In this document: positions 1 through 64,000 of the stretch, one piece after another
Numbering within the stretch: position 1 is the stretch's first letter
Layout of the letters: every line of letters starts with the position of its first letter
Assembly (NCBI GenBank): GCA_021799495.1
Contig: JAJZAI010000009.1
Location: 1 to 64,000 of the forward strand
DNA length: 64,000 nucleotides
Direction of reading: 5' to 3'
From: Deltaproteobacteria bacterium
GTDB lineage: Bacteria; Desulfobacterota; Binatia; Binatales; Binataceae
Made by a program: the position numbers and the translations under genes
Notes under the pieces: model-generated
Told to the model about the DNA's origin: nothing
Seen by the model: the letters and a program-made list of their open reading frames with translations, nothing else
The model's database searches: none

Positions 1-450
1 CGAAGGATCGGCGAGGTTGCGCAGCGTCGTCGCCAGCGACAGCGCGATGCCGAACTGCCCTTCGAGGAACGAACCGAGCGTTCGCGCCAGATCGGCGCAG
101 CCCGGATCGGCCGTGAAAAATTCCATCAGCCGCGCGAAGATCGCCGCCGGATCGTCGGCCATGAAGATGCGGCGCAGGGCGCCGGTCGGATCCGCGATCG
201 CGTTGAAGACTGACGACAGGTCAAACCCTGCGTCGCCGATGTGCGGCAGATGAATCAGGTCGAGCAGCGGCGAAAAATCGATCGTGAAATTGCGCGGCAG
301 CGGCTGGCCCGTGTCGAGATTGTGCCTGAGCGAGGTTCCGTCGGTGGATTTGATCGCCGCCAGCGGCATCCGCCCGGCGAAGCCGCCCGCGATCGCTTCC
401 TGAATCATCGCGACCACCGCGTAGGAGTCGCGATTTTGCGTGGTGATCAT
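1..450 (-). CDS. hypothetical protein, 3' part cut by the window edge
   Basis: Open minus-strand frame from the ATG at 448-450 (MITTQNRDSYAVVAMIQEAIAGGFAGRMPLAAIKSTDGTSLRHNLDTGQPLPRNFTIDF...) running off the left edge; same strand as and close to the next gene. Confidence 0.6.
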   Translation of the reverse strand, partial: MITTQNRDSYAVVAMIQEAIAGGFAGRMPLAAIKSTDGTSLRHNLDTGQPLPRNFTIDFSPLLDLIHLPHIGDAGFDLSSVFNAIADPTGALRRIFMADDPAAIFARLMEFFTADPGCADLARTLGSFLEGQFGIALSLATTLRNLADPS

Positions 451-480
451 TTTCGTTTTCTCCCGGCGCTTCCTGCGCGT

Positions 481-1758
481 CTAAAAGTTAGACCAGCGCA
501 CGCGGCCCAGCTCGTCGTAAAATTGTTCGCGCAGCTCCGCGCCGCTCAGCGTCAGCATCAGGAAGCCGTTGGGCGCGCGCCGCGCGTCGCCGCCATTGCG
601 CGCGAGATCGGTCTCCGCCCACGCCACGCGCACCGTGCCGTCGCCGAGTTTTTCCAGATCGCGCATCCACGGCAGATACGGAATCGCGCCGTGCCCGACG
701 CATCGCGCCGTCATCGCCGCGTCGCCCGCGAAGAAAATCCGTTCATACGCTATTCCCGCGTGCACATGGCCCCAGTACCACCACCAGTCGTGCACTGCGC
801 TCATCGCGCCCGTCACCTGTCCGTACAACGGCTTGGGCGTGACCGCGCCGGTGACGGGATGGACGTCGAAGCCGTCGTGATGGGTCAGCAGGATGACGCG
901 CTTGCCCGGATGGCGCGCGAGCAGGCCAGCGAACCATTCGAGCTGCGCCATCCCTTTGGGTTCGCGCTGTGCGTCCGGCTCGAACAGCGATCCGTTTTCG
1001 TACAACAGGCTCTGGTAGTACGCGAAATAAGCGGTATCCAGCCCGACGATCAGCCAATGCTCGTTGCTCAAGGCGAAGTAGCTGAGTCCCTGCTGCGAAT
1101 TCAGGAAGCGCCGATCGTTGAGCAGCGTGTTGAAATAGCCCGCTCCGCCGCAATACATCTCGTGATTCGAGTTGAGCGTGTAATCGCCTACGCCGCCGTG
1201 CGGCCACGCGGCGAGAAACTTGCGCTGCTCCTCATCGGGCAGGCCGGAGTAGTAAACGTCTCCGAGATGAATCGTATAGTGCGGTTCGAGCCGCTTGATC
1301 TGATCGGCGACCGCCAGCGCCGCCGCTTCGCCGGTGCCCCAATCGCCGGCGATCGCGATTCTGATCGACGGCGCGGCGACGAGCGGGCGCTCCGGATCGA
1401 TCGGCGGACGGGCATCATCATGCAATCTGAAGGGCGTGCGATTTTTTCCGGTGTGGTAATAATTCAGCAGGCTTTCCGCCCAGTGCGGATCGAATTCCTC
1501 GTAGGGCGCGTCGCCGGCGATCTCGCGGATGCCGATCGCTTCGGCGACGGCGTCGCCCGCACGCAGGTTGCCGAGCGCCGCCGCGATTTCTGCGCCGCCA
1601 GCGCCGTCGGAGATTTGCACGCCGTTGGCCGCCGCTTCCTGCTGGGCTTGGCGCAGCGCGTTGAGCAGATTGCGCCGCGCATCGGATTCGGCGGTGTTGG
1701 CGATCTGCGAGATGTTATCGATCAGGCCCTCAAGATGGGCCGCGAGCGATTCCGCCAT
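481..1758 (-). CDS. calcineurin-like metallophosphoesterase
   Basis: Motifs IAIAGDWGTGE, HLGDVYYSG, LNSNHEMYCGG, LTHHDGFD and WGHVHAG match the metallophosphoesterase metal-binding blocks (D-H, GD, GNHE-like, H, GH-H). Confidence 0.88.
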   Translation of the reverse strand: MAESLAAHLEGLIDNISQIANTAESDARRNLLNALRQAQQEAAANGVQISDGAGGAEIAAALGNLRAGDAVAEAIGIREIAGDAPYEEFDPHWAESLLNYYHTGKNRTPFRLHDDARPPIDPERPLVAAPSIRIAIAGDWGTGEAAALAVADQIKRLEPHYTIHLGDVYYSGLPDEEQRKFLAAWPHGGVGDYTLNSNHEMYCGGAGYFNTLLNDRRFLNSQQGLSYFALSNEHWLIVGLDTAYFAYYQSLLYENGSLFEPDAQREPKGMAQLEWFAGLLARHPGKRVILLTHHDGFDVHPVTGAVTPKPLYGQVTGAMSAVHDWWWYWGHVHAGIAYERIFFAGDAAMTARCVGHGAIPYLPWMRDLEKLGDGTVRVAWAETDLARNGGDARRAPNGFLMLTLSGAELREQFYDELGRVRWSNF

Positions 1759-1960
1759 GGCTCCCCCCTTTTGCTTGAGAGATGGCTCAAGCTGCTTCTA
1801 AGGTGCTGATTAACGCATCTGCGGGCATTTTCTTATTAGATGATGCGCGCCGTGCGATGCAAGATAGGGCGCGTTGTGCGAATGCGAATCATTAAATGCT
1901 TTACGCCAACGTCGCGGCCAAGCATCATTACTTTCGATTTTAGTTTCCGGCGAGGATGCG

Positions 1961-2728
1961 ATGAATCTGAAAGATGCGGTTGCGATCGTTACTGGCGGCG
2001 GTTCGGGTCTGGGCGGCGCGACGGCGCGGACGTTCGCGGACGCGGGCGCCAAAGTCGCCATTATCGATTTACCCAATTCACCCGGCCCCAGGGTCGCGGA
2101 AAGCTTCGGCGAACGCGGGCTTTTCACGCCGGCCGACGTCGTATCGGGCGAAGCGGTTGAAGCGGCGGTCGCCGCGGCGGTGAAAAAATTCGGCGCGCTG
2201 CATATCGCCGTCAATTGCGCCGGAGTGGGCCGCGCGATGCGCACGATCACGCGCGAAGCGCCGCATTCGCTCGACCTTTTCGCCAAGGTCATCCAGATCA
2301 ACCTGATCGGCACTTTCAACGTAATCCGGCTGGCGGCGAACCAGATGGCGAAGAATTCGCCGAACAGCGAAGGCGAGCGCGGCGTGATTATCAATACCGC
2401 GTCGATCGCCGCGTTCGACGGGCAAATTGGCCAAGCCGCCTATTCAGCGTCGAAGGCGGGCGTGGTCGGGCTGACGCTGCCGGTCGCGCGCGACCTCGCG
2501 TCGTTCGGAATTCGCGTCTGCACGATCGCGCCCGGCACGTTCGACACGCCGATGCTCGCGCTGCTGCCGGAGCCGGCGCGCAAGGCGCTTGGCGCGCAGA
2601 TTCCGTTTCCGCCGCGGCTTGGCCGGCCGGAAGAATACGCCTCGCTCGCGCAGGAGATCGTGCGCAATCCGATGCTGAACGGCGAGACGATCCGGCTCGA
2701 CGGCGCATTGCGCATGTCCCCGCGCTGA
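1961..2728 (+). CDS. SDR-family dehydrogenase (3-hydroxyacyl-CoA dehydrogenase type-2-like)
   Basis: [38 protein letters not shown]; catalytic YSASKAG; C-terminal [40 protein letters not shown] at 1961 is preferred to the upstream ORF start. Confidence 0.85.
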
Positions 2729-2779
2729 CGCGATTATCGGCGCGCCGGTTTGGAGTCAAGCAGGTGCGGCGGCGACATC

Positions 2780-2811
2780 GGGCGTTCACGCGCGGCCGCG
2801 CGTGAACGCCC
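2780..2811. terminator. bidirectional terminator-like perfect palindrome
   Basis: gggcgttcacgcgcggccgcgcgtgaacgccc is a perfect 32-nt inverted repeat between convergent genes. Confidence 0.6.
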
Positions 2812-2828
2812 TTCGTTAACCCGCCGAT

Positions 2829-4340
2829 TCAGTGAGCGATCGCGGGCGCGCCGAGAAACGGATCGACCGTAACGTTGCCGGCCGCCGTCGCGCAGGCCGG
2901 ATTGCCGCCCGCCCCTTTGCCGCATCCCCAAAAGTTGTTGGCCGCGTTCACCAGCACCTCGGACGCGTTGCCGGTGTTGTTCACGCCCGTACTGTGCGGC
3001 GGGAAATTGTTCTGATGGGCATCGACGATATAACAGGGCGTGCTCGCGTTGACCGGACAATTGTTCCAGCTGGAGGCTCCAACCCAGATGCCATTTGATT
3101 CATTCTTGATGGTGTTGCCGACAATCTTCACTCCGACGATCGGCGAAGCGGTAGGGTCCGCATAGACCTCGATGCCAGTCGGATCGGCCGGACCGGTCTC
3201 GTTCTCGCCGACGGTCGGATCGGCGCCGTTGCCCGCGATCTGATTGCCGACTATCGAGGTGTCGTTCAGCTTTTGTCCGGACGCATGACTATGGAAAACC
3301 ACCCCCGGATTGGCGTTATCGAATAGCTGGTTGTCAACGATGAGGTGCTTGTAGGAGGCGGTTCCAGGCGTGGGCCCGAACACGCCCGTGCCGGCCGCGC
3401 CGTTGCCCTGCGACAGATTGTCCGCCACCGTGTCGTCGAACACGCCGAAGGAAGGCCGGCCGATATTCGTCCCGGCGCCATTGGGCGGATGCGACGGAAG
3501 CGTGATTCCGCAATCGGGAATATTGTGCAGGACCCGGTTATTGCTGACCAGGTTGTCGTGATTGGGGTTGGTTTCGTCGGTGAGCAGGACGCCTCCCGCA
3601 TTATCCATGATCAAATTATCCGTGACGGTCGAAAACGCCACGCCGTCGAGATGGACGCCCTCGCCGCAATCGTCCTGCTCGAAATCGGGCGCCGCCGGAA
3701 CCGAGGGAGTGCTGTTCGTCGCTGGACAAGTCGGCGGCGTTGCGCTCGTGTCGAGCGCTTGATCATTGGTTCGAACGATATTGTCCGAGACAGTGACGCC
3801 GGTGATCTCGGGCGCGGATGGTGAGCAAGGCGCCGCGGGTGATAACGCTAAGGGGCATGACGCCGGCGGGCCTTCGACCAGAATCCCTTCGTGTTCGGCG
3901 TTCTCGATCGTGAAACCGTCGATGGTTACGTCATTGGCCTGGTCGAAGACTCCATTTTGTTGGCCGGTCGCGTCGATGATGGTGTTTTTTGGATTCTGGC
4001 CAATCAACGAAAGTCTGGTCTGGCTCGACGAAATCGTCACCATTTCTTGATACTTGCCGGCCAGCACGAGTACCGTATCATCCGCCGTCGCCGCACCCAT
4101 CGCGGCGCCGATCGTTGAATAAGCGGCCACGCACTTGAGCTTCGCGGCGACTCCCTTTGGAATCGTTCCCGAGGCTTTGACGCACAGAACCCGCGGAGTT
4201 ATTGGCGGAGGAATAATGATAGCTCGCGCCGTCGCGGCGTATCCAAAGATCAACACCACCGCGGCGGCCGCGGCCAGAGCGCGTCTCCCGGCGGACGCGA
4301 GCGCCCATGCTGGCTCGAATGCCAAGTTCAATACCTTCAT
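2829..4340 (-). CDS. secreted right-handed parallel beta-helix repeat protein
   Basis: Signal peptide (MKVLNLAFEPAWALASAGRRALAAAAAVVLIFGYAATARA) followed by repeated NxxxN/VxxNxI beta-helix turns (NRVLHNIPDCGI, DNQLFDNANPGVVFHSHASG, VGNTIKNESNGIWVG). Start chosen at 4340. Confidence 0.8.
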   Translation of the reverse strand: MKVLNLAFEPAWALASAGRRALAAAAAVVLIFGYAATARAIIIPPPITPRVLCVKASGTIPKGVAAKLKCVAAYSTIGAAMGAATADDTVLVLAGKYQEMVTISSSQTRLSLIGQNPKNTIIDATGQQNGVFDQANDVTIDGFTIENAEHEGILVEGPPASCPLALSPAAPCSPSAPEITGVTVSDNIVRTNDQALDTSATPPTCPATNSTPSVPAAPDFEQDDCGEGVHLDGVAFSTVTDNLIMDNAGGVLLTDETNPNHDNLVSNNRVLHNIPDCGITLPSHPPNGAGTNIGRPSFGVFDDTVADNLSQGNGAAGTGVFGPTPGTASYKHLIVDNQLFDNANPGVVFHSHASGQKLNDTSIVGNQIAGNGADPTVGENETGPADPTGIEVYADPTASPIVGVKIVGNTIKNESNGIWVGASSWNNCPVNASTPCYIVDAHQNNFPPHSTGVNNTGNASEVLVNAANNFWGCGKGAGGNPACATAAGNVTVDPFLGAPAIAH

Positions 4341-4449
4341 AACCTGTCCCTCCCACTGGATATGACCCAATTCGTTGAAGGCTCCACGCGCTCCAACTGC
4401 CATGTACAGCGGGTGTGCGCAAAACCAACCATCCTTATGATCAAGAGGT

Positions 4450-4645
4450 GTTAGATCGCTGAATTTACTATGTCAATTAAATTGTAATTGACGTTCGTTG
4501 CGCCCGAATAATGGCGGCCCATTGCGAGCCAAGCGCGCTATGCGCGACCATGCCGGGGCAGATTCATCGCCTCTAGGCCGACGGTCGCGCTCGATTCGGT
4601 TCTGAAAAGTTTTGTGCGAAATGAAGCGCCACGCCTAATGGGGCG
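4450..4645. repeat. copy 2 of a ~195-bp duplicated upstream element (R2)
   Basis: Aligns with 5381-5577. Positions 4564-4645 are identical to 5496-5577 (82 bp); the rest aligns with mostly transition differences. Confidence 0.85.
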
Positions 4646-4727
4646 CGGCCGCGCGTGAACGCCCTTCATTAACCGGCCGATTGAGCGAGCGAGCGCGGGC
4701 GCGCCAAGAAACGGATCGACCGCAACG
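4643..4727 (-). pseudogene. duplicated remnant of the 3' end of the beta-helix gene
   Basis: 85 bp aligning without gaps to 2790-2874 (78/85 by hand). Encodes VDPFLGAPALAR, matching the beta-helix C-terminus VDPFLGAPAIAH*. Confidence 0.8.
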
Positions 4728-4857
4728 ATACAGCTTCGCCCGATAATGCTTCGATGAACATGTTTTGGAGCGGCGAGACGGCGCGCGGTCAAAAAATACC
4801 AACTTCGGGAGGCAGAGAGTTCGAAGGACAAATTACGGTCAGCCCGCGGTGTGAACG

Positions 4858-4898
4858 AAAGAGGCTGGAGCAGCGACTATGCCTGCTCCAGCCTCTTT
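4858..4898. terminator. stem-loop terminator
   Basis: aaagaggctggagcag / ctgctccagcctcttt 16-bp stem with a 9-nt loop, immediately downstream of the 4970-5308 minus-strand gene. Confidence 0.7.
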
Positions 4899-4969
4899 AT
4901 CTTTGATTTGCCCTCAGGTGGGGCTGCGGTCGTGCCTGGCCCGCAACGGTCCCCCTTTATCTCTTGCGG

Positions 4970-5308
4970 CTACGGTGCTGGACAGGAGCCAGCACTCAGT
5001 TTTCCATCGGCCAGTTGCTGGGCCATAACCGCTGCAATCGACCCCGCGCAAAACGGGGGAAGGTTGAACTGCGTTATCAGGTTGCTGAGGATGGTTTTTC
5101 CATCGGAAGTCAAAATAGCCTTGCTAGCATGCGTTCCGGACGCAATTGCCGCTGCGTCGGTGCAAGCTTGGGCCTTGGCGCTGCTTTGCGCCTTAATTAC
5201 GGTGGAGTTCGGAACGCCGCGGCAGGCACTTATAGCGCACCATGCTGGTGCGGCTCCCATAATCGAAAAACTTAACCCTAACGCCACTGAGACATACGAC
5301 TTTTTCAT
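4970..5308 (-). CDS. small secreted cysteine-containing orphan protein
   Basis: MKKSYVSVALGLSFSIMGAAPAWCAISACRG...: signal peptide and several Cys residues in the mature part; followed by a strong terminator. Confidence 0.6.
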   Translation of the reverse strand: MKKSYVSVALGLSFSIMGAAPAWCAISACRGVPNSTVIKAQSSAKAQACTDAAAIASGTHASKAILTSDGKTILSNLITQFNLPPFCAGSIAAVMAQQLADGKLSAGSCPAP

Positions 5309-5380
5309 CGAATTCCTCCCTAGCGACTTTGGTTGTTTTCTACCCGCGTTTTCCATTTTTATCCTCCCAACTAGGCTAAT

Positions 5381-5577
5381 TGTTAGATCACTGAATTTAT
5401 TATGTCAATGAAATCGTAATTTAGGCTTGTTGCGCTCAAATAATGACAGTCTGTTGCTAGTCAAAGCATGTTATGTATAACTATATCGAGCAGACTCATC
5501 GCCTCTAGGCCGACGGTCGCGCTCGATTCGGTTCTGAAAAGTTTTGTGCGAAATGAAGCGCCACGCCTAATGGGGCG
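5381..5577. repeat. copy 1 of the ~195-bp duplicated upstream element (R1)
   Basis: See R2 (4450-4645). Lies directly upstream (minus-strand sense) of the 4970-5308 gene. Confidence 0.85.
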
Positions 5578-5615
5578 TGGTCGTGTCAGCGCGTGGGGAC
5601 GAACGAAGTTTGCTT

Positions 5616-6197
5616 CTAGCGAGCGGGAGAAACGGCGCCGGCGGGTTGCGCGGCGCTGGGTTGGGCCGCTTCTTCGGGCGCGGGCGGCGCGATCGGCGGC
5701 GCAATCACCTTTCCGCCTTCATCGGGCGCGTCGGTCGTGACGGTCGTGATCAACATTCCTTGCTCATAGCGCGGTCCGCCCACGATCAACATTCCGTGGT
5801 TCATCAGCTTCAGGTCGGTTGACATGATCGGCCGCGCACCGTCGAAAAGGATCAGCTCCATCGCGATCATGCCGTCATCGATCGCGCGCGGCGCGATATG
5901 CAGGATGCGGCCGCCGGGCAGCGTGAACGCCACCATCCGGCCGCATACCGTGTTCTGCTCCTGCTGCGAGATCAGCCGATAGGTGCTGAACTCGAAGAGC
6001 GCCCGCAACCGTTCCGCCATCGGGGTGTGCGCAATCCGCCGATCCATCCCTTCGGCGGTGTTGGCCGCGAGGACCGATTCAACCTTGATGCGTACCGCGT
6101 GCTTGATGTCGTGGGCGAAAGCGGTCGCCGCGCACACACTTACCAGCACGAGGGAGAGGAACGGGAACAGGGGTCCGACGGCGCGGCGAAAATTCAT
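5616..6197 (-). CDS. secreted hypothetical protein linked to ECF sigma/anti-sigma
   Basis: MNFRRAVGPLFPFLSLVLVSVCAATAFAHDIKHAVRIKV...: signal peptide; start overlaps the anti-sigma stop by a few nt. Confidence 0.7.
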   Translation of the reverse strand: MNFRRAVGPLFPFLSLVLVSVCAATAFAHDIKHAVRIKVESVLAANTAEGMDRRIAHTPMAERLRALFEFSTYRLISQQEQNTVCGRMVAFTLPGGRILHIAPRAIDDGMIAMELILFDGARPIMSTDLKLMNHGMLIVGGPRYEQGMLITTVTTDAPDEGGKVIAPPIAPPAPEEAAQPSAAQPAGAVSPAR

Positions 6198-6199
6198 AA

Positions 6200-6844
6200 C
6201 TAGCGCGATTGATCGGGCACCCAGATCACGGTCGTGTCGTTTTGAGGCTCGCTCCAGACCGCGACCGAAGGACTGTCGGCCTCGAGCCGCGAAATGACCG
6301 CGCTCGGACGTCCCGCGCCGCTGGAAGCGTCGAGAAAACCATGCTGCTCCGATGGCGCAGGACTGGCGCTGTTTGGCGCCGCGCTCGCGAGCTGCCCGGA
6401 TGGCGCGGCAGGGACAGGGACAGTCGCCGGCGAACGCATCGCGACCTGCCGGGCCTGCGGCCCCTGATGGCGGTTGGCGATAAGCTGCCGGGCGTACGGC
6501 GTGATTAATACCGCCGTGACGATCGCGACCGCCGCGCCGGCCAGTCCGCCCAGCATCGCGCCGCCCAAGTTCTCGGTCATCGAACCGAGATACCTCCTGA
6601 TTCGCGCAAAGAAGGGCGCCGGCAACTGGTCGATTCTGGCGATCACGCCATCGCTGAAGCCATCGAGATTCAGCAGCGCCGTCGCGCCGCGCAGGGTGAT
6701 TCCGAGCCGGCGGTAATCGTTGAGTTCGGTCTCGCAGGCGGAGCATTGGACGACATGGCGCGCCACCTCCTGCATTTCGTGCGGCTCGAGCTCGCCGTCT
6801 TCAAAGGCGCCAAGCAGCAAACCGATCTCGTCGCATCGTGCCAT
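6200..6844 (-). CDS. anti-sigma factor with N-terminal zinc-finger (ZAS) and one TM segment
   Basis: GAFEDGELEPHEMQEVARHVVQCSACETELNDY gives the HxxxCxxC motif; TM segment AMLGGLAGAAVAIVTAVLITPY; directly downstream of the ECF sigma gene. Confidence 0.85.
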   Translation of the reverse strand: MARCDEIGLLLGAFEDGELEPHEMQEVARHVVQCSACETELNDYRRLGITLRGATALLNLDGFSDGVIARIDQLPAPFFARIRRYLGSMTENLGGAMLGGLAGAAVAIVTAVLITPYARQLIANRHQGPQARQVAMRSPATVPVPAAPSGQLASAAPNSASPAPSEQHGFLDASSGAGRPSAVISRLEADSPSVAVWSEPQNDTTVIWVPDQSR

Positions 6845-6850
6845 TGCGGT

Positions 6851-7429
6851 TCAATCCCCGTCGATATCCTTGAGGATGGCGCGCAGCCGGCCGCGGGCAT
6901 AATGCAGCCGGCTCATCACGGTTCCGCGTGGAACGTCGAGCGTTTCGCTTATTTCGTCGTAAGACAGGCCTTCCACTTCCCGTAGCAGTATCACGGCGCG
7001 ATGTTCCGCCGTCAACTGTCCCAAAGCTTCTGTGAGCCGTTGATGCAATTCGCCGCGCGCGGTCTCCTGAAAAGAGTCGCCGCGGCCGCTTGGTATCCGT
7101 TCGATTTCGCTTTCCGCGTCCTCGCCGCGCAAAACCACGTGGCGCCCCTCGCGGCGGCGGAAATCGATCGCGAGGTTCGCCGCAATCCGGTAAAGCCAGG
7201 TCGAAAAACTCGAGCGCGATTCGAACTTGCCGATATTTTCATAGGCGCGAACGAAAGTCTCTTGAGCCAACTCCAAGGCGTCGTCGGGATTGTGCACCAC
7301 CGCTTGCGCAACGCCAACCACGCGCCGCTGATATCGTTCGACCAACGCGCCAAAGGCCTGCGTGTCGCCCTGTTGGGCCCGCCGGAGCAGTTCGGTATCG
7401 TTGGCCTCTGCGGGCGTTGGTTTACTCAA
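6851..7429 (-). CDS. RNA polymerase ECF-type sigma-70 factor
   Basis: FGALVERYQRRVVGVAQAVVHNPDDALELAQETFVRAYENIGKFESRSSFSTWLYRIAANLAIDFRRR...LLREVEGLSYDEISETLDVPRGTVMSRLHYARGRLRAIL. Start codon reads TTG. Confidence 0.92.
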   Translation of the reverse strand: MSKPTPAEANDTELLRRAQQGDTQAFGALVERYQRRVVGVAQAVVHNPDDALELAQETFVRAYENIGKFESRSSFSTWLYRIAANLAIDFRRREGRHVVLRGEDAESEIERIPSGRGDSFQETARGELHQRLTEALGQLTAEHRAVILLREVEGLSYDEISETLDVPRGTVMSRLHYARGRLRAILKDIDGD

Positions 7430-7482
7430 GAGGTTTAGACGGCGATTTTGCGCTGAAATTCACCGGAAATGGCTGGTTGAGT

Positions 7483-10068
7483 TTATTCGGATATCAATTC
7501 CGCCCAATTCGGTCCCGATTTCAATTCGACCCGCAGCGGCACGCGCAACTCGGCCGCGCCCTCCATCGCGCGCCGCATCGCGGCGCCGGCCTCGGCGAGG
7601 CCATCCGTGGCGGCCTCCAACAGCAATTCGTCATGCACTTGGAGCAAAATTCGCGCCGGTAATCTGCGATCGCAAATTACCGCATCGAGCCGCACCATTG
7701 CGAGCTTGATCAGATCGGCCGCGCCGCCCTGAATTGGGGTATTGATCGCGATTCGCTCGGCTTGGGCGCGCGCGCCGCCCTGCGGGCCGTTCAAATCCGG
7801 CAAATAGCGCCGCCGCCCGTACATCGTGGCGACGAAACCCCGCGCGCGAGCTTCGGCCAGAGTTTTCTCGAACCACTCGCGCACGCCGGGCAAGCGCTCA
7901 AAATATCGCTTGATGTATTCCGACGCCTCATTTTGCGAAATGCCAAGCTCGCCCGCCAATCGCTGCGGACCCATCCCGTAGATGATGCCGAAATTGATCA
8001 CCTTGGCGAGCCGGCGCGATTCCGGATCGAGCCGGTCGGGCGCGATGCCGAGCAGTTCGCTGGCGGTGCGCGCGTGGATGTCTTCGCCGCGGGCGAATGC
8101 GTCGAGCAGTGTGGCGTCGCCCGAAAGATGCGCCAGGATGCGCAAATCAATCTGCGAATAGTCGGCGGAAAGCAGATAAAAGCCGGATGGGGCGACGAAC
8201 GCGCGCCGGATGCGCCGGCCCTCCTCGGAACGCGTCGGGATATTCTGCAAATTAGGCTCGGTCGAGCTAAGCCGGCCGGTGGCGGTCAGCGCCTGATGGA
8301 AATTCGTATGCAGGCGGCCGTCCGCAGGATCGATCAGCGCGGGCAGCGCGTCGGAATAGGTCGATTTGAGTTTCGATAGCGCGCGATACTCCATGATCAA
8401 TCGCGGCAACGGATGAACCGCAGCGAGCTTTTCGAGCGCGTCGGCGTCGGTGGAATAGCCAGTTTTGGTCTTTTTCAGCCCTTTTGCGGTTAGCTTGAGC
8501 CGATCGAACAAAACCTCGCGAAGCTGATTCGGCGAATTCAGATTGAAGGCCGCGCCCGCCATTTCGTGACACTGGCGCTCCAGACGCTCCAGATGGCTGC
8601 CAAATTCCGCCGAAATGGCGCCCAGCGCGGCCGCGTCCACCGCGATGCCGGCCGCTTCCATCCTGGCCAGCACGCGAGCGACCGGAATTTCGATTTCGTT
8701 GAACAGGCGTTCAAGCTCCTGCTCGTGCAGGCGTGGCGCGAGCGCGACCCGCGCCGCCTCGACCGCGCGCGCTTCGACCGTGCCCGCCGGGATCGATCCA
8801 AGCCGCGCCAAATCTTCAAGTGATGGTTCAGGTTTGGCCGGATTGACGAGAAATCCCGCGAGCATCGTGTCGAAATCGACGCCGTTCAGATCGCTCCCGA
8901 GCCTTTGCGCGATTCGTAGATGACGTTTCAAGTCGTGGCATGTTTTGGGTGGATTCGGCTCCGCCAGCAGCGCGATCGCGGTGCTCGTCGCCGCGCCGGA
9001 AAAAAACCAAATGCGATCGTCGCCCTCGGCTTTGAGCGCGAGCGACGGTTGCGCCGATGCGTTCGGTTCCGACAGATGCACGGCCAGCCGTTTGGCGCCC
9101 CGAAGCGTCCGGAGCGCGTCCGCGACGCCATCGTGCGCGACATGATGCACAGTATTATGGCTTTCGGCCGACGGCGCCGGCGAGGCCGCGGTGCCGCCAA
9201 GCTCGGCGAGCATCGTATGGAACTCGAGCTCCGCGAGCAGGTCGCGCATCGCGGCGGCGTCGATTCCCGGCCAAGCCAGTTCATCGGGGCCGAAATCGAG
9301 CGGAACGCCGGTTTCGATCCGCACCAGCTTGCGCGCCAACTCGATGTCGCCGCGATGCGCCGTGATGCGCTCGGCCAGGTCCTTCGGAATGCGCGCCTTG
9401 ACCTCGCCCAGCCGGGCGAGGCCGGAGAGCAGGCCTTCGAGGCTGCCGAAATACTGAATCAGCGCGGATGCGGTTTTCGGGCCGACGCCCGGCAAGCCCT
9501 TGACGTTGTCGATCGCGTCGCCGGTGAGCGCCATGATATCGACCACGGCGGGAGGCTCGACGCCGAACTGTTCGCGCACTTCGCGCACGCCGGCGCGCCG
9601 GTCGTTCATCGTGTCCCAGAGCGTGATCGCGGGCGTGACCAGTTGCTTGAAGTCCTTGTCGCCGGTGACGATGACGGCATTCATACCGGCGCGCGCCGCG
9701 CGCGTCGCGAGCGTGCCGATAACGTCGTCGGCCTCGACGCCGGGAATCACGATCGGCCGGATACGCATCGCCGCGACCGCCCGATGGATATATGGAATCT
9801 GCGGGGAGAGGTCGGGCGGCGTCGCGGCGCGGTTGGCCTTGTATGGTTCGAAGAGGTCGTCGCGGAAGGTTTTGCCGGCCGCGTCGAAGACCACGCCGAT
9901 ATGCGTCGGATGGACATCCTTGAGCAGCTTCAGGAGCATCCGGATAAACCCGTAGGTCGCTCCGGTGGGCGTGCCTTTGGAATTGCTGAGCGGCGGCAGG
10001 ACGTGAAAGGCGCGGAAAATTATCCACGTGCCGTCAACCAGATAGAGCGTGCGATCCGCGTCAGCCAT
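7483..10068 (-). CDS. polA: DNA polymerase I
   Basis: N-terminal 5'-nuclease (YLVDGTWIIFRAFH, GVEADDVIGTLA, DAIDNVKGLPGVGPKTA) and polymerase domain (SADYSQIDLRILAHLSGD, RRLAKVINFGIIYGM, QVHDELLLE). ATG at 10068. Confidence 0.95.
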   Translation of the reverse strand: MADADRTLYLVDGTWIIFRAFHVLPPLSNSKGTPTGATYGFIRMLLKLLKDVHPTHIGVVFDAAGKTFRDDLFEPYKANRAATPPDLSPQIPYIHRAVAAMRIRPIVIPGVEADDVIGTLATRAARAGMNAVIVTGDKDFKQLVTPAITLWDTMNDRRAGVREVREQFGVEPPAVVDIMALTGDAIDNVKGLPGVGPKTASALIQYFGSLEGLLSGLARLGEVKARIPKDLAERITAHRGDIELARKLVRIETGVPLDFGPDELAWPGIDAAAMRDLLAELEFHTMLAELGGTAASPAPSAESHNTVHHVAHDGVADALRTLRGAKRLAVHLSEPNASAQPSLALKAEGDDRIWFFSGAATSTAIALLAEPNPPKTCHDLKRHLRIAQRLGSDLNGVDFDTMLAGFLVNPAKPEPSLEDLARLGSIPAGTVEARAVEAARVALAPRLHEQELERLFNEIEIPVARVLARMEAAGIAVDAAALGAISAEFGSHLERLERQCHEMAGAAFNLNSPNQLREVLFDRLKLTAKGLKKTKTGYSTDADALEKLAAVHPLPRLIMEYRALSKLKSTYSDALPALIDPADGRLHTNFHQALTATGRLSSTEPNLQNIPTRSEEGRRIRRAFVAPSGFYLLSADYSQIDLRILAHLSGDATLLDAFARGEDIHARTASELLGIAPDRLDPESRRLAKVINFGIIYGMGPQRLAGELGISQNEASEYIKRYFERLPGVREWFEKTLAEARARGFVATMYGRRRYLPDLNGPQGGARAQAERIAINTPIQGGAADLIKLAMVRLDAVICDRRLPARILLQVHDELLLEAATDGLAEAGAAMRRAMEGAAELRVPLRVELKSGPNWAELISE

Positions 10069-10137
10069 AGATGCGTCCGACCAGCGTAACGAAACGCGCG
10101 TGCAAAGCAAAAGTGTAATTCATTTAATCAAGCATTA

Positions 10138-10166
10138 TTGACAGTTTGGTCCCGCGTGTCTTAACT
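10138..10166 (+). promoter_or_regulatory. putative sigma-70 promoter for the ABC operon
   Basis: TTGACA-N17-TTAACT upstream of 10277. Confidence 0.5.
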
Positions 10167-10276
10167 GTTCGCTTCGACTAGCCATCGCATGTGAATCAAA
10201 CCCAGGCCGAAACGTCATTTGGATTGACACGACCACGCCGCGGACGGATCGCGGCGCCGGCAGGGCGGACGGACGG

Positions 10277-11047
10277 ATGATAGACGTCAAGCATCTAACG
10301 AAAGCATACGGCAGCTTTGTCGCCGTCAAGGATGTGTCGTTCCGGGCCGAAAAGGGCCAGATCCTTGGATTTCTCGGGCCAAATGGCGCCGGCAAGACCA
10401 CCACGATGCGGATTATCACCGGCTTCATGCCGGCGACTTCCGGCACCGTGGAAATCGACGGGCTGGATATTTTCAACAATTCGCTCGAAGCGCGCCGGCG
10501 CATCGGGTACCTGCCGGAAAATCCTCCGCTTTATATGGATATGCGGGTGGAAACGTATTTGCGTTTCGTCGCCAAACTGCGGGGCGTGAAGCGCGCGGAA
10601 ATCGACGGCGCGGTCGAGCATGTGCTGCAGGTGGCCGGCTTGACCGACATGGCCGGGCGGATTTGCGGGCAGCTCTCGAAGGGCTATCGGCAGCGCGTGG
10701 GCCTGGCGCAGGCGCTGGTGCACAATCCGCCGGTGCTGGTGCTCGACGAGCCGACGATCGGCCTCGATCCGAGGCAGATTCACGAAATTCGCGAGTTGAT
10801 CCGCGGGCTGGCGGGCGATCGCACGATCGTGCTCTCGACGCATATCCTGCCCGAGGTTTCGCAAATCTGCGACAAGGTCGTGATTATCAACGACGGCCGG
10901 GTCGCGCTCGAAGAGATGATCAAGGACATCCCGGAAGGGACCTCGCTCGAAGAGGTTTTCCTTCACGCGATCGCGCGCGAGGGGCACGCCGAGAGCGCCA
11001 GCGCCGAAGAGACGCTGGAAGAAATGGGGGCCGGCCACAGCGCCTGA
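10277..11047 (+). CDS. ABC transporter ATP-binding protein (Gld-type)
   Basis: GFLGPNGAGKTTTMRII (Walker A), LSKGYRQRVGLAQALVHNPPVLVLDEPTIGLDP (signature and Walker B). Confidence 0.93.
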   Translation: MIDVKHLTKAYGSFVAVKDVSFRAEKGQILGFLGPNGAGKTTTMRIITGFMPATSGTVEIDGLDIFNNSLEARRRIGYLPENPPLYMDMRVETYLRFVAKLRGVKRAEIDGAVEHVLQVAGLTDMAGRICGQLSKGYRQRVGLAQALVHNPPVLVLDEPTIGLDPRQIHEIRELIRGLAGDRTIVLSTHILPEVSQICDKVVIINDGRVALEEMIKDIPEGTSLEEVFLHAIAREGHAESASAEETLEEMGAGHSA

Positions 11048-11081
11048 CTGGCGTGGCGGCGATTCGGAAAAGTCGGAAGAG

Positions 11082-11855
11082 ATGCGTAACACAATTACGA
11101 TTGCGGGCAAGGAGCTGGCCGGCTACTTCGTGCAGCCGGTCGCCTATGTCGTGCTGACCGTTTTCATCCTGCTCGGCGGATGGTTTTTCTTCGCGATGCT
11201 GCGGCAGTTCGACGAGATGGTGCAGTTGGTGCAGATGATGGGGCAGCCGGACACGCTGCGCCAGATGAATCTGAACACGCGGGTCATCGATCCGCTGCTG
11301 CACGACCTGTCGGTGGTGCTGGTGATCGTGATGCCGGCGCTGACGATGCGGGTGTTCGCGGAGGAAAAGCGCTCCGGAACCTACGAATTGCTGCTGACCG
11401 CGCCGGTCCGCACCGGCGAAATCGTGGCGGGCAAATTCCTCGCCGCCGCGGCCTTCACGCTGGTGATGGTGGCGCTGGCGTGGATTTTTCCGCTCATCCT
11501 GATCGTCTTCGGCAATCCCGAAGTCGGCGTGATGTTCGCGGGCTATCTCGGACTGTTCCTGCTGGCGCTGTCGTTCGTCGCGGTGGGACTGTTCACCAGC
11601 TCGCTCACGCAGAATCAGATAATCGCGGCGATCAGCTCGTTCGGAATCCTGATTTTGCTGTTCGTGATTTCATGGCCGGCCGAGGCCGGGGGCGGAGTGG
11701 TATGGGCGCTGCTCAAGTATCTGTCGCTGCCGGAGCATTTTTCCACGATGACGCGCGGCGTGATCGACACCAGCGACGTGGTCTTTTTTCTCAGCGTGGT
11801 GGCGACGGCGTTGTTCCTGACCCAACGTTCGGTGGAATCGGCGCGGTGGCGCTAG
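11082..11855 (+). CDS. ABC transporter permease (ABC-2/GldF-like)
   Basis: Six-TM-type hydrophobic protein with MRVFAEEKRSGTYELLLTAPVRTGEIVAGKFLAA; follows the ATPase gene. Confidence 0.9.
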   Translation: MRNTITIAGKELAGYFVQPVAYVVLTVFILLGGWFFFAMLRQFDEMVQLVQMMGQPDTLRQMNLNTRVIDPLLHDLSVVLVIVMPALTMRVFAEEKRSGTYELLLTAPVRTGEIVAGKFLAAAAFTLVMVALAWIFPLILIVFGNPEVGVMFAGYLGLFLLALSFVAVGLFTSSLTQNQIIAAISSFGILILLFVISWPAEAGGGVVWALLKYLSLPEHFSTMTRGVIDTSDVVFFLSVVATALFLTQRSVESARWR

Positions 11856-11871
11856 AAGGGCGAAGCGGGGC

Positions 11872-13440
11872 ATGAAGCGGTCTTCGGCGCTGTCGGGATT
11901 AATCGGGCTGGTACTTTTTTCATTCGGATTGCTTGGCTATCTGCTGACGGCCGGCGGGTTCGCGCGGCTGTTCAGCGGCGTCAATCTGGTCGGCGGCGCG
12001 ATCGCGCTGATCGGATGGCTGGCGTCGAGCGGCGGCTCGCTGGGAGAGATGGCGGGCGCGCGCCGCACGCGATACGGCGCCAACGCGGCGATCTACACGG
12101 CCGCGTTTCTGGGCGTGCTGGTCGCGGTCAACTATCTCGCCGCCAAGCATAAACGCCAGTTCGACATGACGAGCGAGGGCGCGTTCAGCCTGTCGCCCCA
12201 ATCGCTCAAGGTGCTCAGGAGCCTCAAGAAGCCCATCAAGCTTTATGGCTTCGTCGAAGGCGGTCGCGATCCGCACGCGGAAGCGCTGTTCGAGGAATAT
12301 AGCTACGCGTCGCCGCTGGTCAGCTATGAAATGGTCGATCCGACGCGTCATCCGGAGCTTGCCGAAAAATACAAGGTCACGGTGATGAACACCGCGCATA
12401 TCCAGTACGACGGGGATACGGGCGCGGGCACCAATGTGACCGACATGACCGAGCAGGCGATCACCAACGGAATTGTGAAGGTCACCAAGACCAGCCAGGA
12501 AACCGTCTGCTTCCTGACCGGTGAGGGCGAGGCCGATCCCGGCGACGCGACCGGCGGCAGCGGGATGGGGCAGTTCAAGGTGGCGCTGGAGGGCGAAAGC
12601 TACGTCATCAGGAAGATCAATCTGGTGACCGAAAATGCCGTGCCCGATGAGTGCGCGGCGATGGTGGTGGCGGGGCCGACGCGGCCGCTGGTTCCGCACG
12701 TGCTCGACGAGCTGACTGACTATCTGAAAAAGGGCGGGCGCGCGCTGATCATGCTGCGGCCGCCGCGGCCCGACCAATCGATCGACGAGGCCGCGCTGGT
12801 CGATTGGCTGAAAGACTGGGGCGTGACCGCCGGCGACAACGTGGTGGTCGATCAGGTGGTGCGCCTGTTCGCGGGTCCGGCGCTTGGCCTGAATCCGCTC
12901 GTCAACACCTACGGACCGCATCCGATTACCGCAGGCTTCGACAAGCAGACGGTTTTCCCGATGGTGCGGACGGTGACGCCGAGCGAGCCGCCCAAACGGG
13001 GTCTCGAAGCGGTATCGCTGGCCAAGACCAGCGACACGTCGTGGGCGGCAACCGATCTTGTCGGCATCTTCAAACGCCAGGAAGCGAAGTTCGATGCGAG
13101 CGATCAAAAAGGCCCCGTCAGCGTCGCGGTGGCGGTGACAGCCAACCTCGAAGCGCTGAAGCTGGGCCATGGCGACGCGCGGCTGGTGGTGTATGGCGAC
13201 ACGGATATTGCGAACAACAGCTATCTGGGAAATTTTTTCAACCGCGATTTCGTGCTGAACACGATCGACTGGCTCACGGGCGAAACGTCGTCGATTACGA
13301 TCAGGCCGCGCGGCCTGCGCGCGTCGCGGTTCAGCCTGACCGTCGCGCAGTTCGACGTGGTCTTTGTGCTGTCGGTGCTGCTGCTGCCCGAATTGCTGCT
13401 GATCGTCGGTATCGCGGTGTGGTGGGAGCGCCGGAGTTGA
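11872..13440 (+). CDS. GldG-like ABC-associated membrane protein
   Basis: N-terminal TMs; QFDMTSEGAFSLSPQSLKVLRSLKKPIKLYGF; C-terminal TM; same operon. Confidence 0.85.
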   Translation: MKRSSALSGLIGLVLFSFGLLGYLLTAGGFARLFSGVNLVGGAIALIGWLASSGGSLGEMAGARRTRYGANAAIYTAAFLGVLVAVNYLAAKHKRQFDMTSEGAFSLSPQSLKVLRSLKKPIKLYGFVEGGRDPHAEALFEEYSYASPLVSYEMVDPTRHPELAEKYKVTVMNTAHIQYDGDTGAGTNVTDMTEQAITNGIVKVTKTSQETVCFLTGEGEADPGDATGGSGMGQFKVALEGESYVIRKINLVTENAVPDECAAMVVAGPTRPLVPHVLDELTDYLKKGGRALIMLRPPRPDQSIDEAALVDWLKDWGVTAGDNVVVDQVVRLFAGPALGLNPLVNTYGPHPITAGFDKQTVFPMVRTVTPSEPPKRGLEAVSLAKTSDTSWAATDLVGIFKRQEAKFDASDQKGPVSVAVAVTANLEALKLGHGDARLVVYGDTDIANNSYLGNFFNRDFVLNTIDWLTGETSSITIRPRGLRASRFSLTVAQFDVVFVLSVLLLPELLLIVGIAVWWERRS

Positions 13441-13468
13441 GTCCGGCGCGCACGGTTGGTAGTCGGGA

Positions 13469-14947
13469 ATGAACACGCGCAAGACGTGGCTGGCGCTGCT
13501 CGCGCTGGCGATTATCGGCGGCTACGCCTATTACTCGAGCCGGCAGCCGGAGCCGTCGAAAAACCACGCGGTTTTTCAGCTCAAGCCCGATCAGATCGAA
13601 CGAATCGAACTGAAAGGTCCGGCGCACGACGTCGTGATTGAGCGCGGCAAGCCGGGGCTTTGGCGCATCGTCAAGCCGGTCGAGGCGGACGCGGACAATT
13701 CGTCGGTCGATGCGCTCGCGAGCGCGCTCGCCAGCCTCCAGACGACCGAAACGGTCGATACCAATCCGCAGGACCTTGGCAATTTTGGCCTCGCCGATCC
13801 GTCGGTGACGGTTTATATCACGACCAAAAGCGGCCGCACGCTGCCGGGCGTGATGGTCGGAAAGAACACGCCGGTCGGCGCGAACACCTATGTCAAGCTG
13901 ACCGACGCGCCGGCCGTAATGCTGACCGACGCGGGCTTTTCGGCGGAAGCGACGAAGTCGCTCGACGATTTGCGATCCAAAACGCTGATCGGCTTCACCG
14001 CCGACCAGATCAACCGCGTGGTCCTGACCCGGTCCGACGGCCCGGCGCTCGAACTGGCGCGCAAGGGCCAAAACTGGTCGATCGTGAAGCCGCAAGAATA
14101 TCCGGCCGATCCCGCCGCGGTGAACCAGTTGCTCGACACGATCGCGGCGGCGCGCGTCAACCAGTTCGTTGACGACCATCCGGAGGATTTGACGCGCTTC
14201 GGCCTGGCCACGCCCTCGCTCAAGCTGCAGGTGTTCGGGGGCAAGGACAACGCCGAGGAATCGCTGCTGTTCGGTTTCGAGCAGTCCAAGGCGTACGCCA
14301 ATGCGGTCTATGTCCGCCGCGGCGGGAGCGATCAGCCGGTCTGCACGGTGGCTGAATACGTGGTCAAGGAGCTGGGTAAGGGTTACGACGATCTGCGCGA
14401 CAAGAGCGTGCTGCGCTTCGATTCAAAGGATGTCGCGCGGATTTCGATCGCCGGCGGACCGGTGCAGATCGTGATCGACAGCGTGGGCAAGGACAAATGG
14501 ACGGTGACCGGCGCGGGTCATACGGTTCCCGCTGAAACGCCGGTGGTGCAAAGCCTGCTGGATCAATTGCAGCAGTTGAAGGGCAGCAGCATCGTCGAGG
14601 ATCCGATGACCGACGCGGCGCGGTTCGGAATGGCCGAGCCGACGCTGACGATCACGCTCTACGACGCTTCAGGCAAGACGATCGGCGTGATCCACGCGTC
14701 GCAGGTCCAAGAAACGGCGACGCCGCAAAATCCATCCGCCAAGCCGATCGCCCGGACCAAGGGTTACGCGACTTCGAGCGCCGACCAGGCGGTTTACGAA
14801 ATTCCGACGGCGATGATCAGGGATTTGGAAACCACGGCGACGCATCTGCATAACGACGCCGAACCGCCGTCGCCGAGTCCGGCGGCCGCAAGTCCGGCCG
14901 GATCGCCGGCGCCATCGAACGCTCCCGCGCCGCCCTCCGCGCAATAG
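13469..14947 (+). CDS. DUF4340-like periplasmic protein
   Basis: N-terminal anchor followed by repeated LKPDQIERIELKGP..., FTADQINRVVLTRSDGPALELARKGQNWSIVKP motifs typical of DUF4340. Confidence 0.8.
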   Translation: MNTRKTWLALLALAIIGGYAYYSSRQPEPSKNHAVFQLKPDQIERIELKGPAHDVVIERGKPGLWRIVKPVEADADNSSVDALASALASLQTTETVDTNPQDLGNFGLADPSVTVYITTKSGRTLPGVMVGKNTPVGANTYVKLTDAPAVMLTDAGFSAEATKSLDDLRSKTLIGFTADQINRVVLTRSDGPALELARKGQNWSIVKPQEYPADPAAVNQLLDTIAAARVNQFVDDHPEDLTRFGLATPSLKLQVFGGKDNAEESLLFGFEQSKAYANAVYVRRGGSDQPVCTVAEYVVKELGKGYDDLRDKSVLRFDSKDVARISIAGGPVQIVIDSVGKDKWTVTGAGHTVPAETPVVQSLLDQLQQLKGSSIVEDPMTDAARFGMAEPTLTITLYDASGKTIGVIHASQVQETATPQNPSAKPIARTKGYATSSADQAVYEIPTAMIRDLETTATHLHNDAEPPSPSPAAASPAGSPAPSNAPAPPSAQ

Positions 14948-15346
14948 TCAATCGTCGCGTTCGGCGATGACGTGGGCGATCGCCGAAGCGGCGGTGTGCG
15001 TGATGCTCAGATGGAAGCGCGCGATGCCGCGGCGGGCGGAAAATTCCGCGGCCTTGCCGCTGAGGCGGATGGTCGGCGCGCGGCCGCGCTCGCGATGGAT
15101 TTCGACCTCGCTCCAGCCGACGTTGCGGTTCCATCCCGTGCCGAGCGCCTTCATCGTCGCCTCTTTGGCGGCGAAGCGGGCGGCGTAGCTCTGATAACGC
15201 GCCCGGCCGCGCGATTCGCAGTAGGCGATCTCGCCGGCGGTATAGACGCGGGCGCGGAAGCGCGCGCCGGTCGCCGGACGCTCGAGCGCCTGCCTGACGC
15301 GGTCCACTTCGATTACGTCGATTCCAGTGCCGACAATGCGAGCCAT
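14948..15346 (-). CDS. acpS: holo-[acyl-carrier-protein] synthase
   Basis: MARIVGTGIDVIEVDRVRQAL, AARFAAKEATMKALGTGW, HLSITHTAASAIAHVI. Confidence 0.92.
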   Translation of the reverse strand: MARIVGTGIDVIEVDRVRQALERPATGARFRARVYTAGEIAYCESRGRARYQSYAARFAAKEATMKALGTGWNRNVGWSEVEIHRERGRAPTIRLSGKAAEFSARRGIARFHLSITHTAASAIAHVIAERDD

Positions 15347-15448
15347 CGCGGATCGCAGCAAAGTATGAATTCGGCGCGCGCGCAAGCGCCGGGCCGCTTG
15401 CCGCGCCGGCGCGGACGACATTATCCTTCAGGAAACAGGGAGGCCGGC

Positions 15449-15679
15449 ATGGCGAAGCTCACGGTCACGGTCAACAAGGGAAAATGTATCGCGAGCGGCG
15501 ATTGCGTCGAGACGGCGCCGGGCGTGTTCAGGCTCGACGCGGACGAAAAGTCCGAAGTGTACAATCCGGCGGGCGCTCCCGACAACGCGATCGTCGCGGC
15601 GGCGCGCGCCTGTCCCGCGAAGGCGATCACGGTGGTTGATGCGGAGACGGGCGCGCAGCTCTTTCCGATCAAAAAGTGA
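15449..15679 (+). CDS. ferredoxin (single cluster)
   Basis: MAKLTVTVNKGKCIASGDCVETAPGVFRLDADEKSEVYNP...AARACPAKAITV. Confidence 0.88.
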   Translation: MAKLTVTVNKGKCIASGDCVETAPGVFRLDADEKSEVYNPAGAPDNAIVAAARACPAKAITVVDAETGAQLFPIKK

Positions 15680-15696
15680 TCCCGGCGCGCTGAGGG

Positions 15697-16203
15697 ATGC
15701 GGGTCGCGGCGAAAAAGATCCGCCGAACGCGCGCGCCCGGCGAGCTTGCGATCGCGCAGATTGGCGATCGCGAATTGATCGCGCGGCTGCTCGACGAGGC
15801 GGGCGTCGCCCGGGCGAGCGACGCGCCCGGAGCATGCTTTATGGCCGCTTACGCCGGTGACGAGGCGGTCGGCGTGGCGGGCGTCGAGTGCAGGGTCGAT
15901 GCGGCGATGATCACCGTGCTCTGGGTGCGCGAGCCGATGCGCGGGCGCGGAATCGGCGCGGCGCTGCTCGCGGCGGCGCGTCTTGCGGCGCATACCAGGG
16001 GCGCGCGGCGGCTCCATGTGATCGCGGATGAGGCGGCGGGCGGCTGGCTGATCGGGCGCGGATTCGCGGCCGAACCGGCGGCGGCGATCGTCGCGGCGAT
16101 GGCCGGAGCGGCGGGCGCCGCCGCCATGATTGAAAAAATCGCCACAGCCGGCTGGAGCGGATTCGCGCTGGACGTTTCCGGCGACGGCATAATCGAGCGC
16201 TAG
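15697..16203 (+). CDS. GNAT-family N-acetyltransferase
   Basis: ITVLWVREPMRGRGIGAALLAAARLAAHTRGARRLHVIADEAAGGWLIGRGF. Confidence 0.8.
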   Translation: MRVAAKKIRRTRAPGELAIAQIGDRELIARLLDEAGVARASDAPGACFMAAYAGDEAVGVAGVECRVDAAMITVLWVREPMRGRGIGAALLAAARLAAHTRGARRLHVIADEAAGGWLIGRGFAAEPAAAIVAAMAGAAGAAAMIEKIATAGWSGFALDVSGDGIIER

Positions 16204-16247
16204 GCGCGCGATCGCGCGGTCAGAAGTTCGTTCGATAAATCGTAAAT

Positions 16248-16284
16248 GGCCGGCGGCGCGATCGAAGGAGCGGCGCCGCCGGCC
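16248..16284. terminator. bidirectional terminator-like hairpin
   Basis: ggccggcggcgc / gcgccgccggcc perfect 12-bp stem between convergent genes. Confidence 0.6.
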
Positions 16285-16297
16285 GTTTCAGCGGAAA

Positions 16298-16597
16298 TTA
16301 CTTGCGGTCGAGCTCGGTCAGAAGTTCGATTTGCGGCGCGCCGTCGAGCAGGTCCTTGATGCGGCCGCCCATCTCGCGCATGTGCTCGGTTTTGCGATGG
16401 GCGTCGAAGGCGGCCTGATCGGCGTAGGTTTCGTACCACACGAACTGGGTGGCGTCGTTGTTGGCGCGGTGCAGGATATAAGCCTGGCATCCGGGCTCGG
16501 CGGCGCGCACCTTTTTGATCATATCGTGGAAGGCCGCTTCGAGCTGGCCTTCGCTTCCCGCTTTGGCTTTGATTTTGGCGATCAGCGTGACGGACAT
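16298..16597 (-). CDS. antibiotic biosynthesis monooxygenase (ABM)-domain protein, quinol monooxygenase-like
   Basis: MSVTLIAKIKAKAGSEGQLEAAFHDMIKKVRAAEPGCQAYILHRANNDATQFVWYETYADQAAFDAHRKTEHM. Confidence 0.88.
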   Translation of the reverse strand: MSVTLIAKIKAKAGSEGQLEAAFHDMIKKVRAAEPGCQAYILHRANNDATQFVWYETYADQAAFDAHRKTEHMREMGGRIKDLLDGAPQIELLTELDRK

Positions 16598-16708
16598 GGC
16601 GAATCTCCCTGTTCGATAGTAGAGGCCGCCGCGAGTACGGCGGTTTCGTCCGCAGTCATAATCGCGCGGGCGCGGCAATTCAAGCCGAACGCCCGCGCGG
16701 CGGCGTGA

Positions 16709-17350
16709 TTATACGAACGCCGAGGCGGAACTGTCGCGCGAGACGGCGATTTGCGCGTTTCCGTTGAGGGCGGCGCAGGCGCGCAGCAGCCAGTTGGCGC
16801 TCGACAATTCGTCCTGAATGTAGAGATCGAGCAATTCGCGGGTTTCGAGATCGTCCTTGATGTTCGCGGCGAACTCGCAGAAGGGGCGAAAGAATTCCTC
16901 GGGATTCGGCGCGAGCGAGGCTAGATAGAGCAGCTTTTCCTTGTCGGAAATATTGGGGTTGGAGAGCCGCTCGGTCAGGCGGCGGCTGGCCTCCGCGATT
17001 TCCGCCTTGCATTCGGCGCCGAGATCGCGCAGGCGGGCCTCAAAAATGCGGACGTGATAGCCCTCGCGCTCGGCGATCATGCGCAGGCCGCTGCGGATGC
17101 ATTCGGTCTGGCATTGCTCAACCCATTTCGTGAAGGCGACGCGGCCGTTGGCCTCGCCGGCGCGGAAGCGGTCGAGAATCGCGACGATCGCGGCGCGTTC
17201 GCTGGGATAGGTTTGGCCCATCGCGGTGAACGCCGGCGCGGCGGCGCCGTTGGCGGTCAGCGCGGCGGTCTCGCGCTCGAAAGTTTCCTCGGAAATAATC
17301 CCAGCGCGATAAGCGCGAAGAATCTGTCTGAATTCAAAGTCCCGGTTCAT
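16709..17350 (-). CDS. hypothetical protein, possible ferritin-like helical fold
   Basis: 213-aa mostly helical ORF with Glu/His-containing helices (MIAEREGYHVRIFEARLRDLG); no overlapping alternative gene. Confidence 0.7.
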   Translation of the reverse strand: MNRDFEFRQILRAYRAGIISEETFERETAALTANGAAAPAFTAMGQTYPSERAAIVAILDRFRAGEANGRVAFTKWVEQCQTECIRSGLRMIAEREGYHVRIFEARLRDLGAECKAEIAEASRRLTERLSNPNISDKEKLLYLASLAPNPEEFFRPFCEFAANIKDDLETRELLDLYIQDELSSANWLLRACAALNGNAQIAVSRDSSASAFV

Positions 17351-17535
17351 TGCGGCAGGTCTCCTTGATTAGATTCGCAGCCTTGATTGCACGTGATTAG
17401 TAGCATGAAACGGGCGGCCCTGGTTAGCGGCGGCGCGGCGCCCGGCCTGGACCGATCGAGCGGCGCCTGGCCGTTAACAGGGCGGGCGGCGGCTGTTAGT
17501 CTCGACGATCAAATTGGCCTGGACGGGGAATTGCG

Positions 17536-18678
17536 ATGATCGGCTTCGAGCTTACCGAGGAACAACGCGAATTGAAGGCTCTGGCGCGGCGCTTCGCGGA
17601 GCAGGAGATGATTCCGCGCGCGCGGGAATATGACGACAAGGAGATTTTTCCGCGCGACGTCTGCGAGAAAGCGCATCGCGCCGGCCTGATGAATTTCGCC
17701 GTGCCGCGCGAGCTCGGCGGTGCCGGGATGGGCGTGCTCGACACCTGCCTGATCCAGGAGGAGCTCAATTACGGATGCGCCGGGATGTCGAACGCGATCA
17801 GCGCCAACGATCTCGGCACGCTGCCGATTCTGATTGCCGGCAGTCCGGCGCAGCAGCGCGAGTATCTGGGAATGCTGGTGGAGAAACTCTCGTTCTGCGC
17901 GTTCGCGATTACCGAGCCGGGCGCGGGTTCGGACGTCGCCTCGATGGCGACGACGTACCGGCGCGACGGCGACAGCTTCGTGCTCAACGGAACCAAGCAC
18001 TTCATCTCGAACGGTTCCGTGGCGGACTGGATCGTGACGTTCGCGACCAGCGATCGGCGGCTCAAGCACAAAGGAATATCGTGCTTCGTTTTCCCGTCGA
18101 GCCTGCCCGGAATCACGCGGAATCGGATGCACGGCAAGCTGGGCCAGCGCGCGGCCGACACTGGGGAAATCGTTTACGATGAATTGCGGATTCCGCAGGA
18201 CGCGCTGGTGGGACGCGAAGGCGAGGGCTTCAGGTACGCGATGGGCACGTTCGACCGCAGCCGGCCGGAGATCGGAGCGATCGCGATCGGAGTGTCGCAA
18301 CGCGCGCTTGACGAATGCGTCAGATATTCGCGGCAGCGGGTGGCGTTCGGCCAGCCGATCGCCAATTTTCAGGCGATACAGTTCATGATGGCCGACATGG
18401 CCGCGAATATCGAAGCGATGCGATTGCTGACGTACAAGGCTGCGTGGATGGTCGATCGCGGCGAATTGCCGAACGCGGTTTCGAGCCAGGCGAAATTGTT
18501 CAGCTCGGAGGCCTGCATGCGGATCACGATCGACGCCGTGCAAATCTTCGGCGGCTACGGCTACATGAAAGAGTATCCGGTCGAAAAACTGATGCGCGAC
18601 GCGAAGCTGCTGCAGATCTACGAGGGCACCTCGCAAATCCAGCGGATGGTAATCGCGCGTGACCTGCTGAAAGAGTGA
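17536..18678 (+). CDS. acyl-CoA dehydrogenase
   Basis: FAITEPGAGSDVASMATTYRRDGDSFVLNGTKHFISNG, GVSQRALDECVRYSRQRVAFGQPIANFQAIQFMMADM, YGYMKEYPVEKLMRDAKLLQIYEGTSQIQRMVIARDLL. Confidence 0.95.
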   Translation: MIGFELTEEQRELKALARRFAEQEMIPRAREYDDKEIFPRDVCEKAHRAGLMNFAVPRELGGAGMGVLDTCLIQEELNYGCAGMSNAISANDLGTLPILIAGSPAQQREYLGMLVEKLSFCAFAITEPGAGSDVASMATTYRRDGDSFVLNGTKHFISNGSVADWIVTFATSDRRLKHKGISCFVFPSSLPGITRNRMHGKLGQRAADTGEIVYDELRIPQDALVGREGEGFRYAMGTFDRSRPEIGAIAIGVSQRALDECVRYSRQRVAFGQPIANFQAIQFMMADMAANIEAMRLLTYKAAWMVDRGELPNAVSSQAKLFSSEACMRITIDAVQIFGGYGYMKEYPVEKLMRDAKLLQIYEGTSQIQRMVIARDLLKE

Positions 18679-18691
18679 ACCGCGGCCGCGG

Positions 18692-19468
18692 TCAAGCGGG
18701 CGGGCGATAGATGCGCCGCGCGATCAGGCTGACGAGCGCGCGCGGGACAAACCGGTTCGACTGTGCGGCGATGAAGTTCGCGACGCCCGCGATATGCACC
18801 GACCGGCCGCTTTCGGCGGCCGCGATTCCCTGTGCGACGACGGTTTCGGCGTCGAGATAGACGAACGACGGCATCCGTTCCGAGGTTTGGCCGGCGACCG
18901 CCTGAAATTCCGTACGCACCGGCCCCGGACAAAGCGCCGACACGCGGATGCCGGTTCCCGCCACTTCGCCGGCGAGAGCTTCGGTGAAATTCAGCACGAA
19001 CGCCTTGGTCGCGGCGTAGGTCGCCATATAGGGCACGGCCTGAAACGCCGCGGTCGAGGCGACGTTTATGATCGTTCCGGCGCGCCGCTCGACCATCGCG
19101 GGCAGGAACAGGCGCGTCATCGCGACCAGCGCCGTCACGTTGAGATCGATCTCTTCGAGTTCGCGCTCGATCGGCAGTTCATGGAACCGTCCGTTCGTGC
19201 CGAAGCCGGCGTTGTTGACCAGATAATCGATGCGGGTTTTGGCTTCCTGCACGCGCCGGAAAATTTCCTGCGGCGCGTCGCGGCGCGCAAGATCGATCGG
19301 AATCGTCGCGACAATTTCCGCGCCGAGCTTGCGCGACGTTTCCGCGATCGCATTGAGCCGCTCGGCGCGCCGCGCCGTCAGCGCCAATCCATAGCGGCGG
19401 CGCGCCAGCGCGTATGCGAACTGCTCGCCCAATCCGCTTGATGCTCCCGTGATCAACGCCGTAGGCAT
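18692..19468 (-). CDS. SDR-family oxidoreductase (DltE-like)
   Basis: ALITGASSGLGEQFAYALARRRYGLALTARR...NNAGFGTNGRF...YAATKAFVLNFTEAL. Confidence 0.88.
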   Translation of the reverse strand: MPTALITGASSGLGEQFAYALARRRYGLALTARRAERLNAIAETSRKLGAEIVATIPIDLARRDAPQEIFRRVQEAKTRIDYLVNNAGFGTNGRFHELPIERELEEIDLNVTALVAMTRLFLPAMVERRAGTIINVASTAAFQAVPYMATYAATKAFVLNFTEALAGEVAGTGIRVSALCPGPVRTEFQAVAGQTSERMPSFVYLDAETVVAQGIAAAESGRSVHIAGVANFIAAQSNRFVPRALVSLIARRIYRPPA

Positions 19469-19537
19469 GTCGGTTTGGCTCTCCGTTTATCCGCCGGCCG
19501 AATTGAAACCGGCGGGTTGGATGCGCCGGGCGGACGA

Positions 19538-20482
19538 TCAGCCGCCGGCGAGGCCGAGTTCGCGCCGGAAATGGTCCATCGTGATTTCCAGTCCTTCGCG
19601 CAAACTGGTGCGCGGCTCCCATTCCAGGACCCGCCGCGCGAGCGAGATATCCGGGCGGCGCCGGATCGGATCGTCAGAACGCGCCGGATGAAACTCGACG
19701 CCGGCCGCGCCGCCGGCGAATTCCATGGCGAGCCTCGCCAGATCGAGGATCGTGAACTCGTCGGGATTGCCGATATTCACGGGGCCCGTGAAACCGTTCT
19801 CGCTGTTCATCATGCGCACGATCGCGTCGATGATGTCCGAGACGAACGCGAAGGAGCGGGTCTGCCGGCCGTCGCCGTAAATCGGCAGCTTTTCGCCTTT
19901 CAGGGCCGCGACGCAAAAGTTCGAGACGACGCGGCCGTCGTTGATCGCCATCCTTGGACCGTAGGTATTGAAGATCCGGACAATCTTGACATCGACATTG
20001 TTCTGCCGGTGATAGTCCATCATCAGGCATTCGGCGACGCGCTTGCCCTCGTCGTAACATGAACGCACGCCGATCGGATTGACGTGGCCCCAGTAGCTTT
20101 CGGTCTGCGGATGCTGCTCGGGGTCGCCGTACACCTCGCTGGTCGAGGTGAGCAGGATGCGCGCGTGGACCCGCTTGGCCAGTCCCAGCATGTTGATCGA
20201 GCCCATCACGCTGGTCTTGATCGTCTTGACCGGATTGTACTGGTAATGCACCGGCGAAGCCGGGCACGCGAGATGGAAGATGCGATCGACTTCGAGCAGG
20301 ATCGGCTCGACGATGTCGTGGCGGATGATCTCGAAATTCCGATTGCCGATCAGGTTGCGGACGTTGGCGCGCTTGCCGCTGAAAAAATTGTCGAGGCAGA
20401 TGACTTCGTGACCGTCGTTAAGCAGACGTTCGCAAAGATGCGAGCCCAGAAAACCCGCGCCGCCGGTGACCAACGTTCGCAC
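19538..20482 (-). CDS. NAD-dependent epimerase/dehydratase, UDP-glucuronate decarboxylase-like
   Basis: [60 protein letters not shown]...[42 protein letters not shown] start at 20482. Confidence 0.88.
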
Positions 20483-20569
20483 GCTACACGTCCTTTCGCC
20501 AGATTCCGGGCAATCGCGTTTCGACCCGGAAGGCGCTGCGCGCAATCATGATGCGGCCGGCGTCACGCG

Positions 20570-21751
20570 TCAGCGCCGGTTTTCACGCGCGATCGCGCGC
20601 ACCGTTTCGATCACATAGGCGGCGTCCTCGTCGCTCATCGCAGGAAAAATCGGCAGCGACAGGCAGCGGCTGTACACGTCCTCCGCGACCGGGAATTGTC
20701 CGGCGCGATAGCCGTAGCGCCGCTGATAGTAATGCATCGTGTTCAACGGAATGCAGTGAACGGAGACGCCGACGCCGCGTTCGCGCAGGATTTCGATGAA
20801 GCGGTTGCGATCGATTCTGAGCGCCTCCGTCCGCAGCCGCATCACGTAAAGATGCCACGCATGCTCGACGCCCGTTTCAGCGATCGGAATCTGCAGGCCC
20901 GGTTCGCCGGCGAACGCCGCGTTGTACCTCGCGGCGATCGCCTGCCGGCGGCGCGTCAGCTCTTCGACGCGGCGCAACTGCGCGAGCCCGATGGCGGAAT
21001 GAACGTCGGAGAGATTGTATTTGAAGCCGACGTCATGGATTTCGTAATACCATGAACCGCTCGAGTCGTAGCGTTTCCACGCGTCGCGATCCATCCCGTG
21101 CAGGCTGGCCACGGCGATCCGGGCCGCGAGCGCGTCGTCTTCGGTGGTTATCATCCCGCCTTCGGCGCTGGTGATGTTCTTGGTCGCGTAGAAGCTGAAG
21201 CAGCTCACATCGCCGATCGTGCCGACCCGCGTCATCCCCCGTCCGTCGAGCGTCCGGGCCGAACCGACGGCGTGCGCGGCGTCTTCGATGACGCGCACCC
21301 CGTGTTTGCGCGCGAGCGCGAGAATGCGATCCATGTCGCAGGCCTGGCCGGCGAAATGCACCGGCATGATGGCGCGCACGTCCTGGGCGCCGGCGCCGTT
21401 CAGCGCCTGTTCAATTTTGTCCGGATCGATATTGAAGGTGTCGGGTTCGATATCGACAAAGACGGGCCGCGCGCCAAGATAGCCCATCACCTCGGCGGTC
21501 GCCGTGAACGTGAACGGGGTCGTGATTACGGCGTCGCCCGGGCCGATTCCGATCGCGAACAGCGCCAGATGCAATGCGCCGGTGCAATGCGCGACGGCAA
21601 GCGCGTTGCGCGCGCCGACATACTGCGCGAATTCGCGCTCGAACTGCTTGGTTCGCGGGCCGGTGGTAATCCATCCGGAACGCAGCGCGGCGATGACTTC
21701 GCGCTCTTCGTCCGGGCCAATCGCGGGCCGGTGAAAGGGAACTTGCCGCAT
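20570..21751 (-). CDS. DegT/DnrJ/EryC1/StrS (ArnB-like) PLP aminotransferase
   Basis: VPFHRPAIGPDEEREVIAALRSGWITTGPRTKQFEREFAQYVGARNALAVAHCTGALHLAL...DAAHAVGS...SFYATKNITSAEGGMI. Confidence 0.92.
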   Translation of the reverse strand: MRQVPFHRPAIGPDEEREVIAALRSGWITTGPRTKQFEREFAQYVGARNALAVAHCTGALHLALFAIGIGPGDAVITTPFTFTATAEVMGYLGARPVFVDIEPDTFNIDPDKIEQALNGAGAQDVRAIMPVHFAGQACDMDRILALARKHGVRVIEDAAHAVGSARTLDGRGMTRVGTIGDVSCFSFYATKNITSAEGGMITTEDDALAARIAVASLHGMDRDAWKRYDSSGSWYYEIHDVGFKYNLSDVHSAIGLAQLRRVEELTRRRQAIAARYNAAFAGEPGLQIPIAETGVEHAWHLYVMRLRTEALRIDRNRFIEILRERGVGVSVHCIPLNTMHYYQRRYGYRAGQFPVAEDVYSRCLSLPIFPAMSDEDAAYVIETVRAIARENRR

Positions 21752-21817
21752 GATCTCAATCCGAAAGGCCCGGAATCGGGCGTATGGAGAAACCGCCGCG
21801 CGCGCGACCTGGGGTGG

Positions 21818-23008
21818 TCACGGCGCGCTCGAGCGCGTCCACGCGCCGTCATCGGAATTGGCCGGATCCGGTTCGCTTTCGGCCCCTGCGCTGGCCGATT
21901 CGCTGCCCGTTTCCGAACCGGCCGCGGGAGCGACGGCCGGGGCGCTGGCGGACTCTCCGCTGGCGTTGACCGGCGGCGCGCTGATCGTGGACGGCGAAGG
22001 CTCTGAACCCATTCCGATATAGGTTGGTATGCCGGATTTCGCCTCGACTGCTTTTTCGAGCTTGTCCATGTCAATATCGCCGGTCAGGCCGCGCGCCCGC
22101 GCGAGTTGCTGGGCGTAGCTCCAGAGCGCCGGATATTTCCCGTACAGGTCTTCGTGCACCTCCACGTAAATCGCCCCGCCGCGCCATCCGAATTTCACCG
22201 GCTCATAGACGAAATCGCCGGGCGTGCCGACGGGCACCTTGTGGAATAGCCGGTCGATGTCTTCCGGATACAAACGGACGCATCCGTGGCTGACGGTCAT
22301 CCCGACGCCCCACGGCACATTCGTGCCGTGCAAGCCGTACTCCGGGATGCTGAGGTCGAGTTTGTAATGGCCGAGGGGATTGTCGGGATCGCCGCCCGGG
22401 ATCATGTGATCGGCCTCGCCGTCGCGTTCAAGGTGTTCTTCGTAGATGTCCTCCGGAAGCACCCACGTGGGATCTTTTACTTTGGCGGTGACGGTCCATT
22501 TTCCGATCGGCGTTTTCCAATCGTAGCGGCCAAGACCGACCGGGAACGTATAGACCACGCGCGCGCCGCGAAACGAGGCGGGAACGAGTTCGGTCTTTCC
22601 GTGACGCCGGCGGTAAGCTGACGACGGATAGTAATAATACAGCCGCATCTCGGGAATATTCATGATAATCCCGTTGTGCGGCGCCGCCGGCAGAATATGT
22701 TCGGTCGGCAAGATTATGGTCGCGCCGGGCGGCGGCAGCCACCAATCCATATGATGATTGGCGTCTGAGACTTCCTTGGCGCTCAATCCGAACCAGCGGC
22801 CGACGTCGAGCAGGGTATCGCCGGGCTGGATTTTGTAAGTCGTGAGCGTGCCGACGATATCGTCGCGCCCTTCAGGCAGCGGATATGCGTAAAGCGGCCG
22901 GTTGGCGAAGTCGGTGTTTTTCCAGTCATGGGCCGAAGCCGAAACCGCATAAACCGTCGCCACCGTCACGATCAACGCCGCCAGCCACATCAACGGTTTT
23001 TTGGCCAT
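21818..23008 (-). CDS. L,D-transpeptidase (YkuD/ErfK) with LysM-like domain
   Basis: YKIQPGDTLLDVGRWFGLSAKEVSDANHHMDWWLPPPGATIILPTEHILP; catalytic HGTNVPWGVGMTVSHGCVRLYPEDIDRLF. Confidence 0.9.
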   Translation of the reverse strand: MAKKPLMWLAALIVTVATVYAVSASAHDWKNTDFANRPLYAYPLPEGRDDIVGTLTTYKIQPGDTLLDVGRWFGLSAKEVSDANHHMDWWLPPPGATIILPTEHILPAAPHNGIIMNIPEMRLYYYYPSSAYRRRHGKTELVPASFRGARVVYTFPVGLGRYDWKTPIGKWTVTAKVKDPTWVLPEDIYEEHLERDGEADHMIPGGDPDNPLGHYKLDLSIPEYGLHGTNVPWGVGMTVSHGCVRLYPEDIDRLFHKVPVGTPGDFVYEPVKFGWRGGAIYVEVHEDLYGKYPALWSYAQQLARARGLTGDIDMDKLEKAVEAKSGIPTYIGMGSEPSPSTISAPPVNASGESASAPAVAPAAGSETGSESASAGAESEPDPANSDDGAWTRSSAP

Positions 23009-23097
23009 GAATTTCACGCTGACTTGTCGCACGCGCTCGCGGGCGCGATTTTCGCGGCGGGACGTCCGCCGCTGCGGAAATTCTAAGGGATGCGCGG

Positions 23098-25293
23098 TTA
23101 GTCGGCAACGGGCCGCAAATTCGCGAATTTGAGCACCAGCAGTTTCAATCCGACCCGATCGAAATTGACCCAGACCTTGGCTCCGTCGCCGCGCCCTTCG
23201 CGCCTGCGGATCACGCCCCGTCCGAACGTCTGATGCTGTACGCGGGCGCCGACCGCGATTTGATGCTCGCCGGCGCCGCCGTCATCGTCCGGAATCTGCG
23301 TGTCGGTGTAATCGACATACGGCTCGCGCGAGGGCATCCGCAGCACCGGCTGCGCTCCATGCTCGGGCGCGACGCGCCGCAACAGGCCCGAATCGATTTC
23401 GGCCAGAAAGCGCGACGGCCGCGCCTCCTGCCGGTTGCCGTACAATTCGCGCGAAAGCGTGTTGCTCAAATAAAGCAGGCGTTGGGCGCGGGTCATGCCG
23501 ACGTAGCAAAGCCGCCGTTCCTCTTCGATTTCGCGCTCGGTCTCCTGCGAACGCATGTGCGGAAACAGTCCCTCCTCCATTCCCGCGATGAACACGACCG
23601 GATATTCAAGGCCTTTGGAAGTATGCAGCGTCATCAGCGCGACGCGCCCGCCCGCGCCTTGAATCTGATCGGAGTCGTTGACGAGCGCGATTCGTTCGAG
23701 GAACTCGCCGAGACCGCCGGGGCCGTGCTCGGCGTCGAAAGCGCTGGCGGCGGCGAGCAGTTCCGCGACGTTTTGCCGCCGCGCGGCGCCGTCGATCATG
23801 CCGTCAAGATGCGCGGCGAAGCCGCTGCGCTCGATCACCCGGTCCAGCAGCGCGCGGACGCTGCTTTCCGCGGCGCGGGCGATTAAACCGCGCATCCATG
23901 AATAAAGCTCGCCGGCGGCCTTGGCGATGCGAAGGGCGACGTTGGACTGGCTCTCCAGCCGACCGAGCGCTTCAAACGCCGGAAGCGCTTCCCGCGTGGC
24001 GATCGCGTTGACCGTTTCGAGCGTTTTCGCGCCGATGCCGCGCGTTGGCGCGCCGGCCATCCGTTCCAGGCTGATCGCGTCCGCGGGATTCAGAATCACG
24101 CGCAGATAGGCCAGTAAATCCTTGATTTCCCGCTGATCGTAAAAACGCAGGCCGCCGACGATGTAGTAGGGAAGCCGGCGGCGCACCAGCGCCTCTTCGA
24201 TCACTCGCGACTGCGCATTCACCCGGTAGAAAACCACGATTTCGGATGGCCGCGCCGCGCCCGCGCCGGTGAGCCGCGCGATCTCTCGCGCGATGAAATC
24301 CGCCTCGTCGCGCTCGGTCAGGCCGGTGTAATACGTTACGGGCTCGCCGGCGGCGTTTTCGGTCCAGAGGCGCTTGGCCTTGCGCTCGCGATTGTTCTGA
24401 ATCACCGTGTCGGCCGCGGCCAGAATCGTCTTGGTCGAACGGTAATTCTGTTCCAGTTTGAAAATTTGCGCGTTCGGGTAGTCGCGCTCGAAATCCAGGA
24501 TGTTGCGTATATCCGCGCCGCGCCATCGATAGATCGATTGGTCTTCGTCGCCGACCACGCACAGGTTTCCGGTCGCCGCGGCCAACAATCCGACCAGCAG
24601 ATATTGGACGCGGTTGGTATCCTGATATTCGTCAACCAGCAGATGCCCGGCCCGGCGGCGCCATCGTTCGAGCGCGGCGGGGTTGTCGCGCAGCGTCTCA
24701 TACGCGCGCAGCAGCAGGCCGCCGAAATCGATCGCGTTCATCGCGGCGAGCCGCTCCTCGTAGAGGGCGTAGATCTGTGCGATCGCGCGATCGCGGCCGT
24801 CGGCCGCGTTCTCGGCCATCGCGGCCGGCGTCATCGCCTCGTTTTTCGCCTGATCGATGCGCGCCCGCATCAGCTCCGGCGGCGGCGAATCGGCAAGCTG
24901 GGCCTCCTCAAGCACGCGCCGGATAACCGCCATCGTGTCGCCGTCGTCGAGGATCGTGAAATTGCGATCGAAGCCCTTGCCGAGCAAATCCGCCTCGACG
25001 CGCAATATTCGCGCGCACGCGGAATGGAACGTGCTCACCAACGGCATCCGCGCTCCCGTTCCGGTCAGCGTCGCGACCCGCTCGCGCATCTCGCCCGCGG
25101 CCTTGTTGGTGAAAGTGACCGCCATGACACGGTCGGGCGCGACGCCACGCTCCGCGAGCAAGTGCGCGATCCGGTAGGTCAGCACGCGGGTTTTGCCGGA
25201 CCCCGCGCCGGCAAGAATGAGAATCGGGCCGTCCGGCGCCAGCACCGCGTCGCGCTGGACGGGATTCAGGTTGTCGAGCTTCAGGACTGACAT
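23098..25293 (-). CDS. UvrD/PcrA/Rep-family ATP-dependent DNA helicase
   Basis: ILAGAGSGKTRVLTYRIAHLL, LLVDEYQDTNRVQY, GDEDQSIYRWRGAD, LMTLHTSKGLEYPVVFIAGMEEGLFPH. Confidence 0.95.
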   Translation of the reverse strand: MSVLKLDNLNPVQRDAVLAPDGPILILAGAGSGKTRVLTYRIAHLLAERGVAPDRVMAVTFTNKAAGEMRERVATLTGTGARMPLVSTFHSACARILRVEADLLGKGFDRNFTILDDGDTMAVIRRVLEEAQLADSPPPELMRARIDQAKNEAMTPAAMAENAADGRDRAIAQIYALYEERLAAMNAIDFGGLLLRAYETLRDNPAALERWRRRAGHLLVDEYQDTNRVQYLLVGLLAAATGNLCVVGDEDQSIYRWRGADIRNILDFERDYPNAQIFKLEQNYRSTKTILAAADTVIQNNRERKAKRLWTENAAGEPVTYYTGLTERDEADFIAREIARLTGAGAARPSEIVVFYRVNAQSRVIEEALVRRRLPYYIVGGLRFYDQREIKDLLAYLRVILNPADAISLERMAGAPTRGIGAKTLETVNAIATREALPAFEALGRLESQSNVALRIAKAAGELYSWMRGLIARAAESSVRALLDRVIERSGFAAHLDGMIDGAARRQNVAELLAAASAFDAEHGPGGLGEFLERIALVNDSDQIQGAGGRVALMTLHTSKGLEYPVVFIAGMEEGLFPHMRSQETEREIEEERRLCYVGMTRAQRLLYLSNTLSRELYGNRQEARPSRFLAEIDSGLLRRVAPEHGAQPVLRMPSREPYVDYTDTQIPDDDGGAGEHQIAVGARVQHQTFGRGVIRRREGRGDGAKVWVNFDRVGLKLLVLKFANLRPVAD

Positions 25294-25435
25294 TGAGGTA
25301 AACTGGAAGGCGGATGAAATCTGCCGGACGAACGAAGGATACCGGCTTCACGCGGTCGCGAAAAGTCGGCGGCGCGATCAGCCGTCGCGTAGCGGCCGAA
25401 AACGCCGTGGTTGCCGCGCGCGGAGCGGCCGGCTG

Positions 25436-26038
25436 ATGGCGCGCTATCAACCGCGCGACAGCTACTACTGGCGCGCGCGCGAGCGCGGTCTGCCGTCGCG
25501 GGCCGCGTTCAAGCTGGACGAATTGCTTGCGCGCCATCGCGTGGTTCGTCCCGGCGCGCGCGTGATCGATCTGGGATGCGCTCCCGGCGGATGGCTGGCG
25601 GTGCTTGGCGCGGCGGTGGGTTCCCGCGGCCGGGTGGTCGGAATCGATCTTGCGCCGGCGCGCGCCGCGTCGCCCAACGTGATTCCGCTGACCGGCGATC
25701 TGAACGATCCGGCGACCCGCGCCGAAGCGGCCGCGCGGCTCGGCGGTCAAGCCGATCTAATCACCTCCGACCTTTCGCCGAAATTGACCGGAATCGCCGA
25801 CCGCGATCAGGCGCGTTCGGCCGAGCTGCTGAAGGTCGCGCTTGAATTCGCCCGCACCGCGCTGAGACCGGGCGGCGCGATGGTGGCGAAGGCTTTTATG
25901 GGCGCGGCGTTCGACGAAGCCGCGGCGGGCTTCCGCCGGAGGTTCGCGCGCGTCGAACTGGCGCGACCGCGCGCGAGCCGTCCCGGTTCAGCCGAAATTT
26001 ATCTGGTCGCGACCGGATTTCAGCCCGCGCCCGATTAA
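25436..26038 (+). CDS. rlmE: RlmE/FtsJ-family 23S rRNA 2'-O-methyltransferase
   Basis: DSYYWRARERGLPSRAAFKLDELLARHRVVRPGARVIDLGCAPGGWLAVL...LITSDLSPKLTGI...GGAMVAKAF. Confidence 0.88.
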   Translation: MARYQPRDSYYWRARERGLPSRAAFKLDELLARHRVVRPGARVIDLGCAPGGWLAVLGAAVGSRGRVVGIDLAPARAASPNVIPLTGDLNDPATRAEAAARLGGQADLITSDLSPKLTGIADRDQARSAELLKVALEFARTALRPGGAMVAKAFMGAAFDEAAAGFRRRFARVELARPRASRPGSAEIYLVATGFQPAPD

Positions 26039-26100
26039 ACTCAAGCATTATATGATTGGCGTTATTGGCATACCGCGCATAAGCTTCTGACGGGAATGCG

Positions 26101-26919
26101 ATGCCGACCCGGTTGATCAAGACTCTGGCTTCGATTAGCGCCGCGATTCTGTTGGCCTCCTGCACATTGCTCTCATGCGTACGCGACCACGCGGCCGCCC
26201 AGTCGGCGGCCAGCGGGACGGTGACCGTCAACGTCGCCCGCGTGGGCTTCGATCAGGATTTGGGGTCGCACTACGTGACGTTGATCGACCGGAGCGGAAA
26301 TCGGAGCCTCGATATCGTCATCGGCCCCGAAGAAGCGCGCGAGATTCTCTTCGAGCTTCACGGCTTGAAGCCCGAACGGCCGCTTGCCAGCGACCTTCTG
26401 CGGACGGTTGTCGAGCGCGCCGGCGTCCATGTCGAGCGGGTCGAAATCACCGGTTTGCGCGATCAGACCTACTTCGCGGCGATCGATCTCGATGGCCAGC
26501 GCCAGCCGATCGACAGCCGCCCGAGCGACGCGATCGCGCTGGCGCTCGGCGTGGGCGCGCCGATTTACGTCAAAGCGTCGCTGATGAGCGCAAAGGCGAA
26601 CGCTCCGAATGCTGGTCCGGCGGTGGCGCGCGCCGCCGGTATCGCGGTGCAGGAACTTACGCCGGAGTTGGCGGAGTACTTTTCATTACCCCCGGAAAGC
26701 GGCGTGGTCGTCGCCGATTTCGAAGCTGCACAGGCGCAATCCGGTTTGCGGCGCGGCGATATTGTCACGGCGATTGACGGACACGAGATCAAAACCACCG
26801 ACGACTTTGTCAAGGCGGCGGCGAGCGCCAAACGTCCGCTCGTGCTGAGCGTCAGGCGCGGCGGCCGCGCGCTATCGATCACGCTGGCGCCGGCGGCGAC
26901 AGCCGCGTCCGCGCACTGA
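26101..26919 (+). CDS. exported bifunctional-nuclease-like (DUF151) + PDZ domain protein
   Basis: Signal/lipobox MPTRLIKTLASISAAILLASC; DUF151-like LDIVIGPEEAREILFELHGLKPERPLASDLLRTVVERAGVHVERVEITGLRDQTYFAAIDLDGQRQPIDSRPSDAIALALGVGAPIYV; PDZ-like SGVVVADFEAAQAQSGLRRGDIVTAIDGHEIKTTDDFVKA. Confidence 0.82.
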   Translation: MPTRLIKTLASISAAILLASCTLLSCVRDHAAAQSAASGTVTVNVARVGFDQDLGSHYVTLIDRSGNRSLDIVIGPEEAREILFELHGLKPERPLASDLLRTVVERAGVHVERVEITGLRDQTYFAAIDLDGQRQPIDSRPSDAIALALGVGAPIYVKASLMSAKANAPNAGPAVARAAGIAVQELTPELAEYFSLPPESGVVVADFEAAQAQSGLRRGDIVTAIDGHEIKTTDDFVKAAASAKRPLVLSVRRGGRALSITLAPAATAASAH

Positions 26920-26950
26920 GGCGCGCCTCGATTCGCGCGCGGCGGCGCCT

Positions 26951-28672
26951 TCAACGCGTCGGTTCGCGGCGAATCAGCAGGCTGCGGATAAATCGCGGAT
27001 CGATCGGGCGCGCTGGGTCGATGCCGCCTAAATCCTCCTCGAGCAGGTTGAGGCATGAATTCACGTAGTCCGCGGCGCGGCGGCGCAGATCTTCGCCAAG
27101 CCGTTCCCGCATGATGCCGTCTATCCGCCCGCGCAACGCTTCGCTCAGGCGGGCCGGACGCGATTCCAGCGACAACATCGCGCGGCGCGCCTCCTCGAGC
27201 CGGTCCGGCTCCAACGGCGCGATCGCCAGCCGGCCGTCGATCAAGGCGCGCGCGAACGCGGTCAATAAAATCTGGCTCAAGCGGATTTCGTGGCCGGCGA
27301 TCTGCGCGCGGAAAGCCGCGCCGGCGATATCAAGGCCGAGCAGCCCGCGGAAGATGTCAGGCGCCGCGTCTAGCTGTTCGAGCAGCGCATATCCCAAGTG
27401 CACGTCGCGCATCGTGCGGAAATCCCGCGTCACGACCGCGCCGTTGCGATCGAGTCCGCCGAAAAAGCGCGGCTGGCGTTCGAGGAATCCGCCCAGCGCT
27501 TCGCGGTACGGGGAATCAAGATACGGAATCTCGCGGCCGGGCTCGGGCGTCAATCCGAAACGCCGCGCGATCGATTCGGCGCGCGTGCGCAAATCGATCG
27601 TCAGGCTCACGCCGAGCCGGAAGAGCAATTGCAGATGCGTGGCGCGCAGATGTTCGATAGCGGTTTTCAGGTCGCCGCCGGCCAAATGCTCGAGGCCGAG
27701 ATTCAGGTAGTTGTGCGTCATCTCGACCGCCAGACGCACCGCTTCGAGGTCGCCGAAATCCACCGACCGCGCGACCAGCACCTGGTTCGTCACGATCGCC
27801 ATCTCGCTGCGCAACTGCCGCCGTCCCTGCGCAGCGAATCCCGCCGTCAGGGCGGCGTTGAAGAGCGAGTTTTCGGAATCGGGCAGGGCCGGCGCAAGTT
27901 CCGGCGAGATCAGCTCCGCTTCTTCCAGCGCGTCGCGAATCGGCGGCACGTATTGCGTCCGCAGCGCCGCGAAATTCTGCGGATTCAGGTAGGCGAACAC
28001 GCCTTGCGCGTCGAAATAATCCGGAAATCCGCGATCGGCGAGGCGGGCACTGCGGAATTGATACGCCTGCTCTTCCAGTTCCGCCTCGACGCCCCAGTAA
28101 ATCTCCTCCATCAGCGCGGTGAAATACTTGTAGTCGCGCTCGAAGGACTCTTCGAGAAATTCAAGCAAATGGGCGTGAATCGAATCGTGGCGGACAAATT
28201 CGATCAGGTAATGCTCGTCGAATTGCACGAAGCGGTCCGACGGCGAATCGGGCGAATCCTGCGGGTCGGCCAGCCGATGGACGCGGATATATTGCCGCAG
28301 CAGCAGCGAAACCAGCTCGAGGTCCAGCTCCATCAGGCCGTCGGCCATGCGCTTGCGGCCCGCGTCCGCCATCGCCTCGATCCATTCGCGCATTCGCGCG
28401 AGGTTCGGCCGGTCCTTGTCCCAGCAATCCAGATCGAAGAGCCATCGGACCTGTTCCGGCGCTGAAAGTCCGAGCAGATCGCCGGCGTCGGCGGAGCCGA
28501 TCTCTTTCAGCGTGTAGAAGAGCGTTTCGGGCGCGAACGATTGCACCAGGCGTTCGGCCTCGGGCGCCGATAAAATCAGGTCGCGCTTCTGGCGCGCCGG
28601 CAATCCATAGAGAAAATCGAGTTTCTCCTGGAAAGGCAGATTCAAAAATTCTTCCTGCCGCGAATCAGTCAT
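26951..28672 (-). CDS. DUF6178-like protein
   Basis: [88 protein letters not shown]; recognised by eye as the DUF6178 pattern. Confidence 0.7.
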
Positions 28673-28792
28673 CTGCTTCCTTCGCGCGAGACGTTCCCTG
28701 CCGCGCAAGATACCGCCCGCCCAAAGCGGCGATCAAGGCGATCCTCCGCCGCATGAGGTTGGCCGCGCGTTGCGATATAAGCTCTGGTTGCG

Positions 28793-29626
28793 ATGGAAAA
28801 TTTCCGCCGGAACGAGCGCGGCGCGCGCGCCGTCGCGATGACGATCGCCGGCAGCGATCCCGGCGGCGGCGCCGGTTTGCAGGCCGATCTCAAGACTTTT
28901 GCGGCCTTTCGCGTCCACGGCTTTTCCGTAATCGCCGCCGTTATCGCCCAGAACAGCGGCGCGGTCGCGGCCGTTCAGCCGGTCGCCCCCGCGATGGTGA
29001 CGCGCCAAATCGAAACCCTGGCCGCCGAGCGCCGTCCGGACGCGCTCAAAACCGGCGCGCTGGCCGACGCCGCGATCGTCCGCGCGGTCGCGCGCGCGAT
29101 CGTCCGTTTCAGGCTGCCGGCGCCGGTCGTCGATCCCGTGTTCGTTTCCAGCGCCGGCGTGCGGCTGCTCGACCCGGCCGGCGAACGCGCCCTCGCCAGG
29201 AAATTGCTGCCGCTCGCGCGGATCGTGACGCCGAATCTCCAGGAGGCCGAAGCGCTGACCGGAATCGGGATCGACGGCCCTGAAGCGGCGCGCGCCGCCG
29301 CCCGCGCGATTTTTCGGATGGGGCCGCGCGCGGTGCTGATCAAGGGCGGCCATCAGCCGCGAAATTCCCGGCCGGCGTCCAAACTTGTCGATCTGCTCTT
29401 CGACGGCAGCGGCTTCACGGAGTATATCGTGCGGCGCATTCCGGGCGGCGGCGCACATGGCACGGGATGCGCCTTTTCCGCTGCGGTCGCCGCGAGCCTG
29501 GCCCGCGCGATGTCGCTCGACGAGGCGATTCGCGCCGCGCAGCGCTACCTCGCACGCGCCTTGCGCGGCTCGTATCAATTGTCGGCCGCCGGCCGGCCGC
29601 TGCTCGATCATCTCGTGCGTCCGTGA
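28793..29626 (+). CDS. thiD: hydroxymethylpyrimidine/phosphomethylpyrimidine kinase
   Basis: [42 protein letters not shown]...DPVFVSSAG...VLIKGGH...[18 protein letters not shown]. Confidence 0.93.
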
Positions 29627-29652
29627 TTCCCGAAGCTTGGCGCTTCGCCCGG

Positions 29653-30102
29653 CTATCCGAGCAGCTCTTTCAGCGCGGCCCGGAAGTTGTGGCTGCGTTC
29701 GGCGCCGCCGCCGAGCTTGATCAGCGCGTAACGCTCGTCGGCGTCAAGCCGCGACCATTCGCCGGCGCCGATCGTCACGCCCGCGGCGCGCGCGTTTTCG
29801 ATGAGGCGCGCGGGCGGCGCGGCGGGCGGATCCGCCGCGCCGATTTCTTCGGCCGGCAATGGCTTGGTCGCGCCGGCTTCGTGCGCCGCGAGCGCGCCGG
29901 CGAGAAAATCGCGCAGGGCCGCGCGTTCGTCGTCGTCTCCGGCCGGCAGATGGCATACCGCGGCGCGCTCGTGATGCGCCAGCGCCTGCCATTGCTTGAG
30001 GCTGATTTTGACTCCCGCCCGATCTAGCTTCCGCCGCACCGCCATCGGCACGCAGGCGAGACTCTGATGCATTTCATCCTCGAATTCGAAGCGGCGAATC
30101 AT
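29653..30102 (-). CDS. nitrate reductase-associated protein-like
   Basis: MIRRFEFEDEMHQSLACVPMAVRRKLDRAGVKISLKQWQALAHHERAAVCHLP resembles the nitrate-reductase-associated protein family. Confidence 0.7.
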   Translation of the reverse strand: MIRRFEFEDEMHQSLACVPMAVRRKLDRAGVKISLKQWQALAHHERAAVCHLPAGDDDERAALRDFLAGALAAHEAGATKPLPAEEIGAADPPAAPPARLIENARAAGVTIGAGEWSRLDADERYALIKLGGGAERSHNFRAALKELLG

Positions 30103-30309
30103 AATCCAACCTCGTCGCGGGCGATGATCGTCGATTGAAGCCGCTGTCGCCCGGCTGCGTTTAGTCTAGCATCCGCGGCGGCCGCGCGGATGCGGCCGGC
30201 GCCTCTTGACGGAAATCTTTCCATGGATGACGCTCGGATCAAGCCGCTGGCGCGGCGCATGAACCGCCGGACACGTGCATGGCCTCCGGCCGAAGATTGT
30301 GGACTCGCG

Positions 30310-30786
30310 ATGGATTCTTCCGAAACCTGGAACAAAGACGCGGTTGCGGCCATAGTCGATTCGCTCAGGCACGCGCCGGGAGCGCTGCTGCGTATCCTGC
30401 GCCGCGTGCAGGACGATCTGGGATGGATTCCGCCGCCGGCGCTGCCGCTGATTGCGCATGGGCTCAATCTGTCGCGCGCGGAAGTCCACGGCGTGGCCTC
30501 GTTTTACCACGATTTCCGCCATACTCCGCCGGCGCGCAACGTAATCCGCCTGTGCCGCGCCGAATCATGTCAGGCGCTGGGTGCCGAAGCGCTCGCCCGG
30601 CATGTCCGCGGCCGGCTCGGCGTCGGCTTCGGCGAGACCACGTCCGATCGCGAATTCGCGCTCGAAGCCGTCTATTGCCTCGGCAACTGCGCCTGCTCGC
30701 CGGCCGGCGTAATCAACGGACAACTGCTGGGCCGCTTGACGCCGAAGACGTTCGACGACGCGCTCGAAAGCTTGGTGCGCCGATGA
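30310..30786 (+). CDS. fdsG: NAD-dependent formate dehydrogenase gamma subunit (NuoE-like)
   Basis: GALLRILRRVQDDLGWIPPPALPLIAHGLNLSRAEVHGVASFYHDFRHTPPARNVIRLCRAESCQALGAEAL...VYCLGNCACSPAGVINGQLLGRLTP. Confidence 0.9.
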   Translation: MDSSETWNKDAVAAIVDSLRHAPGALLRILRRVQDDLGWIPPPALPLIAHGLNLSRAEVHGVASFYHDFRHTPPARNVIRLCRAESCQALGAEALARHVRGRLGVGFGETTSDREFALEAVYCLGNCACSPAGVINGQLLGRLTPKTFDDALESLVRR

Positions 30787-32360
30787 GTTCCGCGGCGTCC
30801 GCGACGATCTTCGTGCCGCGCGATTCCGGGGCGCTTTCGCTCGGCGCGGATAGCGTCGCCGCCGCGATCGCGGCGGAGGCGTCGCGCCGCGGTATTGCTG
30901 TGAAACTGATTCGCACCGGCTCGCGCGGACTCTATTGGCTGGAACCGATGGTCGAAGTGGAAATCGCGGGCGTGCGGCTTGCCTACGGTCCGGTCGGATC
31001 GGCGGACGTTCCGTCGCTGTTCGAGAGCGGATTTCTTTCCGCCAGTCCGGGCGGCCATCCGTTGGCTCTCGGTCCGGCGGAAAAAATTCCCGGTATCGCG
31101 CGCCAGCATCGGATCGTCTTCGCCCGCGCGGGCGTGACGGATCCGCTTTCGGTCGATGATTATCTCGCCCACGGCGGATTTCGCGGCCTCGCCCGCGCGC
31201 TCGCGATGCCGGGCGCCGCGATTGTCGGCGAAGTCGCGCGCGCGAACCTGCGCGGCCGCGGCGGCGCCGCGTTTCCCGCCGGAATCAAATGGAAGACCAC
31301 GCTCGAACAGGCCGATCAGACGAAATATGTCGTTTGCAACGCGGATGAGGGCGATTCGGGCACTTTCGCCGATCGGATGCTGATGGAGGGCGATCCGCTC
31401 CTGCTGATCGAAGGGATGACGATCGCCGGCCTCGCGATCGGCGCCGCGCAGGGCTTTATCTATCTGCGCTCCGAGTATCCGCACGCATTGCGCACCTTGA
31501 CCGCCGTGATCGCGGCGGCTGAAGCGCGCGGCTATCTCGGCAATAACGTCTGCGGCTCAGGGCGCGCCTTCAATCTTGACGTCGTGGTCGGCGCCGGCGC
31601 CTATATCTGCGGCGAAGAGACCGCGATGCTTGAAAGTCTCGAAGGCAAGCGCGGGATGGTTCGCTACAAGCCGCCGGTGCCCGCGGTCGCTGGCCTGTTC
31701 GGACGTCCGTCCGTGATTAACAATGTTCTTACTTTCGCGTCGGTCCCGGCGATTATCGAGCACGGCGGCGAGGCCTACAACCAGCTTGGCGTGGGCCGTT
31801 CGCGCGGCACGATTCCGCTGCAACTGGCTGGCAATGTGGCGCGTCCCGGCCTGGTCGAGGTTTCTTTCGGTCTGAGCCTGCGCGAACTGATTTACGATTT
31901 CGGCGGCGGGACGCGCAGCGGCCGTCCGCTGCGCGCCGTTCAGGTTGGCGGACCGCTCGGCGCATATTTTCCCGCTGCGATGCTCGATTTGAAGATCGAT
32001 TACGAGGCGTTCGCGGAGGCTGGCGGTTTGCTCGGCCATGGCGGCGTCGTGGTTTTCGACGACACGGTCGATCTGGCGCGGATGGCGCGATATGCGATGG
32101 AATTCTGCGCGATCGAATCGTGCGGGAAATGCACGCCCTGCAGAATCGGATCGACGCGCGGCGCGGAATTGCTTGATCGCGTGATCGATAATCGCGCGGG
32201 CGGCGGCGCCGAACTCGATCTGCTGCGCGAGCTTTGCGACACGATGGCCGCCGGCTCGCTGTGCGCCTTGGGCGGACTCACGCCGATGCCGGTGATGAGC
32301 GCGCTCAGGCATTTCCCCGAAGATTTTGGACTGCCCGCGGCCGCGGCCGCGCGGCCCTGA
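30783..32360 (+). CDS. fdsB: NAD-dependent formate dehydrogenase beta subunit (NuoF-like)
   Basis: VARANLRGRGGAAFPAGIKWKTTLEQADQTKYVVCNADEGDSGTFADRMLMEGDPLLLIEGM...ESCGKCTPCRIGSTRG; ATG overlaps the fdsG stop. Confidence 0.94.
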   Translation: MSSAASATIFVPRDSGALSLGADSVAAAIAAEASRRGIAVKLIRTGSRGLYWLEPMVEVEIAGVRLAYGPVGSADVPSLFESGFLSASPGGHPLALGPAEKIPGIARQHRIVFARAGVTDPLSVDDYLAHGGFRGLARALAMPGAAIVGEVARANLRGRGGAAFPAGIKWKTTLEQADQTKYVVCNADEGDSGTFADRMLMEGDPLLLIEGMTIAGLAIGAAQGFIYLRSEYPHALRTLTAVIAAAEARGYLGNNVCGSGRAFNLDVVVGAGAYICGEETAMLESLEGKRGMVRYKPPVPAVAGLFGRPSVINNVLTFASVPAIIEHGGEAYNQLGVGRSRGTIPLQLAGNVARPGLVEVSFGLSLRELIYDFGGGTRSGRPLRAVQVGGPLGAYFPAAMLDLKIDYEAFAEAGGLLGHGGVVVFDDTVDLARMARYAMEFCAIESCGKCTPCRIGSTRGAELLDRVIDNRAGGGAELDLLRELCDTMAAGSLCALGGLTPMPVMSALRHFPEDFGLPAAAAARP

Positions 32361-32385
32361 TGTTTGCTGGAACGGGAGAATCGGC

Positions 32386-35202
32386 GTGCAGGCAATCGAC
32401 GATCGGGATTTCGGCGTTCCGCGGCGTGACGCGGCGCAGTCCGCCACTCTGACGATCGACGGCAGGGAAATCACCGTTCCGGCCGGAACCGCGCTGATCC
32501 GTGCCGCGGCGCTGGCCGGAATCGCGATTCCGAAACTGTGCGCCACCGACTCGCTCGAACCGTTCGGCTCATGCCGGCTCTGCCTGGTCGAAATCGACGG
32601 ACGCAAGGGGTTTCTCGCGTCGTGCACCACGCCGGCCGAGTCCGGCATGAAAGTCCGCACCCAATCCGAAGCGCTCGGCAAGCTCCGCCGCAATGTGATG
32701 GAGCTTTACATGACCGACCATCCGCTCGACCCGTTCGAGTGCAAGGCCGGCGGCGCCTGCGAGTTGCATCGGATGGCGGCCGAAGTCGGATTGCGCGAAG
32801 TGCGTTATCCGCGCGGCGGCGAAAACCATCTCGATCTGAAATCCGACGATTCAAATCCATATTTCACTTTCGATCCCGCGCGCTGCATCCTGTGCTCGCG
32901 ATGCGTGCGCGCCTGCGACGATATTCAGGGCACGTTCGCGCTGACGATCGAGGGCCGCGGCTTCGCGTCGCAGATGACGCCGGGACAGCACGAGCGTTAT
33001 CTCGATTCGGAATGCGTTTCATGCGGCGCCTGCGTGCAGGCCTGTCCGACCGACGCGTTGATGGAAAAGAGCGCGCTCGAACGCGGCGCCGCCGACCGCG
33101 CGATCGTGACCACCTGCGGCTATTGCGGCGTGGGATGTTCATTCAAGGCGGAACTGCGCGGCGACCGGATCGTGCGGATGGTTCCGAACAAGAACGGCCT
33201 GCCTAACCACGGCCATTCATGCGTCAAAGGCCGCTTCGCCTGGGGCTACGCGACCCATCCGGATCGCGTTCGCCGCCCGCTGATGCGCAAGCGAATCAGC
33301 GATCCGTGGCGCGAAGTCTCGTGGGACGAAGCGCTCCGCCACGCCGCCGCGGAACTCAAGCGCGTGCAGCGGCAATACGGGCGCGGTGCGGTCGGCGGAA
33401 TCACGTCGTCGCGATGCACCAACGAAGAAGCGTACCTGGTGCAGAAACTGGTGCGCGCCGCGTTCGGCAACAATAACGTCGATACCTGCGCGCGCGTCTG
33501 CCATTCGCCGACCGGCTACGGCCTCAAGACCGCGTTCGGCACGCCCGCCGGCACTCAGGATTTCGATTCGATCCTTCAGGCCGACGTGATCATGGTGATC
33601 GGCGCGAATCCTACCGAGGGCCATCCGGTGTTCGCGTCGATCATGAAGCGGCGGCTGCGCGAAGGCGCGCGGCTGATCGTCGCCGATCCGCGGGCGATCG
33701 AGCTGGTGCGGATGCCGCACGTCACCGCCGACTATTTCCTGCAACTGACGCCGGGCACCAACGTCGCGTTGCTGAACGCGATGGCGCACACGATCGTCGC
33801 CGAAGGGCTGGCCGACGATGCGTTCATCGCCGCGCGCTGCGACGCGGACGGCTACGCGCGCTGGCGCCAGTTTATTCTCGAGGAGCGCAATTCGCCGGAA
33901 GCGGCCGAATCGATCACCGGCGTTCCGGCTGATCGGATTCGCGGCGCGGCGCGGCTCTACGCCAAAGGCCCGAACTCCGCGATCTATTACGGCTTGGGCG
34001 TGACCGAGCATGCACAGGGCAGCACGGCGGTGCTCGCGATGGCGAACCTCGCGATGGCGGCGGGGATGCTTGGCCGGCCGGGCGTCGGCGTGAATCCGTT
34101 GCGCGGCCAGAACAACGTGCAAGGCTCGAACGACGTTGGCTCGTTTCCGCACGAACTGACCGGATATCGGCACGTTTCCGATCCGGCGCTGCGCGCGCAA
34201 TTCGAAGCGGAGTGGGGCGTCACGCTCGATCCGGAGCCGGGGCTGCGCATCCCCAATATGTTCGACGCGGCGCTCGACGGCAGCTTCCGTGGCCTGTACG
34301 TCGAGGGCGAGGATATCGCCCAGTCGGATCCGAATTCCCAACACGTCGCGGCGGCGCTCGCGGCGATGGAGATCGTGATCGTTCAGGACATCTTCCTGAA
34401 CGAGACTTCCAAATACGCTCACGTCTTTTTGCCCGGTTCGTCATTTCTTGAAAAAAACGGCACGTTCACCAACGCCGAGCGCCGGATTTCGCCCGTGCGC
34501 AAAGTGATGCCGCCGTTGGCGGGCAAGGAGGATTGGGAGGTCACCTGCGCGCTGGCTGAGGCGTTGGGCTATCCGATGCGCTACGGCCATCCGTCGGAAA
34601 TCATGGACGAGATTGCGCGCCTGACGCCGACTTTCGCCGGCGTGAGTTACGAAAAGCTCGATCGGCTGGGATCGGTCCAATGGCCATGCAACGAAGCGGC
34701 GCCGGCGGGCACGCCGGTGATGCACGTCGGCGAGTTTGTGCGCGGCCGGGGACGGTTCCTGCCCACCGCGTACGTCCCCACGCTGGAAAAGACCGGACCG
34801 CGCTATCCGTTGATTCTGACCACCGGCCGGATTTTGACGCAGTACAACGTCGGCACCCAGACGCGCCGCACCGGCAACGTCGCGTGGCATCCCGAGGACC
34901 GTCTGGAAATCCATCCGCATGACGCCGAGCAGCGCGGCGTCCGCGAGGGCGATTGGGTCGAAGTGACGAGCCGGGCCGGCGCGATCGTGCTGCGCGCGAC
35001 GATCACTGATCGGGTCGCGCCGGGCGTCGTCTATACCACGTTTCATCATCCTGAGACGGGCGCGAACGTCGTAACGACCGAAAATTCGGATTGGGCAACC
35101 AACTGTCCCGAATACAAGGTCACCGCCGTGCAGGTGATGCCGACCTCGCGCCGTCCTGAACGTTTACCCGCCGATCGGGTGATTCACGCCGCCGCCTCGT
35201 GA
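32386..35202 (+). CDS. fdsA: NAD-dependent formate dehydrogenase alpha subunit (Mo/W-bis-PGD, Cys type)
   Basis: N-terminal 2Fe-2S and 4Fe-4S motifs (CRLCLVEIDG, CILCSRCVRACDDIQG, CVSCGACVQACPTDAL), CGYCGVGCSFKAEL, FGNNNVDTCARVCHSPTGYGLKTAFGTPAGTQDF. GTG start at 32386 proposed. Confidence 0.94.
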   Translation: MQAIDDRDFGVPRRDAAQSATLTIDGREITVPAGTALIRAAALAGIAIPKLCATDSLEPFGSCRLCLVEIDGRKGFLASCTTPAESGMKVRTQSEALGKLRRNVMELYMTDHPLDPFECKAGGACELHRMAAEVGLREVRYPRGGENHLDLKSDDSNPYFTFDPARCILCSRCVRACDDIQGTFALTIEGRGFASQMTPGQHERYLDSECVSCGACVQACPTDALMEKSALERGAADRAIVTTCGYCGVGCSFKAELRGDRIVRMVPNKNGLPNHGHSCVKGRFAWGYATHPDRVRRPLMRKRISDPWREVSWDEALRHAAAELKRVQRQYGRGAVGGITSSRCTNEEAYLVQKLVRAAFGNNNVDTCARVCHSPTGYGLKTAFGTPAGTQDFDSILQADVIMVIGANPTEGHPVFASIMKRRLREGARLIVADPRAIELVRMPHVTADYFLQLTPGTNVALLNAMAHTIVAEGLADDAFIAARCDADGYARWRQFILEERNSPEAAESITGVPADRIRGAARLYAKGPNSAIYYGLGVTEHAQGSTAVLAMANLAMAAGMLGRPGVGVNPLRGQNNVQGSNDVGSFPHELTGYRHVSDPALRAQFEAEWGVTLDPEPGLRIPNMFDAALDGSFRGLYVEGEDIAQSDPNSQHVAAALAAMEIVIVQDIFLNETSKYAHVFLPGSSFLEKNGTFTNAERRISPVRKVMPPLAGKEDWEVTCALAEALGYPMRYGHPSEIMDEIARLTPTFAGVSYEKLDRLGSVQWPCNEAAPAGTPVMHVGEFVRGRGRFLPTAYVPTLEKTGPRYPLILTTGRILTQYNVGTQTRRTGNVAWHPEDRLEIHPHDAEQRGVREGDWVEVTSRAGAIVLRATITDRVAPGVVYTTFHHPETGANVVTTENSDWATNCPEYKVTAVQVMPTSRRPERLPADRVIHAAAS

Positions 35203-35238
35203 ACGCCAATTCCGCTCACGCCCAGCTACTCTGACAGG

Positions 35239-35278
35239 ACTTGCTACCGCGCCGGCGATAGCTGGCGCGGTAGCAAGT
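35239..35278. terminator. stem-loop terminator downstream of fdsA
   Basis: acttgctaccgcgcc / ggcgcggtagcaagt perfect 15-bp stem with a 10-nt loop. Confidence 0.65.
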
Positions 35279-35405
35279 TGTCCGCCGACAAAGATAAAGA
35301 GAGAACGACTAGCTAATTCATTATATTATCCTAGCGTTAGCCGTTAACGTTGGCGCCACGAGAGGCGCTCGGAGACTTGCAGGCGAACTCGAAATTTCAA
35401 GCACG

Positions 35406-35693
35406 GTGCAGAGGGCGATCCCGGCGTTACTGGTACTCCTGTTGGGATTTACCTTGGCGATGGCGTTGCCGCGATTCGAAACCCGGAGCAACCTGGTGCT
35501 TGACGAATCCAACGCAATCGGAATGGCCCTTCTACGCGCATCGCTTGCGCCCGTGCCGCATCGCTCGATATTCAGCCAATATTGGCTCCGCCGATTCATC
35601 GCGTACTCCGGCGCTCTCAGGTTGATGGACTTCCAGATAGAGCCGCTTGTGGCGCCCCGGCTGGCCATAAAGCTGGATTCGTATAAACCGTGA
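35406..35693 (+). pseudogene. short DUF4239 (bestrophin-like)-resembling fragment
   Basis: MQRAIPALLVLLLGFTLAMALPRFETRSNLVLDESNAIGMALLRASLAPVPHRS resembles the DUF4239 'RR.LVvdEaNAIGTtyLRA.LLPEPhRs' block; the downstream sequence is not recognisable. Confidence 0.45.
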
Positions 35694-35783
35694 AAAACGC
35701 CGGTCGGTTGAAACAGCGCCACCGATCGAAAGCCTGCTTTCGGAACGGTTAGTCGGTACAGCCGAACAAAGCATGATTTGGGG

Positions 35784-37028
35784 TCATTCCAACGCCGCCT
35801 CATGATATTCGGTCTCATGTGCTCCGTGAGGAGCGAACAACATAGCGAGCGCGGTAAGCGCCGATCCGGCTGCGATAGCTGGTAACGCCAACCACCAGGC
35901 GAGCGGCATATCCAAGCCCCCGCCCGAAGAGAGCGCAGCGCCTGCTGCAATTGGTCCGACCGCACCTCCGACGAAGCCGACGAGGGAATAGACCGCAAGC
36001 GTCGCGCCCTGTTCACCAGGCCGCATTGCCGTTACTGCCCCTGCCGTCAAGGCGCCTGAATCCGCCGAGATTGCGAACGCCCACAAAAACAGGGCCAACG
36101 TCGCAAGCGCAACGGAGAAGGTTCCCGCGACTGCCGTACCAAAGCCAACCGCGACACTGGCGAGAGCGACCGCTCTGATCTCGCGGCTTCTTGACCAGCG
36201 CATAGCGAACTCCGCGCCCAAGATGCTGGCTGGCACGCTTGCTATCGTGATCACGCTCGCCAAATTGGTGGTGGTCGCGCCTGGGTTTCGGGCTCCAAAA
36301 CGCGTCCACACGAACAACAGGTACGCCGGGAGCCAGGCGCGGAAGCCGAATAGCTCCCACGCATGGCCCCCGTACGCAAGAACATACGCGAGCGCATCGC
36401 GGTTCTTAAAGACGGGGCGGAAGTCGAGCGGATTACGGGTCACGGCAGGCACGCTCATCTCTGTCCCAACCGGCGTGTTTGAGGTTCCGAAAAACATTGT
36501 GATCGCCGCGACAACCGGACCTAAGCCACTCGCATAGAACGCGGCCTGCCAGCCGTAGCGTTGCGCTACCCATCCGCTCATCCAGAACGAAAGGCTCACG
36601 CCGATTCCGAACGTCGCCGTGTAGTACGGAACCGAGCGGATCCGGGCCTTCGATGGAAGGCGGTCCGTAAGGATGCGTAGGCCCGGCATGTAAGTTGCCG
36701 CCAGCGACACCCCAGCGATCGCCCGGAACGCGACGGCACTCCAAAATCCGCTGGCAACAGAAGCGAAGCCAGCGCCGGAAAGGAATCCGATTGCGCAACC
36801 GCCAGCGTAAACGGCACGCGAGTCGATTCGATCCGTGAGCCCAACGAGCACTGGCACCCCGACCGCGTAGCCCACCAGATACGCGCTTGCGATCCATCCT
36901 GCTCGCGCGGGATCAAGATGCCAAAGTCGCGACAATTCGACGAGAAGCGAGGCGAAGGTCGAAAAACCCGTCATCGCCAGAATTCCGGCCGCTTGGAGGC
37001 CGGTGATGAGCCGTATCCTTTCGCGCAT
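35784..37028 (-). CDS. MFS transporter
   Basis: 414 aa, ~12 TM; SAYLVGYAVGVPVLVGLTDRIDSRAVYAGGCAIGFLSG cytoplasmic-loop motif; AIAGVSLAATYMPGLRILTDRLPSKARIRSVPYYTATFGIGVSLSFWMSG. Confidence 0.88.
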   Translation of the reverse strand: MRERIRLITGLQAAGILAMTGFSTFASLLVELSRLWHLDPARAGWIASAYLVGYAVGVPVLVGLTDRIDSRAVYAGGCAIGFLSGAGFASVASGFWSAVAFRAIAGVSLAATYMPGLRILTDRLPSKARIRSVPYYTATFGIGVSLSFWMSGWVAQRYGWQAAFYASGLGPVVAAITMFFGTSNTPVGTEMSVPAVTRNPLDFRPVFKNRDALAYVLAYGGHAWELFGFRAWLPAYLLFVWTRFGARNPGATTTNLASVITIASVPASILGAEFAMRWSRSREIRAVALASVAVGFGTAVAGTFSVALATLALFLWAFAISADSGALTAGAVTAMRPGEQGATLAVYSLVGFVGGAVGPIAAGAALSSGGGLDMPLAWWLALPAIAAGSALTALAMLFAPHGAHETEYHEAALE

Positions 37029-37073
37029 TGGCAGATTCCTCGCAAACGGCCCGCGCGAACGACAAGCAAGGAG

Positions 37074-37743
37074 CTAACGTCGCATAGCAACTATTTCCCA
37101 ATGGTGATCGACGCGATCGTCAATGGTGCTCGATTCGTTCTGGTCCAGACTCTGGATTGCGAAATCCGTCATGAGATCGAGAGCATCTCGCTCGTCCGCA
37201 TAATGGTGGGCCACGCCCACCTCGAGCTCCTCGGGCTGAATGAATGTGTTGTGCTCAACCTGCTGGCCTAGGCCGTACTTCCAAGCCTTCGTGAAGATTA
37301 AAGTGGCGACGAAAAGTCCGCTGGGCTTCAGAACCCGCACTGCCTCATCGAGTGCCTTCAGCATTGCTATTCGAGCGAGTGTATAGCACGTGAATCGAAA
37401 TGACGGCATCGAAACGCGGGTCCGGAAAAGGAAGCGCACGAACATCGGCGGCTACTTTACTCTCCGATTCCAACTCGACTTGTAGACCAAACGGCCGCCC
37501 TCGGCAAAGTTTTAGCCGGGTTTGGTCCACGGTGTTAGCAGCGGCATCGGGAGTGCCGGATTTCGCGTCTGGCGGGCTTCCGACGGCGAAGATGTTGTTT
37601 TTCCTTATCGATTCCGACCGCACGTCTCCTTGCGTCCTCGGCTTCGTCATCGAAAATTGCTCCGCTCTGCGTCTCCGCCTTATCCTGCCCGCGCCGGCGA
37701 TAGCGCAATCTTCGCCATGCCGCCGGCAAACAGGTGCCGCCAC
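37074..37743 (-). pseudogene. frameshifted SAM-dependent methyltransferase fragment
   Basis: Two overlapping frames: ...VAADVRALPFPDPRFDAVISIHVLYT (ORF 37345-37743) and LARIAMLKALDEAVRVLKPSGLFVATLIFTKAWKYG (ORF 37074-37445) together read like one Methyltransf_11-type C-terminal half. No GxGxG SAM motif seen upstream. Confidence 0.6.
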
Positions 37744-37919
37744 ACGCTACCGGGATACAAGGGCGATGACGCTCAACCACTATCATCGACCCCGTTCGCG
37801 CGATCGTGGCGGCGAGCCGATCTTGGGCGCGATTGCGGGTCTTTCGTTATTCAATCGTTCCTAGGATGATTCATCCGAAGACCTGCGCGGTGACGCGCGG
37901 CGGGAACGAAGAGCTTGGT

Positions 37920-38147
37920 ATGGACCGGCATCATCTGGCGTCGATGGCCAACGAAATCGGCGAATTTTTCGAATCGGCGGCGAGCCACGACGAGGCCGTC
38001 GCCGCGATTGCGCAGCATCTGAAGAGTTTTTGGGAGCCCCGGATGCGGCGCGAGATAATTGCTTATGCGGCGGCGGGCGGCGGCGAATTGACGCCGATCG
38101 TCCGCGAAGCCGTGCTGACGCTCAAGGCGCCTGCGGAGAACCGCTGA
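37920..38147 (+). CDS. fdsD: NAD-dependent formate dehydrogenase delta subunit
   Basis: MDRHHLASMANEIGEFFESAASHDEAVAAIAQHLKSFWEPRMRREIIAYAAAGGGELTPIVREAVLTL matches the FdsD 'MANqIg.FF...W.PRMR..L' pattern. Confidence 0.85.
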   Translation: MDRHHLASMANEIGEFFESAASHDEAVAAIAQHLKSFWEPRMRREIIAYAAAGGGELTPIVREAVLTLKAPAENR

Positions 38148-38149
38148 CG

Positions 38150-39175
38150 GTGTTGCGCGGCGTGTTGTCTGGCTTCGGCGCGGTTGCCGCGCAGGCGCAT
38201 CTGCCGGGATGGCGAGCGCGGCCGGAGGTTTCGCTTGCCGCGATCCACGAGCCTTCGCCCGAACGTCGCCATCAAGCGCTAAAGCTGCTCAAAAACGTCA
38301 GAATCTACGACAACTTCGACCTGATGCTCGAAGGCGAGGCACCCGATTTTGTCGATATCGCGAGTCCGCCGGCGTTTCATGCCGCGGCGGCGTGCAAAGC
38401 TTTGGCCGCGGGCGCGCACGTACTGGTTGAGAAGCCCCTTTGTCTCGATCCAGCCGAGTTCGACGATCTGGAAAAGCTGGCGGTCGCGAATCGTCGCGTT
38501 CTGATGTGCGTGCATAACTGGAAACACGCGCCGCCCTATCATAAAGCGCATCAGTTGATCGCATCGGGACGGCTTGGCCGGATTGGCCATCTGGTTTTGA
38601 CCAGATGGCGCCCCGGACCGGCCGGAGCGGGCGGCACGGCGGTCAATGGCGAACGCTGGCGGACCGATCTTAAAGCCGGCGGCGGAATCCTTATAGATCA
38701 TGGCTGGCATACGCTTTATCTCGCCAATTGGCTGATGGGCGGAATAGCGCCCATGACCGTCTCGGCGTGGCTGGACCGGCCGGATGGCGCCGCCGCCGAG
38801 GATTTTGCCGATTTGCGATTGGAATATCCCGACCGCCGCCTCGCATCGATCAATCTGTCGTGGCGCGCGACCGTGCGCCGCACTTCAGCGGCGATTTTTG
38901 GCGCGGCGGGCGCCATCGAGATCGACGGAGACCGGCTGCTGCTGACTGATCGGTCGGGAAAATCCGAGAACCATGCCGTGGCCGACCAGCCGGATGATTC
39001 CTACCACGCGGCCTGGTTCGCCGGGATGGCCGCGGAATTCATCGATGCGATCGCGCAAGGGGGCGCCGGCGCGGTCGCGGCTGTGAATCTTGCCGAGGCG
39101 AAATCGGCCGTGCGGGCGATCGCCGCCGCGCGGCGCTCCGCGGAGTCAGACGGCCTCCCGATACGGCTGGCCTAG
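38150..39175 (+). CDS. Gfo/Idh/MocA-family oxidoreductase
   Basis: VLSGFGAVAAQAHLPGWRARPEVSLAAIHEPSPERRHQA...FVDIASPPAFHAAAACKALAAGAHVLVEKPLCLD...GGGILIDHGWHTLYLANWLMG. GTG start at 38150 proposed. Confidence 0.85.
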   Translation: MLRGVLSGFGAVAAQAHLPGWRARPEVSLAAIHEPSPERRHQALKLLKNVRIYDNFDLMLEGEAPDFVDIASPPAFHAAAACKALAAGAHVLVEKPLCLDPAEFDDLEKLAVANRRVLMCVHNWKHAPPYHKAHQLIASGRLGRIGHLVLTRWRPGPAGAGGTAVNGERWRTDLKAGGGILIDHGWHTLYLANWLMGGIAPMTVSAWLDRPDGAAAEDFADLRLEYPDRRLASINLSWRATVRRTSAAIFGAAGAIEIDGDRLLLTDRSGKSENHAVADQPDDSYHAAWFAGMAAEFIDAIAQGGAGAVAAVNLAEAKSAVRAIAAARRSAESDGLPIRLA

Positions 39176-39251
39176 TCCGGCCGCACCGGCCGCTCGCGCC
39201 AAGTTTTTAGGCATGGCCTGACCGATCGGACTGGATCGCCGGCCAGCCCTA

Positions 39252-39279
39252 TTGACTTTCATCCGATGGCGGTTACGAT
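39252..39279 (+). promoter_or_regulatory. putative sigma-70 promoter upstream of the tetR/hpn cluster
   Basis: TTGACT-N16-TACGAT about 160 bp upstream of the TetR ORF. Confidence 0.4.
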
Positions 39280-39413
39280 GGTTCATTGACCGGATGGTTA
39301 GGGAATTATCATCGCTTTTTCTGGACTTAGTTTGATGCCGCCGCTCAATTTGATTCGTCCGGTCGAAAAGGCGGGCGCGGCGTCAAAACCTCGCATACGA
39401 TGGCGATTCCTCC

Positions 39414-40106
39414 TTGGCTGAGAGGCTCGGCGAATCGGTGGCGGCCGCAAACAAGATGAACTCGGCGGAGCAGGGCGCCGGCGCTCCGGAGCTGCGCGCG
39501 CCGGAGTCTCGCGACGAGATTCTGAAGGCGGCGATCAAGCTCTTCGCGAATCGGGGTTTCCACGAGACCTCGATGGCCGAAGTGGCGCGCGCCGCCAACG
39601 TCAGCAAAGCGCTGATCTTCTGGCACTTCAAGACCAAGGAAGATCTGTTCATGGCGGTGCTGAACCGCCTGCTCGAGCCGTACGTAATCGATTTCGCCGA
39701 GGAGGCGGGCGCGCTCGGCGAAGTCGCGCAGATCATGCAACTGGTGGAACTCTACCTGATGTTCGTGCGCGACAACGCGAGTTCGATCCGTTTTTTTGTG
39801 GCGCAATTGATGCGCGGCGAACTGGCCTCGGACGCGCTTACCGGCCCGGTGATGCAGCTCTACGACGGTTATCGCGGCCTGTTGGTCGATCTGATTGGAC
39901 GCGCCCAGGCCAAAGACCTGTGTCTCAAGGATTTTCCGGCCGCGGCGGTGGCGCGGATGCTGCTGTCGATGCTGAATGGGACTTTGATTGAGATGTTGTT
40001 CGCTGAAAATGCCAACGCCGACGTTGCGAGCGCGATCGCGATGATCCGGCAGTGGCTGTTCGGCGGCCGCGCGGGAGCCGCGAAAGACGCGCCGCCCGAG
40101 CTTTAA
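39414..40106 (+). CDS. TetR/AcrR-family transcriptional regulator
   Basis: SRDEILKAAIKLFANRGFHETSMAEVARAANVSKALIFWHFKTKEDLFMAVLNRLL helix-turn-helix. Confidence 0.92.
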   Translation: MAERLGESVAAANKMNSAEQGAGAPELRAPESRDEILKAAIKLFANRGFHETSMAEVARAANVSKALIFWHFKTKEDLFMAVLNRLLEPYVIDFAEEAGALGEVAQIMQLVELYLMFVRDNASSIRFFVAQLMRGELASDALTGPVMQLYDGYRGLLVDLIGRAQAKDLCLKDFPAAAVARMLLSMLNGTLIEMLFAENANADVASAIAMIRQWLFGGRAGAAKDAPPEL

Positions 40107-40143
40107 CCGATTACTTGCGAGGATTGCCAGGAGCTTCGATTCG

Positions 40144-41148
40144 ATGCGCATTCCGCTCAGACAGATGATCGATCTTGGACGCCACATGCGCCGCAAAAAG
40201 CGGGCGGGCGAAAAATATTTTCCGCTGGTGCTGATGCTCGAGCCGCTGCACGCCTGCAATCTCGCCTGTATCGGATGCGGCAGGATTGTCGAATACAAGG
40301 ACACGATCCGCGACCAGATGGCGCTCGAGGACGCGCTCGGCTCGGCTCAGGAAGCGGACGCGCCGATCGTTTCGATCTGCGGCGGCGAACCGCTGATGTA
40401 CAAGCATATCGCGCCGCTCACGCAGCGGCTGATCAGCGAGCAGCGCCGCCACGTGATGATCTGCACCAACGCGATTCTGCTGGAGCGGTTCGTCAAGCAG
40501 GTCGCGCCCAGCCCCTATCTCAGTTTCAATCTGCATATCGACGGCATGCGCGAAACCAACGACCGCGTGCTCGCGCGCAAGGGCCATTTCGATATCGTCG
40601 TCAAGATGATCAAGATGCTCAAGGAGCGCGGCTATCGCGTGCAGACCAACTCGACGATCTACCGCGAAACCGGGGCCGACGAAGTCGAGGAGTTGATCCG
40701 TTTTCTCGGCGGGCTTGGGGTGGACGGCATGCTGGTGACGCCCGGCTATCACTACCAAGTGCTGACCAACGACGATCTTTATATGACCTCCGACGAGATG
40801 CCGTACAAATTCCAGCGCGTACGCAAGCTCGCCGACGACTACAAATTGATCAACACGCCGCTCTATCTCGATTTCCTGGTGGGCGAACGGGACCTCCTGT
40901 GCAGTCCGTGGACCACGGTCACGCGTAACCCGCGCGGCTGGAAGGGGCCGTGTTATCTGATCACGAACGGGCATTACGAGACCTTCAAGGAGCTGCACGC
41001 CGCGACGGACTGGGAATATTATCGGACCAAGCAGGATATCCGCTGCAAGGATTGCCGGTTGCATTCCGGTTTTGAAGGAACGGTCGCGCTCGATTTCGGC
41101 AAGAACCTGAAGGATTCCTGGCGGGTGGTGCGCCATTACCTGGCGTAA
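40144..41148 (+). CDS. hpnH: adenosyl-hopene transferase, radical SAM
   Basis: MRIPLRQMIDLGRHMRRKKRAGEKYFPLVLMLEPLHACNLACIGCGRIVEYKDTIRDQMALEDALGS...ICGGEPLMYKHI (CxxxCxxC). Confidence 0.95.
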   Translation: MRIPLRQMIDLGRHMRRKKRAGEKYFPLVLMLEPLHACNLACIGCGRIVEYKDTIRDQMALEDALGSAQEADAPIVSICGGEPLMYKHIAPLTQRLISEQRRHVMICTNAILLERFVKQVAPSPYLSFNLHIDGMRETNDRVLARKGHFDIVVKMIKMLKERGYRVQTNSTIYRETGADEVEELIRFLGGLGVDGMLVTPGYHYQVLTNDDLYMTSDEMPYKFQRVRKLADDYKLINTPLYLDFLVGERDLLCSPWTTVTRNPRGWKGPCYLITNGHYETFKELHAATDWEYYRTKQDIRCKDCRLHSGFEGTVALDFGKNLKDSWRVVRHYLA

Positions 41149-41320
41149 AGCCGGCGGCGTCCGGCCGGCGGTCATCGGAAGCGGCGCGGCTTTTCGCGGG
41201 CGCCGGCGGAACGAAGCGGCGATTTGGCATGAGGTCGCGGGCGCGAAAGCGGTCGCGGTGGACGTTGGCGGCGGCGCATCCGGATTGCGAGGCGGTGCGG
41301 CGGAGGACGAATCATTGAGC

Positions 41321-42250
41321 ATGGCAGAGCCTAAGCCATACGGCGTCGCGGATGGTTCGGCGCGCGCGTTCGATCTGGACGGCTACCTGAAATCGCGCGG
41401 CGCGATCGTTGAACGCGCGCTGGCCGCGGTGGTCGCGGAGTCTGACGGCGCCGCGACCCGCCTGCTCGAAGCGATGCGCTACAGCCTGCTCGCGGGCGGC
41501 AAGCGCCTGCGTCCGATTTTGGCGCTCGCCGCCTGCGAGGCGGTCGGCGGCGCGCTTGACGACGCGCTTCCTTACGCGTGCGCGATGGAAATGATCCACA
41601 CCTACTCGCTGATCCACGATGACCTGCCGTGCATGGACGACGATGACCTGCGCCGCGGCCGGCCGACGAATCACAAGGTTTACGGCGAAGCGATCGCGAC
41701 GCTGGCGGGCGACGGCCTGTTGACCGACGCGTTCAAGGTCCTCGCGCGCAGCGGCGCCCATGCGCCGGCGGCGTTGCTCGAAACGATCGCGGAACTGGCG
41801 GAAGCCGCCGGCTCGGCCGGGATGGTGGGCGGCCAGGTTATCGACCTGCTGGGCGAAGGGCGCGAGCTTGGCCTTGCGGAACTCGAAGTGATGCATCGGC
41901 GGAAAACCGGCGCGCTGTTCGTAGCCGCGGTGTGCGGCGGCGCGCGGCTCGGCGGCGCGAACGCGGCGCAGCTTGCGGCCTTGCGCGAATATGCCCGGGC
42001 GCTCGGACTCGCGTTTCAGGTGATCGACGATTTGCTGGACGTCGAAGCGTCGACCGAAGCGATGGGCAAGCGCACCAACAAGGACGGCGCGCGCGGCAAA
42101 TCGACCTACCCGGCGCTGATGGGCGCGGGGCGGGCGCGGGAGCTGGCGCACAACCTGATCGCCGAGGCGGCCGGCGCGCTGCGCGAATTCGACCGCCGCG
42201 CGGACGCGTTGCGGGCGCTTGCGGCCTACGCGGTGGAGCGCGAGCTGTGA
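41321..42250 (+). CDS. ispA: polyprenyl (farnesyl) diphosphate synthase
   Basis: LLAGGKRLRPILALAACEA, YSLIHDDLPCMDDDDLRRGRPTNHKVYGEA, FQVIDDLLDVEASTEAMGKRTNKD (FARM and SARM motifs). Confidence 0.94.
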   Translation: MAEPKPYGVADGSARAFDLDGYLKSRGAIVERALAAVVAESDGAATRLLEAMRYSLLAGGKRLRPILALAACEAVGGALDDALPYACAMEMIHTYSLIHDDLPCMDDDDLRRGRPTNHKVYGEAIATLAGDGLLTDAFKVLARSGAHAPAALLETIAELAEAAGSAGMVGGQVIDLLGEGRELGLAELEVMHRRKTGALFVAAVCGGARLGGANAAQLAALREYARALGLAFQVIDDLLDVEASTEAMGKRTNKDGARGKSTYPALMGAGRARELAHNLIAEAAGALREFDRRADALRALAAYAVEREL

Positions 42251-43311
42251 GTCAGGCGGCGCAAATCTACGCCGACCGCATGCACGCGCGGCAGGCGATG
42301 CTGCTCGCGCCGGGCCGGCTGGAGCTGCGCGAATTCGCGCCGCCCGCGCCCGGTCCGGGCGAGTTGCTGGTCAAAATCGAGTGCGCGCTCAGTTGCGGCA
42401 CCGATCTGAAAACCTGGCGTCGGGGCCATCCGGTGTGGAAGCTGCCGGCGCCGTTCGGCCATGAGTTCGCCGGCGTGGTGGCGGCGGCGGGCGCGGGCGT
42501 CGAAAAGTTCAAGGCGGGCGACGCGGTGATGGCGGCGCCGACGGCGCCATGCGGCCACTGTTTTTATTGCATGCGCGGACAGGAGAATTTGTGCGCGCAG
42601 GCGATGGATCGCATGGTGATGGGCGCCTATGCGGACTACCTGCTGCTGCCGGCGCATATCGTCGCCCGCAACGCTTTCCACAAGCCGCCCGGGCTGCCGT
42701 TCGAGGAGGCCGCGCTGCTCGAGCCGCTGTCCTGCGTGGTCCACGCGCAGGAGATGGCGCGGCCGGAGGCGGACGAATGCGTGCTGATTATCGGCGCCGG
42801 CGCCTTTGGAATCATGCACGCGATGGCGCTGAAGGCGGCGGGCGTGCGCCAGGTCGCGATCGCCGGACGCGGCGGCAAGCGGCTGCAATGGGCGGGCGAG
42901 CTGGGCGCCGACCGCGTGATCGACGCGGCGCGCGAAGACGCCGCGCGCGCGATCGGCGCGCTCAACGGCGGCTACGGCCCGGACCTCGTGATCGAATGCA
43001 CTGGGCAGGTCGCGGGATGGGAAGAGGCGTTCCGGCGCGTACGCCGCGGCGGCCGCGTGGTGTTTTTCGGCGGATGCGCGGCGGGCACGGCGCTGAACGT
43101 GGATACGCGCCGCATGCACTATGACAATTTGACGCTGCTCGCGCCGTTTCATTTCCGGCCGCGCGACGTTACGGCCGCGTTCGCGATGCTGAGCGCGCGG
43201 CGGCTGGGCGCGGGCCGCTTGATCAATGCGCGCCGGCGGCTCGACCAATTGACGGAAGTATTCGCGATGCTCGAACGGAGCGCTGCGCTCAAGTGCGCGG
43301 TGATTCCCTGA
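42247..43311 (+). CDS. zinc-binding medium-chain alcohol dehydrogenase
   Basis: IECALSCGTDLKTWRRGHPVWKLPAPFGHEFAGVVAAAGAGVEKFKAGDAVMAAPTAPCGHCFYCMRGQENLC; GTG start overlaps the ispA stop (gtga). Confidence 0.92.
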   Translation: MSQAAQIYADRMHARQAMLLAPGRLELREFAPPAPGPGELLVKIECALSCGTDLKTWRRGHPVWKLPAPFGHEFAGVVAAAGAGVEKFKAGDAVMAAPTAPCGHCFYCMRGQENLCAQAMDRMVMGAYADYLLLPAHIVARNAFHKPPGLPFEEAALLEPLSCVVHAQEMARPEADECVLIIGAGAFGIMHAMALKAAGVRQVAIAGRGGKRLQWAGELGADRVIDAAREDAARAIGALNGGYGPDLVIECTGQVAGWEEAFRRVRRGGRVVFFGGCAAGTALNVDTRRMHYDNLTLLAPFHFRPRDVTAAFAMLSARRLGAGRLINARRRLDQLTEVFAMLERSAALKCAVIP

Positions 43312-43372
43312 GCGCGCAAGGCAAGGAAGGCGCGCCGCACATCACCGGGCGGAAGCGCACACGTGGCGGAGA

Positions 43373-45337
43373 ATGGATCAGGTTTCGCAAGCAATGAACG
43401 GACACGGCGCCGCGGCGCCGGTGCGCGACGAATTCTCGGCGCGTCTCGACTTCACGATCGCGCAGGCGCGGGATTCCCTGATTCGCGAGCAGCGGCCCGA
43501 GGGATACTGGCAGGCGGCGCTCGAAGCGAACGCCGAAATGAACGCGGAGTACATCATCTTCAACCGCTTCATGGAGGTCGAGCGCGACCCGGAGCTGGAG
43601 GCGAAACTCAAACGGCTGCTGCTCGACACGCAGCAGGCGGACGGCGGATGGTCGTTGTTTCCGGGCGCCGAGAGCCATCTTTCGACCTCGATCGAAACCT
43701 ATTTCGCGCTGAAGCTCGCCGGGATGCGGCCGAACGACGAAGCGATGATCCAGGCGCGGCGGTTCGTGCTGTCGCAAGGCGGAATCGCCAATGCCGGCAC
43801 GCTGGCGCGCTTCTATCTCGCCGCGATGAACCAGGCGCCGTGGAGCGCGACGCCGGCGTTGCCGGTCGAAATTACGCTGTTGCCGGGCTGGTTTCCCGTC
43901 AACATGTACGAGCTTTCGTCGTGGGCGCGCGGCACGCTGTTCGCGCTGATGACGTTGCAGGCGGCGCGGCCGGCGCGCGTCGTCGATTGGCGCGAAGGCG
44001 TGCTGGAGCTCTATATCCAGCCGCCGCACTTCACCAAATTCAGGATGCCGCGCGGCGCGCGCCTGTTCTCGCTGCGCAACGCGCTGCTGGCCGCCGACAC
44101 GGCGCTGCGCGGCTACGAGCGGATCCATTCGCGCCGGCTGCGCGCCCGCGCGATTCGTTACGCCGAAAACTGGCTGCTCGAGCATCAGGACGCCAACGGC
44201 TCATGGGGCGGAATCCAGCCGTGCTATCTGCTTACGCCGATGGCGCTGAAGGGACTCGGCTACCGCAACGACCATCCGGTGATCGTCAAGGCGCTGGAAG
44301 CCGCGCGCGAATTGATCTGGGACATGGGCGACCGGATCCTCTACCAGCCGTGCGTGTCGCCGAACTGGGACACCGCGCTGGCGGCGAAAGCGCTACTCGA
44401 CTCCGGCACTCCCGGCGACCATCCTGCGCTACGCGGCGCGGCGCGCTGGCTGATCGAGCATCAGATATTCAAGCGCGGCGACTGGTCGGTGAAGCGGCCC
44501 GATCTGGAACCCGGCGGATGGGCGTTCGAGTTTTACAACGACTGGTTCCCCGATGTTGACGATTCGGCGGTGATTCTGATGGTGCTGGCCGAAGCGGCGC
44601 ACGACGACGCGGCCGCGCGCGAGCGCGCGATCCGGCTGGGCGCGAACTGGGTGATGGGGATGCAGTGGCGCGACGGCGGCTTCGCCGCGTTCGACGCCGA
44701 CAACGATTCCCGGTGGCTGAACCACGCGCCGTTCGCCGACGTCGAGGCGTCGACCGACCCGGCGTGCGCGGACCTGACCGGCCGCGTGCTGGAAATGATG
44801 GCCGCGGTCGGCTATCGCGCCGACCATCCGGTGGCGCAGCGCGCGATCGCGTGGCTGAAGCGCGATCAGAAAGCCGACGGATCGTGGTGGGGGCGATGGG
44901 GCGTCAGCTATATTTACGGGACTTTTTCCGCGCTCTCGGGCCTGCGCGCGATCGGCGCCGATATGAGCGAAGCGTGGATCAAACGGGCGGCCGAGTGGCT
45001 GAAGTCGGTGCAGAACGCGGACGGCGGATGGGGCGAGAGCTGCAAGGCGGATCGCGATCCGTCGTGCAAAGGCAAGGGCGCGAGCACGCCGTCGCAAACC
45101 GCGTGGGGCATGATTGGCCTGCTCGCGGCCGAGGACGGGTTGAGCGACAATCTCATGCGGGCGGCCTTGTGGCTGTTCGCCGAACAGAATGGCGAGGGCA
45201 GGTGGGAGGATCTGGAATTTACCGGCACGGGATTCCCCAACCATTTTTACCTGCGCTACCACATGTACGCGCACTATTTTCCGCTGATGGCGCTGGGGCG
45301 GCTCAGGCGGCGGATGGCGGAAGGCGGCGCGCGCTGA
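43373..45337 (+). CDS. shc: squalene-hopene cyclase
   Basis: QW-type repeats (ADGGWSLFPGAESHLSTS, ANGSWGGIQPCYLL, ADGSWWGRWGVSYIYGTF, ADGGWGESCKADRD, GEGRWEDLEFTGTGFPNHFYLRYHMYAHYFPLMALGR) and DVDDSA catalytic motif. Confidence 0.96.
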   Translation: MDQVSQAMNGHGAAAPVRDEFSARLDFTIAQARDSLIREQRPEGYWQAALEANAEMNAEYIIFNRFMEVERDPELEAKLKRLLLDTQQADGGWSLFPGAESHLSTSIETYFALKLAGMRPNDEAMIQARRFVLSQGGIANAGTLARFYLAAMNQAPWSATPALPVEITLLPGWFPVNMYELSSWARGTLFALMTLQAARPARVVDWREGVLELYIQPPHFTKFRMPRGARLFSLRNALLAADTALRGYERIHSRRLRARAIRYAENWLLEHQDANGSWGGIQPCYLLTPMALKGLGYRNDHPVIVKALEAARELIWDMGDRILYQPCVSPNWDTALAAKALLDSGTPGDHPALRGAARWLIEHQIFKRGDWSVKRPDLEPGGWAFEFYNDWFPDVDDSAVILMVLAEAAHDDAAARERAIRLGANWVMGMQWRDGGFAAFDADNDSRWLNHAPFADVEASTDPACADLTGRVLEMMAAVGYRADHPVAQRAIAWLKRDQKADGSWWGRWGVSYIYGTFSALSGLRAIGADMSEAWIKRAAEWLKSVQNADGGWGESCKADRDPSCKGKGASTPSQTAWGMIGLLAAEDGLSDNLMRAALWLFAEQNGEGRWEDLEFTGTGFPNHFYLRYHMYAHYFPLMALGRLRRRMAEGGAR

Positions 45338-45353
45338 GGCTGCCGCGGGCGCC

Positions 45354-46532
45354 ATGAAGGAAATCGCCATACTGGGATCGACCGGATCGGTCGGCGTCAC
45401 CACGCTCGACGTGGCCGGACGGTTTCAGGATCGCTTCCGCGTCGCCGCGCTGGCGGCCGGGCGCAACGTCGCGTTGCTCGCGGAGCAGGTGCGGCGCTTC
45501 GCGCCGGAGCTGGTTTCGGTCGCCACGCGGGAGCTGGCGGACGAGCTGGCGCAAAGGATCGCGCCGCTCAAGCCGCGCATCGTCCACGGCGCTGAAGGCG
45601 CGATCGCGGTGGCCACGTGTCCGCGGGCGCGGCTGGTGATGTCGGCGCTGGTGGGCGCGATCGGGCTCGGCCCGACGCTCGCGGCGATTCGCGCGGGCAA
45701 GGATATCGCGTTCGCCAACAAGGAAGTGATGGTCGTCGCGGGCGAAATTGTGACGCGCGCGGCGCGCGAGCATGGCGTGCGGCTGCTGCCTGTGGACAGC
45801 GAGCATAACGCGGTGTTTCAGTGCCTCGAAGGCCGGTCGCGTGAAAGCGTCAGGCGGATAATCCTGACCGCTTCGGGCGGGCCGTTCCGCGCCTGGCCGA
45901 TCGATCGTTTCGGCTCGATTACGGTCGCCGACGCGCTCAACCATCCGACCTGGAAGATGGGCGCGAAAATCACGATCGACTCGGCGACCCTGATGAACAA
46001 GGGCCTCGAAGTGATCGAAGCGCGCTGGCTGTTCGATCTTGCGCCGGAACGGATCGACGTGGTGATCCATCCGCAGAGCGTGATTCATTCGATGGTCGAG
46101 CTGGTGGACGGATCGGTGCTGGCGGAAATGGCGACGCCGGACATGGCGATTCCCGTGGCGTTCGCGCTCGCGTATCCTGATCGCCTGCCGCTGGAGCATC
46201 TCGAACGGCTGGAGTTCGCGCGCTGCGGGAACCTGAGCTTCGAGCCGCCTGACGCGGCGAAATTCCCGTGCCTCGGCCTGGCCTATGAGGCGCTGCGGGC
46301 TGGCGGTACGATGCCGGCGTGCCTCAGCGCGGCGAACGAGGAACTGGTGGCGGCGTTTCTCGGCGGACGCCTGCGTTTCGCCGACATTCCGCGCCACGTC
46401 GAAACGGTGATGGGGCGTCATCGCAACGGCCCGGCGCGCACGCTTGAGGACGCGCTTGAGGCCGATGGATGGGCGCGCGCGATGGCGCGCGAATTGATCG
46501 GCGGGGATGGCGCGAGCGCGGCGCGGGCGTGA
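45354..46532 (+). CDS. dxr: 1-deoxy-D-xylulose 5-phosphate reductoisomerase
   Basis: MKEIAILGSTGSVGVTTLDV, NKEVMVVAGEIV, LLPVDSEHNAVFQCLEG, LTASGGPFRAW, HPTWKMGAKITIDSATLMNKGLEVIEARWLF. Confidence 0.96.
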   Translation: MKEIAILGSTGSVGVTTLDVAGRFQDRFRVAALAAGRNVALLAEQVRRFAPELVSVATRELADELAQRIAPLKPRIVHGAEGAIAVATCPRARLVMSALVGAIGLGPTLAAIRAGKDIAFANKEVMVVAGEIVTRAAREHGVRLLPVDSEHNAVFQCLEGRSRESVRRIILTASGGPFRAWPIDRFGSITVADALNHPTWKMGAKITIDSATLMNKGLEVIEARWLFDLAPERIDVVIHPQSVIHSMVELVDGSVLAEMATPDMAIPVAFALAYPDRLPLEHLERLEFARCGNLSFEPPDAAKFPCLGLAYEALRAGGTMPACLSAANEELVAAFLGGRLRFADIPRHVETVMGRHRNGPARTLEDALEADGWARAMARELIGGDGASAARA

Positions 46533-47449
46533 TGGCGGAATCGAGCGCACAGGCGGACGGCGGTTTGCGAATCGCGCCGCCGCGCGGCGGGGCCGCATCC
46601 GCGGCGCCGATCGGCATGGCCGAGGCGTATGCGTGGTGCGGGCGGCTCGCGCGGTCGCACTACGAAAACTTCACTGTGGCGTCATGGCTGATGCCGCGCG
46701 CAATGAGGCCGCATATGCATGCGATTTATGCGTATGCGCGGATGGCCGACGATTTCGCGGACGAGGAGCGCAGCCTTGCCCGCCTGGACGAATGGGAGCG
46801 GCAGCTCGACTCGGCGTACGCCGGCGCTCCAAAGCATCCGGTGTTCGTCGCGCTGGCCGATACGGTTCGGAAGTTCGATATTCCGCGTCAGCCGTTCGCG
46901 GACCTGCTGCGAGCGTTCCGCTCCGACGTGAATTTCAGCGGGTTCGAGACGCTCGACGATCTGCTCGGCTACGCGCGGTATTCGGCGAACCCGGTCGGCC
47001 GGCTGGTGCTGTATTTGTTCGGCTATCGCGACGCGGAGCGGCAGCGGCTTTCCGATCTGGTGTGCTCGGGCCTGCAGCTTGCGAATTTCTGGCAGGACGT
47101 CGCGATCGATTTCGGCAAAGATCGCATCTACTTTCCGCGCCGTGACATGGCGCGCTTCGGCGTGACGCCCGCAGCGATCGGGGCGGGCGCGGCGGACGAG
47201 CGATTCGTCGCGCTGATGCGCCATGAGATCGGCGTGGCGCGTGCGATGTTGCGCGACGGCGCTGAACTTGCGCATGTCGTGGACCGGCGGCTGCGGCGGG
47301 ACGTGTTGATGTTCGCGGGCGGCGGACTGCGGATTCTTCGGGCGATTGAGCGTATCGGCTACGATGTATTTCGCGCTCGCCCCAAACTCGGCAAGCGCGA
47401 TTACCTAGCGGTCGGATGGAACGCTTTTTGTGGGCGCATTGCGGACTGA
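46532..47449 (+). CDS. hpnC: squalene/phytoene synthase family protein HpnC
   Basis: EAYAWCGRLARSHYENFTVASWLMPRAMRPHMHAIYAYARMADDFADE...LQLANFWQDVAIDFGKDRIYFP. Confidence 0.9.
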   Translation: MAESSAQADGGLRIAPPRGGAASAAPIGMAEAYAWCGRLARSHYENFTVASWLMPRAMRPHMHAIYAYARMADDFADEERSLARLDEWERQLDSAYAGAPKHPVFVALADTVRKFDIPRQPFADLLRAFRSDVNFSGFETLDDLLGYARYSANPVGRLVLYLFGYRDAERQRLSDLVCSGLQLANFWQDVAIDFGKDRIYFPRRDMARFGVTPAAIGAGAADERFVALMRHEIGVARAMLRDGAELAHVVDRRLRRDVLMFAGGGLRILRAIERIGYDVFRARPKLGKRDYLAVGWNAFCGRIAD

Positions 47450-47459
47450 AAAAATAGCC

Positions 47460-48374
47460 ATGCGGCGGGCCGACGCGGCGGCGCTCGCGCGCGATTATGC
47501 GCGCTGCGCGGAAGTGACGCGGCGCGCCTCGTCGAACTTCTATTATGCGTTCATGCTGCTGCCGCGCGAGAAGCGTCGCGCGTTGTACGCGGTTTACGCC
47601 TTTTGCCGGTTTATCGACGATATCGCCGACGACGAATCGGTCGCCAATCCGTCCGCGATGCTCGCGCGCTGGCGCGAAGAATTGGGCAACGTTTACTCGG
47701 GCCTTCCAAAGCGCCCGATTTCGCGCGCGCTGGCCGACAATGTGCGCCGTTTCAATATCCCGCGCCGGCATTTCGAAGAGGTGATCGACGGCGTCGAGAT
47801 GGACCTGACGCGCCGGCGCTACGAAACTTTCGCCGAACTCGAGCGCTACTGCCACCATGTCGCGTCGGCGGTCGGCCTTATTTGCATCGAGATTTTCGGC
47901 TACCGCGAGCCGTCGACCCGGCTGTACGCCGAGAAGCTCGGGCTCGCGTTTCAGCTCACCAATATCCTGCGCGACGTGCGCGAGGACGCCGCCCGCGAAC
48001 GCATCTATCTGCCGCTCGAGGATTTGCGGCGCTTTGGCGTATCGGAAGCCGACATCCTTGCCTCGGTCCGCACGCCGGAGTTTCGCGCGCTGATGGCGTT
48101 CGAGGCCGCGCGGGCGCGCTCGCTCTACCGCGAGGCGGAAGAAGCGCTGTCGGAGGCCGACCGGCCTGCGATGCTCGCGGCCGAAGGCATGCGCGTGATC
48201 TACTCCGCGATCCTCGACGAAATCGTTCGCTCGGATTATCGCGTCTTCGAGCGGCGTCTCAGTTTGTCGAGCGCGCGCAAGCTGGCGCTCGTCGCGCGCG
48301 TATGGAGCCGCGCCCGGCTGGGCGGCGGCGCGAATTGGGCCAGATGGCGGTCGAAGCAAAGGACGTCGTCGTAA
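47460..48374 (+). CDS. hpnD: squalene/phytoene synthase family protein HpnD
   Basis: ARCAEVTRRASSNFYYAFMLLPREKRRALYAVYAFCRFIDDIADDE...LAFQLTNILRDVREDAARERIYLPLEDL. Confidence 0.92.
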   Translation: MRRADAAALARDYARCAEVTRRASSNFYYAFMLLPREKRRALYAVYAFCRFIDDIADDESVANPSAMLARWREELGNVYSGLPKRPISRALADNVRRFNIPRRHFEEVIDGVEMDLTRRRYETFAELERYCHHVASAVGLICIEIFGYREPSTRLYAEKLGLAFQLTNILRDVREDAARERIYLPLEDLRRFGVSEADILASVRTPEFRALMAFEAARARSLYREAEEALSEADRPAMLAAEGMRVIYSAILDEIVRSDYRVFERRLSLSSARKLALVARVWSRARLGGGANWARWRSKQRTSS

Positions 48375-49708
48375 TCGGCGGCGGCTTCGCCGGATTGTCC
48401 GCCGGAGCCGCGCTCGCCGAGAAGGGATTTCGCGTCGCCGTGCTCGAGAGCAAGCCGGCCCTGGGCGGGCGCGCCTATTCTTTCGCGGATGACGACACGG
48501 GCGACTTTGTCGATAACGGCCAGCACGTCTTGATGGGCTGCTACCACGAGACGCTCCGGTTCCTCGACCGAATCGGCGCGCGCGATCGGCTGATTTTCCA
48601 TCGCGACCTCGAAATTGAAATGCTCGACGGGCCGGGACGGCGGGCGTCGTTGCGCACGTCGCGCCTGCCGGGACCGTTTCATATGAGCGGCGCGCTGCTG
48701 CGCTACGCGCATTTGACGGCGGGCGAGCGCGTCAGGCTGATCGCGGGCGGCATGCGGATGATGGCGCTCAGGCGGCGCGATCGCGAGCGGCTGGCGCGCA
48801 CGAGCGTGGCGGAATTGATGGATTCGCTGGGACAGGGCGAACGTGCGCGGCGGTGTTTCTGGTATCCGCTGGCGATCGCCACACTGAATGACGACCCCGA
48901 ATTGTCTTCGGCCGCATTGCTGGCCGAAGTGCTCAAGCGCGCCTTCTTCTCGCGCCGCGCGGATTCCGCATTCGTGTATTCGCGGGTCGGCCTGAGCGAC
49001 CTTTATTGCGGCGCGGCCAGCAAGTTGATCGATCGCTCGGGCGGGGTGGTCGCGACCCGATCGATCGCGGACGGCTTCGAGTTCGACGAGTCGGGGCGCG
49101 TCGCAGCCGTTCGTCTGCGCGATGGCGGGCGGCTGGGCGCCGCGAATTTTGTCGCCGCCGTTCCGCCGCGCAATTTCCTTAAGTTGTTGCCGGAAACGGC
49201 GGCGGCCGATCCTTTTTTCTCCCGCATCTGCGCGCTCAAGAGTTCGCCGATCGTGTGCGTTCATCTGTGGCTCGACCGGGAAGTGACGGATTCGGCGTTT
49301 GTCGGATTCATCGGCGCCCCCACCCAGTGGCTGTTCAACAAGCGGCGCATCTTCACGCGCCACGGCGAACGCGCGCCGGGATATTTGAGCTTCGTCATCA
49401 GCGGCGCGCGCAAATTCGTCGATCGCGCGAATGAGGAATTGGCCGGCGTGGTGATGAAGGATCTGCGCGCGATGATTCCGGCGGCGCGCGACGCGCGCGT
49501 GCTCAAAGCGATCGTGATCAAGGAAAAGCACGCCACGATCGCTCCGGATCCGCTTTCGGATCGAAGCCGGCCGGCGACCGTCACGCCGATCGGCAACCTC
49601 TTTCTGGCCGGCGACTGGATTCAAACCGGCCTGCCGGCGACGATCGAGAGCGCGGTCGCGTCCGGCCACGCCGCCGCCGCGGCCCTGGCCGCGCGGGCCG
49701 GCGCGTAG
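48344..49708 (+). CDS. hpnE: hydroxysqualene dehydroxylase (FAD amine-oxidase-like)
   Basis: MAVEAKDVVVIGGGFAGLSAGAALAEKGFRVAVLESKPALGGRAYSF; C-terminal NLFLAGDWIQTGLPATIESAVASGHAAA; overlaps hpnD. Confidence 0.92.
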   Translation: MAVEAKDVVVIGGGFAGLSAGAALAEKGFRVAVLESKPALGGRAYSFADDDTGDFVDNGQHVLMGCYHETLRFLDRIGARDRLIFHRDLEIEMLDGPGRRASLRTSRLPGPFHMSGALLRYAHLTAGERVRLIAGGMRMMALRRRDRERLARTSVAELMDSLGQGERARRCFWYPLAIATLNDDPELSSAALLAEVLKRAFFSRRADSAFVYSRVGLSDLYCGAASKLIDRSGGVVATRSIADGFEFDESGRVAAVRLRDGGRLGAANFVAAVPPRNFLKLLPETAAADPFFSRICALKSSPIVCVHLWLDREVTDSAFVGFIGAPTQWLFNKRRIFTRHGERAPGYLSFVISGARKFVDRANEELAGVVMKDLRAMIPAARDARVLKAIVIKEKHATIAPDPLSDRSRPATVTPIGNLFLAGDWIQTGLPATIESAVASGHAAAAALAARAGA

Positions 49709-49716
49709 GCGGCGCG

Positions 49717-50706
49717 ATGGCGCGCCGAGCGCTGGTTTCCGGCGCCAACGGTTTCGTTGGAGCGCACGTGGCGCGTGTGCTGCTGCAAAGCGGCCGTGAA
49801 GTCCGCGCGATGGCGCGCGGCGCGTCGGATATGCGGGCGCTGGAGGGGGTCGAATGCGAAACGGTCGTCGCCGACCTGCGCGATCCGGACTCGATCGAGC
49901 GCGCGGTGGCGGGATGCGATGAAGTTTTTCACGTGGCCGCGGACTATCGTTTGTGGGTTCCCGACGAAGCGCCGATGTACGCCGCGAACGTGGACGGAAC
50001 ACGCAACATAATCGCGGCTTCGTTGCGGGCCCGCGTCAGCCGGATCGTTTATACCAGCACCGTCGGAGCGCTCGGCGGCGGCGGCCGCGAAGACTCGCCC
50101 GTCTCGATATCCGAAATGATCGGACCGTACAAACGGTCGAAGTTTCTAGCGGAGCGGGCGGCATTGGACGCGGCGCGCGCCGGAGCGCCGATCGTAATCG
50201 TGAATCCCTCCACGCCGATCGGTCCGCTCGATTACAAGCCAACGCCGACCGGCAGGATCGTCGTCGATTTCCTGAATCGGCGGATACCGGCCTATATCGA
50301 CACGGGCCTGAATCTCGTATGCGTCGAAGATGTCGCGCACGGCCATCTGCTGGCCGCCGAGCGCGGCCGAATCGGAGAAAAATATATCCTTGGCGGCGAA
50401 AATCTGACCCTGAAGCAAATGCTCGCACGGCTGGGTCAAATAGCCGGACTGCCCGCGCCCAAATTCCGCGCGCCGTGGATCGCGGCGTATGCGTTTGCGC
50501 TAGCCGGCGAAGCGATCGCCCGCACGATTACCCATCGCGCGCCGCGGGCAAGCCTGGTCGAGGTGCGGATGGCGCGCAAGAAGATGTTCTTCGATTCGGG
50601 CAAGGCGCGCGCGGAACTGGGATACACAGCGGCGCCGGTCGATGAGGGATTGGCGCGCGCGATAAAATTTTTCCGTGAAATTGGAGCGGCGCCCGCCGCC
50701 GCGTGA
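49717..50706 (+). CDS. hpnA: hopanoid-associated sugar epimerase
   Basis: MARRALVSGANGFVGAHVARVLLQSGREVRAMARGASDMRALEGVECETVVADLRDPDSIERAVAGCDEVFHVAADYRLW; within the hpn cluster. Confidence 0.9.
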   Translation: MARRALVSGANGFVGAHVARVLLQSGREVRAMARGASDMRALEGVECETVVADLRDPDSIERAVAGCDEVFHVAADYRLWVPDEAPMYAANVDGTRNIIAASLRARVSRIVYTSTVGALGGGGREDSPVSISEMIGPYKRSKFLAERAALDAARAGAPIVIVNPSTPIGPLDYKPTPTGRIVVDFLNRRIPAYIDTGLNLVCVEDVAHGHLLAAERGRIGEKYILGGENLTLKQMLARLGQIAGLPAPKFRAPWIAAYAFALAGEAIARTITHRAPRASLVEVRMARKKMFFDSGKARAELGYTAAPVDEGLARAIKFFREIGAAPAAA

Positions 50707-50712
50707 TCGCAA

Positions 50713-51633
50713 ATGCATCTGCTGCTCGCCACAATCATGCTTCGCCCGTACGTTTTTATATTTCTCGCCGCGTTCCTGTTCATCTCGATCGTCAATTTTG
50801 GCGTCGGCGCGACCGTCCTGTTCACCGCGCTGACTTATTCGGTCTCTCTTGCTTGCGAGTGGAGTTCGGTCCATAACGGCTTTCCTTTCGGTCTTTACCA
50901 TTACATCCAGGCGACGCACGGGCGGGAACTCTGGATCGCCGGCGTTCCTTTCATGGACTCGCTGTCGTTCACGTTTCTCGGGTTCGCAAGTTATACCGTG
51001 GCCTTGCTGGCGGCTTCGCCCGTCTATCGGCGCGGCGCCGATCTGCGGATTCTCGACACGCGGAAAATCCGCCGCTCGCCGCGCGTCTGGCTGATGGCCG
51101 CACTGTTCATGGTGATGGTCGATATGGTGGTCGATCCGCTGAGCGTGCGCGGCGATCGCTGGTTCCTTGGACGGATCTTCTGGTACGACCCGCCGGGACC
51201 GCATTTCGGCGTGCCAATCAGCAATTATCTTGGATGGTTCTTCGTCGCGGCGCTCGCGGTCGCGATTTTTCAGACGCTTGACGGCTTGATTAACCAACGC
51301 GGGAAAAAGCCCTTGGGCGTTTGTCCGTCGTTTCCGTCGCGCGCGCTGCTCGGTCCGGCGCTCTATCTCGGCGTCGTTGGCTTTGGCGTTACGATGCTGT
51401 TTTCGATCGGCGCGGATGAAATCGCATGGGCGGGGATATTTATGTATTTGCCGATGCTCGCGCTGATGCTGCATATCGTCACGCGGCCGGAGAGTTACGG
51501 CGACGCGAGTGCGATCCAGCGCCATCTGGATGATTTTCCCTACGATGCGGCGTCATTTCCCGGCCATCCGCGGCTGTTCGGCGAGCGGCAACCGGGGTCG
51601 CCGGGACGCCGTCCGGCGGTCGGGCGGGAATGA
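50713..51633 (+). CDS. carotenoid biosynthesis protein (CruF-like, multi-TM)
   Basis: CEWSSVHNGFPFGLYHYIQATHGRELWIAGVPFMDSLSFTFLGFASYT...DMVVDPLSVRGDRWFLGRIFWYDPPGPHFGVPISNYLGWF. Confidence 0.85.
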   Translation: MHLLLATIMLRPYVFIFLAAFLFISIVNFGVGATVLFTALTYSVSLACEWSSVHNGFPFGLYHYIQATHGRELWIAGVPFMDSLSFTFLGFASYTVALLAASPVYRRGADLRILDTRKIRRSPRVWLMAALFMVMVDMVVDPLSVRGDRWFLGRIFWYDPPGPHFGVPISNYLGWFFVAALAVAIFQTLDGLINQRGKKPLGVCPSFPSRALLGPALYLGVVGFGVTMLFSIGADEIAWAGIFMYLPMLALMLHIVTRPESYGDASAIQRHLDDFPYDAASFPGHPRLFGERQPGSPGRRPAVGRE

Positions 51634-51650
51634 CCGCGGCGGCCGTGGCG

Positions 51651-52400
51651 TCAATCGAGGTAGGGCGCGCTTCGCGTCACCGCCGTCGCCATCGCGTCCG
51701 CCGCGCGCCGGAGATTCCTTATCAGCCGAATCACTCCGAAGACCATCGCGGGATGCGTCAGCAGGGCCGCCGCGGCTTTGCCATACTGGACCGTTCCGTC
51801 GGCGTTCGCGAACCTGGCCGCGGCCAGATCGTGATCGACGGTGTCCATGATCGCGCGCATCGCGATATACGGATGGCCGCGCTCCTGAGCCTCGAGCGCG
51901 ATCGCCGCGGTCTCCATATCGACCGCGACCGCGCCCGATTGCGCGCCCGCAAGCCGCTTCTCCGCGGCGGTAGCGATCGGCAGCTTGCTGGTCAAAATCG
52001 CGCCGCGGACGTACCTGATTTCACGGCGCGTCAGCGCCGCCGCCGCGCGATCGAAATAGTCACTCGGAACGTCAAGGGTGATTTCGGGGCGGAAACCGTC
52101 ATCCGCGCGCGTCATCACGCGATCCGCCAACACCAGGTCGCCGATTTTAAGCCGCGGAGAAAGCGCTCCGGCCACGCCGGTCAGCACCGCGAAATCGATC
52201 TCGCGCACGTTGTCGAAAATGCGTCGCGCCGTCGCGCGCGCCCGCCGCATCCCGATGCCGCTTTCGGCGAGCAGCACCGGCACGCCGGCGAGCGTGCCGT
52301 AGCAGCCTTTCACCGGTTGCAAGCGGGCGTCTTTTACCGCCTGAAGACGGGCATGGAGCGGCGTGAACTCCGCCCGGAACGCGCAGAGAATGAGGATCAT
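51651..52400 (-). CDS. hpnG: hopanoid-associated phosphorylase (nucleoside phosphorylase-like)
   Basis: MILILCAFRAEFTPLHARL...VPVLLAESGIGMRRARATARRIFDNVREIDFAVLTGVAGALSPRLKIGDLVLADRV...AVDMETAAIALEAQERGHPYIAMRAIMDTVDHDL. Confidence 0.85.
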   Translation of the reverse strand: MILILCAFRAEFTPLHARLQAVKDARLQPVKGCYGTLAGVPVLLAESGIGMRRARATARRIFDNVREIDFAVLTGVAGALSPRLKIGDLVLADRVMTRADDGFRPEITLDVPSDYFDRAAAALTRREIRYVRGAILTSKLPIATAAEKRLAGAQSGAVAVDMETAAIALEAQERGHPYIAMRAIMDTVDHDLAAARFANADGTVQYGKAAAALLTHPAMVFGVIRLIRNLRRAADAMATAVTRSAPYLD

Positions 52401-52439
52401 CGCGATGTGCGCGGCCGATAAAAAATCGCCGGGCCGCTT

Positions 52440-53483
52440 GTGGAAAGTTTCATTGGTCAGCAGAATTGCGCCGATGGCTCATTGCGATCAAGCGCCGGGC
52501 CGCGCATCGATGCGGAGCCGCGGGGAATGACGCCTTCCGGCGCGACCGCTGGTTCCACCCGGCCGGATTCGATCGCCGGCCGTGTGACGCGCGGCGTTGC
52601 GGCGGAGGCGCCGCGCGCGAGCCGGCGTGCGGGGGCGCGCGCCGTGATCGTCACCTCCGACGATTTCGGCGCTTCGGCTGAAGCCAACGCCGGCATCCTG
52701 CGCGCCCATCGCGACGGCATCCTCACGGCTGCCAGCCTGATGGTCGCCGGCGCGGCGCGCGGCGAGGCCGCGGAAATCGCGCGCGATTGTCCGAACCTCG
52801 ACGTCGGCCTGCATCTGGTCGTATGCATGGGCGCGAGCGTGCTGGGCGCGGAGCGGCTGCGCGGCATTGTCGATGGCGCGGGCCGCTTCGGCGACAATCC
52901 GGTTGCTTGCGGGATGCGCTACTTCTTCAGCCGCCGGGCGCGAGTGCTGCTGCGCGACGAAATTCGCGCGCAAATCGAAGCCCATCTCCGCCTGATCGGC
53001 CGGCTCGACCATATCGACGGCCATCTCAATTTTCATGTCCATCCCGCGATCGCCGATATCCTGGTGGAGCTTTGCGCGGAATACCGGGTGCCCGCGATGC
53101 GGATTCCGCGCGAACCGGTGTTTACGACGCTGCGGCTTGCGCGCGACCATCTTTCGCGAAAGTTGGTCGAAGCGGTAATTTTCCGCGCTCTCTCGCGGCG
53201 GACCCGGCGGATGCTCGCCGTGTACGGCATTCGCACGACGGATTGGCTCTTTGGGCTGCATCAAACCGGAAACATGAGCGCGGATTATTTGCTCGGCGTG
53301 ATTCGCCGCCTGCCTCTGGGCGTGACCGAGCTGTATTTCCATCCGGCGTGGGATATCGGCGGCGCGACTCCATCCGCCGCCGCACGGCATGAAGTGGAAT
53401 TGCTGACCAATGCCGCCGTGCGCGCGGCGCTCGAAGGCGCGGACGCGCGGCTCACGAATTTCGCCGAGTTGATTCGGTCCTGA
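52440..53483 (+). CDS. hpnK: HpnK/ChbG-type carbohydrate deacetylase
   Basis: VIVTSDDFGASAEANAGILRAHRDGILTAASLMVAGAA...NLDVGLHLVVCMG...LDHIDGHLNFHVHPAI. The true start may be downstream of 52440. Confidence 0.88.
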   Translation: MESFIGQQNCADGSLRSSAGPRIDAEPRGMTPSGATAGSTRPDSIAGRVTRGVAAEAPRASRRAGARAVIVTSDDFGASAEANAGILRAHRDGILTAASLMVAGAARGEAAEIARDCPNLDVGLHLVVCMGASVLGAERLRGIVDGAGRFGDNPVACGMRYFFSRRARVLLRDEIRAQIEAHLRLIGRLDHIDGHLNFHVHPAIADILVELCAEYRVPAMRIPREPVFTTLRLARDHLSRKLVEAVIFRALSRRTRRMLAVYGIRTTDWLFGLHQTGNMSADYLLGVIRRLPLGVTELYFHPAWDIGGATPSAAARHEVELLTNAAVRAALEGADARLTNFAELIRS

Positions 53484-53599
53484 CGCGGCTCGGGGCGCGC
53501 GGAGGAACTCGCCTCCGACTGTCCTTTGCGCTTAGAATGCATCGTTCCGGAGCGCGCAGGATTGCGCTTCCGGTTATCCAACCCGGAGAAGATCGCCAG

Positions 53600-56173
53600 A
53601 TGTTCGATCAGGAAACCACGCTTGCGGCCGACAAGGCGCTGGAACACCGCCTGCCCGCCAACGTCACTCCCGAACGATACGACCTGCGCCTGACGCCCGA
53701 TTTGCAAACTTTCACTTTCGACGGAGAAGAGACCGTCGCCGTCAGGGTCCATCAGGCGACCGCCGAGGTCGCGCTGAATGCGCTCGAATTGCAAATCGAT
53801 TCCGTCGCCGCCGAACGCGGCGGCGAATCCCTTTCGGCGCGCATCGAAATGGAGTCTGCGCGCGAGCGCGCCCGATTTATTTTCCCGCACGCGCTGGAGC
53901 CCGGCGAATGGAAGTTGACGATCCGGTTCCGCGGCGTGCTCAACGACAAGCTGCACGGCTTCTATCGCAGCCAATACGTCGATTCCGCGGGCAAAACCCA
54001 CGTTCTGGCGACCACTCAGTTCGAGGCGACCGACGCGCGGCGCGCGCTGCCGTGCTGGGACGAACCGGCGCTCAAGGCGGTGTTCGGCGTGACGCTGGTG
54101 GTCGATGAAAAACTCACCGCGCTTTCCAACGCCGGCGTGAAAGCGGCGCGCACGCTCAGCGGCGGCAAAAAGGAAGTCGTCTTCCATGACACGATCCGGA
54201 TGTCCACCTATCTGCTCGCGTTCATCGTCGGCGAATTCGAGGCGACCGAAACCGTCGATGCGGGCACGCCGCTCAGGGTCGTGCACGTTCCGGGCAAGGG
54301 CGGGCTTACCGAATGGGCGAAGCAGATCGGTTCGTTCTCGCTGAAATTTTTCGCCGGCTACTACGGAATTCCCTATCCCGGCGACAAGCTCGACCTGATT
54401 GCGATACCGGACTTCGCCGCCGGCGCGATGGAGAATCTGGGCGCGATCACGTTCCGCGAAACCGCGCTGCTCGCCGACGACAAGACCGCGTCGCGCGCCG
54501 AACTCGAACGGGTCGCCGACGTGGTTTCGCACGAAAACGCGCACATGTGGTTTGGCGATCTGGTCACGATGCGCTGGTGGAACGGAATCTGGCTCAACGA
54601 GGCGTTCGCCACGTTCATGGAGATGTTGGCGGTCGATGCGTGGAAGCCGCAATGGAAACGCTGGGAGAGCTTCGGCGTGTCGCGCGGCGCCGCGATGGCG
54701 ATCGACGCGCTCAAAAGCACCCGTTCGATTGAATACACCGTGCTCAGCCCGGAGGACTGCCGTTCGATGTTCGATGTGCTGACGTACGAAAAGGGCGCGT
54801 CGGTGTTGCGGATGCTCGAGCAGTTCCTCGGCGCCGAGGAGTTTCGCAAAGGCATCTCGCTCTATTTGAAGAAGCATCAGTACGCCAACGCCGAGACCGG
54901 CGATCTCTGGGACGCGCTGGAGGAATCGACCGGCCAGCCGGCGCGCGCGATGATGGATACGTGGATTTTTCAGCAGGGCTTTCCGGTCGTCAGCGCCGAA
55001 CTGGCCGCTGATGGCCGGTCGCTGCGCCTGAGTCAGCGGCGGTTCTTTTACGCGCCGCCGGCAAATCCCGAACCGCAGCTCTGGCATGCGCCGATCATGG
55101 TTCGCGCCGCGACCGATTCGGGCGTCGCTTCGCGCAAGCTGCTGCTCACCACCGCCGAAGCCACGCTCGAATTGCCAGGCAAACCGCGATGGGCGTTGCT
55201 GAATGAGGGCGGACACGGCTTTTTCCGGGTGCGTTATGCGCCCGATTTGCTGGCCGCGCTCACTGCCAATTTGGGCGAGTTGCAGCCGATCGAGCGCTTC
55301 GGACTGGTCAGCGACACCTGGGCCGCGACCGTCGCCGGTCTCACGTCGCTGAGCGAGTTCATGCGAATGGCGGCGCTGTTTCGCGACGAAACGAACCTCA
55401 ACGTGTGGCGCGCGCTGATTGCCGCGTTCAATTATCTGGATATGATCGCGTCTCCGGCGCAGCGTCCCGCCGTCGCCGCGGCAGTGCGCGAGATCGCCGG
55501 ACCCGCCGCGAGCCGCCTCGGATGGTCGCCGACGCCGGGCGAGGACGAATTGCGCGGCCAGTTGCGCGCGACTTTGATAGGCGCGCTCGGAACGATCGGC
55601 GACGATCCGGCCGTGCAGGCGCGGGCCCGCGAACTTTACGCGGAGTGGGACGCGAATCCCGCGCGCGCCGACCGCGATCTGACGCCCGCGCTGGTCGCGA
55701 TTCTCGCGCATTGCGGCGACGCCGCCCGTTACCAGGATTTCAAGCGCCGCTTCAAGTCCGCGCGCACGCCGCAGGAGGAGCAGCGCTATCTGTTTTCGCT
55801 GGCCAATTTCCGCGATCCGGCTTTGCTCGCGGAGACCATGGAGATGACGCTCAACGGTGAAGTGCGCACGCAGAACGCTCCGTACCTGATGCATTCGCTG
55901 CTTTACAATAATGTTTCCCGCTACGCCGCGTGGGACTTTGTGAAAGCCCATTGGGACGTCATCGTCGATCGCTATCCGGACAGCGCGCTGCCGCGGATGT
56001 GCGAGGCGATCAACGGCCTGCTCGACCGGCAGGCGGAGGTCGAGGAGTTCTTCGCCAAACACAAAGTCCGGCTGGGCGGCAAGCTGATCGATCAGCATCT
56101 CGAGCGGCTCGGAGTCGCGGCTGCCTTCCGCAATCGCGAGGGCGCCCGGCTGGAAGCGTCGCTGCGGCCGTGA
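53600..56173 (+). CDS. M1-family aminopeptidase
   Basis: LGAITFRETALLADD (GAMEN-like GAMENLG), VVSHENAHMWFGDLVTMRWWNGIWLNEAFATFME (variant HExxH, here HENAH). Confidence 0.93.
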   Translation: MFDQETTLAADKALEHRLPANVTPERYDLRLTPDLQTFTFDGEETVAVRVHQATAEVALNALELQIDSVAAERGGESLSARIEMESARERARFIFPHALEPGEWKLTIRFRGVLNDKLHGFYRSQYVDSAGKTHVLATTQFEATDARRALPCWDEPALKAVFGVTLVVDEKLTALSNAGVKAARTLSGGKKEVVFHDTIRMSTYLLAFIVGEFEATETVDAGTPLRVVHVPGKGGLTEWAKQIGSFSLKFFAGYYGIPYPGDKLDLIAIPDFAAGAMENLGAITFRETALLADDKTASRAELERVADVVSHENAHMWFGDLVTMRWWNGIWLNEAFATFMEMLAVDAWKPQWKRWESFGVSRGAAMAIDALKSTRSIEYTVLSPEDCRSMFDVLTYEKGASVLRMLEQFLGAEEFRKGISLYLKKHQYANAETGDLWDALEESTGQPARAMMDTWIFQQGFPVVSAELAADGRSLRLSQRRFFYAPPANPEPQLWHAPIMVRAATDSGVASRKLLLTTAEATLELPGKPRWALLNEGGHGFFRVRYAPDLLAALTANLGELQPIERFGLVSDTWAATVAGLTSLSEFMRMAALFRDETNLNVWRALIAAFNYLDMIASPAQRPAVAAAVREIAGPAASRLGWSPTPGEDELRGQLRATLIGALGTIGDDPAVQARARELYAEWDANPARADRDLTPALVAILAHCGDAARYQDFKRRFKSARTPQEEQRYLFSLANFRDPALLAETMEMTLNGEVRTQNAPYLMHSLLYNNVSRYAAWDFVKAHWDVIVDRYPDSALPRMCEAINGLLDRQAEVEEFFAKHKVRLGGKLIDQHLERLGVAAAFRNREGARLEASLRP

Positions 56174-56198
56174 GCCGGCCGGCGGCGCGCAGGATCGG

Positions 56199-57311
56199 CT
56201 AGGCGCGCGGCGGAGGAATTGCCACGGCCACGCCGCATTTGCGCGCCGTGTACCGGCCGAGCAGCCTGACCACATCGGGAATCACGTGGCCGATCGCTTC
56301 GGGCCGGTAACCGACCGCTTCCGGCCCCTGCGCCCGCATCATCCCGAACGTCGAGAGCCGGAATAGTCCGGCGACCGCCTGGCAGTACCGGAAGTGCTTG
56401 AGATCCATCGGCGCGAGCGCCTGATAGGCCGGAATGTAGAGCGCCGCGAACAGGCGGCGCAACGTATTTCCCGCCGGGTTGTCCCGCATCCATCGCGGCC
56501 GATCCATCGCGCTGGTTGCGAGTATCGCCGCGGTGGTCGCGGCGTCCAGATGGCGGTCGCCGCGGTCCGCTTTTACCCAATCGATTACGCCGGTCACCCT
56601 GAAGCCGCTGACGATCACGTTCTGCGGATGGTAATCCAGATGCACGGGAACTTCCGGCGCCGATCGGAAGCGCGGCGCCTCTTGCCGCAGCTTGAGGAAA
56701 GCGTCTTCAAGGCCGGGCAACGGTCCGCGTTCGATCCGTTCGCCGATCGCCGCCAGCGCGCGATCGAGCAGCGTCGCCGCGGACTGCGAACCGGCGCCAT
56801 TTCCGTTGTTCGGGTTCGGCGCGGCGGCTCCGCCGGCTGGAATCGTCGCGGCCGGCAATCGATGCAATTTTGTCTGAGCGTGCACGAACGCGGCGAATCC
56901 CAGCGAGAAGGTTTGGAACGCCTGCGGAAAACTTTTAGTCGCAAAGAGCGGTCCGCCCGCCGCCCGTTCCATGATCATAAACGGCGCGCCCAGCGCCGCC
57001 CGGTTTGGTTCGAAGGCGAACGGACGCGGCGTTGGATAGCCGGCCCGCGCCAGATTGAACATCACGCGGCTTTCATGCGCCGCCTTGGCGTGGGCCGCTA
57101 ATCCTTCATAGCAGCGCAACACCAGCCGCGCGCCGGTTGGAATATCCGCGGCGCGCTGGGTGTGCGCCGCAAGCTCGAACTCGAAGATGGTCGTTTCCCA
57201 TCCGGAGGCGAGCGGGCGGAAAAGGCCGAGCGGGGCGCCTAGCCATTCGCTCAGCCTTTCGCTGATCGCTTCAACGGCCGATGGGCCGCCGGCTTCAACC
57301 GCCGATTCCAT
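56199..57311 (-). CDS. aminoglycoside phosphotransferase (APH)-family protein
   Basis: PVHLDYHPQNVIVSGFRVTGVIDWVKADRGDRHLDAATTAAIL kinase catalytic motifs. Confidence 0.85.
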   Translation of the reverse strand: MESAVEAGGPSAVEAISERLSEWLGAPLGLFRPLASGWETTIFEFELAAHTQRAADIPTGARLVLRCYEGLAAHAKAAHESRVMFNLARAGYPTPRPFAFEPNRAALGAPFMIMERAAGGPLFATKSFPQAFQTFSLGFAAFVHAQTKLHRLPAATIPAGGAAAPNPNNGNGAGSQSAATLLDRALAAIGERIERGPLPGLEDAFLKLRQEAPRFRSAPEVPVHLDYHPQNVIVSGFRVTGVIDWVKADRGDRHLDAATTAAILATSAMDRPRWMRDNPAGNTLRRLFAALYIPAYQALAPMDLKHFRYCQAVAGLFRLSTFGMMRAQGPEAVGYRPEAIGHVIPDVVRLLGRYTARKCGVAVAIPPPRA

Positions 57312-57376
57312 AACGCGCCGGCACCGTTCAGCCGGAAATCGCCGGCGCGCATCCGGAGCGCGGAACGCGCGCGGTT

Positions 57377-58549
57377 TCAGTGCTGGATTGCGGGCTGATT
57401 GGACGGCGCTCCGATCATGCCGGGCGGCAGTTGCAGCGGCACTTGCAGCTTTTCAGGCGCATAATCCGGATTCTCCTTGCCCTCGTGGTACTGCTGCTGC
57501 AAGGTCGAGGTGAGCAGCGGCCCGTTGGTCTTGCTCACGTCGATCGTGACCTCGACCGACAGGCCCATTCTAAGCGGCTTGTCCGCCGGCGGAGGCTCGT
57601 TCAACACGATTTTGACCGGTACACGCTGAACCACTTTGACCCAATTGCCGGTCGCGTTTTCGGGCGGCAACAACGCGAACGCCGCGCCCGTGCCGACGCT
57701 AATCGAATCGACGTGCGCTTGGTACACGTACCCTGGATAGATGTCGGCTTCGACCTCCGCGGGCTGGCCGACGCGAACGTCAGTAAGCTGGGTCTCTTTG
57801 TAATTCGCCGTGACATAGAGGCGATCGACTGGCACGATCGCCATCAGCGGCTCGCCCGGCTGAATCCGGTTGCCGACATGCACGCTCTTGCGCGTAACGA
57901 TTCCCGGCAGCGGCGCGCGGATGATCGAGTAGCTCAGATCGAGCTTCGCCGCTTCGACCGCGGCTTGGGCCTGCTGCACAATCGGCCGATCGTAGCGTGA
58001 ATGGTCCAAGCCCACTTCGCTTTCGCCGCCGAGCGCGGCTTGCGCCTGCTGCACCTGATGCTCGGCGAGCGCGCGATCGGCCAGCGCAACCCGGTAAGCG
58101 GTCGTGGCCTGATCGTAGTACTCGCGCGAAACCACGCCCTGCTCGCGCAGCGCCTTGCCGCGCTGATAATCGATTTCCGCCTGCCGGAGCTGCGAATCCG
58201 CCAGCTGGTAGCCGGCCTGCGCGGCGGCAAGCTGCGCGTAAAGCTGGTCGACCGATTGCCGCGCGCGCTCCAGTTGCGCCTGTGCCTGATCGAGCCGCAC
58301 CTCGTAGTCCCGTGGATCGAGTTCCAGCAGCAGGTCACCGGCTTTTACGCGCCAGTTTTCTTCGACGAAAAGCTTTGCGACGGTTCCCGGAATCCGCGAG
58401 GAAACCAGGGCCACGGTGCCGTCAACGTAGGCGTCGTCGGTCGAGACGTGGCTTTCGAGGTATTGATAATAACGCCAGCCCGGAGCCAATAGGGCGATCA
58501 CGGCAATCGCCACCACCACCAAAACGATCTTGCGCGCGGCAGGCTTCAT
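57377..58549 (-). CDS. HlyD/EmrA-family membrane fusion protein
   Basis: YYQYLESHVSTDDAYVDGTVALVSSRIPGTVAKLFVEENWRVKAGDLLLELDPRDYEVRLDQAQAQLERAR...IRAPLPGIVTRKSVHVGNRIQPGEPLMAIVPVDRLYVTANYKETQL. Confidence 0.93.
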   Translation of the reverse strand: MKPAARKIVLVVVAIAVIALLAPGWRYYQYLESHVSTDDAYVDGTVALVSSRIPGTVAKLFVEENWRVKAGDLLLELDPRDYEVRLDQAQAQLERARQSVDQLYAQLAAAQAGYQLADSQLRQAEIDYQRGKALREQGVVSREYYDQATTAYRVALADRALAEHQVQQAQAALGGESEVGLDHSRYDRPIVQQAQAAVEAAKLDLSYSIIRAPLPGIVTRKSVHVGNRIQPGEPLMAIVPVDRLYVTANYKETQLTDVRVGQPAEVEADIYPGYVYQAHVDSISVGTGAAFALLPPENATGNWVKVVQRVPVKIVLNEPPPADKPLRMGLSVEVTIDVSKTNGPLLTSTLQQQYHEGKENPDYAPEKLQVPLQLPPGMIGAPSNQPAIQH

Positions 58550-58733
58550 GTATGCGCCGCCCGAAAGGGTTCGCCGATGGTGAATGCGTCAGTCATTCCC
58601 ATTTCATGCTTGTCCGATTTCACGTGACGCTAAATATGATTTTAAGCCCTTGCTGTCAAACGCGGAACTCTCCGGTCCCGCTGATTGCGCGATTTGCGGG
58701 ACTAGGCCGCGGTGGCGGCTTTTGGCGCCTGTC

Positions 58734-59429
58734 TCAAGGAGGAAACTTGAGCGTGACATCGGTGCCGGTAAAAACGCTCTGCACCACTTCGTTGTTGTAA
58801 ATAAGGTCAATGTTGAATACGCCGCGAAACCCGACTTCCGTGAAGGTCGCGTCCACCCGCGCCCCGGCCCCTCCCGCCGGCGAGTCGAACAGGATTATGG
58901 CCGGGGCGGTCGCTTCGACGACGTAGGCATTTTGTTCGTCTTCGACCAGCGCGTCGAATACTTGTAGATACGGACCTTTCACAAAAAACCTCACGTCGGG
59001 ACTGGCTTCGGGTGGAAAATTCGACACCGGCCCCCAATTGCCGACGGCCAGTCCGAAGCGATCCACCGTCGAGCCCAGATGTCTGACCGTCAGGCCGGTG
59101 ATGATCTCGACGCTGAGCAGCGAATCGTCGTTGGTCAGTTTGTTGACCGCGATCCGCACCGGCGGCGCATTGTTGACGATTATAATATTCAGCGGCACGA
59201 CGCCGGTAATCGTCCACGACGAACGCGAGTCGGCGATCTTTGCGACGAACGGCGTGCCCAGCCGTCCAACGATGCGGAAGCTGTTTTGCGGCGGGATATT
59301 CGGCGTGTTGCCCGGCAGCGTGATGTCGGTATAGCCGAACCCGTTGCATCCCGCCGACCCGAGGACGAGTAGCGCCAGCGCGAGCGCTCCGGCCGCGGCC
59401 CGGAGGATTGAGGCGGCGTTTCTCATGAT
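58734..59429 (-). CDS. orphan lipoprotein
   Basis: MRNAASILRAAAGALALALLVLGSAGCNGFGYTD lipobox; start chosen at the second Met of ORF 58734-59444. Confidence 0.7.
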   Translation of the reverse strand: MMRNAASILRAAAGALALALLVLGSAGCNGFGYTDITLPGNTPNIPPQNSFRIVGRLGTPFVAKIADSRSSWTITGVVPLNIIIVNNAPPVRIAVNKLTNDDSLLSVEIITGLTVRHLGSTVDRFGLAVGNWGPVSNFPPEASPDVRFFVKGPYLQVFDALVEDEQNAYVVEATAPAIILFDSPAGGAGARVDATFTEVGFRGVFNIDLIYNNEVVQSVFTGTDVTLKFPP

Positions 59430-59450
59430 GCTTGTTCGTTCCATCCGCGC

Positions 59451-61661
59451 TTACGGAGTGGGAGCGACCACGACCGGGCCGATCGTTTGATTGCATATCA
59501 GGCACTGCGACCCTTGACCGGAATCGCAGACTTGCGGGCACGGCGACGGCGTTGGCGAAGGCGCCGGAACCGGAGTCGAGACCACCGCCGCAACCGGACT
59601 CCCGGCGACGCCGGAATCGAACGCGGTCAGCTCATAGGCGTCCGGCGGCGCGCAAATCGCGTAGGTCGCCGAAGTCGAGGAGGGCGGCGGCGCGACGCCG
59701 ATGGTCTGGACGTCGACGTATTCGCCGTTAGTCGGATCCTGCTTCGACAAAACAAGGCTCGTGTCCGTGCCGACGTTTGCGACCGATTGCGGGCCGAACA
59801 GGCTGCCGTGGCCAGCGCATTCGATCGTCAGCGGGTCCTGCGGCGGCGAAATAGCCGTTGGCGAGGACGTGCAGGAGTCAGTCACATTCTGGATATTCGC
59901 CGCGACGCTGTAGGTGTGGCCGGTCGTGATCTGGGGCATGCCATTAAAGACGTCCTGCGCGGTCGCGAAGACGTCGAAACTGCCGACCGAGCTTGACAGC
60001 GGCACGTTTATCGAGAACGGAATTTGCGTGCTGGCCGTCGATCCGGGCGGAATCGTGACCATCTGCACGTTTTCGATATTGTTGGAGCCGTGGTCCTCCG
60101 CGACGACCAGCACGTTGACCTGCGGCAGCGTCGGCGACGCGTTGGCGGGAATCGCCACCGCGACATGGCCGGTCAGCGTTCCGTGCGACAGGCTGATCGT
60201 GCAGACATTGCTCACACGGGTCGCCGGCGACGGGCATTTGTAGTTGGTTTGCGCCGGGACGATTTCCGCGAGAAACGAGTCAAAACCGGCGGCATTGACC
60301 GAAAGTCCATAATTGGATTCGTTCGGCTCAACCGGCAGATGGGCGAATGGCGATCTGTTGAAGCCGTTGCCCGGCATCGGGAAGTATCCAGCCTCATCGG
60401 AGCTCCCGGTCGCCACCGAAACGCATCCGGTTGGCGAGGTCCCGCAGTCGGCGCCGCTGACTGCCGGATCAGGCACCAGAAGCTGCAAGGTCGCCGCCGC
60501 TATCCCAACGCCCGCGCCGCATTGATCAACGATTCTGCCGCTAAAGGACGACGACGTGCGCTGTTCGATTTGCAGGGTGGGCGCGACGACCGACTGGCTC
60601 GCGACCAGAACCAGATTACCGGCCACCGCGAAGCTGTTTGATTTCCCCGATGCGTAAATGTCGTACGCGGTGCCGACGCTGGTCGCCGGCAAAAACAGGG
60701 AAAACCCGCACGTCGATTTTTTGTTGCACGAAGCCGGCAGCGGCACGCTTTCAATTACCTGGTTGGTGCCGGAAAGTTCCGCCGTGATAGTCACCGGGCG
60801 GTGGGATGCGTCGAAGGTTGTTTTGCCCTTCGGGTACTCGACCGTGCCCGTGATTGTCCCCGCCAGCGCTCCCGCCGGAAAGACGCCGTTCGAGCCGGTC
60901 TGGATCAGATTGTCGATAGCCGGCGTGATCGTGACGGGTCCGGTTGAGCCCAGCGGCGGCGGGCCGACCGCGACGTTCAGCGCGAAAATAAGCGGCGAAA
61001 GCTGCTGCTTCGCAACCTGGAATCCAGATCCCGAAGCCGGCAGCGAAAACTTGAGGTACCTGGTTTGAAGCGACGAATTCATCACCGCCGGATAGTTGAC
61101 GCAGCCCTCGCCGAGCGCGCCGCTACAGGTGGGAATCACGTTGCCGGCTTGCAGAGGATCAAGAAAGACCTCGAACTGGTAATAGGATCTCGGCGGAGCC
61201 TGGGCGACATTGAACAACTCCGAGGTGTTCTGCAGAGCGTTCATGTCGATTTGCATTTCCGGACGGCCCTGACCGATCAGCGCGTTGCTGGTGGCGCCGT
61301 AAAACAATCCGCCGAATCCCGAACCCGTACTTATAAAACCGGTTGGGGCCCGGATGCCGGTGGCTTGCGGCGCGGTAATCGTAACCCAGTGCGGGCTGAA
61401 TTCGCTGACATCCGGGCTGGTCGAAGGATTCATCCGTATTTCGACCACGTTCAGAAAAACGTTTTTGTATCCGCTCGCGCTCAAATTTGACGTGTTGAAG
61501 CCAACCGCGACGTAGCCGTTACTGACTGGCACGCGCGCGGCCGCCGCCGTGCCGGAACTGCTTCCTCCTCCGCCGCAGCCGTCGGCCAGGACCAGGCCAA
61601 GCACGGCCAAAAGCGGAACGATCAGCGCCAACGCCGTCCATTTTGACGATAAATTCTTCAC
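59451..61661 (-). CDS. large Ala/Ser/Thr/Pro-rich lipoprotein, DUF4382-like N-terminus
   Basis: MKNLSSKWTALALIVPLLAVLGLVLADGCGGGGSSSGTAAA lipobox; VAVGFNTSNLSASGYKNVFLNVVEIRMNPS resembles DUF4382-type domains; Ig-like beta-rich remainder. Confidence 0.7.
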   Translation of the reverse strand: MKNLSSKWTALALIVPLLAVLGLVLADGCGGGGSSSGTAAAARVPVSNGYVAVGFNTSNLSASGYKNVFLNVVEIRMNPSTSPDVSEFSPHWVTITAPQATGIRAPTGFISTGSGFGGLFYGATSNALIGQGRPEMQIDMNALQNTSELFNVAQAPPRSYYQFEVFLDPLQAGNVIPTCSGALGEGCVNYPAVMNSSLQTRYLKFSLPASGSGFQVAKQQLSPLIFALNVAVGPPPLGSTGPVTITPAIDNLIQTGSNGVFPAGALAGTITGTVEYPKGKTTFDASHRPVTITAELSGTNQVIESVPLPASCNKKSTCGFSLFLPATSVGTAYDIYASGKSNSFAVAGNLVLVASQSVVAPTLQIEQRTSSSFSGRIVDQCGAGVGIAAATLQLLVPDPAVSGADCGTSPTGCVSVATGSSDEAGYFPMPGNGFNRSPFAHLPVEPNESNYGLSVNAAGFDSFLAEIVPAQTNYKCPSPATRVSNVCTISLSHGTLTGHVAVAIPANASPTLPQVNVLVVAEDHGSNNIENVQMVTIPPGSTASTQIPFSINVPLSSSVGSFDVFATAQDVFNGMPQITTGHTYSVAANIQNVTDSCTSSPTAISPPQDPLTIECAGHGSLFGPQSVANVGTDTSLVLSKQDPTNGEYVDVQTIGVAPPPSSTSATYAICAPPDAYELTAFDSGVAGSPVAAVVSTPVPAPSPTPSPCPQVCDSGQGSQCLICNQTIGPVVVAPTP

Positions 61662-61838
61662 TCGATCGCGACCATCCGCCGAATCTGGATTACGGGTTGG
61701 GATAACCTAACGATGAAGTGAAGGCAAGTAAGCGAATCTCACGGGATGATTTAGTGGCGCTTTATGATGCGCTGGCTGATTCGGCGGCGTATATTGGGAG
61801 GGCTTGACTGTGGCCATTGGCGGTTTGGAAAATCAGAT

Positions 61839-63524
61839 ATGCGCAAAATCCCGAGTCGCCGGCTGATCGGCGCGGCGTTCAGCTTCCTGCTTCTGACTGT
61901 CGCGCTGACGCTCGCCGCGGCGGCCACCGCGCGCGCGTCGCTGCAGATCACCGTCGGCAATCCGGGTCTCGAACATTTCGACACCGACGGCGCGGTGCAA
62001 CTCGATTTCGGCTTGACCGACCAGAACGGCCAGCCCGTCGGAAATCTGCGGGTCGAGAACCTCAAGGTCCTGGAAGACGGCGTACAGGCCAAGATTCTCG
62101 ACTTCCGCGGCGTCGGCCAGGGCCGCCCGGTCGATATCGTTTTCGTGATGGACGTGACGGAGTCGATGCAGCCGTATATCGACGCGATCAAGCAGAACAT
62201 AATCCAGTTCGCGCAAGATCTGGCGGCCAACAACCGCGATTACCGGCTGGGCCTCGTCACTTTCGAGGACTACGTCGTATCCGCCTATCCGGACTGCAAT
62301 TGCGCGTACCGCAAAACGCTGACCTCGAATGTCCAGCAGTTCATCCAGTGGGTTGGCGGGCTGCACGCGGGCGGCGGCGGCGACATTCCCGAGGATCAGC
62401 TCGACGCGCTCGCCTATGCCTCGACGTTTCCGTACCGGCCCAACGCGCAGAGCATCGTAATCATGATCACCGACGCGCCGCCGCACGTGAAAGGGGACGG
62501 TCCGGATCGTTCCGGCGACGCCGCCTACCAGGCGCACCACCCAGATCCCAACGCCGACGTGACCGAAGAAACCGCGGCGACCGTCGCGGCCAAATTGCAG
62601 AATGCGGGCCTCACGCTCTATGCGGTCGCGCCGCCGCCGTTCATCGCGCCGCAGTACGCCCAGATCGTGCAGGCCACGCACGGCAGGCTCTACAACATCA
62701 TTTCCGAGGAAAATCGCTTTCCGGAGTTGGTGCGCGAGATCGGCCATTCGATCGCCACCGAATATTCGCTGACCTACCAGACGCCGCGGCCGGTCGAGGA
62801 CGGCACCAACCGCGGCGTCGAACTCCAGATCGACTACAATGGCGAGACTGGCAGCGCTGACACATCCTATCAGGTGCGCGGCGTCGGCGGCGCGGCGATC
62901 AACATACCGGCCGGCGGCGCTGCGGGAACTGAATCCGCGGTGGGCGAAGGCCTCGGCGCGATATCGTTCAAATGGTGGAATGGCGCCGTTCCGCTGATCG
63001 CGATCGCCGCGCTGTTCGCGCTCTCGCGGATGCGGTTCGGCGTCTCGGCCGACGAGCTCAAATCGATCGTTGACGCGCAGCGCGCCGCCGCGCCCGTCGC
63101 GGCCGGCAATATCGTCACGAGCGCGCGCGATTATCTGCGCGATCGCGGCCAGCGCGCCGCGGCGGCGCAAGCGCGGAGCGCGGCGCCCACCCAGGCGCGC
63201 ACGGCCGCTCCCGCCGGGCCGCTGCCGAGCGGCGAGGCGCGCCTCACGACCATCAATCCGGTCGATCCCGTGCCGGCCGAATATGCGCTGTTCAAGGACG
63301 AGGTTTCGCTCGGCCGCGGCGAGGACAACGACGTCGTGATTCCGCACGCCAGCATCTCGCGCGCGCATGCGCGCCTGACCCGCCGCAACGGCGCTTTCGA
63401 GCTGCGCGATCTCAATTCGACCAACGGCAGTTTCGTCAACGGGCAACAGGTGCGCGGCAGCGTCGCCGTGGCGAACGGCAGCGAAGTGCGCTTCGGCGAT
63501 ATCAGCTTCATCCTGTGGTTCTGA
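61839..63524 (+). CDS. VWA - transmembrane - FHA domain protein
   Basis: Signal MRKIPSRRLIGAAFSFLLLTVALTLAAAATARA; VWA VDIVFVMDVTESMQPYIDAIKQNI (DxTxS MIDAS variant); TM WWNGAVPLIAIAALFALS; FHA VSLGRGEDNDVVIPHASISRAHARLTRRNGAFELRDLNSTNGSFVNGQQV. Confidence 0.92.
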   Translation: MRKIPSRRLIGAAFSFLLLTVALTLAAAATARASLQITVGNPGLEHFDTDGAVQLDFGLTDQNGQPVGNLRVENLKVLEDGVQAKILDFRGVGQGRPVDIVFVMDVTESMQPYIDAIKQNIIQFAQDLAANNRDYRLGLVTFEDYVVSAYPDCNCAYRKTLTSNVQQFIQWVGGLHAGGGGDIPEDQLDALAYASTFPYRPNAQSIVIMITDAPPHVKGDGPDRSGDAAYQAHHPDPNADVTEETAATVAAKLQNAGLTLYAVAPPPFIAPQYAQIVQATHGRLYNIISEENRFPELVREIGHSIATEYSLTYQTPRPVEDGTNRGVELQIDYNGETGSADTSYQVRGVGGAAINIPAGGAAGTESAVGEGLGAISFKWWNGAVPLIAIAALFALSRMRFGVSADELKSIVDAQRAAAPVAAGNIVTSARDYLRDRGQRAAAAQARSAAPTQARTAAPAGPLPSGEARLTTINPVDPVPAEYALFKDEVSLGRGEDNDVVIPHASISRAHARLTRRNGAFELRDLNSTNGSFVNGQQVRGSVAVANGSEVRFGDISFILWF

Positions 63525-63635
63525 ATTTCCGGTGCTGCGCGCGCCGCACCGGAACGTTACGGCCCGTGCGATTTCGCGGCTCGGCGCGCGCCGCCGCGTC
63601 GAATCGGTCAGGCCGGATCGCCATCGCCAATCCAT

Positions 63636-63657
63636 CGAAATTTCGCGCGAAATTTCG
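63636..63657. promoter_or_regulatory. perfect 22-nt palindrome upstream of the acetolactate synthase gene
   Basis: cgaaatttcgcgcgaaatttcg is fully self-complementary and also contains a tandem 12-mer (gaaatttcgcgc x2, 63637-63660). Confidence 0.35.
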
Positions 63658-63782
63658 CGCCCGAACCGCGCGCCGCGGCGCCAATTCGCCGGCCCGCGTT
63701 GTGCCTGCCCCGTCCGCTGGTGTACTTTTATACGACTTATGGCCTTTTCGCGGCCTGCGCCATGTCCAGACAGCCACGTTCC

Positions 63783-64000
63783 ATGAAAAAGCTGACCGGA
63801 GCCCAAATCGTTATCGAGAGTCTGATTGCCGAGGGGGTCGATGTGATATTCGGCTATCCCGGCGGCGCGATTCTGCCCACCTACGACGCTTTGCTCGATT
63901 CCAAAATCCGCCACGTCCTCGTCCGCCACGAACAGGGCGCGACCCACATGGCGGAGGGCTACGCGCGCGTCAGCGGCCGGCCGGGGGTCGTGATCGTCAC
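63783..64000 (+). CDS. ilvB: acetolactate synthase large subunit, N-terminal part (runs off the window)
   Basis: [72 protein letters not shown]. Confidence 0.93.

Follow-up and report, generated by a model that had tools for sequence, protein, structure and literature searches.

The 64-kb stretch of DNA analysed here (the window) carries two neighbouring units with related upstream regions, one holding an intact gene for a secreted beta-helix protein, the other an unrelated small secreted-protein gene followed by a remnant of the beta-helix gene's 3' end. We judge it fairly likely that the beta-helix gene was relocated, that its unit was then duplicated in tandem, and that the upstream copy (unit 1) was afterwards overwritten by an imported block consisting of a promoter and a gene. 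The rearrangement is clear but one-off, made by known kinds of recombination, and reveals no new mechanism. Because both a relative with a single unit and the gene's old home are preserved, it offers a readable case, from an uncultivated lineage, of a gene being relocated, duplicated in tandem and replaced from one side, and it shows how an orphan secreted-protein gene can end up under a promoter whose homologue serves a resident gene.

Arrangement of the two units

All elements lie on the minus strand, where their order is R1, the small ORF, a beta-helix stub, R2, the beta-helix ORF and a palindrome. Every element described in the first-pass annotation is present, with coordinates good to within a base or two. 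Unit 2 contains the intact beta-helix gene (2829-4340, 503 aa), preceded by R2 (4449-4645), a duplicated upstream region with TTGACA at its downstream end, the promoter part of which is probably the beta-helix gene's own promoter. The gene is followed by a perfect 32-bp palindrome (2780-2811, z = -3.9), a hairpin and likely terminator that is conserved in the sister species G011 and is found, with paired changes, in G016. The protein has an export signal predicted by eye, and resembles secreted parallel beta-helix proteins in passing both Pfam cut-offs (PF13229 Beta_helix, 1.4e-8; PF05048, NosD, 3.2e-8); unlike NosD proper, it falls far under the NCBIfam cut-off, with 42 bits against 300. It is 84% identical in G011, and the nearest named relatives with the gene are the MAGs JADBKU01 (labelled 'bacterium') and DAHZDR01 (labelled Deltaproteobacteria).

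Unit 1 begins with the upstream half of R1 (5490-5577), continues into a block of low GC content (4728-5489) that comprises the promoter half of R1 (5381-5489), the small gene (4970-5308) and a strong hairpin 3' of it (4848-4893, z = -5.3), and ends in the stub (4643-4727). The stub matches the true 3' end of the beta-helix gene (2790-2874) at 92% over 85 bp. It is a relic, its stop codon lost (TGA to TCA) and its hairpin incomplete, with one arm of the palindrome repeated at 4643-4664. Its head-to-tail joint with R2 falls 22 bases inside the 32-bp palindrome and shows 3 bp of overlapping microhomology (CGC). The palindrome had been proposed as the recombination point, and both the position of the joint inside the hairpin and the microhomology are compatible with this; with one event to judge from, a break within the palindrome during duplication is plausible.

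Related genomes and the probable older home of the beta-helix gene

The locus was compared across seven genomes of the genus, of which G000, a draft assembly of 89 contigs, is the window's own. In G011, the same flanking genes, a convergent SDR gene and a gene of unknown function, have between them one R, one beta-helix gene and one hairpin, and both the stub and the small gene are absent from the locus. In G013, G015 and G016, these two flanking genes are only ~70-130 bp apart, and no beta-helix gene lies between them; G014 was left out, since its two flanking genes lie on different contigs. Taken together, the single unit in G011 and the three empty sites suggest, as the simplest reading of these sequences, that the unit arrived in an ancestor from which both G000 and G011 inherited it, the second unit being specific to G000. 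No strain with two full beta-helix genes was found among the genomes compared, nor did R and the stub occur there in unrelated contexts.

The beta-helix gene of G016 lies on another contig, directly 3' of a gene for a 224-aa secreted cysteine-containing protein. An orthologue of this protein (81% identical) is encoded on contig C51 of G000, and the two loci share the intergenic promoter region and leader, being collinear over 989 bp at 81%. Of the beta-helix gene, C51 retains an N-terminal piece only, matching G016 over 111 bp at 84% and the window copy over 144 bp at 83%. Since this remnant is collinear with G016, the beta-helix gene in the window is probably a relocated copy. The decayed remnant, together with the old promoter, lies at 2008-2229 of locus L077 (about 17507-17730 of C51), downstream of a 235-aa secreted protein for which a search of NCBIfam gave no family match at cut-off.

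The number of contigs in the assembly and the near-identical short repeats at the edges of the block could also point to an artefact, in which strain variants were joined at 85-94-bp repeats and the small-gene block and the beta-helix unit are adjacent in no single cell; the lack of a relative of the block elsewhere would agree with this. We regard such misjoining as very unlikely, because it leaves unexplained both the stub-R2 joint within the hairpin and the lost stop codon of the relic, and because both flanks are collinear with G011.

Mosaic structure of R1 and the low-GC block

R1 (5381-5577) and R2 (4449-4645) match at 84%. A search of the 3.43-Mb genome with R2 returned R1 (E = 6.8e-56) and no third copy, so the repeat is neither a chance match nor dispersed, and no further R cassette appeared genome-wide. 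With two copies only in the genome, R was ruled out as a generic dispersed repeat or mobile element; among the seven neighbouring genes scanned, there was also no transposase or integrase gene indicative of an IS or integron cassette. R and the stub gave no match above the gathering score in Rfam.

Similarity between the two copies is uneven, with one difference in 88 positions upstream (5490-5577) and 28 in 108 on the promoter side (5381-5489; Fisher p = 2e-7). When G011 is taken as the reference, 32 sites in the upstream 88 bp unite R1 and R2 against G011 and none unites R2 and G011 against R1, whereas the corresponding counts in the promoter half are 8 and 21. This switch of topology inside R (Fisher p = 3.5e-10) identifies R1 as a mosaic, a recent copy of R2 upstream and an old or foreign homologue downstream, with the change near 5490. 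In the single R of G011, the upstream and promoter halves are separated by ~100 additional bp (about 1687-1787 of locus L066), nearly where the R1-R2 similarity changes.

The stub can be dated in the same way: 14 sites group it with the local 3' end to the exclusion of G011, and at three the local 3' end and G011 agree but the stub differs. Together with the 32:0 count upstream in R, this places the duplication after the split of G000 and G011, unless both pieces were converted. If they were, the two units could have been adjacent before the split, with G011 losing unit 1 by recombination between the R copies and gene conversion in G000 making the upstream half of R and the stub look young. 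Recombination of R1 with R2 would yield exactly the arrangement of G011, and the strong divergence of the R1 promoter half would need no foreign donor; two separate conversions and a loss are required, however, and the base composition of the whole block is left unexplained, so we consider an older pair unlikely. A tandem duplication of R, the beta-helix gene and the hairpin, as first proposed, is supported by the single unit of G011, the youth of both datable pieces, the microhomology joint in the hairpin and the absence of this head-to-tail joint from G011.

Within the promoter half of R1, a 29-bp core with TTGACA differs from R2 at only two positions, compared with 26 of the remaining 79 (p = 0.006), which suggests from sequence conservation that the core was kept working while its surroundings drifted. 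The downstream hexamer matches the consensus weakly, and the promoter is therefore a prediction. Its core occurs three times in the seven genomes compared, in R1, R2 and the single R of G011, and a regulon promoter was ruled out on this count. Nor does this distribution support the recurrent cassette system that had been suggested, given that the R of G011 accompanies a beta-helix gene only and that the small gene is an orphan. That R is a hot spot at which various small secreted-protein genes of this lineage are swapped with their promoter, as a slow, promoter-anchored diversification, seems to us highly improbable; one exchange is visible in the genomes compared.

The block has a GC content of 51.3%, the lowest in the window, where stretches of the same size have 64.1 +/- 3.3%, and each of 2586 segments of the same length from ten neighbouring genes has a higher GC3 than the small gene (0.575). 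On both measures, the promoter half, the gene and its hairpin behave as one foreign-looking block. The first-pass annotation had envisaged the ORF alone being swapped behind a fixed promoter, which these data do not support. The R1 promoter half, being old or foreign, belongs with the small gene, so the exchange seems to have taken in both promoter and gene, and only the upstream half of R1 is left as a fresh duplicate.

Of the 34 changes on the R1 side (5381-5489) that were polarised against G011, 23 are G>A or C>T, and several CG to TA pairs are among the changes. We read this excess as a sign of low-GC origin, though it may instead come from a mutational process. Targeted hypermutation of R1 was disfavoured, as the change ends sharply near 5490 and the whole block, including the gene, is low in GC. 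A more ordinary local process would have unit 1 decaying after the duplication, its promoter half drifting rapidly towards AT and the small gene arising or inserting on the spot, with no import of a promoter. Although those 23 changes follow the usual mutational bias and the small gene has no relatives, divergence sets in sharply at ~5490, beside an 88-bp stretch with one difference, and the promoter core is conserved in a manner unlike decay; we hold purely local change to be distinctly unlikely.

The small ORF (read from 5308 to 4970, with an alternative start at 5356) encodes 112 aa, and has a good ribosome-binding site and a signal peptide recognised by eye; the mature part contains four cysteines. 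The protein gave no match above cut-off in Pfam or NCBIfam, and no relatives in 395 sampled genomes of the phylum, in phages, plasmids or viral contigs, or in a pattern-limited scan of GTDB contigs. Its single-sequence fold prediction is helical and of low confidence (pLDDT 66.6), and gave no structural match; a weak PDB sequence match to a de novo designed protein (E = 0.0015) was given no weight. As the predicted promoters are homologous, co-expression of the small gene with the beta-helix gene is probable. A 186-aa open frame on the opposite strand (4851-5411, +) spans the whole small gene and its hairpin and, though longer than the sense ORF, is probably spurious.

No donor DNA for the block was found in the searched genomes, phages, plasmids or viral contigs. 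With neither a donor nor a strain carrying two full genes, we infer the import of the block and the replacement of the unit 1 coding region by an unrelated secreted gene, the latter already put forward in the earlier reading, from the single unit of G011, the stub and the block itself.

Proposed steps and known systems

Before the split of G000 and G011, the beta-helix gene would have moved, with its promoter and hairpin, to the site it now occupies between the two flanking genes. At its presumed old home, 3' of the gene for the 235-aa secreted protein, G016 still has a beta-helix gene, and G000 a decayed remnant. The unit of R, gene and hairpin (~1.86 kb) would then have undergone head-to-tail duplication in the G000 lineage, through illegitimate recombination that connected mid-hairpin with the upstream end of R at 3 bp of microhomology. 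Finally, the upstream copy would have been overwritten from mid-R to within about 60 bases of the end of the beta-helix ORF. The incoming DNA may have been a 0.76-kb low-GC block containing a divergent homologue of the same promoter and the small secreted-protein gene with its own hairpin. It probably entered by pairing with homologous sequence in R on one side and by illegitimate joining on the other, which corresponds to the pattern known as homology-facilitated illegitimate recombination.

One end of the block indeed lies inside homologous R, at the R1 switch near 5490, as looked for under homology-facilitated illegitimate recombination. The other edge, at 4728, lies no more than about 60 bases short of the end of the beta-helix ORF; beyond 4727 there is no similarity to the lost beta-helix sequence. 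Against the replacement model stand the length of the homologous anchor in R, only ~100-200 bp, the rarity of one-sided events (PMC5361080) and the 8 promoter-half sites at which R1 still agrees with R2.

For T6SS effector modules of Vibrio cholerae, a very similar model has been proposed, in which a gene is displaced by one-sided homology and its 3' end is shifted back (PMC5361080). The locus described here shares with that system an upstream homology anchor, probably a non-homologous downstream joint, a new gene in place of the old one and a leftover 3' end of the displaced gene; it differs in that a tandem copy kept the resident gene, there is no effector-immunity pair, the event is single and no donor was found. 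Tandem duplication without long homology, along with promoter capture by acquired genes, is documented in E. coli and B. subtilis (PMC11111574). As in those duplications, the units here stand head to tail without long homology, meet at a GC-rich microhomology joint and set what looks like an acquired gene next to a duplicated promoter region; unlike in promoter capture, the new gene seems to have brought the promoter half with it, instead of the duplication having captured that half.
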